Positions 1-64,000 of a stretch of 64,000 bases of DNA are shown here, one piece after another. The DNA lies in the NCBI GenBank assembly GCA_034620365.1, contig JAQGEQ010000161.1, forward strand, positions 806,001 through 870,000, in the 5' to 3' direction. This DNA is from Pegea sp. RAD2-039 (taxonomy: Eukaryota > Chordata > Thaliacea > Salpida > Salpidae). The number at the start of each line of letters is the position of its first letter. The stretch's first letter is position 1. The notes below the pieces were generated by a model that worked only from the letters and a program-made list of their open reading frames with translations, made no database searches and was not told the origin of the DNA. The translations under genes and the position numbers were made by a program.

Positions 1-1640
1 TATCAATGTTAGAACCCTTTTTCTGGGCGTATAAACCCCACAGCATGAAAACAACCCCTTCTAAATTCTTACTTATCCATGAAATTATAGAATCTGTAAA
101 TTTCTCCCAGCCTTTGTTTTTATGCGAATTGGCATTTGAAGCCTGAACAGTGAGAACTGCGTTGAGTAGAAGGACACCTGCAATAAACCAATCAAACATT
201 TAATCTCGAAATTTGATTGTATAAAAGTGCCAAATGTAGATGGGATAGTGAAGAGCAAGCATTCATTTGAGATTCAAACACTTAAGGTTAGTTTTTATTA
301 CAATATTACGTTGCAAGTATGTTCTTATCAGCTTGGTTTTGTTAACCAAGGAGTTTTTACGAGTGAAAGTGTTGAATCAACTCAGCTGACTAATAAATGA
401 GTTTTTGTAAATGATTCGAACTTGCTTTGTTTACAACTAAGCTGCGAATCAAAGGTTTTATCATACAGCTAAACAAGTAATAGCAACATCTAACAACCAT
501 TTGGTTGATAAATCTAATTTGCAAAGCTAATTTAACTAAGATTAAATCTTAGGCCTAATAACTAAGCATTATGAGGTAAACTCAAAACCGATTGAAAGTT
601 TAGAGTAGAAAATTGAAGAAAAAATTCAAATAATCTTCATTTTGAACCTTGTTTTGCCCACTCTGTAAGTTCACCATGAGCTGGCTTCACAAAATCTTCT
701 ATTTCATCTTTTAACTGTTTGTAAATATTCTTCAAGCTGGGTGGAGCAGAAACTCCTTTCTACAAAAATGAATTAATGCTGAAAAGCTAGAAAAAATCAA
801 AAATCATATTTTTGTTTCAGATGTATTTTGATTAAATAATCAATTTATGAATTTCTAAATGAACCTGGACACTGAAACATAACCCATGCGCTTGGTCTGG
901 ACCATGGTACGGGTCCTGGCCAAGAATTATCACTTTTACATCTTCCAATCGATGGTGTAGGGTCCATGAAAATATATTTTGAACCAATGGATATATTTTT
1001 TTAGTTTTAGCTTCATCAGTCAAAAACTTGTTAAGCTATTTGAGATAAAACAAAAAAGTCTTGAATAAAAGAAGGCTTTTAGCAAAATGAAGAAATATTT
1101 TTTATTTGATTTTTTATGAAAATTCTACTAACTTTTAAAAAATATGGTTTTAGTGTCTCCGGCAAAATAACTTTTTTCCATGAGTTTCCAATCCTGACTT
1201 TTGATGACATAAAAGTTATTTCATAACTTTTTTCTTCTACTTGGGAACTATGACAAAAATAGATTAGTTGTAACATCTATCTTACTACTTCAAGTAAATC
1301 AGTCAATTTAAGTTGAGAATTTTCCATAATTAAGATAATAATTAGGCGAAAATTGAATATATACAAACCAATCTTGAGATTTTGTCTTTTTCAAATCTTT
1401 ATTACCATCTTCTGTTAAGTTTGCTTTTTTATTTGGAATTTTATTATAATTCTCTTTCTATAATGAAAATTTATATAAAATAGTTTTAAAACATTACGGT
1501 TGTTTATATATAGAATTACAATTATAGTTTTTATAATGCATTTTATTAACATTTCTAATAATAAAACTTTTATAATTACTCACTTTAGAACGTTTTTCAG
1601 GTAAATTGAAAAAAGAGCTAATAGTTTTTTGGTTTGACAT
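1..1640 (-). CDS. UNG: Uracil-DNA glycosylase, nuclear type (partial, 3' end outside window)
   Basis: Removes uracil from DNA to start base excision repair. Exons by splice signals and phase: 1640-1584, 1457-1369, 1247-1133, 1035-865, 759-648 and 177-1 (continuing beyond base 1), giving about 240 codons. The fourth exon carries the family-1 catalytic block [18 protein letters not shown], whose Asp activates the attacking water. Exon 6 carries [25 protein letters not shown] and the strand [15 protein letters not shown]. The C-terminal DNA-intercalating HPSPLS-type loop should lie just outside the window. The start at 1640 opens [12 protein letters not shown], which resembles the PCNA-binding PIP box at the N terminus of vertebrate UNG2, so this looks like the nuclear form. 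Exon 2 is a lysine-rich linker. The join of exons 2 and 3 (donor at 1369, acceptor before 1247) is the least certain. No break is seen in the catalytic core. Confidence 0.95.
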
Positions 1641-4600
1641 CTTATGTACAATTACTTACAAGATACAGTGATAAAAATATCAAAACTACAACTGTTCTAG
1701 TCAAATAAGATCGAAAATAAGTGATTAGCCATATCATATGAAATAAAGTGATGGTTAAAAATTATAGAATTTTTTTTAATTGACAGATTTTCAAGTGATA
1801 TATACAAATGAAATAGTTAAGCAATTAAATCTAAGAAAAAAATATCTTAGTAGCAAACAGAATTTAATTTAATTTGCAATTAAGTTCTATAGTTTAATAT
1901 CTAAACTTTATTCATATAAAATGTTTATTTCATAAAAATTTTCAGATAGAAAATGATGAAAAAAAAAATAAAGTTTAACCAATCTAAAGAACTTGTGTTT
2001 AAAATAACCAATAAATGGTTTATCAATCTAAATGTTGCATTAGTTATGTAAATGATAGTAACAAAGTTAGTCTTGATGTGCACAAAATCTTATAAGTTTA
2101 CACTTTTTATTCGTTTTCAAATTTGTTTAATGAACAAAAATATTATTAAGCCATGATACACAGCTGAATATAAGATATAAGGATAAACTGTGCAATATTC
2201 TAGGACAAGTACAAAATGGCTTATGTCTAAAAATCATCAGCGTCTTATATTATTATTATATTATAAATAATCATTCAACTTTTAATAAATTAATATTTTG
2301 GAAATCGATTGACCAATCAAATTAAGCAGCTGAGCAAGTAAGTTTTATGAAAAATCAAAAAGACAAACTCACAATTTGGTCATCACTTTCAAACCAAATT
2401 ATCAAATATTTGAAAACAAGAAATATTTGGAGATTTTAGAGCCTTTTACCACATACATCCGTCCTAAATAAGAGTTTAACTCCTCCGTATGGAGTACTCA
2501 CCTTAAGAAAGATATTACACAGCTTAAATTCGTCCAAAGATCATTCACTAGGAAAGCTTTCCTTCCAAGTGATACGTACCACCACCAGTCTCTTCAGTTT
2601 TTTTTATTCATTTATATCAAATTTTTGGTTCATAATTTACATTTAGCTTCTTCTACTATTTTGTAAGTTATGTTTTGTAAGCGTGTCTTAGAAGTTTATT
2701 ATTTATATTATGTAAGTTTGTTTTGTAACTATTTACCACTAGTTACTTTAAAATACAAAAATTGGTTGCTAATTTATGAGAAAGATATCATGTAAAAAGC
2801 AAGATAAATGGTTTAAACAAACAACCATACAAATTAGAGTTATTTCTGCCGGCAATAAAATTAGATTTTATATTATCTTAGTTTTTTTTTAGTTTTTAAA
2901 ATATTTATTTGATTAATCATATTATTCCTACCAGCTTAAGAGCACTGTGGCAAATTTTAAGTATGTCTGAAATTAATTATTTTTGTCATTCATATATTAT
3001 TTAGTTACAGAGTAAGAATATCAGTTCAAAAAGTTTTTTATTTCAAGATTTCAAGGGGCTTCAAGATTTGAGAACCATAGACTTGAACATACTATATAAA
3101 AAGATATTAAAATAGTATTAAAGATTCAATATAAATGTCAGAGATAAAAGAATGGCATCAACTGTTTAGCTACTAATTGAAGATGTTATTTTTCAGTTTT
3201 ATATATTTTGCTAAAACTTTTTTGTTAGGTTTAATTAAGTAGAATGTACATTCTTATTTTATATATTCCCATTTTTTCTTCTTTCATTCATTTGATGGAA
3301 AAGTTAATTAATTTACAAAAAGATTTTTTCTTTAGGTTAGTGAATCATAATTTTTTACAAACAAATCTCATCATTATACTCAAGCCAAATTTTTTGTAGT
3401 TATCTGTATTACAAATTGAGTCTCATATTAGGCTACCAGTCAAGCAGATATTTGATACTTTCATTTATTTTATAGCCAATGTGTGCTTTAACTTGAATTA
3501 GGATATTAGGAAAAATATTTTTATTGAAGCTTATTAGACAACTAAAATAATTATTTTTCAACTTACAGCGGGCTGCATCTCAATTAAGTGATGCTGTTTA
3601 CTTAAACTATCAGTTTACAAAATTAAATATTGATGATACTTGAAAAATTTCTTTTTATCAACGTTTATAATAAATAAATAATCTATGTGAGAAGTTACTT
3701 GAAGTAAAATTTTCAAAGATCTGTAATACATTTTGAAATAGAATTTCATTTAAAGGAACAAAAAGTAAAATTCCATAAGAGATATATTAGTTACATAAGT
3801 TATAAAAGCAAGCTTACATACTTGGTGTCTATGACATCTATATATTCTTTTTCTTAAAGACTCTGAGCACCTTTTAAGTTTTATTATAGAACAAATATAA
3901 AAATTTGATTTATTATCAATTTGTTGTTTATGCTTTTTTATGCTGTCAGTTCTATTACTGAGTACAATTTCTCAAACTTTATAAAAACACGTGCGGAGAA
4001 GTTATTGTCATGACAAACTATCAAATATTGAAAAGAAAACTTTATACAGAAAATTTTTCATTTTTTTATATTATTTTAGCGTTTATGGAAGCAAGTAAGT
4101 GCTTTTTTTATTCTTCTAGTTTTGTTTTCTTTAATGGAAACCTTTCTAAAATATTTAGTTCCACTAAGTAGACATTTCTGTTCAGATCAGAAAATTATTT
4201 GAGAAAAGGATTTTTTCACGAAAAACCTTTTCAAAATTCAAATTTTATTAGACCAAAATTACCTTCAAGTAATATCTAAACCCTGCTAAAGTGGAAGGGT
4301 GCAACTAGTAGCAAGAGCTGTAAAACTTTACATCCAACTAAATGTCTTTTACAACATCTCTATTTAAAACTTTAAAAACATGAATGTTATTTATCTGTTT
4401 TGTTTGCTCATACGTTAATAACTAATTAGATGTTTTAAATAATTGATAAAAATGAAAATCAGTTTTACTTTCTATTCGAAATCTTTAGGGATCAACATCA
4501 ATAATTAAATTGATCAACTAATGATTCTGGTTATAGCATCATCTAATCCTTACTACTATAATCAAGTTGTTGATAAAAAATATGAATGAATTTTTGATTA

Positions 4601-7600
4601 TATCTACTATCATTATACATACATACATCATGAATCTTTTATGAATCTTCTATTTTACTCTGATTTAATCTATACACGAAGATTTGAATAAATTTATTTC
4701 TATCGTTTTTGCTACCAACGTTGTTTACTGTTAATCAAAACTTTTAATTCTTGATTAATATAAAAGGTAGAGTTATTTGTTTCTACTTTTGATTAATTTT
4801 GAATCCAAATTTTAGATTTGATAAAAAAAAAGACTTATTTACTTTATTAAATACTTAAAAGCTAAACAAATATAATCAAAAGTTGTAAAGCTTCAATACT
4901 CTCTATCACTATCTGCTTTTAAATCTAGTTTATTTCAAAGGAATGTTTATAAAACAGTATGAACAGTTTTCGATAAAGGTTGATCTGATTTTGTTTGAAA
5001 GCATCTTATAATAGAAAATATTAATAGATTAGATAATTTGAAAGGTTGGTTAAATAATTTAATTTAATAAGTTTAAAAGTGTTAACTTCTTATCTTCAGC
5101 TTATCTCTATTTAGCTCTATAATCAGCTTTTTAATCAAAATAAAACTTTTGGTTATATATTTTTTTTGTTTGTCAAGCTTGTTTTTCACGTTCAATCTTA
5201 TTTTCATTTATTTTATTTTGTCTGTGTTTAAAAAGCTGATTCAATTATTCATTTACACATTAAACTTCTAAAACCACTAAAAATAATAAAACTTTGAATT
5301 TTATTTCAATATATATTTAGAAAAAAGTAGTTTCAAAAACTTTTTACTTCCAATAACCTCTCAGACAAAACTGAAATGTGTAAGTTTTAAGTCTGTAAAA
5401 AGTATTCTATGAATGCTTTTTAAAGTCAGTTAAAAAGGATAAAAAAATGTTTGCCGAGAGTAAATAAGAGAATAATGACATATGTTTAAATTAGATGTAA
5501 GAAACTTAGCACTTGATTCAATCTATACTAAAATAATTTTTGTTTTCTATGTTAGCTAGAGCACCCTACCGCAGCAAGATTTTTAAATGTAGACAGCTAA
5601 ACAATAGATTGTAAAGATGTTACAGTATTTAATGGAAATCAGGCAGTTCCAAATGGTAAAAGATGCTTGAATAACAGTGATTCATTCAGCTATATTTTTA
5701 TAAGACTGAAAAAAAGAATTTTGAAAACTCAAACATAAAAAAGTTATTTGTAAGTTGGTATAAACTATTGAATACTTCAGTAAAAGCAGCAAAAACTTTG
5801 TGAGTTGTAAGCAAGCTTTTGAGTGTCAAGTTTGAACTTTTTTATGTGAATTGATCATTAACTGATAGCAGAGGATTTTTTTTAAGGTTTTCTCTGATTT
5901 GAGTATTTTAAATTAAATATTTTTTACATAGCTTAAATCCAGTTTTTATCGATGAAATTTTTTAAATTCTTAAACTATAATTAGTTTTCCAGAAATTTTA
6001 TTTGTTTTTTTAGTGTTATGGTAACAAAAAGTTCTCGATAATAAAAGATTTTGGCAGTTTTCTTTACATTACTTAGTACTTTTATTTATTGTTTTTATTT
6101 AGGTTAAACTACAGCTTAGAAAATTCAGTCATGCAGTTTATAGTTATTAAAGCATTTGATAAACCAATAATTGTTTGTTGTGAGTATTGATATTTATAAA
6201 ACAAGATTTTATTTTGCGGTATACCAAAATTTGTTGTGAATATTTTCCGGCAATAAATTTGTTTTTGTATTAATACTTTAAGCAATTACATTGCTCTGAA
6301 AAACTCATTGCTAACCTTTCACAGGTTATTTAGTTGTTTTAAAAGTTTTTTTGATTTAATAAGCATTCAACAAGTATAAAGCAAAAAAAGAATTATTAGA
6401 AAGAAAGGTGCCTCATAATTTTTTTTCTTTGAAATTTTATAAATAGCTATAATGAATTATAATCGTACAAACAAAGCATTAAGTTGAAATAATATCATCT
6501 GTTATGGTTACATTTAATAGTAAGGTTACTCGAACCTTTAGTTGAAATAAATATTTGTATAAGTTGTATTACTCAATTTTATTACTATTATTATAAAAAG
6601 GCTTTGAGTAAATCATTATTAATGATTAATCGAATAACTCTAAGGGTTCAGTTAAAGATCTTCCAAATTATTTTAAGTGTAAACATTGAAAATTATTTAA
6701 ATTATAAGTTTTAAAATATTAAATTTTAGTTAGATTTATATAATTTTAATTTTTTGAATAATTAACAACTTAAAATTCGTAATTAAAAACTTTTGAAAAA
6801 TGAGTTTTAACTTGTAAAATTTCTGAAATCAGTTTTCAGGAATCAACTATTGAGCAAATTGTACTTTTATGGCTTGTTTGTATCTGAAACACACAAATAG
6901 CACCCTAAGGGCAATCGTTCTATTACCATAACTTCAAAGTACAAATGAAAAAGTTAAAATAATTAGTGAGCAACCTCATAAATAAAAGAAATCAAAATAT
7001 CATCCATTTCATTAAAAGCTGATCACCTTTTTTGTAAAACTATTCTTGTAATGTTCTCATTTACGAAAAATTGATTTGTCTTAAAATCGATTTCATGCAG
7101 TTGGGCATAACTTAAAATGAGCTAAAATGAAAATTTTATTTGAGAAATATATATGTTCTTTAATTTGACATATTCTATAAGTAAAGATTTATCTCGTGCA
7201 GAAAACTACAAATTGTCATCTTATCATTTAAATCACTTGCAAATTGAACATTGAAATACTTGCCGGTCATGCAACGTATTTTAGATTACCAGGTTTGAAA
7301 CTTTTTTGATAACTTTTTCACTGAAATTTTTTTGAAATAAGCAAGTATTAAATTTCATGGAAAACTACGTCTAAATGATTTTATTAGTTTTTAATTCTTT
7401 TAAAATCTTTCTTAGTACAAGAACTATCTGTAAAAATACTTTTAAATAACTGCTAATTACATTGGCTGGCTTTTGACATTGATTCTAAAAAGTTATTTTT
7501 TTAGGATCTTTAAGACTTATAAATTGAGATTTAGAAATTCTGCTTAGTGATCATAAAATGTTTAAAGATTTTCACTGAAGGTTGGAGTATAATTAACTTC

Positions 7601-8347
7601 CTTCTTTAATATTACAATTCTAGTTTTCATTTTGAAATAATAATGCACCAATGGAGTGAACAGTTAATTAAAGAATTTTGACTGATTAATGAAGCTTTTT
7701 CTTTGAACTTTTGTTCATTTGTAAGTTGGCATCTCTCAGTTTTCTGGTTCAACTCAACAGAAAAGTTTTTTTTTTAGAAATATTAGCAAATTACTAAAAC
7801 TAGAAAAACTGAAAAGCATTTATTGAAAGCAGCTGATAATTATGATTGATAAATTTCTTTATAATTGCCCAACTGTCTAAACTCTAAACTAAACTTCTTT
7901 ATTATCAACTTACTAGTTTCATTTGCTATATTTAGTTGAAGTAATTATAACTTATCAATTGTAATTTTATACATTAAAAAAATAAATAGTCTATTGATTT
8001 AAAAGTTTTAAAAAAGTAAAGAAGTATACATTATTAGGAAATATAATTTATAAACATAAGAAAATTGAAATAAGAATGACTTGTAAGGTAGAAATTTGAC
8101 CTTTTGCTTTGCTTTTTTCTATTTCTCCAATCAACTCATTTATTAGATGCAAGTTCTCACATTCGACTAACAGAATTCAGCGAGAGTCTTTTAATTCAGT
8201 TAATGCAAAGCTCAACAATTTGTATTATGTCTTGTTGCTATAGTAACTGATATATAGAAAATTTTAAACGATATTTTTGCAGATTTATTTTATTGATAGA
8301 AATATTTTAAGAAAGAATCAATTAGAAGCAATTTGATTGGTTAAAAC
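1641..8347. other. AT-rich intergenic region between UNG and the GPCR
   Basis: No reading frame of useful length and no chain of splice-compatible exons was found on either strand. The UNG promoter should lie just above 1640 and the GPCR promoter just below 8348, a divergent arrangement with about 6.7 kb between them. The only recognisable content is a LINE scrap near 2.45-2.60 kb. The rest is A/T-rich sequence with homopolymer runs. Confidence 0.6.
2445..2603 (+). mobile_element. CR1/Jockey-like LINE fragment (end of reverse transcriptase ORF)
   Basis: Read in one frame from 2442 the sequence gives PFTTYIRPK, a stop, then EFNSSVWSTHLKKDI followed by LKFVQRSFTRK. This is the conserved segment after the reverse transcriptase thumb in CR1/Jockey-type non-LTR elements (typical form YVRPxLEYxSxVWSPHLxKDI...VQRRFT). 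The TAA replaces the usual Leu/Ile codon, so the copy is dead. Similarity ends in a T-rich stretch near 2600. It is the part of the protein missing from the larger LINE remnant at 24 kb, so it is a separate insertion and not a piece of that one. Confidence 0.7.
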
Positions 8348-11300
8348 ATGGTAACTAGTCCATCACTATTTGTAAATAATCAAACCTTTAATCATCTAAT
8401 CAACAACATCACTCAACTGCCATGGCTACCGTACAACGATACTCTTCGGGTCTTTGAAATCATTTATCTGACTTTACTAATGGTTGGAGGAAGCTGCGGA
8501 AATATTCTTGTGATCTCTTCTATCATTTTTGAAAGAAGAGTTAGTCGTAGCGGCAACATCTTCATCATTAATCTTGCTTGTGCTGACTTACTGGTAAGTG
8601 TATCAAAACATACTTCGTTCCGCTTCACTAAACACTACTTTTACTCGACTTAGCTTAACGAGCATTAAATGCATTTTGAACTAGATGATCAGTAGTCTTT
8701 ACTCTTTTGTCAGATTAGTTGGAAATCACAATTGATAGGATATTTATTATGAATAATCTTTAGAATTACATAAAAAGTTTTTTACTGCAATGAACTGATT
8801 CGAAAAAAAATTCTATTTGTTATGATTTTGTCAAATATTTACATATTTTTAGTTTTAAAGGTTTTGGTTGCATTGTTAAAAAGTTTCTTTGTAACCAGTG
8901 CAGAATTTTATACATAACTTATATACTTTAGAGTATTTGTACAATTGATAACAACAAGCAAATTGTTTTTCACTATTAGGCATCTTATTTTGTATAAATA
9001 ATTTAACAATCTATTTTTCTATAAAACATTTAGAATATCGATAATTTAAACTACAGATGGATTTTGTTATCAAAAATTTTTTTAAAGATTTTTTTGTCTA
9101 TCTTTCAATAATGGGTTATATTTCATCTACTTTAATCTAAACATAAGTAACTTTTAGTTTTATATAAAGCTTTTATAAAGCATTTTTATCTAAACATTTT
9201 GTTATATCTATTTGTCAACAAAGTAAAAAAAAAACATAAAATTACGTCAAAAAGTTCACTAACATTTTTTAAAGATTTCTTTTAGCAACTTTCTTATGAT
9301 TTAATCTCATTAACAGATGTCCATTTCTTCAAATTTAAAAAATAAATAAGTTTTCAGTTTTTCTAAAATTAAATTAGCTTTACAAAATTGTCAAATAATC
9401 AAAAGCATGAAAAATTTGTTTACAATAAATAATGAGACAAAGAATTATTTAATTTTTCATGATGGTTATATAAATGATTAATAGGGAGAAAGTTTTCAAA
9501 TTTTCTACATTAAATCAAAAGTATCTTCTCTTTTTTCAAAATGATATTTGTTTACTGAATGTTTAATTTTCATTTAAAAAGCTATTAGTCATATAAAAAC
9601 ATTACAACAAGTTTATGATAAAAACCTATGATAAAAAGTTCATTTAGATATTTTTACAAACGAATTTTGTATTCAGGCAACTGGTATTTATGTACCAAGT
9701 ATGCTAGCAAATGTGATTAAAAGAGGAGAGAACGCATTGGGAAATCCACCTGTTTTGTGTAGTATTTTTGGTTATGGAATTACTTATTGTTGCGCTTGTT
9801 CTATCCAAACTTTGTCAGTAATATCACTTAATAGGTAAGTTAATAGTTTTTTTTGATAATTAAATAAACATAAAAATAATTTTTGGTAAGGAAATGGTAA
9901 TAATAAAACTCTTTACTTTCATCATTGTAATTATGCGAGGCTAGCTTACCTGATTGGTAACAGGCAAACGAGTTTTTTAATTTCTGAGAAACAAATAGAC
10001 TGAATAAAATAATAACGAAATAAGCGATGTATAAAATGGTCTGTTTAAAAAAACTGAAATTATTAAAAAGTTAAACCTTATACTTGATTAACTACTAGTT
10101 TATATGTTTCTGCCAAAAATTTATTTTAAAAGTATACAGAGTAAACAACAAATAGATTACGTGACAAAAATTTAGATTTTTAGTGACATTTATTTAAATT
10201 TTTAATTTTAATTAAAGTTTCGAGCCTAGAACTTCTTGTAAACAATTTTTATTCCTTTTTGATTCAATAATAAATAACTGAAGATTATCTTCAAACTAAT
10301 AAATCTTATGTTTGTCTTAACGATTACTTCACCTGAGATTGATTTATAGTAAAACATTTGAATATTCTAAAAATATTTACCATATCCCAATTTTTTAACA
10401 TCTCTTGGAATTACCTTTACATAAAAAAGATGTTAACATTTGTAATCAAATCTGCAAGGTTTTTTTTTTGTAAGATGATTACATGCTTTGTTACTACTAT
10501 CCAAGCTTTTAATAAATTGAGTTTATAATAAATGCAAAAAATTATTAAATAATAAATGAAGCATGTTGTTTTGACTACATTTAATGTATATCAGGTACAT
10601 GGCAATTGTTAGAAATCGTTCTTATAAAAGATTCTTCTCGAAGATGAGTTGTGTTGGATGGGTGATTTTTATTTGGGCCTGGCCAAATGTTTTGATGTTA
10701 CCGACATTATTCGGTGATTGGAGTGGCTTGAGGTAAAATACACTCCATTTATTATCGACTTTTTATTCAAATTTTACTATTAGGTTTAATTTGAGTTACT
10801 GCAAATTGCAATTCACTAAAAGCGTGAATATTCAAAAACATATGTTTATAAAGTAACTACAAACTCTATTTACACTAAAAATTTTCCCAAGAAATGTTGT
10901 CACATTTCACACTAAAATCTAGAAATATTATTACATCCGTTTTTCAGTATTATTGGAAGAAACAGAACTTCAAGTTCAGTTCAAGTCATAGTATTAAATA
11001 AAGTTAAAATAATTTAGCTATTAGTGTACTAAAATTACTTTATTTATAAATAAATTTATGCAAAAAAAAGTAATCCTCAGTCTATTAATATGATAATTTC
11101 TGTGACTTCAAAACCAGAAACCATAATTGACGTAAATATATATAAATAAGATAATAGTTTCACGTGACAATTAAATATTTAATAAAATCAACTTGAGGTA
11201 TTTAGAAATTTTATCTTTAAAACTTTTTAGTAATACTAATCGAAGAACTTTTATAACTAATAATTAGTAGTCGAAAGTGCTTAAAAAATGCACAATAACG

Positions 11301-13327
11301 TTTAGCATAGCGTATATCTCAATGCATATGCTTCTAAAGAAATCAAAATATATTTTAAACTTTTTCTAAATTTTGATGCTGTTGGTCTGGTTTCGTTCAA
11401 GCAGATTTGAAGGAAAAAAATAAAAAAGATAAATATTCATTAATTTATAGAGACAATAAAAAGCTGACAATCTAGCTTATATGATTAAATGGCTGCCCTT
11501 AAAAAATTAATAATTAAACAACCAAATAAATTTTTTTTATAATTTTGTAAGATAATAAAAAAGTTTGTGATTTGGAATGTTTATTTAAACAAAAACTTTA
11601 TTTATAGTTTAAAACAAAACTTGAAGTACAAATTATTCGAATAAAGTTTTTATCAAAGCTGTGATTTTAATGAACTACAAATGCTTTAAATATAATTTAT
11701 TTAAATCTTTAAAAGGTAATTAAAAAAAAGATTACAATTATAATAAACAAACCAAAGTGTTGATAGAACATTCTTTACTAACAAAAACTAATTTCAAATA
11801 TATCTTTAAATTACTATAACTTCAAAACAAATTTTCAACCTATATAAATACCTCTTATAACAACTTGAAAGTCTTATAAAATCTTTTAGCCAATCAAATA
11901 GTTTCTATTGGCAATCTGTCATGTAGCAGATGTAAAAACGACCAAAATAATCGTATTAGTATGTCCGATCGATGTATTACTAATTAATGTCACAGATACG
12001 ATGCAAAGGTTATGGAGTGTTTGTGGGATGACGGAAAATCAACCGAATACAACTTCTTCTTTATGTCTTTGGCAATCTTCGCCCCTCTCATGATTATAGC
12101 TGTTTGTTATTTCCGTCTTTATAGGTAACCACCTAAAACTCAACTTGTTGCTATTTATGAATTAAAGTTTTATTTTAGATTTGTTCAACAGCGTAGCAAA
12201 GATCTTTTAACAGTCGTTACTTCTGAAAGTGGACTTGAGAGGAGTCACAGTCACTCAAATCGACTTTTTCAACGCGAGATTACTCTTATCCGCACATTAG
12301 CAGTCGCAGTTTTTTGTTTTGTAATTTGTTGGACTCCGTACGGATTAGTTGTCATGATCAATCCAAACAATTCCAACAAACATCTCAAAAAAGTAAGCTA
12401 CTTCATCCAAAACCGTTTCAATGACGTTTCATTGATGATTTTAAAGATTCCTTAGAATTTATTTTATTATGAATTTTAAAAATCGGAAAAATTTTGTAGT
12501 TTTGAGCTTCGCAAAACGTCAAATAAATCAGTTACAGCTTCTTGAACTAAGAACATTTTCAGACATAATAAAATTACAACATTGTACGAGTAAACTGATA
12601 TATAAACCTTACCCTTAATAGTCTATAATTCACCGAAAAATTTTACAAAAAAACTTTTTAAAAGAATTTCTTTAAAATATCTCTACAACAAAAACTAATC
12701 TTTAAACTTTGTCAATAATTTCACTTCTTTGTAATCCTTTCAAATTTTCACAGTTTTAAAAGTAAAGAATTTAAAAGACAAATGATTATTTTAGATTACG
12801 CTGAAATCTAATTTGAAATATTTATAATTGATAATTTTTAACAGGTTGTTGGCTGGTTGGGAGTTAGTAATTCTGCTGCAAACTTTATACTATATGGTCT
12901 TCTTAGTCCTACATATCGTCGTGGATATAAAAATCTTATAAAATATATCTTCTCTTGCGGTAAAGACAACTACCGAAGGCGAAGACGAAACACAACTATG
13001 AACAGCAGCGTTCTTTCGAAATATAGAGATGCAACAAACATGATGAAACGTCAAAGAGGGACCTCTTACTCATTCAGTATTAGAAAACAATTAACTGGAA
13101 ATGGAATTGATGAAGGCTCTAAAGAACAGCTAACTCCATTAAATCCTGATTTACCCGCTTCATCTAAAGTTTCATTCCAAAGTTTAAATGAAGAAACTGA
13201 AATGTCAGAATGCAAAAAAGATGAAGACGATGTTTACAAAACAATTAGCATTCAGTCATCCAAGTCTGGAAGCACTCAATTCATGAAGAGGCTCCAAACC
13301 TCCCTTCCAGACTTAAACTGCATTTAA
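8348..13327 (+). CDS. Class A (rhodopsin-like) GPCR, melatonin/Tre1-Moody/GPR84-like
   Basis: Seven-TM receptor at the cell surface. Exons: 8348-8593, 9677-9834, 10595-10732, 11996-12124, 12179-12392, 12845-13327; all phases agree, giving 455 aa. An in-frame TAA six bases upstream of the ATG supports the start. The N terminus carries glycosylation sequons (NQT, NIT). TM1 has GGSCGNILV (N1.50) and TM2 NLACADLL. A Cys precedes TM3 (PPVLC) and another sits in loop 2 (VMECLWDD), the expected disulphide pair. TM3 ends NRYMAIV in place of DRY, TM6 has CWTPYG, and TM7 reads NSAANFILYG in place of NPxxY. The 130-residue tail is basic then Ser/Thr-rich. NRY with a non-Pro TM7 motif fits the melatonin/Tre1/Moody/GPR84 group in family knowledge. 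The ligand cannot be inferred. No TM7 retinal-binding lysine, so not an opsin. Introns of 1083, 760, 1263, 54 and 452 nt. Confidence 0.92.
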
Positions 13328-15917
13328 ACAAACTCCAATGAAGATTAGTTCGAATGAGTTTTATTATGAGCATGATTAACAAAATAATGAATTGGGCTTC
13401 AGATTAAATCTTTCTAAAAACTTTTTTTTCCTTTCTACACAGTATAATTTCAAATTTTACTACCAATGCTGCTTTTGCTGTCAGAATACAAACGTAACAT
13501 CTTAAATATTTCAAAACAAATTTATAGAAATCTGCATGCAGTCTTTGTCTGACATTTCCTCATCTAGGACAATTTATTTGCACTTTATATCTGATATTCA
13601 AATTCTATAAGCTGATTCACAAGTTGATTTTGATTATAGAAGATTTTTTGTACTACACAATTTTGATTGCAGTAACCGACTGTTGGAAGACTCATTCATT
13701 CAATTTTATATCTTAACTTTGTGATTCAAAGCTCGTTTCAAGGAACTCTTTTTGCAAAAATAATTTACATTTTACAAGCTACCACGAAGATAAAGATAAT
13801 CCAAACAGAATCTTTAAAACAACATCAAAGACTTAGTTTATCCGAAGTCAACACGATTCTGCAAGAAATTGTTTACTAAAGTCTTCAAATTTACTTTCAA
13901 TAACTTGATAAAGGTATCCTGGAAATCATGTTTATTATATTTGAAAATAGAAGTACAAATTTATTCTTCTTTTGAAAATTGAAAGCTGAATAGTATAAAA
14001 GCCAATTGTTTTTGTATTAAGTAAGAAGAATAGTAAACTGAACAAAATGAAATAAGTTTTAAGAAAATTAAAGAACCTTAACTCGCCACGCATAATAGCG
14101 TTTTTAAAAGACTTTTTTTTCAAACTTTTGTTGTTCTTTTGTTTTTTGTTTCATTCCTTTTTTTGTTATCCACTTAAATGAGTAATTGTAACAAACCTAA
14201 CTGCTTAAACAAACATTTACAACGTGAATATGTGTAAGATACATAACATAAATGTATTCCTTTATTTTCCATATTTTTCTTCGTTCGAGGAACAAGTGCA
14301 TTCTGTAAAATTACACAAAAATTAATTCAAATTAAGTCTTTGGTTTGCGCTATTAATATATCAGTACTTGTTTTTCAATCATTATTTTGATAGAAACTTC
14401 TTTGAATAAAATTCAATTAATTTTAAACGAATAATTTAATATCTAGATAACTCGTTTCAAAATGAAAAATAAACCGTTTTTTACAGACTTTGCAATAATA
14501 ATGCGTAAAACAGAGTATACTCTAAAAACTTTCTGTTTCGTATTACTTCGTTCTTTACTTAAAATTGTTTCTTTTCTTGTTATGAAATATGCAATTTTAA
14601 AAACAAATGATTTTAAAAATACGTTGAAATTTCTATTTTGATTTCACTGCCTTTTGTGAATGATGTTGTAGTCTTAACATCTATTTGATTAAAACTAAAC
14701 TCACGTATAAGCGTTTAGCTTAAATTATGTTTTTTAAATTTCGATTTAATAGCAGCTTTTTTTAACTTTCTTCCAAACAAAAATTAACCAACAATTTTAT
14801 AATTCCCCAGTTACACTCAGTAACCAATTTACCATTTTATTCATGTTTGTGCAAAGCTTAAACATTCTTATCAACTATTACCAGAGTATTATTAAATTGT
14901 CCTGAAGTATATTTGATAGTGAAAAATTTAGTTTTTAATTGATATCAAAAGTCTTATGATGATGAACAAATACCGTTTTGCATAAACAAGTGTTTAAAGG
15001 TAGTGAGTGCTTATAGAAAATGAATAGTTGTGATTAAAAAACTTTATTCGTATGTTTAATTAATTTAATTTCCTTTGTTAGCTGAATTATAAATTAAAAA
15101 AAATCATTTAACTAGGTTTGCACACTATGTTTATTGATGGAGGAAAATAGTTTAAGTTGAGTTTGTTACCTTAATAACTCTAATAGTTGAAACAGTGCAA
15201 TGATAATCACTCTTTATTCAAATTATTAAGGCAACTAACAGCAATGATAAGTCTACTAAGGATACGCGCTACCTACAACACAGTCTATTAAAGAATGACA
15301 AAGGTTTATACAAGAATGATGCTTAACACATTCAAGTCAGCGGCAAAAACTTTACTGTTATACCACAAATAGAAACAACAAATCTCTTGCTTACTAGCAA
15401 AGGTTCTTCGATATCACCTGCTGGCTGCAGAGTACAAAATATATTTCGATATTACTTCAAGCAACAATAATAAATACTTTCATTCACTTTAGTTTCTAGT
15501 TAAAAAGTGAATTTTGAGAAGTATAGAAAATCTTTTTATATTTGTTGGTTATAAATTATCAAGTTAAAACCCTTGTTTTAAATAATTTTCATAATTATTC
15601 TTTGGGTGCATTTGGTTCAAATTTATCAGAAATAAATTTCAACTCTTCGTTAATTGTAAAGATAAAAAAATTCTTTAATCCGTAAGGTGGTCTGTTTAAC
15701 GAAAATCACGTTTTATATACTTGCTTAAATTTTTATCAGATACTATGTAAGATTGTGACTAACAATTGTAGCTATTACACAAATTAAAAAAATAAGTTTT
15801 CTTATTGAAAATTTTATTCCATCTTTGCAGAAAATCAAAGAGATTTTCTAACAACTTTTTATAATTTGGTTAATTTGTATAATTTTCATCAATCTATGTC
15901 TATAATAATCGCTTATT

Positions 15918-16340
15918 AAGTGTGGCATAGCTTACTATACCCACATACCAAGTGAAAGATTTCGGGTTTGATCCCAGGTGGGCACATATTGGCGAAAAAA
16001 AAGGTCCATAAAACAGCCCGGGTATAAGGACTCTGCAAGTTTGGTTAATGACAGCACTTCTAGAAGATACAAAACTCCAACTTTAAAGCCGGAGTTGGAG
16101 TCCCGTTGGTAGCTCGTCACTATAATCAATTCACTAAAACCGGCCGGGCGTAGCTGCATTAGTCCTTCTGTTCCGCTGCATACCTTGTTGGTGTGGAGAG
16201 TAAAATTCTGCTGCATGGGCAACAACTGGATCTCTATAACTTCTGCTCTGGTATATATATGCTGTCATATATATATATATATGTATGGCCATTTGCGGCC
16301 AAAGTGGGCCATACAAAATAATGATAAATAAGAAAAAAAA
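15918..16340 (+). mobile_element. tRNA-derived SINE, well preserved
   Basis: The head from about 15,920 looks like a pol III type-2 promoter. An A-box-like TGGCATAGCTTACTA is followed about 35 nt later by a B-box-like GGGTTTGATCCCA, close to the tRNA consensus GGTTCGANTCC. A GC-rich tRNA-unrelated body of about 250 bp follows (16,020-16,245), including GGCCGGGCG. Then come a TA-repeat, a short inverted motif (TGGCC...GGCCA) and a tail AAAATAATGATAAATAAG running into an A-run near 16,330. This head-body-tail order is the standard SINE plan. The contrast with the surrounding AT-rich DNA is sharp. Minus-strand open frames across it have no recognisable protein and are taken as chance. Confidence 0.75.
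16252..16285. repeat. TA microsatellite inside the SINE
   Basis: Two runs of alternating TA, at 16252-16260 and 16266-16282, separated by GCTGTC. They lie between the SINE body and its 3' tail, so length variation is likely between copies. Confidence 0.8.
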
Positions 16341-17829
16341 ATTATTAATTTTATCTAAAATAAAACTAATTTGAATTTTTTAGACTGCCTAACTTTATTT
16401 AAATACAAACACTAAAGATAACAACAAAGATGAAATAGGAATTAGTTTTTTTTTATTTGTTGATTTATCGTGTATAAATAAATATTTTGCTATAAATTAA
16501 ATTTGATCAATTATTAACAGTAACAGCTAAGATATTACTCATAATCATAGCCTTTTATGACTTTAACTTAATACTATACTAAAATACTTCAGAATAAAAT
16601 AAAAAAAATTTGTAAAAACTGAAAATGGTTAGTTTTGAATAAATAATTAGATCTTATCTAATAAAACTATTATTCATAAATTAAAAAACATAGTTATTAA
16701 ACCTATTTTTAAATGCAGTAAAACATGAAAACAGAAACAAGCTCGTATATTCAAAAATTATTAAATTTTGAAGTAAAAACTGACGTGTCAAATGGTTTTA
16801 ATTAGGGGCTTTTAGAAAATTAACTATTTTATTTAGTAACTTTAAAATTTTGTTGCTGCTTAAAGTTTTTACAATTTAAAATATTATTAATATTTATTGA
16901 ATTTACATGACCTCTTGGCTTAAAACTTTATTAGATGCAATTTTAAAAATAATTAACACTAAATTAGTTTTTTAAACTAGTTTTTAAACTTTCAATGCTA
17001 GTATGTTGTAAAATCTTTAATTTTTGGTTATATCCTAATTAAATATTAATTAATCTTAGTAAAGATTCTTTAATTCGTCATTTTGCCAAAACTGTTTATA
17101 TCATTTATACATTAAATGGATAAAAAACTCCATTTTTATTTGTGATTTATTGTATTCATTTTTCATGTGTTTGTTTAACTGTTTATGTTTGTTATTATTG
17201 TTTTAAAACTTTGTAAACAAATATTATTATTTTATTCTTATTATTTCAAAAATGCTTTAAAAGTGTTGCAATGATATTCTATAATTTGAAAAACTTGTAT
17301 AAGTTTAAAATTTTATTTATTTAATTATCTTTTATTTTAATTAGCTTTACATTCTACAAATTGATAGATTTAAAGTTTACTTTTTCATGTTGCCATTTTC
17401 AAAATAAAACTACATTAATTTCTTGAATAAAAAGAAATCAACTTATTTATATATAAAAAGTTTAAAATTGTATCATTTTGTAAATTTGTTGATATGTTTA
17501 AAACAATGATAAAAATAATTTTTTGTTGATAAATTATACTTTATTGTTTTATTAAACTGTTTATTTATATTACTATTTATCTTAGATTGATTCTGATCAA
17601 AAACTGAATTTTAAAAGATTTGTATGCAAAATTTTATAACTATTATTTATAAAATATAAATATTATGCCTGTATTAAGCTTAAATTCCATATTTACAATA
17701 AAATAAACTTTTTTTTATAATAATGTTGTTTAAATCTTTATAATCTATTTATTATCAATAAAAAGCACTAATCATTTGAAAATTAGGTACATATATGTTT
17801 AGATTTTTGGGAATTTATAGTACAAATAG

Positions 17830-20800
17830 ATGTTGTTTTTAATAAAGGCTTTAAATGGTCTCTTATTTGTATCACTGCTTATTAACTTTACTTCATCAAC
17901 AAATACTTCAATTTCTGAAAATGTAGTTAAGAATAATGTGAAGGTATGTGACATTTTTATTAGGTTATTTCTTAAACAGAACGTAAAAAAAATGTTATTA
18001 ACATTTTTATGTTAATGAATATATAAACTATCTGATTTGACAAAAGTTTCTTTAAACTTAGCACACAACAAAGTCTCAAGTTCTTGTTACTCTGCCCAAA
18101 TCATCTTTGGCCACCCCGAAGCAATTGATTAAAAGCAAGTCTTCTAAACAACCTGGTAATAGAGAATACTTTTTGGCTGATTCAATTAATAATCTTATTC
18201 ATGAGTTGCAGAAGTTAAAGTTAAACAACCAAAAGTTGAAGGTACTTTAGCTGATTCTGAAGAATGTGCTGAAGATGTAACCAGACTTTGTTCAAAACGA
18301 AAGTCAAAAAATGATTTTAGTTTAATTGCTTGTTTAAGCGATGGAGCAGCAGTGAGTTTGAACAATTTTCTGAAAATAGCTTATTTACAATTATTAGCTT
18401 TTGAATTAAAAAAAATTCTTTTTTTTATAGAAAGGTCACGTTTCAGATAGTTGTAATCAAGTAAGTTATTTTTATTATCTGTTTGATAACGTTTCATTCT
18501 AGAATTTGTTAATATTACCATTCATTTCTAAACTATCATTTTTCACCCTTTTTATATTATTAACGTTCCATGTAATTGTTCACTGTTATATATTTTGAGG
18601 ACTTCTGAAATGTCATGTGTTACATCTTTTACTTTCTATATTTTTGACTAAATAGATATTATTTGTGAGAATATGTGTTAGCGAGAGGTGCTTTCTTCAG
18701 GCACCTTCCTTCGCATTTATTGTAATAAACAAATAATTAATTCTATTATTCTTCGGTAGCTTGTTTGGGAGTATAAAATGAACATCACGACAGATAGACG
18801 CCTTGATAATAGAGTCTTACAACAATGCAAAAATATAATGGTGAGTTTTTGCTTCAGGTTCTTTAAACTTTTTAATTAGTTTGATTTATTTCTCAGGGAG
18901 ATTATTCAAAGTGCCAAACATATCTCCCTGGGTCTGGTAAATTAGTTCCTTGTCTATTAAACTATCTGGATGAAATAAGTCTTAAAAATTTACAATGTGC
19001 AAGTTACTTAAGGGAGTTTGCTGGATTGATATATGCTGATTACAGGTAGAAAATTCAACAACTAATTAAAGGGCATCACAAGAATTTCCATTTTCAGGTT
19101 AATTTGTAATTTTATGGAAGATTGTAAAGATGACATAAAAAAATATGAATGTGGTAAAGTTCAAGTTGGAGATTTTAGAGATATGCATGTAAGACAAAGT
19201 AAAGATAGTGAAGCAAGTTGCTGATATTATTGTTACAGACAACGAGTCACTCTCAAGGCCAAGTGATTACTTGCCTAGAAGAAAAACTAGCTTCCAGTAA
19301 AATTATATCGCACACATGCGTCAAACAAATTTATCGACTATTAGAGCTACAAGCAGATGACTTTAATATGGACAGACACTTGTATTTAAGTTGTAAAGAT
19401 GACCGTGAACTTCTGTGTGAAACAGTATGTGTTTGTATGTTGAAGGTAAGCTATCAAAGTTGATATGGTTTACAGGTGGTTGCTGGTGACGGGGCAGTTT
19501 ATGAATGTTTATTTCGTCATAAATTTGATGAACATATGTCAAATGAGTGTAGAGAGGCAATCACCCTTCGACAAAAACTAATCTCGCAGGATTACATGGT
19601 TAATAACGATAAGCTGAATACTGTTTACTGATTGGTAGCTTATAGGCGAGTTTTCGAGTCCACCAATCTTGTTATCAACACATTAACAATTATCGTTGTA
19701 TGGAAAGAGTTGAAAAAGGAATTAATGATCATCAAGATCATGTTGGTCTCTCTACAATCCTTCTATGTCTAGAAGATGAACAATTGAAAGGAAGTAAGTA
19801 TCATGTATACAAGCTGCTCACCCCTACATTTGTTTTGTTGTTGTAGATGTCATTAATGGCAAATGTTTAGGAGTATTAAACAGTTTCCGACAACAATTAT
19901 TAGAAGATTATGAGATCTCTCCAGAGATTGTTCATAATTGTGCCCCAGTAATTTCTGAGTATTGTAATGGAGGTATTAAAAAGCAGGGTGAGACGTTGCA
20001 TTGTATCATGCAAACAGTTCATGAAAAACCTGGAACTGCGAGCGAACAGTGTGAAGCGGCGGTAAGCGCTTTTATATACTGATGACGTCATTGATCGCGT
20101 CTTATCGAAGGTGATGACGTTATTGAAAGAAACTGACGTCGAAAATCAGTTTCAATTGGATTTATCACTCACCTCTTCATGTATGCCTGTCATCAAGTCT
20201 ATTTGTCGCGCTTCTAATCCTTCTGATTTCGGGTTAGTGACAGTAGTGACGTCATCACTATCTTAAATGACGTCATCATCAGGGTTCTATCATGTCTTCT
20301 GGACAATATTCACTCGCCAAAAATGGTCCCTGATTGCGAACAGAAGCTTATTGATGTCCAATACTTTGTGGGCCGCAACTTTTTGTAAGATTGTCTTAAT
20401 CTAAGTATAGTAACGCGAGTGTATGACGTCATAGCATCGACAAACGCTTCAACATGGCTTGTCGTGATGACGCGATGAAGTTCTGCTTTCAAGATATGTC
20501 AGACATCGAACGAAATAATGATGAAGTTGATCGACAGATGCCAGTGGGTCTCGTCCTATCTTGTCTGAATCGTCACACATCCGCCTATCATCATGAAAAC
20601 AAGGTCAGTGATTTGTGACGTGATTAGTGATGACGTGTCTGGTGTGTAGGGTAAGTCTGTGGGGCGCAAATGCGAGGAACAAGTGAAGCGGGTGCTGAGG
20701 GGCCGTGCCCTTGATTATCAGTTGAACCCGAGTCTGGAAGAAAGCTGCAGGAGTGAATTAGGTCGCTTATGCTCAATTACTCAACCAGCTAAAGGAGAGG

Positions 20801-22967
20801 TATTGCTGGATGCTGTATCTTCCTGATAACGTCATCGTTGATTCTTAGGAGCTGAAATGTCTTCAAGACAACTATGCTGAGATTGCGATTGGGTCAAACT
20901 GTCAGTTATCGATTCGAGAGTTGACAAGGTTGGAGTCGGAAAGTGTGGTGGATGTTGAAGGTATCTTGGTGAAGGAGTGCGAGAAGATGTTGAAGCAGTT
21001 TTGCGCGGTAATGACGTCACCAAATCTATTTGATCGATTTAATATGAAGGTTTAGGAACTGCTGGAAGATAATGATGAAGGTAAGGTGATGGAATGTTTG
21101 ATCAGCAACAAGAACAATATGGAAAGCGAGAAGTGTGCTGCCGGCGTGGAACATTTCCAACTAGTAGGTGGTAAACATGTTGATGTTGAATTAGTTGATA
21201 GTTTTGTAGGTGGAGATGAAAGATTATCAATTCGATTACAAATTCATGAAAAATTGTCGAATTGATGCAAAGAAGCTTTGTTTGAAGCAATCAGAAGCGA
21301 TGGGAAAGTAAGCTTCAAGTAATTTATAGAAAGTTTTAAACTAACATGTTGTAGATCTGAAATTGTTCGCTGTTTGAGTGAAATCATTCGCGATGACGTC
21401 ATCAAGGAGGTTGAAAGTCGAGTTTCAGAAGATTGTCGAAGTCAAGTGAAAGTAGAGAAGTTACAACTGGTGATTGGTTGATCTTTTCTTACTTCTCACT
21501 AAACTTCTAATTTGTAGCATGAAAATATTCGGTTTGATCCTATTGTGAGTAAGAAGTGTTTGAAAGATGTTGAGATGTTCTGTAGTGAGCTCTCTGCTGG
21601 TCATGCGCGAGTTATTGATTGCTTGAGGAAGCATAAAAGTAATTTGAGTAAAGACTGCCGCAAAGAGATCTTCCGAATTCAGGTTAGATATTCAAATAAG
21701 AGATCTAATCTGAGTTGAAATTGTACAGAAAGAAGAAGTCGATAACCCATCTTTAGATTTCAAATTGATGAAGATCTGTAAACATGATCTTCGTCTCCGT
21801 TGTCTCTCTGAGCTTAAACGAAATGATGCAGGATTGATTCTGGAGTGCCTTATATCACATAAGAGTAGTCTTGAGAAGCGGTATGATCTCATCTTACATT
21901 TTTCTTCTACTCATCTCTTCTATACACAGTTGTCATCATCTGGTTGTTGAGCGCGAGATAGAATCATTTGATGACGTCAATCTAAATCCAGATTTAATGA
22001 GTAGTTGCTCCTTTGAGATTAAACATCATTGTCAAGATGAATTTGAAAAATTGAAAGATTTAGAGAAGTATGGGGAAGATCCATCCGGGAATGTTTATTC
22101 GTGTCTCAAGAAAGCTTTTTCATCGAAAAAGGTTTTCCCTCCTCCCCCCCCCCCTCCCCTAACATCTTCTGCATCTATTTCTCTCAGGAGATGTCAAATC
22201 AGTGTCGAAGACATGTACTCTTCGTCATTCGACAACAAGCTGACAACCTCTTTCTCAATCCCAAGTTGACTCTTGATTGCATCGAACCAGTTAGTCTACA
22301 TCTTCATCTTCTTTTATAACCACCATTTTGTAGATACAGAAGTTTTGTGTTCAAAACACTGAAGTTGAATGTTTGAAACAAGCTTACTATGAAGGCAAAC
22401 TACTTTCCTACAGAGCTTGTCTCAGGGTAAGTAGTTGATGAGATTACCTTCAAATTACTCAAATTGATTTTTAGGAAGTCGCAAATGTTCTAATGGAAAG
22501 TCGATCAGATGTGAATGCAGATCCAGAACTCGCTGAAGCGTGCGGTAATGACGTCATCAAGTTCTGTCGAAATGTTGAAGAGGGAAATGGCCGAAGTGGG
22601 TTTGTGATTGGTTGTTTCTAGTTACTTTAATATCAAATCTACAGAAATCAAATGTCTGTTGGATTTGAATGATCAAGACAAAAACATTTTAATGCCTGAT
22701 TGTCATGAGCAATTATTACTTCGCAAACGAATGTGGGCTGTTTCTGATGTAAGTTTCCATTCTATTTTATGTCTCGAGTGATTCAAATTTGATTTTGAAC
22801 AGAGACAAGTTGAAAATCTGAACGATGTGGTGGATATAGTGTCAAGTAGCAAACACGCGAGCTTTTTTTATTCTATTTTCTGTCTTTTAATTTTTGTTGT
22901 TTTGTTTATGGGGCTCATATGTGGAAGAGCTAGTGGAAGACATTATAAGATGTTAAAGAATAGGTAA
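17830..22967 (+). CDS. GLG1: Golgi apparatus protein 1 (cysteine-rich FGF receptor / E-selectin ligand 1 orthologue)
   Basis: Type I membrane glycoprotein of the Golgi. In vertebrates it binds FGFs and E-selectin and affects secretion. Twenty-seven exons: 17830-17943, 18062-18155, 18212-18351, 18431-18460, 18760-18840, 18897-19045, 19098-19188, 19239-19424, 19476-19598, 19646-19793, 19847-20061, 20111-20232, 20283-20384, 20435-20603, 20650-20799, 20849-21007, 21056-21163, 21210-21307, 21355-21469, 21518-21682, 21729-21880, 21930-22131, 22188-22289, 22334-22426, 22475-22595, 22645-22748, 22803-22967. All join in frame, about 1165 aa, near the vertebrate length. Signal peptide at residues 1-22. 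The lumenal part is a series of roughly 60-residue Cys-rich GLG1 repeats (for example ADDFNMDRHLYLSCKDDREL and YECLFRHKFDEHMSNECREA). One TM helix near the end is followed by the short tail GLICGRASGRHYKMLKNR. TAG directly precedes the ATG in frame. Apart from introns 1, 3 and 4, all introns are 44-56 nt. Confidence 0.97.
20083..22556. repeat. Cluster of TGACGTCA palindromes within GLG1
   Basis: Eight exact copies start at 20083, 20247, 20268, 20424, 21012, 21394, 21972 and 22549. Near copies lie at 20115, 20134, 20616, 20631 and 20827. The first five are in introns; the last three are in exons, encoding Asp-Val after Asp or Asn. Several extend to GATGACGTCATC-like palindromes. The octamer is the CREB/ATF site, but its spread through introns and exons does not look like a promoter. 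Confidence 0.85.
22137..22159 (+). repeat. Poly-C/pyrimidine tract in GLG1 intron 22
   Basis: A run of about a dozen C bases with few interruptions sits just after the donor of the 56-nt intron 22132-22187. It is the only long C homopolymer in this AT-rich window and may be prone to sequencing or replication slippage. It is intronic, so length change would not shift the frame. Confidence 0.85.
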
Positions 22968-23869
22968 AGGTGGCTCCCTATAAAGACTTTGAGTTTCTTA
23001 GACACAATTAAGATTCTACTGATATTTGTTTGAATATTTTTCACTTGTTTATATTTTAATATATTTTCAATTGCAGTAAATCTATTTACAGCAGTTTACT
23101 AAGTTCATTAATGAATTTCAAATATTCTTTTTTATTATTGCAGTTACTTTTATAGACATACACAAAAAAATGTAAAATAAACTTTATTACTTACAAATTA
23201 TAATAAATACCTGCTTCGTATATACCATTGCTGCGTTTGTCTTATGAACAAAAATTTACAGTAAATTGAGATTTAAAAAGATCTGAAAAGAATATGAAAA
23301 AATTTTAGAACTAAAAATTAGAAATAGAATGTTTGATCCCAGCCACTTAATTGCAAGGAACAGAAATTGTGGGTCATTTTAAAAAAGGCCAAAAAAGCTT
23401 TAAAATTTAGGAGAATATTTAATAAAATCAGATTTTTTAATGATCGTGCCTCAAAGAAAGAAAGAAAGTATCTACGAGAAATGTATGAAAAAACATCAAC
23501 AGAAGAAGTTTTGGGAGATGAAATTACGACTTTATCTTTTTAAGCACATTTTTACAAGAGTAAACACAACTGCTAAAATGAAATCGTTATCTTCCTTGCA
23601 CTTTTATTTGCAGCGTTGGCTTTTGTTTGACTTTCCTCACGTTCTCTTGATGGTTTTTATTTAAGATAATCTCTATTTTAGAAAGGTAACCGACACATTC
23701 AAGTCTGTGTTGATGTAAACAATTTAGGAGTTTGCTTCCGAGATTGTCCGCTATTGATCACGTGGAGTGGGACCGTGAAAAATTCCATCGCTTGGAGCTA
23801 ATTAATGTCTAAAGAAACATCTGTACTCTGTGAGGATGTTATTCTTTGCAGTGCCGATTAAATTTGTGC
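22968..23869. other. GLG1 3' region and LINE flank
   Basis: Follows the GLG1 stop. AATAAA occurs at 23176, within a usable distance for the poly(A) site. From about 23,680 the base composition becomes less AT-rich and probably belongs to the 3' UTR of the minus-strand LINE, though its end cannot be seen. A 74-codon plus-strand frame at 23440-23664 is basic and matches nothing I recognise. Confidence 0.5.
23176..23181 (+). terminator. Candidate poly(A) signal of GLG1
   Basis: AATAAA about 210 bases after the GLG1 stop, followed by a T/A-rich stretch. In DNA this AT-rich the hexamer is frequent by chance, so the call rests mainly on position. Confidence 0.35.
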
Positions 23870-25920
23870 CACCAAGTCATCGTCAACGACGAAACACGTC
23901 TTAATTTGAATAATTGGTCGTTAGGGCGGTGATCCTCGTTATCAAAGTTTAACGTTACATGGTTGAGTATCAGACAGAATAATTTGAAGCTTGAACAACA
24001 CCAGTGATTCTGACATGACAATGTCTGATGGAAGCTGGCTCCATGTACTTATTGTGCTGTATGAGAAAAAAATTCGCTCTGATTAATGTACCAGGTGATA
24101 TGGGCTTATTAAGATGTAATGTGTGTCGTCTGAGTTGATATAACTTGAGGGAAGGATTAATGGAAAAGAAATCATCAAACTGATTTCAATTAAATTATGG
24201 ATCCTTAGAATTAAAGGTCTTTATAATAAGGTAGACAAGGTTGATTGATTTTCCAAAGATTTTGGAAACATAATTGTGCCATTTAAAGTCAGATGATAGA
24301 GTAATGGTAAGGTCCAGGACCGAAGATACTCGTTGAATAATAAATCTATTGATGGAGTATTGGTTCAAGGAATTATGAGCTGGTTTACGAGAAAAAATTA
24401 TAAGTTTTTTTTATTGGTTTACTTCGTTAGCTGGATTCTGAGCTGCCAATTCATAGACCAGTTTTCTACAGTGTGTAGTGCAGTTTGAAGTTTTGAAGGA
24501 TTACAAGATAATAGCTTGATGTCATCTGCATATACAAACACACTGACATCATCTACTGCTACTAGTCTTCTGATGAGGCCTTCAATGAAAATTAAAAAGA
24601 GAAGGGGACCCAGAACGGAACCCTGAGGAACACCACTGGTGATTTGACTAGGAGTAGATAAAGATCTTTCTATACGAGTTTGTTGGGTTCTACCTGATAA
24701 GTAATCTTCAATCCACTGTAAGATAAAGCTGTTGATTTTTAAGTTTTTCAATACAGTAACGAGCTTAGTGTGTGCGACAGAATCAAACGCCTTAGCAAAA
24801 TCGAGGTTTATGAGCTGTAAGCTCATTAAGAAAAGTGAGATGTTGAGTCAGGGAAGATCTCCCTTTCACAAAGCTATGCTGGCCATCAGATATTAGATGG
24901 TGCTCCATCAAATGATTGGTCATATGATTGTGAATGATATGCTCTTTAGTTATTGAGATAACTCTTTTTGATTCTATAAAAAGGCATAAATTTCTCAATT
25001 GACTCTTTAAAGATGTTAGTAAGCCTTGAGTAAATAGTATTGATGTCTTCGATAGAGTTGGAAACAGAAATCTAGTCCACGTCTGATAGAAATTCATACA
25101 TATGATAATAGCTTCCACGATAAAAATTCATTTTGCTTGAAGTTTTAACGTTTACTGAAAAAGTTTGATGGAGCTTGAATTCAATCATATTGTGATCGCA
25201 TGTCAAAGCAAAAGGTTCTTTTTGATCAACGTAGATAATATTCTGAAGGTTTGATGTGATGAGAAGATTCAAAGTATTACCACTAACTTGGGTTAGAAAA
25301 GTAAGAGATTGGTTTTAAGCATTGAGGAAGCTTACAAAGGCATGGCTTGAAATTTGAAGCAGAATTATCGCTATCGAAGTTAAATGGTTTTCCCACAAAT
25401 GTTGAATTCGGGTTATTCCAATCAATTTTGCTAAAATTAAAATCCTTCAAAACATATAACTCAGGACACACAACACTCTTCAGAACCTTCACTAAGGCCT
25501 TAACAGTAAACTCATCATTAATTTTAGAGGATGGAAGCTAGATATAAAACGCGAAAATTTGGACTTTGAGTAATAAAAATCAAAAGCGATAATCTCAAAC
25601 CCTGAACAATTAATGGCATCGATATGAATTCTAGAGATCATGGGTGCAAGCGATATTTTGTAAATTACGCAAACACCGCCGCCTCTATCATACAGTCTGT
25701 CACAACGCGAAAGACAAAAAAGATTACCGTCAACCATAAAGGAATCAAGATACAACGGTTTCAACCAAGTTTCAGTAATAAAACAAATGTGAAATCTTGA
25801 GATGTGATATCTATGGCTACTAGTATCATTTTTGCAATTTCATTAAAGAGCCGATTTTCCTACTTATTAATTAAACAGTTTTGTAGACTAATATTTTGTT
25901 GAAGTGATCAAAAGTAAGAT
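23870..25920 (-). mobile_element. Decayed CR1/Jockey-like non-LTR retrotransposon (endonuclease plus reverse transcriptase)
   Basis: Read on the minus strand in several frames. The AP-endonuclease part begins near 25,900 and shows FITETWLKP, RGGGVCVIYK, KDFNFSKIDW (usual GDFN) and CDHNMIEF (usual SDH). The reverse transcriptase follows: QHSFVKGRSS, INLDFAKAFDSVAH, SGVPQGSVLGPLLFLIFI and the catalytic VYADDIKLL near 24,530. Beyond the stop at 24,419 the protein continues in other frames. SSDFKWHNYVSKI lies near 24,280, then LKLYQLRRHTLHLNKP and ANFFSHT near 24,100, and STWSQLPSDIV near 24,030, the usual C terminus. The YxRP...VWSPHL segment is missing between them. At least five frameshifts or stops make it inactive. 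It lies about 0.9 kb after GLG1 on the opposite strand. Frames are too broken for a certain clade; L2/CR1/Jockey are all possible. Confidence 0.9.
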
Positions 25921-28900
25921 AATAAAGTTGTTTCATTTCAACTTCTATTTATTCATTTACCGATCTAAATAATTTGTAATCTTTCAACAGATTTAACTGA
26001 AACAACCATTTTAAATAATTAAAACTTCTTCAGATATTCATTTTGTTTAATTCCTTCTTCTTGCTAACAATATGAAAGTATCAGTTTGACAACTAATTTG
26101 TTGAACCGCTTGCAGACATTGATCTGAAGTATGCATGTATGTAACAACCAGCATTTTCTTTATATTAATAGTTGTTTTATCAAACTTTGATAAAATAAAA
26201 TAAACTTTAATAAACTTAAAAAATTAAATTACTTTCTTTTCCTACTACATCTTATTTTGTTCAATTTGTTTCAACTTCCGCTTACAAACTCAAATTTAAT
26301 AATTAAACTGAAAAAGTTTGTTTGATCATCAGATATTGTTCCAATATTATCCTAATTTAAAGGAACTATTTTCTAATTATTAAAAGCATAAATAAATACT
26401 TTAATTATTTATTCAGTCAAAACTTTTATAATTTTTCAGTTAGCTTATATAACTTTAGATAATTAACTTTACTCTGTTGTTTAACTTTTAAGTTATTCAA
26501 GTCACTGATAATTTCACTTTTTCTATTATTACATTCACAAATCTGATTTTTGAAAATATTTTGAAGCAAAACAAACTTTTAATATTTCTATGTTTGTACA
26601 CTAAAACGTTGTTCATCTTTACCTGGTTCTTACATACCTTTTAGTGAGATAGACTTGAATTTCCAAACATAAATATTTTATGTTCAATTACTGTTAGATA
26701 TTTAAATGATTGAAAGGCAATTAAAAAGGTAAAGATTAGAAGCATGCCTCCAAAAAGCTATCTATGAGTCAATTAGTGATATTTACACCTGCAAAAACCT
26801 TCGTTCTCGCACATAATTAGCTCTAAGTTGATAAAGGATTAAAGTAGGATCTCATTAACTCAAGGATGCGACTATTTGGTATATAGATGCAAACTGTGCG
26901 CTTAATCTGCTGACTTACTTGCCTGGCAATTATACAGAATTATCTAATTTGATAAATTAAAATATATTTTATGAAAAAAAGTTAAAATAGTTCATTCAAC
27001 TAAAAAGTTTTATTCAGCAGTTATATCTAAGTATTTTTTTTGTGAACAGTTCAGTTAGATTTTTCTATTTCACTTAACATAGATTCTTTTGAATTTGAGA
27101 GTAGTCAAAACTTATGAGTTGTTTTTACAAGTAAAACAACTTTACGTTGAGAACAAGTCAAATTGCTTATCATATTACATCATTAAATCAAGTAACTTCA
27201 AATTTAACTTCTTAAAATTTATTTGCAGAGGTTTTGACTAACATATTTACTTAACAAATGAACTATTAAACAATAAGTAAATTAGTTTTAAGAGATTAGT
27301 TATTCTTTTAATTTATCTTAATTGCTAATTTTTCATGGAAATTAAAATATTATAGGAAAAAAGTAGTTTTTGGTAACAAAACGAGAATTATTTTTATACT
27401 TACATATATTCACAAAGTTAGTGTTGATCATTTCAATAGATCTTTGTTTATTAGTTTCATTCTATTTAAATTTATTTTTGTTGTTTTTAAAGCAACTTAA
27501 AATTAAACTTTAGCATTAAACAACTTTTAAAGAAAAAAGAGTCTTCAAATTTACAAAAGCTAATAGCAGTGATTATTTTTTATATAAAATATCGCAATTA
27601 CGTCTTACTCAAAGATTTGAGAACAAACTTAGTTTTATAATAATAAACCATAGTGGTTGAAGCTTCGCCAAATTTTTAGCGACATAATTAAAGCTTAATT
27701 AGATTTTAAAACAATTGTTTTGCTTCTTAAACGTTGTAGGAACTGAAATAAGCTAAATTCCAAATAAAAATTTCCATCAATCTTGTAGAATTAAATTGAT
27801 TTCATTTTTCTCGCAAACATATTTTGTTACTGCTTTTGATCTTCACTATCTTTCGAAATCTAATTGAACTATTATAAGTTTTAATGCATTATATATAAGA
27901 TAGGACGTTTCTTTGAATTACATTTAATCGTAACTTTTGTGTTACCTAAAAACACTAACAACTAAATATTTTGATGAAGAAAAATTAAATACCAATCATA
28001 TAGGTTCACAAAATTGCACAAGCTATTCAAATGCTGATAAACTTAGTTATTTTATAGGTATATAAAGATCAATGGAATTTTAAAGATTAAATCTGAAAAC
28101 TTAAATTGTTATTACTTAAGTCAGAAGTTTTTATATAGCAAAATATGAAAAGTTGTTGCTTTTGCAATATTTTAAAATCGTTTTAAAACCTAATTTTCGT
28201 AATAACCCTGATATGATTTCAAAATTAAGCCGAATTCGTTGATTAATTGTTATTTATTTGGTTACAAAATTCAAGATATTAAAGGAGTATTTAAATGAGG
28301 ATAAAGATGGAAACAAAACAATAAAGATGAAAGACAATTTCTGTGGAATTAGGCAAACTAAATTAGTGTAACCATATCATAATCCTTATATTCCTTTTAG
28401 ATGCCTCAAGCTTAATTGGAGCTTAGGTCACTCAAAAGAACTAATAAAGAATGAATGAAGAAAGTCAAGAAGAATATTTTGGTAACATACTCTGAAAAAC
28501 TGTATGTAAATTTTCAGATTTAAAATTTTGGTGAAACCTGTGTTCGTGCACTACTTTCAAGAACTACTTCCACGAATTCATTTTGAAGAGCTAAAAAACA
28601 AATTATAAATCTTTTCAAGTAATTTTAGTCAGCAATTGTTTCTTCTTCATGAAATTATTTGGTCTTAAAGTTATTTTTATTTCGAAATTTTAAAATTAAT
28701 GTGTCTGGTTACAGTCTAAATAATTAAAAAAAAAGATTAGAAGATTGTTTTTGATATTCAAACAATTTCAGAGGTTTTCTTTTATGTAAAATGTTCTTTT
28801 TAACACATTCTTTTTTAACTTTGTTATCTTTCAATAAAGATAAATTAATTAAATTATGTTTGAATATATAAATAAATTTTTTTTAGAAGTCATAGATTCG

Positions 28901-31900
28901 ATTCAAGCTTCAATGTTATTTTCACAAAATCAAAACTAAGTGGTGCTTTTTTAGAACTTCTGAAGTCATCATCTTCTAGCTCACTAATTTGTTCAAAAGA
29001 CTCCTGTTTCCTGAGCTAACAATAGTAGATTAATTTCACCTTAACTGACGTTATTAAAGGCCAACTTCAGATTCTCTTTTTCTTAAAAAAAGTTTTAAGA
29101 TCTAGTTAGATTTGTCAACTTTAAAAATAATTTTTGATTTAAACTTATCTTATTTTACTAAATATAATTTTACTTATTACCCTGAGATCTCATATCACAT
29201 ATCAGTCAAAATTCTAATTTTCTTATCATTCTTAAATCAGTTTATTTTATTCAAGAATTTGAAAACATTTTTTGTTTCGTGAGTTTTAGAAATTTCAAAC
29301 TAGAATTTGCTAGTATTTGGTAAAACTCAAATATTTTATACATATTTTTTTGAAATGTATGAATAAATCTAACTGTAAATATATTTTTATAAAACATTAT
29401 CAATTGAGTTGATCAAGAATATTTAGATCATTAATATGTTAATTTCTTATCCTAACATTTATATGAAAAACTGTTTAATCAAACAAGAATAACTAACATA
29501 AGTTTTCTAATTAAACTTATTACATATTCATCTTAAATATTTAACAACAGTTTCATTTCAATTTCAAATTGTTTAGGTATAGTCTTTTTTATAGCTTTCT
29601 GCAGTTTTTTAAGTTCTTCTTAGATTGTTACTAAGTCGGTTGAAAACTTAATTTAAAAATAGTCTTAAATAGTTTGACGATTTGTAAGACTTTCAAATTG
29701 ATTATAAACGTTTATAACAAAGATTTAGAAAGAGAGTAAAGCTGAAGAATTTGAATTAAATTATGTAAAATTAAGTTTATTTTGTAAACTCAAGTAATTA
29801 CTAAGTGATAAAAATAGTTAAGTGTAATTGAGTAAAGAAATTCTGTTAACTTAAAAAATTCATATGTACGGTATATGGTTGGTTTGATGCCAAAGTATAC
29901 ATACAATTATAACCACTTTTGCCATCTAAAACAAACATTTGATTTTTTTCCAAAACCCTGTTGAAAGATGTTTTCAAGCAAAAAATGTTTTGAGGCTGAC
30001 CATTCGGTATAATTTTTGCTTAATTTCAGTGTTTTTTTTTAATTAAAAATTAGATTTTCCTATGTAACTTGGAAAATATGTAAAAAGCTAAATAAGCAAT
30101 TATTTGTTTTAACTAATATTTGAATTTATTTGCAAACAGTAAATATTTTTTATCAAATCAAAATGTATTTACAAAATAAATAAGTATTAAATCAAATAAC
30201 CAATGAACTTTATAAATGAAATTCTTTTTGATTAATTATTTTACGAACTAAAAACAGCTTTTACAAAAATTATCAAATATATTTAGTGTCTATCTTTTTT
30301 TTAACTCAATAATCTTTTAATGTTACTTTAATGACTAATTTACACAAAATTTAAGCTTATTTAATTAAAACTTAATTACTTTGTACACAAGTAAAAATTT
30401 CAGCTTTTAATTGTAAATTGCAGCATTATCTAAAAATGTAAAAAATTTATTAATTACATGCTTAGAAAAAGTTTAACGTATTATTTGAAGAAATTGAGTT
30501 TTTCAAAGATGCTAAGAACGTAGATGCCTATTACTTGCTTCTAGTAGCATACAATTTTCAATCATAGACCACCGAGCGTAATATTTGTCTGTGGGACTCT
30601 TCTAAACCTTATGTTGGCTAAATAAACACAACTGCCAAATCTTTCTAAATAAGTTTTATTAAAATTATTACCTATGTCATCTAAAGTTGCCTATCAATAT
30701 ATCAAAGCTTATACCACTTTGCAATGAAGCTTTCATTCTAAATAAAATTATTTGTATTTAGATTTATTTGTTTGAATGTTACATATTCAAATGAAAATTA
30801 TCTTGAAAATACTTTGAAAACTATAAAAACTAAATAGATGTTATTGAAAATGTTTAAAACTTTTTATCAATTATTATATATTTTTAAAAATATTAAAAAA
30901 AAAAGCTGGAATGCTTGTTTTTTTCTTCAATGACCTTTCTGTGTGTAAATAACTGTGTGTAATTAAATTATTCACGGTAATTAAGGACTAAGATTAAGGC
31001 ACAAAAATATAATATTTTAGCAAAGTTTCTTACAAATTTACAACTTACAATATTTAAAAGGCGAAAATATTTAAAATCATTACAAATAAATTGTCAAATT
31101 AAAGTTACACAAATCTTGAAAAGTATAATCCTAATCAGAAAAATATGTGAGAAAATTTTAGTTAAACTTGTCTTCGGGCATTTTTGCTCATAGGGCAGTT
31201 TAGTTGATAGCTTGATTTTATTAAAAAACATTACAGGATATCGTGTAATTTATGAAACAGAATATTTTAACGATTCAGTTCCATATTGATTTAATATATA
31301 TTTGTAAAATGAGACAGACTGCAAGAAATTATGTTTTAGTTTATTTTGTTGTTTAATAAATAAACTAAAATTGTTTGAATCTTCTTTATTTTTAGCTTGT
31401 GTAATTTAATTGAAAACATTGAAAATAATTTTCTCTGTAATAAACAACTTAACTTATTTCAGTTTTATAAAATGTTATTTAAATTTTATTCAAAGTCAAA
31501 TGTCAACATGTTTTTAGTCAAGTTTCAATTAACTGATTAAAATACAGAAAGTAAAATAAGAAAGATTTCTAATGTTTAAGATTATGTAAAGTTTTTAAAT
31601 CTATATTTACTTCTTGCTGAAATTGTTAAAACTTTATTGAATATCTTAACCAAGTTTTCTTTGTAAAACCTTAAATAGATTTTTAGGTTATAAAACTTTT
31701 TTAACTATCCTCTATAAATAGATCAAACATACATTTTATAAAATTAATGGTGATGTATTATTTGTAAATCGTGATTTTCCCAAAGAGGTTAAACTTTCTT
31801 TGTCTTCAAAGTAATCCTGACATTTGAAAATAATGTCGTTTGAACAATCGAAAATTGACTTTAAAAAATGTTCAACTTATTTTTCAACTCTTTATGAAGC

Positions 31901-34900
31901 TTATTTTAAATAAGTGGACAACTGATATTGAAATAAATCCTAGCTATTTGATTATTATTTTACCTTGCAATAAAGCACTTACCTAAACATTTTGCTTTCA
32001 GATATTTTCAAGGTTATTTTCTTGAACATAAAGAAATTTATGAGTAAACATCATTTAAAGAAATATTATTTACTTTAAAAATTGTTAATATTTATTCAGT
32101 TTAAAATTAAAATTTGTAAACTAATTGACGAATTGAGAAACCAATTGACAATTAAAAAAGATTTCAAAAAAAAATTTTGAATTTTACTTAACTTTTATTT
32201 AAAAAATACTTTTACTGCCACCCTAAAGGTGTTCAATATATTGAATTGTAATTTTAATGTACTTAATTTTAAGTAGAGTATTTTTTTAATCTTTCAAGCA
32301 TTCAAATACCTCAAACCATTTTAAACTAATTAGATCACTTAATACCAAAACTCACCTACAACAGAGTTCATTTTACAAAATTATTTAATTAAGCTAACAG
32401 TATTCCTTGCTGTTCATAAAAAAGCCGAAAATTATACTTAATGAAAAACGTAAGGAACTCAAAATAAAACCAATATTAAACAATAATTAGATAATAAGTG
32501 AGAATTTCTTAAAAGTAAAAGATTTAAAACATGTATTTGATATCTAATGTCTTTTGCAACGTAGTTGAAATATGATTGCTGTCACTATGATTAGCCCTCT
32601 GCCACGTAAAGCTATTTTTCTCTTAATCACTAAAGAAACATTTCTTTTTAGAACAAGTATTTTATTAGCTTTATATTGTTGGCAAAACATTTTTACTGGA
32701 AAAGGCGATAACCAGCTCAACCGTCTGTACAACAGTTAAAAAACGTTGTACCTTCCTCGAAGATCTTTTGGTTAGTTTACTGTCAAGGAATTAAGTCAAA
32801 AATCTGCTTAAGTCCAGGTTAAATAGTTCGGATTAATCGAAAGTTTGTTAAAAAAAACTCTTCTGTATAATTTGTAGGTAGCCTGTCACTTTACTTAGTA
32901 ACTATATAGTTAAGAAGCTCAATAAAAACTTTGGATTTAAATATCAAATCCCATGAGGTGGATTCAGATACAGTTTGTTGGATATCAATAAGAATTTTAT
33001 ACTAACAGAACCAAGTTTCTAGTAATAAGACCCTTTTTTACAGATAAATCTTATATTTTATAATCAAAAACAATTACTGCTTTTGTTATAGTGTAGCCAT
33101 GCTCATACCCTAATAAAAAGAAAGTAGAAAAATAATTTGTAAATATAATCCAATTAAATCTTCTTATTATTTATGCTTGAAACAATTATGATTACATTAT
33201 AATATAATTTTGAAATAGGATCTAAGACCTAAACTTCTTACATCAATTAGATTAAACTATTACCTCTTCAGTTTTCAAAACATTGCGATAAAATGACAGA
33301 CATGATTCGTTCATTACTCAGTTGCGTTGCTTAAAATTAAAAAAATTTTACATGTAAATTGAATATTTTAAAAATTATAAACAACTTTTAAAAAACATGA
33401 AGATTCATGAATTCTATGAAAGTACACCCTTGTAGCTTTTGAGTACTTAAATTTTAGTATTTTGTTTATTTAAAAGATTGGATGGAAGTAAGATAAACGT
33501 CTTGTGACCCTCTTGGAGAAAAACTTTGAAATTGTGCTTAATTATCGTTTTTTTTTTCAGAAAATTTGAGTTGAATAAAAGCCAGCAATAGGTTTATTAA
33601 GTTTATGCGAGCCCACCAATATCAATACTACATAAGTAGGTTACTAAATAAATGTAAGCAATGATTAACGTTTTACAGCATTAAGTACTTATAAAATACA
33701 AATAAATTCTTTGAAAAGATGTAAGAAGAAAAGGAAATTGAAAAGTTTTAATAAATTGCGTTTAGTGTTTTCTCAAAAATGTTATTTAGATAGCAGCGTT
33801 ATAAACAAAATAATGGCTACAGAAACATATTTAATATTATTCCAAATAAAAACATTTTAAACAGTTTAATCTTTTCATTAAATTCATTAAAACTATCCAC
33901 ACATCAATTAATATGCAATGATAACATCAAAGGTTATTTTAGACAATTATCAAGTTTAAGGTTTGTCTGAATCAAACATTCTTACTGTTTAAGTGGAATA
34001 ATTTATCTTATTTGTTTCTGTCTAGCTTTATCAAGCTTTCATGAAATAATAGATTTATTTGTGCTCTGCATAACATCACAAAAGTTAGATAAGAATCAAA
34101 TCTAAGATAAAATTATGACTTCTTACAAAATTTAGTCCTTGAAACTGATAATCATAAGAATTTAAAAGCTTCCCCTTTTTACAAGCAATTTTCACTCATG
34201 ACAGTAAAGTAAAACTAAATGTTATCTAAACTCAAATAAAATAAATTTATTTAACAACGTATTTTTTCTACGCTTCTACAAGTCTATCATACTTTTAATA
34301 TTTCTTTACTACAAGTATAGCTATAAATCAAATACTGCTTACATACAAAATTTGAAAAAGAATTCTTATGCGTGAGATGATTAAATCATAAGCTCTATTT
34401 TAAAATACTCTTACGGTTTTTTTTTTCAATCTAAAAATAAGTGGTTGATGTGTTTTAGACAACATCAAAGATTAAAAGTAGGATTAGAATATTTTGTCTA
34501 CTCAAAGCTTTTAACACGGTCTCAATTTATGGTAGAAAATAATGAAAAATGATATTTCATCATTGAAACAGCTTTGTAAAAAACGTCAAGTAGAAAACTC
34601 AAACTTTTTATTTGAGTTAACAAATCAACTTAGTATAACATATAAAAGTATAACATACTGAAGAAAAGATGAAGCTATACAAAATGTAATTTCTTAAACC
34701 TAATATAAATACAAGTAAACAAATTTATCAAAGCTCTAACTTTTTATTTTTGCTAAGGTTTCATAAATTTGTGTTGCAAATTTATTATATTTAAACCGTG
34801 TTATAAGATAAAGTTAGCAAAATGTTGTTTTTATTTTGTGCCATAAGTTTCTTGGACTGTTTACGACATTATGAAAGCTTTTATGACTTACAACCCACAT

Positions 34901-37864
34901 GATTTATCTTACAAACTTCCCACTCAGATTTCCCGAATAACATTCGACCGTCGAAAAGTTCAAAATCACATCAATGTTACAAAAATCAAATTATAAATTA
35001 GACTTTCGAAAGTAAGATGAGACAAAAAAGTTTGTAATTAATATTTAATACCAACTAAGAAAAGTATTTGATTTGGAATTTGGGGTCCTACCTTTAGCAA
35101 ATTTGCTTTTTATTTCAATTGTCGATTTGCAAAAGAAAAAAAGTAGAAAATAACTAATCAAAAAAAGGTTAGTACAAATTTGTGGTTTTGAATAATAGGT
35201 ACACAAGCTTTTATGAAAACCTTTACATCCTTATTGCCGTCATTCTAAAAATAAATATAAAAATTATTCCGTGATTTATTTCACCGTCACTTCAGTTTAT
35301 GTGGAAACCTTTTTTTAGAAGTAATAACATTTTCGAATTATTCTGATTTAAAAAGCAAATAACTTCCTTATATTGCTGTTTCGATGACGAAATTGGTATA
35401 ATCGTTTTTTTTTCTTCGTAAAAACGACAGTTGAATTTCAAAGAATTACTTTTGTTTGTATACTTTAATATGGGAAATTCGTATACTCTTTTCATACTGA
35501 AATTACACAAATTTCAATGAAAAACGTTTTAAGGTCTGATTTGAAATTGATAGCACTTGTTCAAGTTTACATTCCATCATTTTTGTGTCATAACTGGTTG
35601 AAAGTATTGGTTTTAACCGATGCATATTTACAACATTGTAAAATAGATTTAAGTTCAAAAAGCAGAGAAAAGTGTTGATTGTTTTAAACTAAAATGTTTA
35701 AAAAATTGATATTTCAAAACTTTTTTTATGAAAATTATCAAAAATAATAAGTGCATATATAAAATAAAGAGAATATGTTTCTGCTATGATGTTTACAAAA
35801 CCATATTTTTTTATCAACTTTTTTATTGACATTAAAAACTTTGAATACTACAAAACTTTTTATTAACTTTATTTCAGTCTTCATTTTTTAAATAGTAATG
35901 CAAATTATTTTAATTTTAGATCTAAGTTTAGAAAGTTAAAATCTTTTACAGCAATTCAAACTTTCAAAGTTTTACAAAACTGATTTATAAAACGATTACA
36001 GATGATTAAAATTTATGCAAATTTTTAGATTTTTAAGTTTTCCTAATCTAACAAAATTGGGTTAAAAGTTTGATTTAAAACACATTTAAAACGAAATAAA
36101 ATAAAATAAAAATAAATGGAATATATTTTATTCACAAATTTATGTAAACATAAAGATAACGGTAAGATGATAAAACTAATAAAAAGGGTTTAATAAACAA
36201 TACAAGTTCAATAACACCACCAATTTTTTTGCCAAATTCCGAAAACGTTCATCTATGATATTTATTGTATTATTTTAAAACCTTTAATGTTAAATTAAAG
36301 AGCCAATGTTAAGTTCAAAGTATTTATGTACTTTGATTGCCTTTAAGTTGCTGTCTAAGGCGTACTTGGCCTACTGCTTTACGTTCAGTTCAAACCATAT
36401 TCAGGTTTTTATGGTGTAGTCAAACGACAAAAAATTTCAGAAGTTTTTGCTAGAAATTCTTTGTAAATTATTCATCTTTTTTATTTATCATTATTTAAAA
36501 TGATGCTATAAATCACATAGGAAGTACTAAAAATGTTTTATAAACTGAACTTGATAATTTTTGATAAAAAAATCAGAATATTTACAACTTGATATCGTTA
36601 ATAAGATTATTTTTAATTCGTTGAAAATTTTCAAAATTTTCAGACTTATACAATAAAAGAAAACATTTAGATAAAATCTAACTTAATTTAATATCATAAT
36701 AAAAATTAGATTTTTTTAAAAATTCTCAGTAATTATCGAATTACTGCATCTATAAAAAAGCTCTTTTTTGTTTCAACGAATTTTTAAACAGAATTGTATC
36801 TCAATAAAAACAATAGAAATGATTTCTTTGTGATAAAAATGTTAATCTATTTTTTATTTAAAATGTTATTTTTAAGCTAATAATTAAACTTATTAGTTTT
36901 GTTAAAACTAATCTTATTTCTAAATTTGTAGCAATATAAAAACATTTAAATTTGTAATTTAAAAAAATTTTGTTTCAGATTTCTTAAAAACTTTTATACA
37001 ATTTATATCTTTTCATTCTTGGTTGACATTTTAACATTTATTTATCACATTTATATAATTTCTTGGTATATAAACAAACAGAAAGTTTTTACGCTAAAAT
37101 AAAAAAATTATTTAAAAAATATATAATAGAAGAAATCTTTCGGTTTTTGTATTTATTTAAAGTATAGACATTTCTATTTAAAAGGTTATAAAGCTTGTAA
37201 AAAAAACAGAAAAGTTATTAGTTTTAAATACTTTATTTTTAAAGAAAACTTAACAAAAAACTTTGATAAGAGTTTATCGAGATTTTAAAACTTCATATTT
37301 CGTAACAACCTTAAAAATGTTCAAAATTGGTTGTTAAACATAAAGCAAAAAGAAATACGAAAAGTAGTTCTAACTGTAGAAGTAAAGAAAGAGGTTTTAA
37401 AAAATTTGCAAGAAGAAACCTCTAGGCAAAGAGTTTCTATTACAAACAATAAAATATTGTGTGATAAAATAACTTTTAGTAAATTTATAAAGCCTCTACT
37501 TTCGTTTTTAGAATAAAATTTCTTTTACATCATTCCAGAAGACTCAAAAATTAGTTTTCGTTAAACTTAAAGGCATTATTTAAAGAAAACAATTTATAAC
37601 AAAAGCTATACAAAAACGGTTTATCTGTTTAGATATTTTCACGCAACGACTACCTGATAAAACAATAATGAAAATGTTAAAAAAAAGGCAGTGATATGAA
37701 CAACTCGGATTGAACGTTTCAAATGCAAACTTTGCCTCTAATCTAAAAATTGAATGAAAGTTCGATGTTAAAATAAGATTATACTTAAAAGATACCAAAA
37801 AACAAACAAAAAGTTTTTCATGCACTGCCAAAAGTGAAAGAATACTTTCATAAAATTCAAACTT
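25921..37864. other. 12-kb AT-rich gene desert
   Basis: No protein with recognisable motifs, no RNA gene and no mobile element was found on either strand. Isolated frames at 32544-32732 and 35292-35510 (minus) and 37331-37516 (plus) are short, of low complexity and not supported by splice context. Many short A/T homopolymers and AT-rich motifs recur but no long tandem or inverted repeat was seen by eye. Confidence 0.6.
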
Positions 37865-40800
37865 TTAAGATTCCTCTGGTTCTTTTGGTAGCATTGGTCT
37901 ATTTGACTCTATTTTCTTTTCATTTACAATTGAAAATGAGTTATTTTCATCGCAATTAGATAACGAGTCTTCACAAAAGGCTTTCGAAGTGTCAAGTACA
38001 GCATCCAATCTATTGCAATTATCTCCAATTTCCTTGTATAGATCATTATCAAATATTTTATTTTGTTGTTTCATTTCCAAAATCTGTCCATTGCATCTTT
38101 TTAATACAATTTTGACAGAGTTGAACGCCTAAAAAATCAAATTTTACTTTTAAAAGCTTAAAGTATATACAAGTATTTGTAAGTTTACAAAAACATATAT
38201 GGAAATTGTCTTCTGGCTAGATATAATTAGAAAGAATTTTAAAAAACTCGATGAAAAATATCGTGAAGTCAATTATGATTTATTAACCAGCCACATACAT
38301 ATGTGTTGATACTTTTTCTTACATGATGAACTATTTGTACAGATAACATTACTAAAGAAGATTGAATAAAATAAAAGTTTTAGGAAATTTAAATATCTTT
38401 TTCTAATTGAGAATCATTTTTAACAAACATAAATAAATTTTGTTTCAAAGTATAAAAAATCATTTTATTAACGTCTAACTTCAAAGAAATTTTTTATGCA
38501 TGAGCAACCATTTTTGTCTAATTCTTTTTTCGTACTAAATCTATTCTTACAATTTTATAACTTTTTTACGTAAGAAAATTGAAAGATTCTTTTATAGCTG
38601 ACTTTTTTTAAGTTTAAATATATTAATAAGATTTTTATAAAATATATTATCTTATAATTTTAATTGAGCAAAATATTTTGACTTGCTTTAAAGCTCTTGA
38701 TAAAAAATATCAACTTTGTAAGGTTTTTCAGCAGGCTATGGTTTCAATTTTATGTTTACCCAGTTTGAACGAATTAGAAATGTTTATGAAACGGTTTTTA
38801 ACCTATTCAAGTCATGCATAGTAGTTGTGAAACAATTATCTAAAAAATCGAGTTATGTTAAAAAACTGTCAAAAATTTACCTTAAATTCACAAGAATACA
38901 AACTAAGGCATATAAGAATACCAATTGTTAGTATCCATTCTACAAGTGAACCGAACAAGTCAAAATATCGTGAACTATTCGGATATTCTGGGCATGAACC
39001 ATTTACTTTTTGCAACAATAACTTGTCATCAAAAACCTGAAAATTTTAAATTTATATTCAAACAACTCATATCAAATTAACTTCATTTTCATCTTTAGGA
39101 TTTTTTGTGATAGTTATCAACATTTTATGTGATAGTTTAGCAAAAGAATTAAACTCTAGACAGCAGACTGGAAACAACCTTTTTTATATTGACTAAATCA
39201 AATAATTGTTCTATAAAGTCAAAAAATACAATTATCGTTCAATTTTAAAATAACTTCAAACATACCTTCTCTTTTTTTTCTGCTATAGACTTCAACCCAG
39301 CAAAAATGATCACTGAAAAAAAGTTTTAAATTTAATCCAGTGTTGAAGAAAAGTATTAGCATAAAGTAAACCGTGATGGAAGAAAATTCACAGAAAGTAG
39401 AATGTAGGTTCAGATGTATTTTGCTGATTTAAAGTTAATCTACAAAAAAACAAAGTAAAAGATGCAAAGTAGGAATTGTGAGCGAGTCATCACGAAAACT
39501 TTATATTAATCTCAACTGCGGATACTCTGTCAATTGAAAAACGTGCAAAAGTTAAAATCGACTTTAAAGAGATCTTATTACATCTCCAGAGGTTTACTAA
39601 GTGATTTTTAGAAGACAAAATTTAGAAAGTTCTTAACTGGATGTATTTTTTTACCATTTACAATTAGACACGAGAAATAAGTTTTTGCGGTTTTACGAAG
39701 CTCTTAATGAATGAAAGGAACTTTTGTTTTTGACATTTTTATGGATTTGCTTTAGTATGAATTTGATTTTTTTAATCTGTGTTCTGTGCAGTGTAATCAG
39801 TTTTTAATATAAAAACGTGATTTAAAACAAGCAGATTTTTAAAATTATCAGTTGAAATTGTAATTTTGTACATCAAATAGATTCAGTTTCATAGATATCT
39901 AAACTTAACTTTAATGCTGCAAAATACTTTTAAAACGAGCAAAAAGAGCGACAAAATAAAACTCACATGATACGAGTGAGACAGACATAATAAATGCCAA
40001 AATAATCCGACACATTTTAACTCGATGAATGTTTTTTATAGTTGAAGAAGATGAGGTACGACGGCTAAGAGCTGCTGTTAATATTGTGTACAAAGTACCC
40101 ATAATAAAAGCCATTGAAGCGCCCAAATAATGCGGAACTTTACTGTAGGTAACCTAAAAGCAACCAGTTTTTATAAATATTTAAATAATAAAAGTTTAAT
40201 TTTATAATAAACTAATAAATAACAAATAACATCAATTATGTCTATTCACGTGCTGTTAATATATTACAAGTAGTTGTTTTATAGCTTATAAATGAATAGA
40301 AAATTCAAATAAATAAATTCAAATTGACAGCAATAGTGCAATAAATCAACTTTTGCCTCAATTTATTGAAACTAAACCACACACGTCGAAAACCGGAGTA
40401 TTTAAGGGTTGTTTCTGACATTTGCTTGAATGAAAGCTAAGAAGCGATAGAGACTGAGTATTTTAAATAAACATTCTTTATCTTAGACGTCTATTAAGCT
40501 AAATATGACTTCTACTTCAATCTATAATAAATAATCTACACCAACATCCAGTCTAGTAGATAAGGCAACCTACAAAATTTATCTACTTATTCAACTAGTG
40601 GCCTGTAAGCATGTTTATTTGATTGACGGGTATTTAGAGATAAAACAAGTTTTAACAAATTTTAAAATAATGATAAGAAAGTTTGGAATCAAAAAGAATC
40701 ACATCAGGCACTAAGATACAGCAATCAATCTTATATTTATTTTTTAGATTCTTTGTATTTGTTTTCAGACAGTAGTATTTAGACTTTACGCTTGTAAGTT

Positions 40801-43132
40801 TTCACTGAACTATTAAAGGAATTAAAAAGGATAAAGAAAAATTCTTCATATTTCAATTTTAAAAAGCTTAAATAATTTACTCATTCGTGAAAGTAACATT
40901 TCTCTTATGAAATAACAACATCTTTCTAGTTGAGGTCATAAATAGTTAGAAACTGATGACGTTGTAACATGAAATGATAAGTTTGAGCAACTTAGTGCAA
41001 TTTTCTAAACAAAAAAACCATTGTGCATATAGCTTTAATAGCTCACCGGAAAGTTTCCTACAATGATCACTCCAAAGCAACTGATAGATCCAACTACCAG
41101 TGTGGAATGATTAAGCTTTCCACTCTCACCCAAATGCTTATAATATCTCCATGCCAAGAAAACTATTACGATTCCTGAAAGAGATCACACTATTTTACTA
41201 TATTATTTTGAATTTATTTTAAAGTATCACTAAAGTATAAAAATATCGTTTCACTTGTCAAAGGAGAAATGAGATTTTAGATAAAAATGAAATATTACAA
41301 TCAATCTTATGCTACTGACAAGAAATTCCTTGTTTTCAACTCAACTACTGCTAAGGAGAAATTAATACGAGTGTTTTAAAACGTAAACAAGTTGTAATCT
41401 TTTGTTCAAAACTTCATTTACAATCCATTTCAGTGAAATATTATCTAATGTTAATTACTATTTGTGTATAAAACTTACCAAAAAATCCTTCAATATTTAG
41501 CAGTAACCCAAAATACATTAGTTCTGGAAATCTTGTGCCAGTATAGCTGAAATAACATAAGGTTCACAAAACATTAGGCAAATTATATTCATATTATTGA
41601 ATTAAAATGTTAAATTACAGACAAAACTAGAAATAACTGCAAGTTACAGTAGCTTTAATCCTTAAAATATATTTATATCTAATAAATAATATAATTATAA
41701 GAATAAAGAGTTCTATATAGAGTGACCAAATATTGCCGTTAAATTGTCAAATTATTGCTTATCAGAAAACAATTGAGAAAAATTAATGCTTTGGGTTAAA
41801 GTTATATAAAAATAAAACAATTTGTAACCAACCTAACATAGGGTAAAATCCATTTTTCAACATGACAATTAGTTTTGGCCAGTGTAAACCTGCGTGAGAC
41901 ATAATTAAGAGCAAGAAAAATTAAAAGAGGTACTTACGTTGCGATTAATCCCAACATTGGAGTGACGCCCGCAAATATTGGAAGCATGTACCACGGTACA
42001 GGACCACAAGTACTAGCATCGTGCCTAAAATTGTAAGTACAGAATAAGCACCCAAAATAATTGAAGATAAAAAGCCAAACAAAAACAATACTTTATTTTT
42101 ATGCTTGCATCTAAATCTTTGCCAAAGTTTTATTTGATTTTAATTTCGATCAACAGTAGATTTATTTCAGTAAACAAATTTAAAATAAAGTTGATGACAA
42201 AGATTGTGATTTGTTAACAAGTTCTATAATCAATATTGTTGGTGAAAAAGCTTGGCAAAAAGAACAAGCTTTATCGTCAGCCAAATGTATTTAAAATGTT
42301 GATTATATAGAATGCTATATTACCGACTAGAGGCTGTGAAGCCAACGCAACTTTCATTTCCGTCTGACTGTCGTTTTGCTGTGTCTTTTCTGATTTTCAT
42401 TGAGTTTTTCTTCTTGCTTGAGTTTCTGTTGGTCGACAGTTTTCCGTGCTTTAAGAATTCTGGAACACTTAAACCTTTGAAGCACTTCTCACAGCAATAT
42501 GTTTCGGATGATCTGCAAACAATTTTCAAAACATTATTTTAAAAAAAATCTCACAATAACTTCAGCACCTATCACTAGTAATTAAATATCTAAATTTAGT
42601 TAGCCAAAGACTTTTCAAAATCATTGAGATCTTGTGCTGATTTCAAAAAATCATAAATAATTGTGTTGCAGTTATCATAAATAATATCTTAAAAACATTT
42701 TATTCTATTAAATCATCAATTAATCCTACTTAATTTTTTTGAAATTAGTTTTATTGTCAATATAATAATGATAATCCATAATCACAGCCTATATGTTTGT
42801 ACACTCCATAATTAGGACATTAACAAGCTAATTATATTTCGACAGCTCAAAAAAAGTTATCTGAAGATAAGTTATATAAGTATAACACTTAGAAGCAAAT
42901 TTGATCAAAAATGAGCCATATGTTTTATTTGTTACAGATAGTATTTATTTTTATAAATATCGATAGAGCCAGTTACTTTCATATATTTGACAAAATAAAG
43001 AATAATAGCGGAAGTTAAAAAGTAATGACGCATTTAATAAGATATGTAGTAATAGCTTTTTATGTAAAAATACTTTTTAATAGCAAACTATTGACTTGTA
43101 TAATAGCAGTTGAATAATTCTTACCTTGGCAT
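37865..43132 (-). CDS. Six-TM DRAM/TMEM150 (Frag1/DRAM/Sfk1) family protein
   Basis: Exons: 43132-43125, 42512-42324, 42024-41938, 41546-41479, 41174-41047, 40153-39967, 39312-39266, 39036-38881, 38128-37865; all phases agree, 377 aa. Six helices: WYMLPIFAGVTPMLGLIAT, MYFGLLLNIEGFFGIVIVFL, LVVGSISCFGVIIVGNF, HYLGASMAFIMGTLYTILTA, IILAFIMSVSLVSLIIFAGL and SLVEWILTIGILICLSLYS. The TM3-TM4 junction VGNFPVTYSKVPHYLGA and YTGTRFPE before TM2 match the family pattern (GNF...H-GA and TGT..PE). Members act in plasma, lysosomal or Golgi membranes: DRAM in autophagy, TMEM150 in PI4-kinase recruitment or mechanosensing. The sequence does not choose among them. Unusual is an N-terminal cytoplasmic segment of about 65 residues with CCEKCFKG and a lysine/arginine-rich stretch. 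The ATG at 43132 is one possible start; the exon stays open upstream to an acceptor near 43186, so more 5' exons may exist. The 90-residue C tail is acidic. Confidence 0.85.
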
Positions 43133-46100
43133 TAGTTGGGTGAATATAACTTGATGAAAAAACGTAATTATAGGAAGAACCGGAACTAAGCAGTTTATTA
43201 AACAGTTAGTTAATTGTATGTAAGAGTACTTATTTTTGTTAGCTAATCTGTACAAGTTTAAATAGTCGTAACAAATTAATTATACTTGTAAGCAAGCTAT
43301 AACAGAAAATAAACTTTTATTTAATGTTGTTTGACTTTAAGTAGCTTAACTTGTTTGTATATAGCATTTCCTAGTATGCTTCATCTAATTTAAACAATGA
43401 AATAATTGGTTTTAAAGTTTTTTTCATTTACAGGCTACAAACGTGAAGGTTTATAAAAAAGCTTTCTGGTATACGAATTTTAAAAAAATTCTAAACAAAT
43501 TATTGAAAATAAGTGGTTATGCAGATACAATCGCACACGTATTTAAGTATTTAAAATAAGGTATAGAAATATAATAAAAAGCTATCCAATAAATTTGAAA
43601 AAGATTAATAAAAGTCTTTTGGATTAAGAAAAGGAAAGTAAATATTATTTGGTATTTTAAAGAGAAAAATTCAGATCGATATTTCCGTTATTTATGTCTG
43701 ATAACATCTTGTTACTAGCTTAGAAAAACTGTTATACAACTAAAAATCACATCCAAAATCCCTGTCTTTAGATTAAGATTTTTTCATTTGAAATTGAATA
43801 AAGTTTCAGTCAACAACTGCAATGCACCCTATCTTTAATTTGTTATTTTCAATGCTTTATATTTGACTATATCACTTTACGCCTGTTGTAATATTTTGGC
43901 CGCCGGCAAAAGATGTTAGCTTCTGAATATCTCAAATTGTAGAAAAAAATCAATTATTATATCTGATTTTGTCATTCATTAAGTCTCAAAAAAATCTTTA
44001 ACCTTGGGGAAAACTTCAATAAGCCAGGTGATTATGGATACAATCTCCGTAAAACTTCCATTAAAACCAATTATCTTCTAGCTTTATTTACCAGTTAAGA
44101 ATTTGTTTTTAATTGTCTCAAATTAAAGCTGAAAATCTGCAGCAACTTCTTTATGAAGTTAGGAAAATTAAGTTTTTTTTCGACTAGATATATCTGAAGT
44201 ATTGCATAGATATTTTGAAACAACAGATTGTTTTGTTTTTTAAGAGTCGACAGAATTTTACCTCAAAGCACTTCAATTTAACACCACATAAAAGCCTCTT
44301 GAAAAATAAATACTTCTAACATAGCTATATCCTCTATAACTTACTAAACGTCTGGTATAAATCAACGCCTATACTTTTAGGTTTCAATTAACTTTATAAA
44401 AAGAACCAGCACAAATGTTCTTTGTTTACAAATCTTTCTAACACTCCTTAAAAAAAGCAACACCATCCATATTTGAGGTTGATATGTAATAGATTAAAAT
44501 GCCTGTAAAGCCCTTTTTACTAACTCATATAAAATCGAAGAAAAAAGCAAATTTTGAAATGAGAGTTTACAAAAATATTTCTTGATAATGAGTTGATGCG
44601 CCTCTAGTGGTTAAAGTATATCTTGAATGAAAAAAAGATTCGTTAGAAGAATTATCTAAAAAATTTTATTTTGGTTGTCATTAAAAAATGATAATAAAAA
44701 TACTAAATCTGTAAATAAAACCTTTTTTATAATTTGTGAAAAGTTGGTGGAAATTTTCTGTTTCAAAACATCAACTTTTAAATTGTAGAAAATATTGAAA
44801 TATTTTGTGACTTTATTTCTTAGTAAAGAAGAAATATTCTAAAAAAATATATTATTCAAACTTCCTTTTTTAAATTTTGAAACTCAAAAAATTTCATTTA
44901 AAAGTTTACTTATGAAAGTTATTGTTCGATAAACAATTATTTAGCTTTAAAATAAAGAAAACAAAAATAATGATAATTATTTACTGATAAAATAAATATT
45001 TGTTTAATATTGGGTCATCTCTAACTACCAAAATCAATCAGAAATTACGACCTGGTCTGTTTGCGGTATAGACCTACAATTTTGAGTGTTGTTAACCTAG
45101 TACCTGTGTTTGAACACCTGTCAAAGCGGTCTAGTATATCAACTGTTTATTGACAAAAGCTGGTTGTTTGTAAAATACCACTTATTCCTTTTGAAATGAG
45201 TAATAAACTAGAAAGACAAAAGGCATTTTTTAATTTTTTAGGGTTTATTTACCAAATACCAGTCAATTTTAAATTATGTACTTATCTGCAAAGTTTTAAG
45301 AAATATTTTGGTGACAGCGAATATTGTAAAGTTCGAAATTGTTTCAAAGTTTTGTAAAAATGGTTCAAGTGGTGCTTTTATAACTGTTTTACTTATTATT
45401 ATTTTGTAATACGATTTTTAGGAAGTCACAATTAGTCAATATCAATAAATAAACGACGAAAGACAAAGTTATCTGTTGAAAGTTGCGACTGAGATAAAAT
45501 CTGATCTAATTTCTTTTCAAGACATAATTGTTTCGATTGAAGTTTGCAAAAATAATTTAATAACTTATAGCTTTTTAATTAATTTAAGAAGTTGATGTGA
45601 ATAAACAAAGTAGTTTATTTGAAGAATAGAATTTCTAATGGTGTAGCTGGTAGTTGATTAATTGAGATTGAAGTAACTGGAAAATTAAGAAATACTCAAA
45701 TTACAACTTATGACCTCATGAACATAACATGGTTTTTAATCATTTAGATTAAATAACTTGAATCAATCTACTATAATAATAGTTCTTAGAAAGCTAATAA
45801 GTTTTAGTGCCAAGTAGGTAATGAAAAATTAGGTTTTTCATTTTAACGCAGAAATATTATAGTTTCAGAAATAAATAAATCAAAGATAAAGTAAACTTTC
45901 TTAAAGTAGAATTAGGTGAAATCTTAGAAAAAAAACGCTAAATTTATATTTATTATTTAAAAGAACGTTAAAAATAATTTCTTGTAATTACTAGGAATTT
46001 TACTTTTAGTCAAACCAAGATTAATTATAGTTTCTTATTCAGACTTCACAAGTAAAAGCCTTTCCATCACCTTATAATGTCTCAATAAAACTGTTTTTTT

Positions 46101-49100
46101 TTTATCTAAGTTTCAACGATTGATTAGAAAGTAATAAAATTTTCTGGAATAAAGGTTTTTTCATATTTTATTTCTAGAAAAAAAACTTTTTACTTCTGTA
46201 TACTTTTGAAAATAATAAGTAAACAATTATTTAATAAAGAAAAAAAAATAACTTACATGTTTATAATTTTCAATATTATTATAAATTCACTTTCATAAAT
46301 TTTTTATCTATGCAAAAATCATGAAATAAACACTTATTGACATCAAAATATTACCAAATCTTTAAGAAATTATTTCACGATTTACTAAACTAGAAATTAA
46401 AAAACTATAAAACTGATTTTTACAGACAAAACTATCTAACTGTTATTCTGAAAAAAATATTTTTGCAAAACTTTAAAAGTTTTTAAAATAGAATCGAGAT
46501 AAAGAAATACTGAAAAAGAAAATCTCATTTATCATTATAACACCACAAGCAAAATTTTGAAATTGTAAAGTTAGACATGTTTGCAAATATCTCACAACCG
46601 ACACCAATTTTGTTCTAGATATTTTAAATCATGTTTATATAAGCTGCTTCTAATAAGTTTAAAGGCCATACGCTAAAAATGAAAGTGCATTGATAAAAGC
46701 AAGCTATTTAAAACAGTATTTATTTAAAACTTACCGATAATATGCAAAAAAGGTTTTTTTAGTTTTATGCAAGTAATTAACATATAAACTTTTTTTCAGG
46801 AAACAGCACTTTATTATTAACTAGAAATTTTGATTTAATTAATTCTAATCACATTTATTCTTTTATGTAAAGAGTAAAGTCAGTCTATCTTTGTAATTAT
46901 GTGATTAAAACCTTTTGTAGCTATTTAAATTGTTTTTACTTGCGATTAATTGAAACTTACTAAAAGCTTAGTCAATGTCTGAAACTATTTTAAAGAAATG
47001 AAATTTTTCAAATAGATCAAATTTAGTGGTAACTTTCATGAAATTAATTTTGTTGTTATAATTCACTAAATTATTATTTACAATTCTTACAAAATACTTT
47101 TCACAACTTTTAAGTCAATTCTTCAACTTATTTTAAATACGAACGAAAAAACATCTATTTTCGGAAACTGAAAACGATATGTAAATAGGTTTACTTTTTC
47201 TATACTTAAACAATTCTTTTGAATTTCATTTATTTTATTTCTGTAGATATTGAAAAAATAAAATAGAACTATTCACCAAATGTTATTCAAAAGTTATGTC
47301 ATGTTTAACGTATTAAAATCTAATTTGCATTTTGCTTAAGAAACTGTGATTTGAATCAACATCTTTAAAATTTAAAAGTTTGGAGCTTAGTTTGATTATG
47401 TAAAAATATTTCAATATCTTAGCTCCAATAATAAACTTGTAATGAAATAACATATACTTCAACAAATAAAAATAAAAATAAATAAATAGTTTTTTACATT
47501 TTTTTTATGTTTATCAACATAAATTTTCAATAAATTTAATGAAGAAAAAATATCAATTTTCTATAAAATCTTTACAATAATTAAAGACAAGTTTTAACTC
47601 CGAACATTAAATTGAAACTCTAACAAGAACTGTAAAAAGCAAAGTTTTGTTTTCAATCAAATGAATCAGCAGCAAAAAATAAAACATATTTTTGAAAATT
47701 CAAAAATTTGAAAACTCCTTTTTATAACAAAATCTAATAAAAAATAAAATCTTTATGAAACAATTATCGACAATATTAGGCAATCAAATTTCTCTGTTTT
47801 TAAACTAAACCATCGTTTTTGAAATTTTGCTTTAATACTGAATTTTTTGACATATAAGGTTGTATATTGCTAGTACAATATATATATGCCTACGTTTTGT
47901 ATGCTTTAATTATCTATATTTCTAACAATTTATCAGATCAAAAATATTCTTTTTCTTACTGCAACAGAATATAAAATTTTATATACTTGGTTTGTTACTT
48001 GCTTTTGAAATAAAAAAAAGTGAGTTACTTTATTAGTTTTACAGTCAAGTTAGATAAAAGTAAAGTAAGTCATCGCCTTTTTAATTAAATACTTTTCTTT
48101 CCCACGCCTAATTTTATTGTACTTTTTATAAATTTCTGTAAATTAACAAAATCAAAAATATTTGAGCTAAAAAACCAATAAAATTCAGCTGAATTGTTAT
48201 CTATGACTGAAAAGGCATTAACCAGTAGAAACATCCTGCCAACTCATCTAATATAAAATTTAAATAAAATAATGGAATTTCTATAATGTTTGATGTTTAC
48301 AAAAACATTAGAAAAAGATTCTAAACTTTGTGAAATCGTTTTTTTACAGAAATAGTTAACTTTGCTGAAATTTTACAAAACTTTACAAAAGCTTTAAAGA
48401 CAATAAACCTTAATCATTCAAAGTAAGTTTGACCCGATCTTTAAGTTTGCTCAGTTTTACAGAAAAGATTTTCTCGTCAAATTGTTAAATTAACCTAAGC
48501 AATTGTTTTCTTAAATTCCAAACCTGGTGTACTCAATTGAATCATACCCGTTGAAAGGTCAACATGAAAAATTATTGCGAAGGTTTAACTAGCGGGGTGT
48601 TTGCATAAAATATTATAACAATCAAATAGTCTTACCTATCTATATATATCGCCATTAATATTGTAATTACATCAAAGTTAAAAAATTAATTACGTTGTAG
48701 ATATATATCAGAAATTTATTATGGATTAAAAATATTGGATAACATGTAACTTTCCGATTAACATTGTTTGCAAGTATATAGATAAATGGTTAATAGCAGT
48801 ATATTTCATCACAAAGTTTTAGTTTAAATAAGCTTATTTTGTTTTTTGTTTTTATTACTACATACTTTTATATTTTTACTAGCTTACAATTTTAAATAAA
48901 AACGAGTATTTTTATAACTTTATTTTAAAGTTAGTGGACATCTAATCTAATTGTCATTAGAATAAATCATTCAAATAGTCTACACGAAAATGAGATACAC
49001 ATTTAAAGAAAAACTGCTAGTTAAATAAAGGTGACATAAAGATAACAAAATCATATTACAACATCAATCGCAATATAACTAAAGCTAATAAAAAGCATCT

Positions 49101-51922
49101 GTTCACCTTTATTACATTTCAATTATTTTTACAAATATTTACTTTTAAAATGATATTTTATTAGATAAATCTTACTCCTTTTAACTGTTTTAATACATAA
49201 TTAATCTTAAACTTTCTTTACTAGATTTTGTTTAAAACGTTTTAGTAAACTTAATATATCTGAACATATCAAACTTCAATATTTTTTATTAAAAAATGCT
49301 TATAACAGTTCTAAAAACAGTATAAGATATATTTTTAGTGTTAAGTTAATGTTATTAGTATAGAACTAACATTTAATATTATAAAGTAAATAAACATACG
49401 ATATACCAAATATTTAAAGTATAAAAATATAACTTTAAAGGCCTTAGAGAAATAAATTAAATAATTGAAATATTATGGTCATCATAAAATATTACGAGTT
49501 ATTAATAGCAAGAAGTTCTTCTAAAGAAGTTTTACGTTTTTCTAAGCTAATCTAAAATAATTGAATTTTCTAATTTTTGTGGTCTAGTTATCTGTGCAAC
49601 TAAAAACTCATAACCACAGCCAAAGACGTATTATGACTAAAAGAAGAAAAAACTTATTGTGGTTGGTGAGAATATCTAACACGGCAACAGAAAAGTTATA
49701 TAACTTAGAAAACAAACAAAAAGCTAATTTCTAAAATACACTGTCACTGTTAGATAATAAGAGTTATGTAAGATGTTCTTGTGTTTATCTTGTTAGATAA
49801 GGCTAAGACAAATAAAATAAAACTTACAATTCTTTTTATCAATTTTCATCAAAGTTATAATTACTTCTAAATAAATTGATTGAATTGTGGAAAAATTATT
49901 GTAAGTTTAAATAGTCAAACTTTATTTAAAATAAACTCAATAATCAAGGTTAGGTAAACAGTATCAGGAGATACGAAAAGGCAAAAGCAAAATATATTTA
50001 ATCTCTTTTTGATTTAAAAGAGACTTGAAACAAGATTATTTACGTGATGCTGACCTGATATGTATAGATATTTATATATATTTCTATCTTCTTCTTTTTT
50101 TAAAGCGACTTTTACTTCTAGATTGCTAGACATTAGATAATCATCTATTCGTAAATGCATCATTTTCTCACCCCAAAGTTAAACTGATAACAAATGTTTT
50201 GTTTCAAGATTATGTAAAAGTAAGAAAACCAAACTTTTCAAACTCTTAAGTTTTTTTATAATTAGTTTTGTTTATATAAAAAATAAATCTTTTTAATATC
50301 TAATCGATATTCTTTTAGTTCAAATTGTATCTCTATCGTTTATAAAATTTTACTTTATTTTGTAAGTAGTCAGATAGTTAGTTTATACTTTGTTGACGAT
50401 TGAAAACAATTGAATATATACTTGTAAACATTTATATAAACAAATATTTAGTGTAAACAGAAACTCTCTGTGAATTTAAAGTCTAAAACTTCGATTATTT
50501 GTTGATTTGATTGAAATTTTTTCTGCTTTTTAAAAAACTTTGTTACTGACCATCACTGACAAATGATTTTTTGATAATCTTACTTTGTAGTCAATTAAAA
50601 GATAGATTAAAAATTCAATTTAATAAAATAAGTTAAAGTAGCAAAACTATTTCAGTAAAGCATAATATTCTATTGGTAGGTTCTTTTTATTTAGATAAAT
50701 TATTTTTCCTCTGCTCTTTTGCTTTATAATTAAATAATAATTTAACAAATTTAATAAGTTTATAAGAATAAATTTACTTTGTTAAAATTACCATCTGTTC
50801 TTCAATAGCATAAACTAATTTAACTCTTTTTTTTCAAAGATCGTTAATTAAAAGCAAAATATAAATGTTTGCAAATTGCAAACATAATCAAGTTTAAGTT
50901 AAATAAATCTTTTTGGCAAATACGATTAATAAGAAATAGTTGTGTTAAATGTTTAAATTGTTAGAGGAAGTAAATCAAGTGATAAGTATTCTACTCATGA
51001 TTAAAACTAGAAAAGAAACAATTAGTCTTTTGTATTTATGACGCAGCAACAATTTACACCAAACCATATTTAGTCCATAGTTTATCATTTCTATGAATAT
51101 AAAATCATCTAAATCAGTGAACAGTTTGTAAGATTATTAGAAACACTTTTTTAAAGCTTTTTTTGGACAGCAACGATGTAATTGTTTTAAAACTTTTGAA
51201 ATATTTCATATTATTATTTTACATTTATTTTTGTCTTCATTATATTTATTTTTACCAAAAACTTTGAAATATCTAAATCTAAAAGCGTTTATCATTTTTT
51301 GAAGTTGCTTGTTGTAGCTTTAAAACTGGTTTTAGTCGAACGTTTCAGTTTGTATGTTTTACAACAATTTATAAGATCAATTATTAAGATTGTCAGGTAA
51401 AATAAACTAAAGTTGAATTGTATAACCACACTTCTCACCAGGCACAAAGTTTTCTTCTTTTTTAACAATCTAAATTAGAACAATACAAATATGATTTTCA
51501 TATAAAAAATCAGTTAAAATCAGAATAATTTATCAGTAAATGTACAAATATAGAATTGAAAATATTTTTGGTTAGCTTGTAAACGATAATTGTAAAAAAT
51601 GTTCGTCAACAAAGATTGCCGGGAGTAATTTAATGTTGAAATAATCAATAAACCTCAGAATAACATTAAGCTTAAGCTTACAACATTCTGTTGAAAAAAT
51701 GTTGTTTGTCAATTTTATTAAAGGCAAATGTATTACTGAAGCGAGAACAACACAAGTTTTTTATAAATACTCAAAATTCTTTGAAGTATTAAAACATCAG
51801 TCTTGTCGAATAATAATAACAACTAAAATAACAATTTGGAGATTATTAGTGACTTGTGTAAGGTGATTTATTAGAAATTCAAAAACGTCAACAACTGTGA
51901 AATGAAATTGTTTGTTAGTAAA
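43133..51922. other. AT-rich region between the DRAM/TMEM150-like gene and ZWILCH
   Basis: Should hold the promoter and perhaps 5' exons of the DRAM/TMEM150-like gene (minus strand) and the 3' UTR of ZWILCH. No recognisable coding exon was found. A short GC-richer patch at 45,040-45,140 contains small inverted motifs (GGTCT...AGACC and GTGTTTGAACAC) but is not a tRNA. The rest is low-complexity A/T-rich DNA. Confidence 0.55.
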
Positions 51923-54607
51923 TTAATAGTCACTAAGACTTTGTTCAATTGTTGTCATAAAGTGCAGTTCGTCGCATTCTGATGAACAATCAGGAATCAA
52001 TCTAGAAAGTGGATTTCCACGTGACCAATTAATCACTTGTGGTTCCTGTAATAATAATAAAAAAATAATAAATGTAACAAAACCGTTATCAAGAAAATTT
52101 ACTTTTTGCTTCGGAACTCGAAATTTAGCTCTCCACAAAACACAATCAGAAACTAAAATATACTTTTGGACTTTCTTATAGTCGATAAGGATTGTGAAAA
52201 GCTTTTCATAGTTCAATTCTTCTACTAAATAATCATCCAACGCTTGTCTGCATGCCATAATTAAAATACAAACTACATCAATTCTTACAACTTACCCAAC
52301 ACATTTATATAAGTCGCCAATCGGAGTATTGATTAAGCTTAAACAATTTACACAAAGCTCAAAAACATGATGAAACTTCAACAACACTTTGAACTGCCGC
52401 TGGATTTTACTTATAGGGTCTTTATCAACTATTTCAGTGAAATGCTTTTGTAGTTGATTGTAACCAACTAATTTATGATGTCCAAAAAAATTGTGATAGT
52501 CACGAAACATTTTATCTATTCCAATTTCAATTAGAGCTCTTAGAGGAAGTAACTTGTCGATTTGAGGCCAAGTAACTTCACCCTAAGCATAAATAAAAGA
52601 AGAAAATGAGACAAACAATCATTTCTAAATTTTAGTTCTATGATTTGAATGGTACCTTGTTAGAACTTTCAACAAGATTTGCAATTAACGTTTTGTTATC
52701 TGAATGTTTCCAGAAATTATAATTCCCTCCCCGTTTAAGCTTTGCCATTAGAACTTTAAAACACTCGACTAACTCTTGTAAGCTTCCTACACGCTGAAAG
52801 ATGAATGATTAGAACTAGTAAACAGAAGTTCAGTAAAGTTACTTATTAAAGTAGAAGATTTGATTCAAAGAAAATAGTAGATAGTAGAAGAGAGAAGTAG
52901 CAGAAGCTTAAACTATCTTTTTTATCTCATATAATTGATTGAAGTAAAATTAACACAAAAACAAGATCATAAAACTTTTAGTAAAACTTATAAGAGTAAT
53001 GTTTAAGTGAAAAGATGAGTCCTAATGAAGAGGTCAAAAGTTTTGAGGATGAAATTGAGATATTAATGACAAAAACCTTCATTAGGTTCCATAGTGACTC
53101 AGTGAAATCCAGTTCTGCTCTCTTAGGGACAAATGTTTTTACTTCTTCTCGATCCTGAGATATTTCTTTAAAAGAATTAAGCAACTTTATAAAAAAAAAC
53201 TAAAGAAGAAAAAGTTTCAAACCTTTATCTGAATCACATAATTGTGAATCAAAATTTTCTAAGAATTCTTTCACCATTTGCACAACACTCTTAAGATCTG
53301 AACCCTAAAAAAAACAAATCAAAAGTTGAAATTAGATCTAACATCGAAAATATTTGGTTACTTTTTGATTGGTCTTCTTATTAGCCCATGTTAGTTGTCG
53401 AGAAGTTGAAAATCCTTCAAGTAAGCCTAAAAAATATAACTTTTAGGTTACATAAAACAATACCATCAGAAAATGTTACCTTTAATTAACTTCAGTTCTT
53501 GAAAAGCGGGGAAAGCAAAGCTTTGATCATCACCAGGTACTGCTTTGATATTGATAACCACAGCAGAGTCATCATTACCAGTCATTTCATATGGAAACTC
53601 ACTCTATGACAATTTGTAAAATGCTTATTCATAAAATAACTTTTTTGATCTGTTTTAGCCTTTTGGTAGTATAATAGATTATAGCTATTCAAAATATTTA
53701 TATTTTTTTCAAATTTACTAATTTATAATAAAAAAAATCAAAATTACTCCAACTAAATAAATACTAAGTAAATAAGAAAGAAGTTTTATAATGAGAGACT
53801 TTAAACCAATACAACAAATTCAGTATAAAACTTTAAATTAATATAAAGATATATTTGTGAAATAATTAATTTAATTAATAAGTTATTAGAAATAAAACAG
53901 CAAAAACAATACATTATAAAACTATAAATCACCTGGTTTTGGCTAATTTCAAACGATATATAAGAATTAGATAAAAGATTTTCTTCATAAGTGTTTAGCA
54001 TTTCATAGAAAACGTATTTACCAAATGATGAAACAGAAATATCTTTATGGGTCTTAAAAGATGAATTTAGCAAGTGGGGGTTGAACATCAATGGGGCAGC
54101 CAATAATTTTAAATTCTTTGTAGTAAATTTATCTGGAGGAAATTGCCCTAATACAGAAACAGTTTGTACCAAGATATCAGAGTCACTTTCCATATCTTTT
54201 GATTGAAATGGACTTTTGAGAAATACATTTAAAACATAAGTTTTTTTGTTATTAGCATTTCCATCACATAATAATGAAATGGGAAAAAGCTTTTTAACCT
54301 CAGAGTCGTTTTTATAAAACAAAAGTCTTGACAATAGTTCCCGGGCATTTTCTAGAGGTATAAGATTATCTAAATGAAGGAAAGAATCTGTGTATTCAGA
54401 AGAGGGAGAACTTGAAGACCTATAAATTATGGTTTTTACTTCTGATATGTCTTCATCAAACTCCGACAAAAACAACTCTTTCAAATTTAAAAACAACCAA
54501 TTTATTTTGGAATCTTTAGAATTATATGAATGATTAAATGAAAAATCATTCCAAACACATGAGCCAGATAAAAGAAGTTTTTTTATCGAAAGTTGTAAAT
54601 TATCCAT
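51923..54607 (-). CDS. ZWILCH: Kinetochore protein Zwilch (RZZ complex)
   Basis: With ROD and ZW10, Zwilch forms the RZZ complex that recruits dynein and Mad1-Mad2 to unattached kinetochores for the spindle checkpoint. Exons: 54607-53933, 53603-53480, 53426-53362, 53304-53223, 53165-53077, 52793-52656, 52582-52296, 52247-52103, 52045-51923. They join in frame to 575 aa, near the vertebrate length of about 590. Family signatures in order: PLENARELLSRLLFYKN, VVINIKAVPGDD then FQELKLIKGLLEGF, the helix VVQMVKEFLENF, AELDFTESLWNLM, SLQELVECFKVLMAKLKRGG, KMFRDYHNFFGHHKL, FKVLLKFHHVFELCVNCLSL, and the C-terminal YILVSDCVLWRAKFRVPK. An in-frame TAA seven codons upstream confirms the start. No damage is seen. 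It runs in the same direction as the ankyrin gene 1.9 kb upstream, with separate promoters likely. Confidence 0.93.
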
Positions 54608-56553
54608 TTTACAAATAAGACCTTCTTACAAATCTGCTTTATAATAAATAACTTTTCATGAAAACATGTTAATATCTGAAGTCTATTATAATAAAATCTA
54701 TTTATTTTTAATTAAATATTTTAATGAAATTTAATTATACTAAAACAAATTCAATAAAATATTTATAAATATTATTTATCTATAACCTAAACTTTTTAAA
54801 AATTAATATCATATATATGATACATTTTCAAATTTATATATAAATATTTATCAACTAATTTATTTATCAAATAAATTTATATACAAAATAAGTAAGCAAT
54901 ATGATATCTGTAGTAAAACTGAATTTAGAAACAAAAATGGCATATCTAACTATAAATTCCAGTTGAAGCAATTCTATTTAGAAAATTTGCACAAGCTTAA
55001 GTAAAAAACAACACCAAATGAATTTTAAGCATGTAGATTTAATAGAAAGAGTTTATTATGAAAAAGATATGACCAAAAGTATTTTCAAACAATTTCACAA
55101 TATGTCGACTTCTAAATAATTAATTTTATATCATTTTTAAAATTCGAATAAGGTTCTAAGTGCTTTTAAAATCCAATTTTGAGAAAAAAATATCTAAATT
55201 ATTATTAAAGGTTAAATAAATTATGATTAATAATAAATAAACATTAAAAGACAATTTTCGATATTTTAGACATTTACTACAAAAGAGTTTAAGGTATACA
55301 GAAAATTCTTCAAAAAACGCGGGAATTTAAAATCTTTAGGGAAATCTCCTAAACTAAAACTATACCTTTAGTTCAATAATACTTAAAAAAGCTTATTAAG
55401 TTTAACTACTAAAAAAACACTTGGCTAAACGACTTTTAATTTATTAATAATAGTTGTAAATAAACAAATAGATTTAATACACCTTCAAATGTAAATGTTT
55501 AGATGTACCTATTACGTAAGTCTTATAAGTTTACTTTAATAGGCGTTTTTATAGGTCAAGTCCAAAGGACTTTTCATTAAACTAAAACTACAAATCTATC
55601 TATTCTATTTGGAACGTATACTAAGGTTATTTTCATTTTGTTTAACTTAGATTAGATAGCATTTTTTTAGTTAAGTTATTTTTATATTGAGGTTTAAACT
55701 ATAATCACAATTTACGTAAATATACATAAATTTACTAAAGTACAGTTTATGTTTTAAAACTCACGAAATTTTTTGAATACAAAATAAAACATTTTTAGTC
55801 AATTTATATAGTAACTATAAATTTGTTTTAAATATAATCGTACATCTAAGGCTTGCTTTATTTTGTTATTTATTTTATATTTACTTAGATTTTTAAGCAT
55901 AAAAAGTCTAACAAAAATTTAGATAAACTTAATAGTTTTTTTATTCCTTTCAAACAATCCTAATGAGCCAATGGGAAGCCAAGTTTTGTTTTTTAAATGC
56001 ATTTTAATTTTTGTCATTACACTAATTTTTTATAATAGACAGATTAATTATTCAATAGATTTTCAATTTAAACATTAAACTATAAATAACATTTGGTACG
56101 CGAGCCATATTGCTAATTGACCACAATTGTCTCTTTTATTAAGTATGTAAAAAAAACTTTTAAATGATTATCGTTTAACAGAAGAAGTTTAAATGTTTTT
56201 CAAAATTCATTTTACAAATACTCCAGTTTAATCTAGTTCAACTTTGCAAAACAATTCTATTTTTTCGTTGTAAGCTTCAACAATAAATTTCTTTATAAAA
56301 TCAACAAATTTGTTGTCTTGCAAAATATCAACAAAAAGTTAGTTAAATGTGAAGAAGTTTTAAACATTAATAGTTAATAAATCTAAAAGTATTCAAGTTT
56401 TGTCATTAATATGATTTCTATAATGTTTTTTTTATTTAGTTTTCTATGCAGAATTCAAATAAAGAATTCCAAAAGAAAGTAAGTTCATTACAAATCTATT
56501 ATTAAAAAAATTCATAAAAATAGTAAATCTCTTTTTAACATTTTTGTCAACAA
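54608..56553. other. AT-rich spacer between ZWILCH and the ankyrin gene
   Basis: Holds the ZWILCH promoter and the 3' UTR of the ankyrin-repeat gene. Strongly A/T-rich, with no coding exon or repeat that I can recognise. Confidence 0.6.
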
Positions 56554-59108
56554 CTAATCTGCAGAATTGAAAGTCTCATTAGTTCCAGCTTCATCAATTG
56601 CATCAAGAGCTCTCAGAGATGATTGCTTTTTATTGTGAGCTTCATTAGACTCTTCGTCATTTGGAGAGTTATCCAGCTTCAAATGACTTTCAAATAACGG
56701 ATTTCGTCTTCCATTTTTCACCAAGGAGTTCTTTAAAGATGAAACGTCAACACTTTCTCTACGTTTATTCCGAATCTTTCCATTTTTTGCCATTAAACCA
56801 ATCACATCTTCCAATTCACTTTCCCGTAAATTATTTCGGCGAATTTGTTGTCCTGGATGTGAGCTTTCGCGCCTATTGCGTAATCGAGACTTGTTGCCAT
56901 CGACAATTGATCCTGGATACAGCGATTTAGATCGTTGTCGTTTTGGTTTCATACTTGAAAACTCGTCTAAGAAAAAGAAGTTTAATTGAACATCATTAGT
57001 TGACAGGTAAACCTGCTTTGATAAGATTTGTTTTCAGTCTCAAGTTGTAAACAACATATTTGAATCTTTTATTCGATTAGAAAAACAACTTCAATTTGTC
57101 AGATTTCTTTGTTCAAAAGAAATAAACGAAGTTCATTCAATTTTATTTGTAATATTAAAATGTTTTCAAAATTGTTTTTTACTAAGATGGTTTCAACTTT
57201 TCAACTTTCTCACCGTTATTGTCACTCTCGCAAATATCTGAATGCTCTTCTTCACGTGAAACTGCTGAAATACGAAATGATGCAGCAATCTGTATTTTCA
57301 CCAAATCTTGAACATACAAGAAAGTATCACGCCAGTCTGAGTAACGTCTAGTTTGATTATAACTCAAGATTGAGTCATTGTCAAATGTTTTCTGGTGGCA
57401 ACTTGAATTGCCAATTTTATTTAATGACTTTTGTATTTTATTCATGTGCGCGTTCTTTGCACTTATTTTTACTTCTTTTATCAATCGATTTCGGATTTCA
57501 TTTAAATTTTCAATCTTCATCATATTCTTTGATGAAAAATGTCTAGGTGATGACTTTTTCTGTTAATATGCATAAAAAGCATTTAAAATATATAAAAGGC
57601 ATTTACAATGCTTTGTCATGTTTACTTAACTAAATATTTTTGTGAACAAAACAGACCTTGAAGCTGTTAATATCCTTTTCATCACTAGATTTTACTAGCT
57701 GAAGAATAAAATGAAGATTATTATTTCTTCTGAGTAATTCTTCTGCAGTGTTTCCCATGAGATTTTTGAAAGTAGAGATGGCATCATTTTTTTGCATTCT
57801 TGCTATAAGTTTTATAATAATAGCTGTATTTTCAGAAAGTACTGCGTAGTGTAAAGACGAGTTTCCATAAGTATCATACTGAAATAAAAACATTCAAAAT
57901 ATGCAGCACTCAAAATTGCTTTTGTAAAAGCTTAAGTACTAAATAAAAGGATTATAACATATGTTTTGACGCTTACTCTTTTTAAATTAAATGTAACGGC
58001 TCTTAAAAGCAATTCAAATAATTCGAGACGATCAAATAAGCAGGCGTACATCAAAGCATCTCTATTATCCTTGTCTACCAGACTTGTTTTTGCTCCAGCC
58101 TAAAGAGTGTTTCATTAATTTGGTGTAAGTGGTTTCGTCTTTAAAGTTTTATATAAATACGATATCACCAAATTTTAATGAAAAAACTTGTGTATCGACT
58201 ATTTTTAAACTATATGTTTATTTAAATTGTATAGCTGTTGTTTTTAAAATATAATCTTTTGTATTCATGTCTGTTTGGTTGTTGTAAATATATTGGACTT
58301 TTCTATAACTTTTTTGATTAGATTCAAGCAAACATTTATGCTGTTTGAGCAACTATCAATAAAACATTGTTAAAAGTTTAATTATGTTCACAAACTTTCT
58401 ATTAACACCTTTTCAAATTTATTTGAACTTTTTTGCTTGAATGGATATTGATTTAATAATATCGATGTTTTTTTAGACTGAAAGATGATATAAAGAAAAG
58501 CTAGAAAAGATGCAACAGAAACACGTAAACTACTTAAATTTTTATGAGCTAAATTTCTTTTCGTTCCCTTGTAATTTCTAACCTTAAATTACTTTTAAGT
58601 AAATTAATACTTCATAAATACAAATTCAAAGTTATCTAGAAAATAATATTGACTTTCTATCTATACAAATAATAACTAGATTTATTTGTGTAATGGTACT
58701 TATAACAATATTTATTCAATGACAAAACCTTGGTGCGTATGCTTATATTGTAACACAAATAATATTTGGGCACAAAAAAAAAATTATGAACCTAAGTAAA
58801 AGTTTATAGAATGGATCATTTTAGATATATAGTAGATAAGCTAAAAGGAATTTAAGAAATAAAAGCAGTTTCAGGAACTTAATTTGAAACTAGCAAAGGT
58901 TTAATTTATAAACATGAAGAAGATTTGAAGAACTTACTTGCAAAAGCATTCTAGCAACCCCTATCGCCCACTTTTCATCATTTTCTAAGCTACACAACAT
59001 CAAAGGGGTTCTTTTATCTAAATCAACTTCATTTTCTTTACTTTGTTCTTCGATTAATTTTCGAATAATCTTCAAATCTTTTTTTTGTAAATAATAATGA
59101 ATGCTCAT
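56554..59108 (-). CDS. Ankyrin-repeat protein, possibly ANKRD34-like
   Basis: Exons: 59108-58938, 58099-57977, 57878-57657, 57559-57214, 56966-56554; phases agree, 424 aa. An in-frame TGA four codons upstream supports the start. Residues 1-140 form about four ankyrin repeats: DLKIIRKLIEE, KRTPLMLCSLEND...ARMLLQAGAKTSL, DNRDALMYACLFDRLELFELLL, and YGNSSLHYAVLSENTAIIIKLIA. The remaining 280 residues lack repeats, are basic and Ser/Arg-rich, and include RRYSDWRDTFLYVQDLVKI and clusters such as KRQRSKSLYPGS and NKRRESVDV that could be basophilic kinase sites. The spacing of repeats 2 and 3 (TPLM...KAKMVKYLL-like, then DALMYAC) and the long basic C terminus recall vertebrate ANKRD34, a poorly known protein. 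This is suggestive, not proven; generic ankyrin scaffolds are the alternative. Confidence 0.85.
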
Positions 59109-60780
59109 CTTATTGTGTCAAAAAGCTCTTCCTAAAAATAATTAGAATTCTTTTAGGAACATATGTTCAAGTCCCTTGAGATTCAGATTTTAGTCTTAAT
59201 TGAATAAGCCAACCAGGCTTGACACTGTCTTAAGCAACTTTGACGACAAGACTAAGCTTAAAAAATAGGCTAAAGAAAAATAATCAATATAAAGATAAAA
59301 TTTTCAAACTAAAACATTATTTTAACCTAGATTTATTCTACTACATTCTAGCTTCTTTTCTTAATGACTTAATTTGCTGCAATAGACAATTAAACTTTTT
59401 CATTGATCTCAAAGTCCTTAGAAATATTTTTGAATGGCTCTTGAAAAGACAATACTCACTGACTTTGGGCTATTTTGATTTTGATTGGATGTTAAACGGA
59501 TATAAAGAAAGAACTTTAAGAGTAATATATTTAGTCTTAAAAGTTAAGATTAAAAACTTGACGTGTTTGATACAATAGTAATACCTACCAGCGTCTGGAA
59601 TTAATAAAACAAACTTTTAAAAGCCTCAAACTTAAGCTGCGTAACCTTTGGTAAAATGTTTCAAAAGGTTTCAAAAACAATTAATAAAAAAAATCGTTTC
59701 GTAAAAGAAAAGAGTTCTTAACAATAAAAACAACTACTACAAAGCTTGTTCCTTTAAAACCAAAGTAAGTTTGAAACTTTTAAGTTAAAGATTAATCTCT
59801 TTTATATCAAAAACATATCTATCGTTTACTCGCTCAATTTTCACTTAGGTTAAATAAGCTTTATATGAACCTCAAAGTGATGAACTAATGGTTTAAAAGC
59901 AAATACAACAACAATAACTGAATAAAGATAATTTAAATTGTGTTAGTAATCCAAACTATTTGTGTTTTATAAAAGGGTGTTGTAATGTTAGAGATTATAT
60001 ACAAAAACTTTAACAGGAAGCTGAACGTTTTTACAGAGATAGAATAAAAACATTAAATCTTTCAGGATTTCGGTACACAGTTAATTTAAAGCTAAACATT
60101 TTAAATGGATACTTTTACAGAAAGCTAGTTTTTAATGAAAATATGTTCAAAGAACAAGATCTTGTTATGTTTTTTATACTTAAGAGCAAACACATAGCAA
60201 CATTTTAAAGAAATATTCCATTAGAAACACCTTTCAAAAAGTAATTAAAATAGTTTTATTTTCTATTGATGAATCATTTGTAACTGAATAGATCTTAGTA
60301 AGATAAAAAACTTTTCAAAATTTAACTAATCATAATAAAAATATTTAAAAGAAAGCTGCTTATATTTTAGCTCATCATCAATTAAGAAATTTTAAATATA
60401 AGACCACAAGCTAGAAACATAGTAAAACAAAATCGTTTTACATATGTAACAATATTACACACCTTAAATTATATTTTGTATCAAGCTACATTTTTCATTT
60501 AACACACCTATTTTTGTCAATGAAAAATTAATTAAATTTATTTTATGTTTGATAAGAATTCTATGAGATACAATGCATTAAAAGTTAAACATATGCCTTT
60601 AAACAATGTGGGTCTTGATTTATGAATATAATAGTAGTTTGTTGTTTACTTATATACTTGAAACTTTAAGTTATATTTTAATCGTAATAAAAACAAATAA
60701 CTTATTAACTTTAATGCTATTTTTATCATCAAAATAAATTAAAACTGAAATGTGAAAAATAATATTTTTATACAACATAA

Positions 60781-61110
60781 CTGGCTAAGTGGTTGTGGTA
60801 ATCCAGCTACTGGGAGGATTGAAATGGTATAAGGTGGAGGTCATGATGACGTATATCTTTCAGTTGAACACTAAAACTGATGATGAGGTCTCAACAATTA
60901 CAAGCCTGAAGTTGAGTCTTCCGCCAAAGGTTGAGCCTCCACGAAAAGATGCATGCAAGTGCATACAGACCGGTGTTACACTGTTATTGGCGGTTAAATA
61001 CCTGTCGTAACGAGGACCATCCAGTTGCACAATCCGTCTTCAATCAGACGCAACTAGTACCTGTGAATAAATCTTGGGATTCAACCGTCACTGTGTAACA
61101 GTTATTACTG
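60781..61110 (+). other. GC-richer structured island: ncRNA gene, pseudogene or SINE candidate
   Basis: About 330 bp clearly less AT-rich than its flanks. It starts with an A-box-like TGGCTAAGTGGTTG (60782). Several stems can be read: GTGGAGG 60834-60840 with CCTCCAC 60936-60942, enclosing CTCAAC 60890-60895 with GTTGAG 60911-60916; ATGCA 60949-60953 with TGCAT 60960-60964; and AGTTG 61023-61027 plus CGTCT 61035-61039 with AGACG 61046-61050 plus CAACT 61051-61055. The 73-codon open frame across it matches nothing. GGTAATCCAGCTACTGGGAGG-like sequence near the start and CCTGTGAATA near the end vaguely recall SRP (7SL) RNA, but the diagnostic helix-8 motif is not seen. Strand is assumed from the A box. 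Confidence 0.4.
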
Positions 61111-61407
61111 GACCCATTTTCTTATTTTTTTCTTTTATTGCGCCTCTTTTTTCAGTCTGGACCTGCTACACGAATTTATAATTTTACTAAATAAAAATTA
61201 ATGTAATTTACTCAAGAAAATCTCCAGTGGCAACTATTAAAACTATTCATAAATTTCTCGGCTCTAAAATATTTTTCTTAAAATTATTGAATAATTCAGT
61301 AGTTTAAATAACTAAATGTTACTTTACTACAATATTTTACTTAATTAGTTTTAATAAAATAGACTAACAAACCCTTTTTACACTGGTTTTTAAGAACTTT
61401 TTTTGTC

Positions 61408-61485
61408 ACAAGTAGGTGTCCGCCCGAATCTGAACCCATGGACTTATGCGTTTTGGGCGGGCGTGGTTATCGCTATAAAACAGAG
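61408..61485 (-). mobile_element. tRNA-like segment, probable SINE head
   Basis: On the minus strand an A-box-like TAGCGATAACCACGC is followed about 35 nt later by GTCCATGGGTTCAGATTCGG, which resembles a tRNA B box with a few changes. CCGCCC at 61412 and GGGCGG at 61448 can pair into a long hairpin. It ends in an A/T-rich stretch with a run of A. A full cloverleaf cannot be drawn, so it is not called a functional tRNA. It differs in sequence from the SINE at 15.9 kb. Confidence 0.4.
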
Positions 61486-62649
61486 ACGAGCAAGGCTTAT
61501 AACATAAATACTTTAATAGTAATAACAAAGAAAATTTGCTTCAAAAAAGATTATGAATAAAGTTTTTAAATTTTTATTCCCACTTTTAATCATTTTGATC
61601 AAAATGGAAAAACTTTAATATTGGATTTCTAAAATGTTAAAAATCGATTAAAAGAAAGTTCTTTTTGTTGTTATAATTCTCTCATATTCCATTAAGACAT
61701 CTAAATTTATAAACAAGCTTCTCAGACCGATTTAGGGCCTTCAACTGTAATCGTTCTACATCCACAAAACAAAAACTATCAGAAATTGTCAAACAAATAC
61801 CTTAATGATTGATGATCGAATTAAGCTGCTTTTAGAGCACAGTAAAGTACCACCTCGATGTTAACATTTACATTTCTAAAAATAAATAAACTGAGACGTT
61901 ACAGCATAACAAATAGTTTTGCAAAAATCAACTTGATGTTAATGTATTAAAAATATCTTGCTAGTAATGCTGAATATAGATAGAAAAATAACTTCAATTA
62001 TTGTTCATTTAGGTGATAATTACATAAACGGCCTTATTTCCAAATAAAATTTATAAACATTCAATTAAAACTTTAAAGTTGTAACTAATACATTTCTTTT
62101 ATCAATTTTTTAAATCTTGAATAAGCAAAAAATACTATAAATTAATAATTCAAAAGCCCAGATATTTTTTAGTTTCTAAATTTAAATTTTAAGATCATTT
62201 TCTTACCAAATTAACCATAACGAGTTTAATATCTCTTATTAGTTTTGTTTCAACAAAAATTTACTTTCATCTTACATTTAAACTTAAAATGACTTTTAGT
62301 CACACAGCTTTAATGCTCCCAAAAAAATTTAGAAATAAAATACTAAAGTTGGAGCAAACCAATACTTGCTATTTAGTTTGAACATTTAACATCTTTGCAA
62401 TAAAACTCTTCCCAAATTTTTTCTTACCTTGTTAAATGATTAAAATTCTTACGAATAATTTGTTTGTATCAAATTTTAACAATACTTTAATAAAATCTTT
62501 TCAAGATTATATTGATTATACAACAATTTTACGCAGTAACATACCATAGTTAGTTCAATAATAACATTAGCCAAGAATAGCTTCTAATATTCTCTGCCAT
62601 CAATTTTTAAGTATTAATCTGCCTTGTTTATCACTTCATATAGCCTGTA

Positions 62650-63250
62650 ATGATGTATGTGTAATGATGATACTGAATATTTAACAAGCTTTTGAGTTAT
62701 AAAGTGGCCGACGTAATGGAGCCATAATTGGCTGTCTGGCCACCTGGACTGCAGTTTAGAAGTTAACCTAGCAGTCGATTATTTTATTAGCATCTGTATT
62801 TCCTAAATAAATAAAGTTATTTTGTGTTCTAAAGATACCATCGTAACGTCAGTGTAATTGAGAAGAATCTTTATCATTCTGACCCTAAATAGGGTGGCTG
62901 ATTGCATTGTGCAGAACGATTACAACTAAAAACAGTATTAAAAATCCGACTTTGTCGTCGATATAGCTCTACAGTAGGTCCTCGATAATGCGTCCGGTCC
63001 TACATTTTTATCTCCTGATCTACACCGAATAATACACGAAAAGGTACCAATTCTGTTCTCTAATTCATAATTTAAGTATTCTTGATTTTCGACTTGGTCT
63101 TAGAGTCTAGGATAAACGCCAGCATCCTTTGATACACTATCAGAAAGAATTACGTGCAAGTGACCCTACGTTTTAACCGACTTGATCACAGCCAGTTACA
63201 CAATGAACATGATATGTAGAATAATCAGGATAGCACATTTACGTGAGCGG
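62650..63250. other. GC-richer island with nested hairpin, unidentified
   Basis: A nested hairpin lies at 62704-62743: GTGGCC pairs with GGCCAC, and inside it AGCCA pairs with TGGCT round a TAAT loop. Further on CCCTAAATAGGG at 62883 is a perfect inverted motif. Composition is less AT-rich up to about 63,240. No reading frame gives a known protein. It may be an old DNA transposon or a conserved noncoding block. Confidence 0.35.
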
Positions 63251-63801
63251 CAAAATATTCAACCCAATTCAAATATACCACAGTAAAAACAGCTTATTAT
63301 AATATTTATCTATCATTCTCATATCTAAATCTAATTGAAAAGTATTTATAATTAAAACCTTTATGCAGAAGAATATTACGTAAATGTATTTCTTAATGAT
63401 TTTGTTAGATTTTGATTAGGATGCTTCATAGTTTAAAGTTTTGAGTATCAATTTTTTAAGATCGATTTCTACTTTAAGTAAAAGATATTTAGAAATTTCA
63501 AGTGAAGCCAATGATTCGACTCTTTTTTTGAATTTTGTAAAAAAAAGTTTTTATAGATTTTTCCATTAAACTTCTAAAAAAATGTCTTTCACATATAATG
63601 ATAAACAACTTTTAATACTCTCCTGATCTTTATATAAAGATATTAATAAATGATTTATTTTTCTATGAGATTAGATTTAGGAAAAAAGTGACATTTAATT
63701 CAAAACTACCTGAAACAGATTGATCTTTTTTAGAATTGATTTGTTATTATCTTAAACGATTATAAGTTTATTTTTAATCTGCAAATATTCTTTTGTTTTA
63801 G

Positions 63802-63988
63802 ATTGAGCTTTCAAAAATCGTGGAAAGATCATTTTGTGGTTGTTCGACGTCGAAAGAGATTTAATTCTTGTGTAAATTTTAAGATTGTGCTAAAAACTGA
63901 GCTGCGGGCACAACTGTCACTTTGTTGCATGAAAATTGTTATCCAACAGCACGAAGCCAAGAAAAACTTTGTTTTTGAAAAGTGCTAA
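63802..63988 (+). CDS. Possible terminal exon of an unidentified gene
   Basis: A good acceptor (TTCTTTTGTTTTAG, ending near 63801) is followed by an open frame of about 61 codons ending TAA at 63988. It is basic at first (SWKDHFVVVRRRKRF) and less AT-rich than the flanks. No upstream exon was found and no family is recognised, so it may be an exon of a gene whose other exons I missed, a UTR exon or chance. Confidence 0.25.
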
Positions 63989-64000
63989 AAGGTTTCTAAC

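Follow-up and report, generated by a model that had tools for sequence, protein, structure and literature searches.

A CRE-type palindromic octamer iterated along gene bodies in a salp genome

Results

A GLG1-like gene with eight palindromes

The window, i.e., the whole 64,000-base stretch of Pegea sp. DNA that was analysed, holds a predicted GLG1-like gene in which lie eight copies of the palindromic octamer TGACGTCA and several near copies (octamers are listed without strand, and their exon and intron assignments follow the predicted gene model):

17830..22781, + strand, GLG1-like gene with cysteine-rich repeats, predicted by a home-made gene finder to have 26 exons
20083..20090, TGACGTCA, intronic
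20115..20122, near copy TGACGTTA, inside predicted exon 20111-20230
20134..20141, near copy TGACGTCG, coding, Asp-Val (ETDVEN in the predicted protein)
20247..20254, TGACGTCA, intronic
20268..20275, TGACGTCA, intronic, sharing its intron with the copy at 20247
20424..20431, TGACGTCA, intronic
21012..21019, TGACGTCA, intronic
21394..21401, TGACGTCA, coding, GAC-GTC (Asp-Val)
21972..21979, TGACGTCA, coding, GAC-GTC (Asp-Val)
22549..22556, TGACGTCA, coding, GAC-GTC (Asp-Val), at a CxxDVxxxC repeat position of the predicted protein

Eleven stretches in a 715-residue part of the predicted protein matched Pfam Cys_rich_FGFR (PF00839; E 9e-101), which marks it as a GLG1-type Golgi cysteine-rich protein. 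Judged by eye, the true 3' end of the gene probably lies further downstream, near 22965.

TGACGTCA occurs exactly eight times in the window, always within 20083-22556, which bears out the original prediction that there is no further exact copy and that fewer than one would be expected: 100 dinucleotide-preserving shuffles of the window gave a mean of 0.19 and a maximum of 2, and none out of the 100 reached eight. The gene model also returned the claimed split into five intronic and three coding copies, and near copies do lie between the exact ones, as those at 20115 and 20134 illustrate. A search for a second copy or haplotype of the gene, intended for a conservation test, found none; all that it returned was a repeat of dispersed type lying in one of the introns.

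Genome-wide excess and shape of the word

Far from matching expectation, TGACGTCA is present in 27,792 copies in 105.7 Mb (~263 per Mb) against 969 for the reversed word, which demonstrates the genome-wide palindrome bias that had been suggested as one explanation of the cluster. TGACGTCAT was found 17,624 times on one strand (against 304) and 18,067 times on the other (against 301), and a 16-bp extension of the palindrome 154 times against 0; the 50 out of these 154 places that were listed fall on 13 contigs. A sample of 318 kb containing 96 copies was analysed in detail, and there the signal extends to 14 bp as the palindrome TGATGACGTCATCA: the flanks of the octamer are symmetric for 3 bp on either side and at background beyond, with no common sequence outside, and the flanks of the 37 intronic sites show rough symmetry in gene sense. 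Among palindromic octamers with more than three copies in this sample, only TGACGTCA and TCACGTGA were raised more than fivefold, in a neighbour count for which a 20-bp minisatellite in L029 was masked. TCACGTGA, a second dimer-type palindrome, is also raised genome-wide (4,614 against 237), and 13 out of its 16 sample copies lie in predicted exons or introns. The preference for the exact word is sharp: in the 33 genes with at least two introns, exact TGACGTCA was enriched ~125-fold (79 against 0.63 expected) and one-mismatch words 2.1-fold (50 against 24.1 expected).

The copies are mostly of independent origin. Flanks were unrelated for 89 out of the 96 sampled copies; 5 out of 4,560 pairs had at least 24 of 40 flank bases in common, involving seven copies. 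A transposon or satellite was rejected on account of these flanks. It is also scarcely probable that short insertions or excision scars of mobile elements produced the copies. Local tandem duplicates do exist, as the seven related copies attest, but the flanks have nothing in common outside the 14 bp, and in the window gene the final coding copy (22549..22556) fits the existing repeat spacing: the sister repeats of CxxDVxxxC are spaced identically, and this copy is therefore not an insertion. Taken with the exon and intron positions and the reading frames given below, the symmetric 14-bp core, the mostly unrelated flanks and the slight enrichment of one-mismatch words indicate that the word is neither a transposon nor an ageing repeat, and not a local enhancer either.

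Position in exons, introns and genes

Genes were predicted from sequence alone with the home-made gene finder, and some models probably fuse neighbouring genes. The L028 model has ATG5 at its start and two copies of TGACGTCA far downstream.

The 96 sampled copies fell in predicted exons (42), introns (37) and intergenic DNA (16), with one mixed case; 80 out of the 96 lie in or overlap predicted gene bodies, exons included, rather than in the promoter or enhancer placement expected of a cAMP response element (CRE). The spread is uneven, intergenic DNA being poor in copies: 200 kb of unselected DNA held seven exonic, five intronic and three intergenic copies in 45.9, 29.2 and 124.9 kb, respectively. 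For 93 copies the same piece of sequence also held a gene; of these, 12 lay at most 500 bp upstream and 16 at most 500 bp downstream of a predicted start. Since copies are spread over exons and introns in the sample, the earlier argument against an ordinary enhancer holds there too. Copies also cluster over ~5-40 kb (C1:1209948-1215007, C1:2014300-2051399 and C8:458836-468109), and loaded genes are slightly GC-richer in introns (0.291 versus 0.256) and at third positions (0.332 versus 0.273).

A simple housekeeping-gene rule was rejected, as the single-exon NOP56/58-like, TBCD and PIG-S genes carry no copies, glycogen synthase four and alpha-galactosidase two. GPCR loci were dismissed as targets (a copy in one out of six loci; 1 in 22.7 kb), and so was a chromosome-specific signal of the dosage-compensation type: C1 has 8 of the 154 16-bp extensions, about its share of the genome.

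An RNA-level signal in pre-mRNA, serving splicing or transcript stability, would find some support in the abundance of copies in introns of small size (28 in 11.9 kb) and in the six genes with no or one intron that carry none in 17.9 kb of coding sequence, several of which are of housekeeping type. However, the 14-bp twofold symmetry and the near-equal use of exons and introns are expected of duplex DNA and not of RNA, and no fixed distance to splice sites was found in the sample genes; we regard such a signal as highly improbable.

All three coding copies in the window give Asp-Val, but the original claim that coding copies always do so did not carry over to the sample, whose 42 exonic copies comprise 26 Asp-Val and 16 Thr-Ser; both stop-free frames are used, and the stop frame never is. 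In a partly circular comparison, genes with at least two copies have 61 Asp-Val pairs where 36 would be expected, and genes with fewer than two copies show no excess (Asp-Val, 51 against 55.6 expected; Thr-Ser, 80 against 83.4).

Discussion

TGACGTCA behaves like the target of a sequence-specific directional force on gene-body DNA, as an animal counterpart of the iterated palindromes of bacteria. We tentatively propose, with somewhat less than even confidence, that TGACGTCA, the core of the 14-bp TGATGACGTCATCA, is a highly iterated palindrome subject to a duplex-level force and recognized by a CRE-specific dimer along intron-bearing gene bodies. Copies would arise through point substitution and be retained by a directional force that acts weakly on duplex DNA, with 4Nes (or 4Neb) of ~3.4-5.6, the log of the enrichment, if the system is near equilibrium. 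With its symmetric flanks the octamer is the CRE, which would favour a reader that binds DNA as a dimer and recognizes the CRE, an ATF/CREB-type bZIP being the likeliest candidate; along transcribed gene bodies, this putative reader may provide a distributed chromatin or expression signal and not a single-gene enhancer. The word and its 14-bp extension fit the CREB/ATF reading of the original prediction, in which binding is predicted from the sequence rather than proven. bZIP genes are present, with 12 bZIP exon matches in the genome, a count that looks ordinary, and the AP-1-type word TGAGTCA has a raw count of 29 in 318 kb. Several points count against the proposed explanation: a bZIP reader would be expected to tolerate variants, yet one-off words show little enrichment; loading among genes is very uneven; and Asp-Val and Thr-Ser are not in excess in genes with fewer than two copies.

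It would be tempting to go further and to regard the ~28,000 CRE octamers as a gene-body code kept by selection or drive, strongly enough to bend codon and amino-acid use; such a code would single out some of the intron-bearing genes for a process in the germline or in chromatin that is without known animal counterpart. We consider this possible, but lean against it.

Motif-biased conversion, a molecular drive in which germline recombination prefers the TGACGTCA allele as donor and the word accumulates without benefit to the host, appears rather unlikely, although several observations fit it. The mismatch profile resembles those of uptake sequences and of a HIP1 palindrome in the data given by PMC1939737. 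Under such a drive TGACGTCA would build up where recombination is frequent; exons are altered as well, copies are grouped over the distances given above, and loaded genes have the slightly raised GC content described. However, a site that initiates breaks is normally lost by conversion. The known CRE-type hotspot, ade6-M26 (ATGACGT), does start breaks, and not every CRE is a hotspot, according to the passages on M26 in PMC9775316.

Upkeep by methylation and repair, with the central CpG as target and mismatch repair biased towards the word, has been proposed for HIP1 (PMC4390886), and this precedent speaks for it. Cytosine methyltransferases are present in the salp genome, with 11 DNA_methylase matches, seven of them in open frames of 832-873 residues; only matches of this kind were found and no octamer-specific methyltransferase, and the stretch examined looks like DNMT1. 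DNMT1-type enzymes see CpG rather than an octamer, which counts against this explanation. CpG depletion was discarded as a proxy for methylation, as it gave no clear signal in loaded genes (observed/expected 0.84 versus 0.64 in exons, alike in introns; per-gene correlation, P 0.10). Altogether, we think such upkeep improbable.

Comparison with known systems

Like HIP1 of cyanobacteria (PMC4390886), TGACGTCA is a single palindromic octamer in large genome-wide excess that occupies both coding and non-coding DNA, though unevenly; unlike HIP1, it has an animal host, is a different word and is concentrated in some gene bodies. Its ~263 copies per Mb stand against 300-2,700 per Mb in most of the cyanobacteria tabulated there. 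DNA uptake sequences (PMC1939737) share with it, in the mismatch profile that alone was compared, an exact word far above one-off words, but they belong to competent bacteria and are non-palindromic, and biased DNA uptake is implausible as the cause of TGACGTCA in an animal. A C. elegans 9-mer of no known function has a similar profile (1,022 against 13; one-off words, 1,161 against 514), but is not palindromic, and the passage on it in PMC1939737 gives no cause.

The cAMP response element of CREB/ATF is the same octamer (PMC1796609). In the part of that survey concerned, CREs cluster at start sites in vertebrates only and not in sea squirt, fly or worm; here, unlike these vertebrate elements, TGACGTCA fills gene bodies. 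The fission yeast hotspot ade6-M26, whose word is bound by Atf1-Pcr1, likewise has a CRE-like word within a coding region, but is a single-locus effect, and genome-wide accumulation is not described in the passages on M26 (PMC9775316). The PATCs of C. elegans (PMC7725773), a non-coding DNA pattern in genes that counters germline silencing, may offer an analogy of role only, as they are periodic A/T runs, unlike an exonic palindrome. The loop-anchor motifs of ctenophores and placozoans (PMC12221973) are likewise lineage-specific, numerous and read by a DNA-binding protein, but they are GC-rich or transposon-end sequences at promoters and enhancers rather than in gene bodies, and the searched text on them makes no mention of TGACGT.

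A literature keyword search returned no report of iterated TGACGTCA in an animal genome. If our proposal is true, animal genes can be reshaped genome-wide by a sequence-specific force, through a known transcription-factor site and visibly in protein, and selection for function versus molecular drive becomes testable with ~28,000 replicate sites. The known home of highly iterated palindromes and uptake words is bacteria; the salp genome presents a comparable case in an animal.

An 8-bp palindrome concentrated in one gene and in excess genome-wide

The window holds exactly eight copies of the palindrome TGACGTCA, all within 20083..22556, where 0.19 would be expected in the whole window, and none of 100 shuffles of the window attained eight. 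They fall in one gene, as delimited by our own hidden-Markov gene finder, which had this sequence as its sole training data and supplied all the predicted exons and introns discussed here:

17830-22781, + strand, GLG1-like gene, 26 predicted exons

Its protein is cysteine-rich and GLG1-like, with PF00839 in 11 stretches (E 9e-101). The original prediction of five intronic and three coding copies agrees with the gene model. Because the last coding copy lies inside a CxxDVxxxC spacing common to sister repeats (CLKDVEMFC, CKHDLRLRC), it appears to have arisen by substitution, not insertion. An intron of the same gene contains a dispersed repeat of ~215 bp (18522-18736; among 2,705 candidates, 40 further matches were scored, with identities of 78-93%), and a LINE-type reverse transcriptase remnant, recognized by eye from reading frames, lies at 24419-25839 on the minus strand.

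Across the surrounding genome (105.7 Mb, 387 contigs), TGACGTCA occurs 27,792 times, as against 969 for the reversed word ACTGCAGT, a ratio of 29. The word TGACGTCAT is found 17,624 times on one strand and 18,067 on the other, versus 304 and 301 for its reverse (~59-fold), and the 16-bp palindrome GTGATGACGTCATCAC 154 times versus 0. ATGATGTCAT, the CpG-decay neighbor in the preferred flank, reaches 998 and 1,020 versus 89 and 84, an excess of ~12-fold that is due in part to a tandem array on contig C3. TCACGTGA, a palindrome of the same composition picked as a control, proved to be enriched too (4,614 versus 237 reversed). Copies of TGACGTCA are also clustered: on contig C1, 38 of 99 successive spacings are at most 1 kb, against 6.1 expected.

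Form, origin and placement of the copies

We analyzed 317,934 non-overlapping bases with 96 copies, comprising the window, twenty 10-kb pieces taken from C1 at a fixed step of 100 kb, 40 kb picked for high density, and small loci that came from a motif search. Only the fixed-step 200 kb is unselected; its 15 copies amount to 0.075 per kb, under the genome mean of 0.263. Aligned with their flanks, the 96 copies give the 14-bp palindrome TGATGACGTCATCA, whose three outer positions per side have the main base at 0.68, 0.51 and 0.64, with background farther out. Since at least 24 of 40 flank bases are shared in only 5 of 4,560 copy pairs, every one between neighbors (7 of the 96 copies), most copies are independent in origin. 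Flanks of the 37 intronic copies are roughly symmetric in gene sense, so what is recognized resembles a two-fold symmetric DNA duplex.

Predicted exons hold 42 of the 96 copies and introns 37, one spans both, and 16 are intergenic, ten of which have a predicted gene no more than 500 bp away. The unselected 200 kb has seven in 45.9 kb of exon, five in 29.2 kb of intron and three in 124.9 kb of intergenic DNA. No fixed distance to splice sites was found among intronic sample copies. Both open frames are used in exons (Asp-Val 26, Thr-Ser 16), the stop frame being ruled out by the gene model itself. The load is unequal among genes (P about 0.02 for 26 unselected genes). A BTB-domain gene (locus L032, 8080-9675) carries 21 copies in 1.6 kb, partly through tandem duplication of coding units, and six GPCR loci have one in 22.7 kb. 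The 17.9 kb of coding sequence in six genes with at most one intron is devoid of copies; the exon rate of the unselected genes that bear introns (7 copies per 28.1 kb) would predict about 4, a shortfall that is suggestive at most. NOP56/58-like, titin-like, PIG-S and TBCD genes (loci L015, L017, L023 and L026), predicted to have a single exon or close to it although introns abound elsewhere in the genome, are without the word. A motif-dense region of locus L029 contains a minisatellite with about 100 repeats of a 20-bp unit (about 2720-4830).

Asp-Val and Thr-Ser pairs are in excess in genes with at least two copies, partly by circularity, as genes were chosen by motif; the remaining genes show no excess of either.

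Residue pairs and their motif codon pairs, observed/expected (first two rows partly circular through motif-based gene choice)
Genes	Asp-Val	GAC-GTC	Thr-Ser	ACG-TCA
At least two copies	61/36	29/4.0	72/42	15/3.0
Same, minus most loaded gene	47/33	17/2.8	59/39	7/1.9
Fewer than two copies	51/56	1/1.7	80/83	2/1.6
All 42 genes	112/92	30/4.9

Candidate readers

The genome has 12 matches to bZIP exons and 11 to cytosine methyltransferases, and the latter make CpG methylation possible. The methyltransferase stretch examined is presumably DNMT1-like, judging by its features. Seven matches lie within open frames of 832-873 residues (C57, C249, C32, C52, L041), including a convergent pair contained in about 7 kb of C57; these long-frame copies are perhaps retroposed or element-borne. 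GTTGCTA, which resembles an RFX/X-box half site, is enriched in the sample's short introns (10 versus 0.7 with both strands counted, eight being in gene sense).

TGACGTCA itself is the cAMP response element (PMC1796609). TGATGACGTCATCA is similar to extended ATF/JDP2-type sites, and TCACGTGA is an E-box type dimer site. The sample has 16 copies of TCACGTGA, among them those at window positions 11160 and 57252, and 13 of the 16 fall within predicted exons or introns. Chiefly because gene bodies are enriched in two classic dimer sites, we prefer transcription-factor dimers as readers to a repair or transposition enzyme. Such dimers at gene-body copies might provide a distributed signal, acting on chromatin or expression and perhaps used in the germline.

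Sharpness of the signal and comparison with known systems

In the genes that have at least two introns, 33 in number, the exact word occurs 79 times against 0.63 expected (125-fold) and one-mismatch words 50 times against 24.1 (2.1-fold). Introns have 37 exact copies against 0.13 and 19 one-mismatch words against 7.4; exons have 42 against 0.52 and 31 against 16.6. The exact-word figures are inflated by density-chosen regions among these genes; over the whole genome the ratio to ACTGCAGT is 29. A stationary force acting solely on the exact word, with a population-scaled size of 3.4-5.6 (the logs of 29 to 279), would be expected to yield this pattern. Neutral copies that age would be expected to show more one-off forms unless very young. 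The main rival to selection as the cause of the excess is biased conversion.

Keyword searches turned up no animal with a comparable excess among the top matches; as most subscription journals and all preprints lay outside their reach, this is weak evidence that such an excess is new for an animal. In a table of PMC1939737, a cyanobacterial palindrome is enriched 1,129-fold and an uptake sequence 145-fold in exact form, with one-off forms at about 10-fold in both, and a Caenorhabditis elegans 9-mer about 78-fold in exact form and 1.3-fold in one-off forms.
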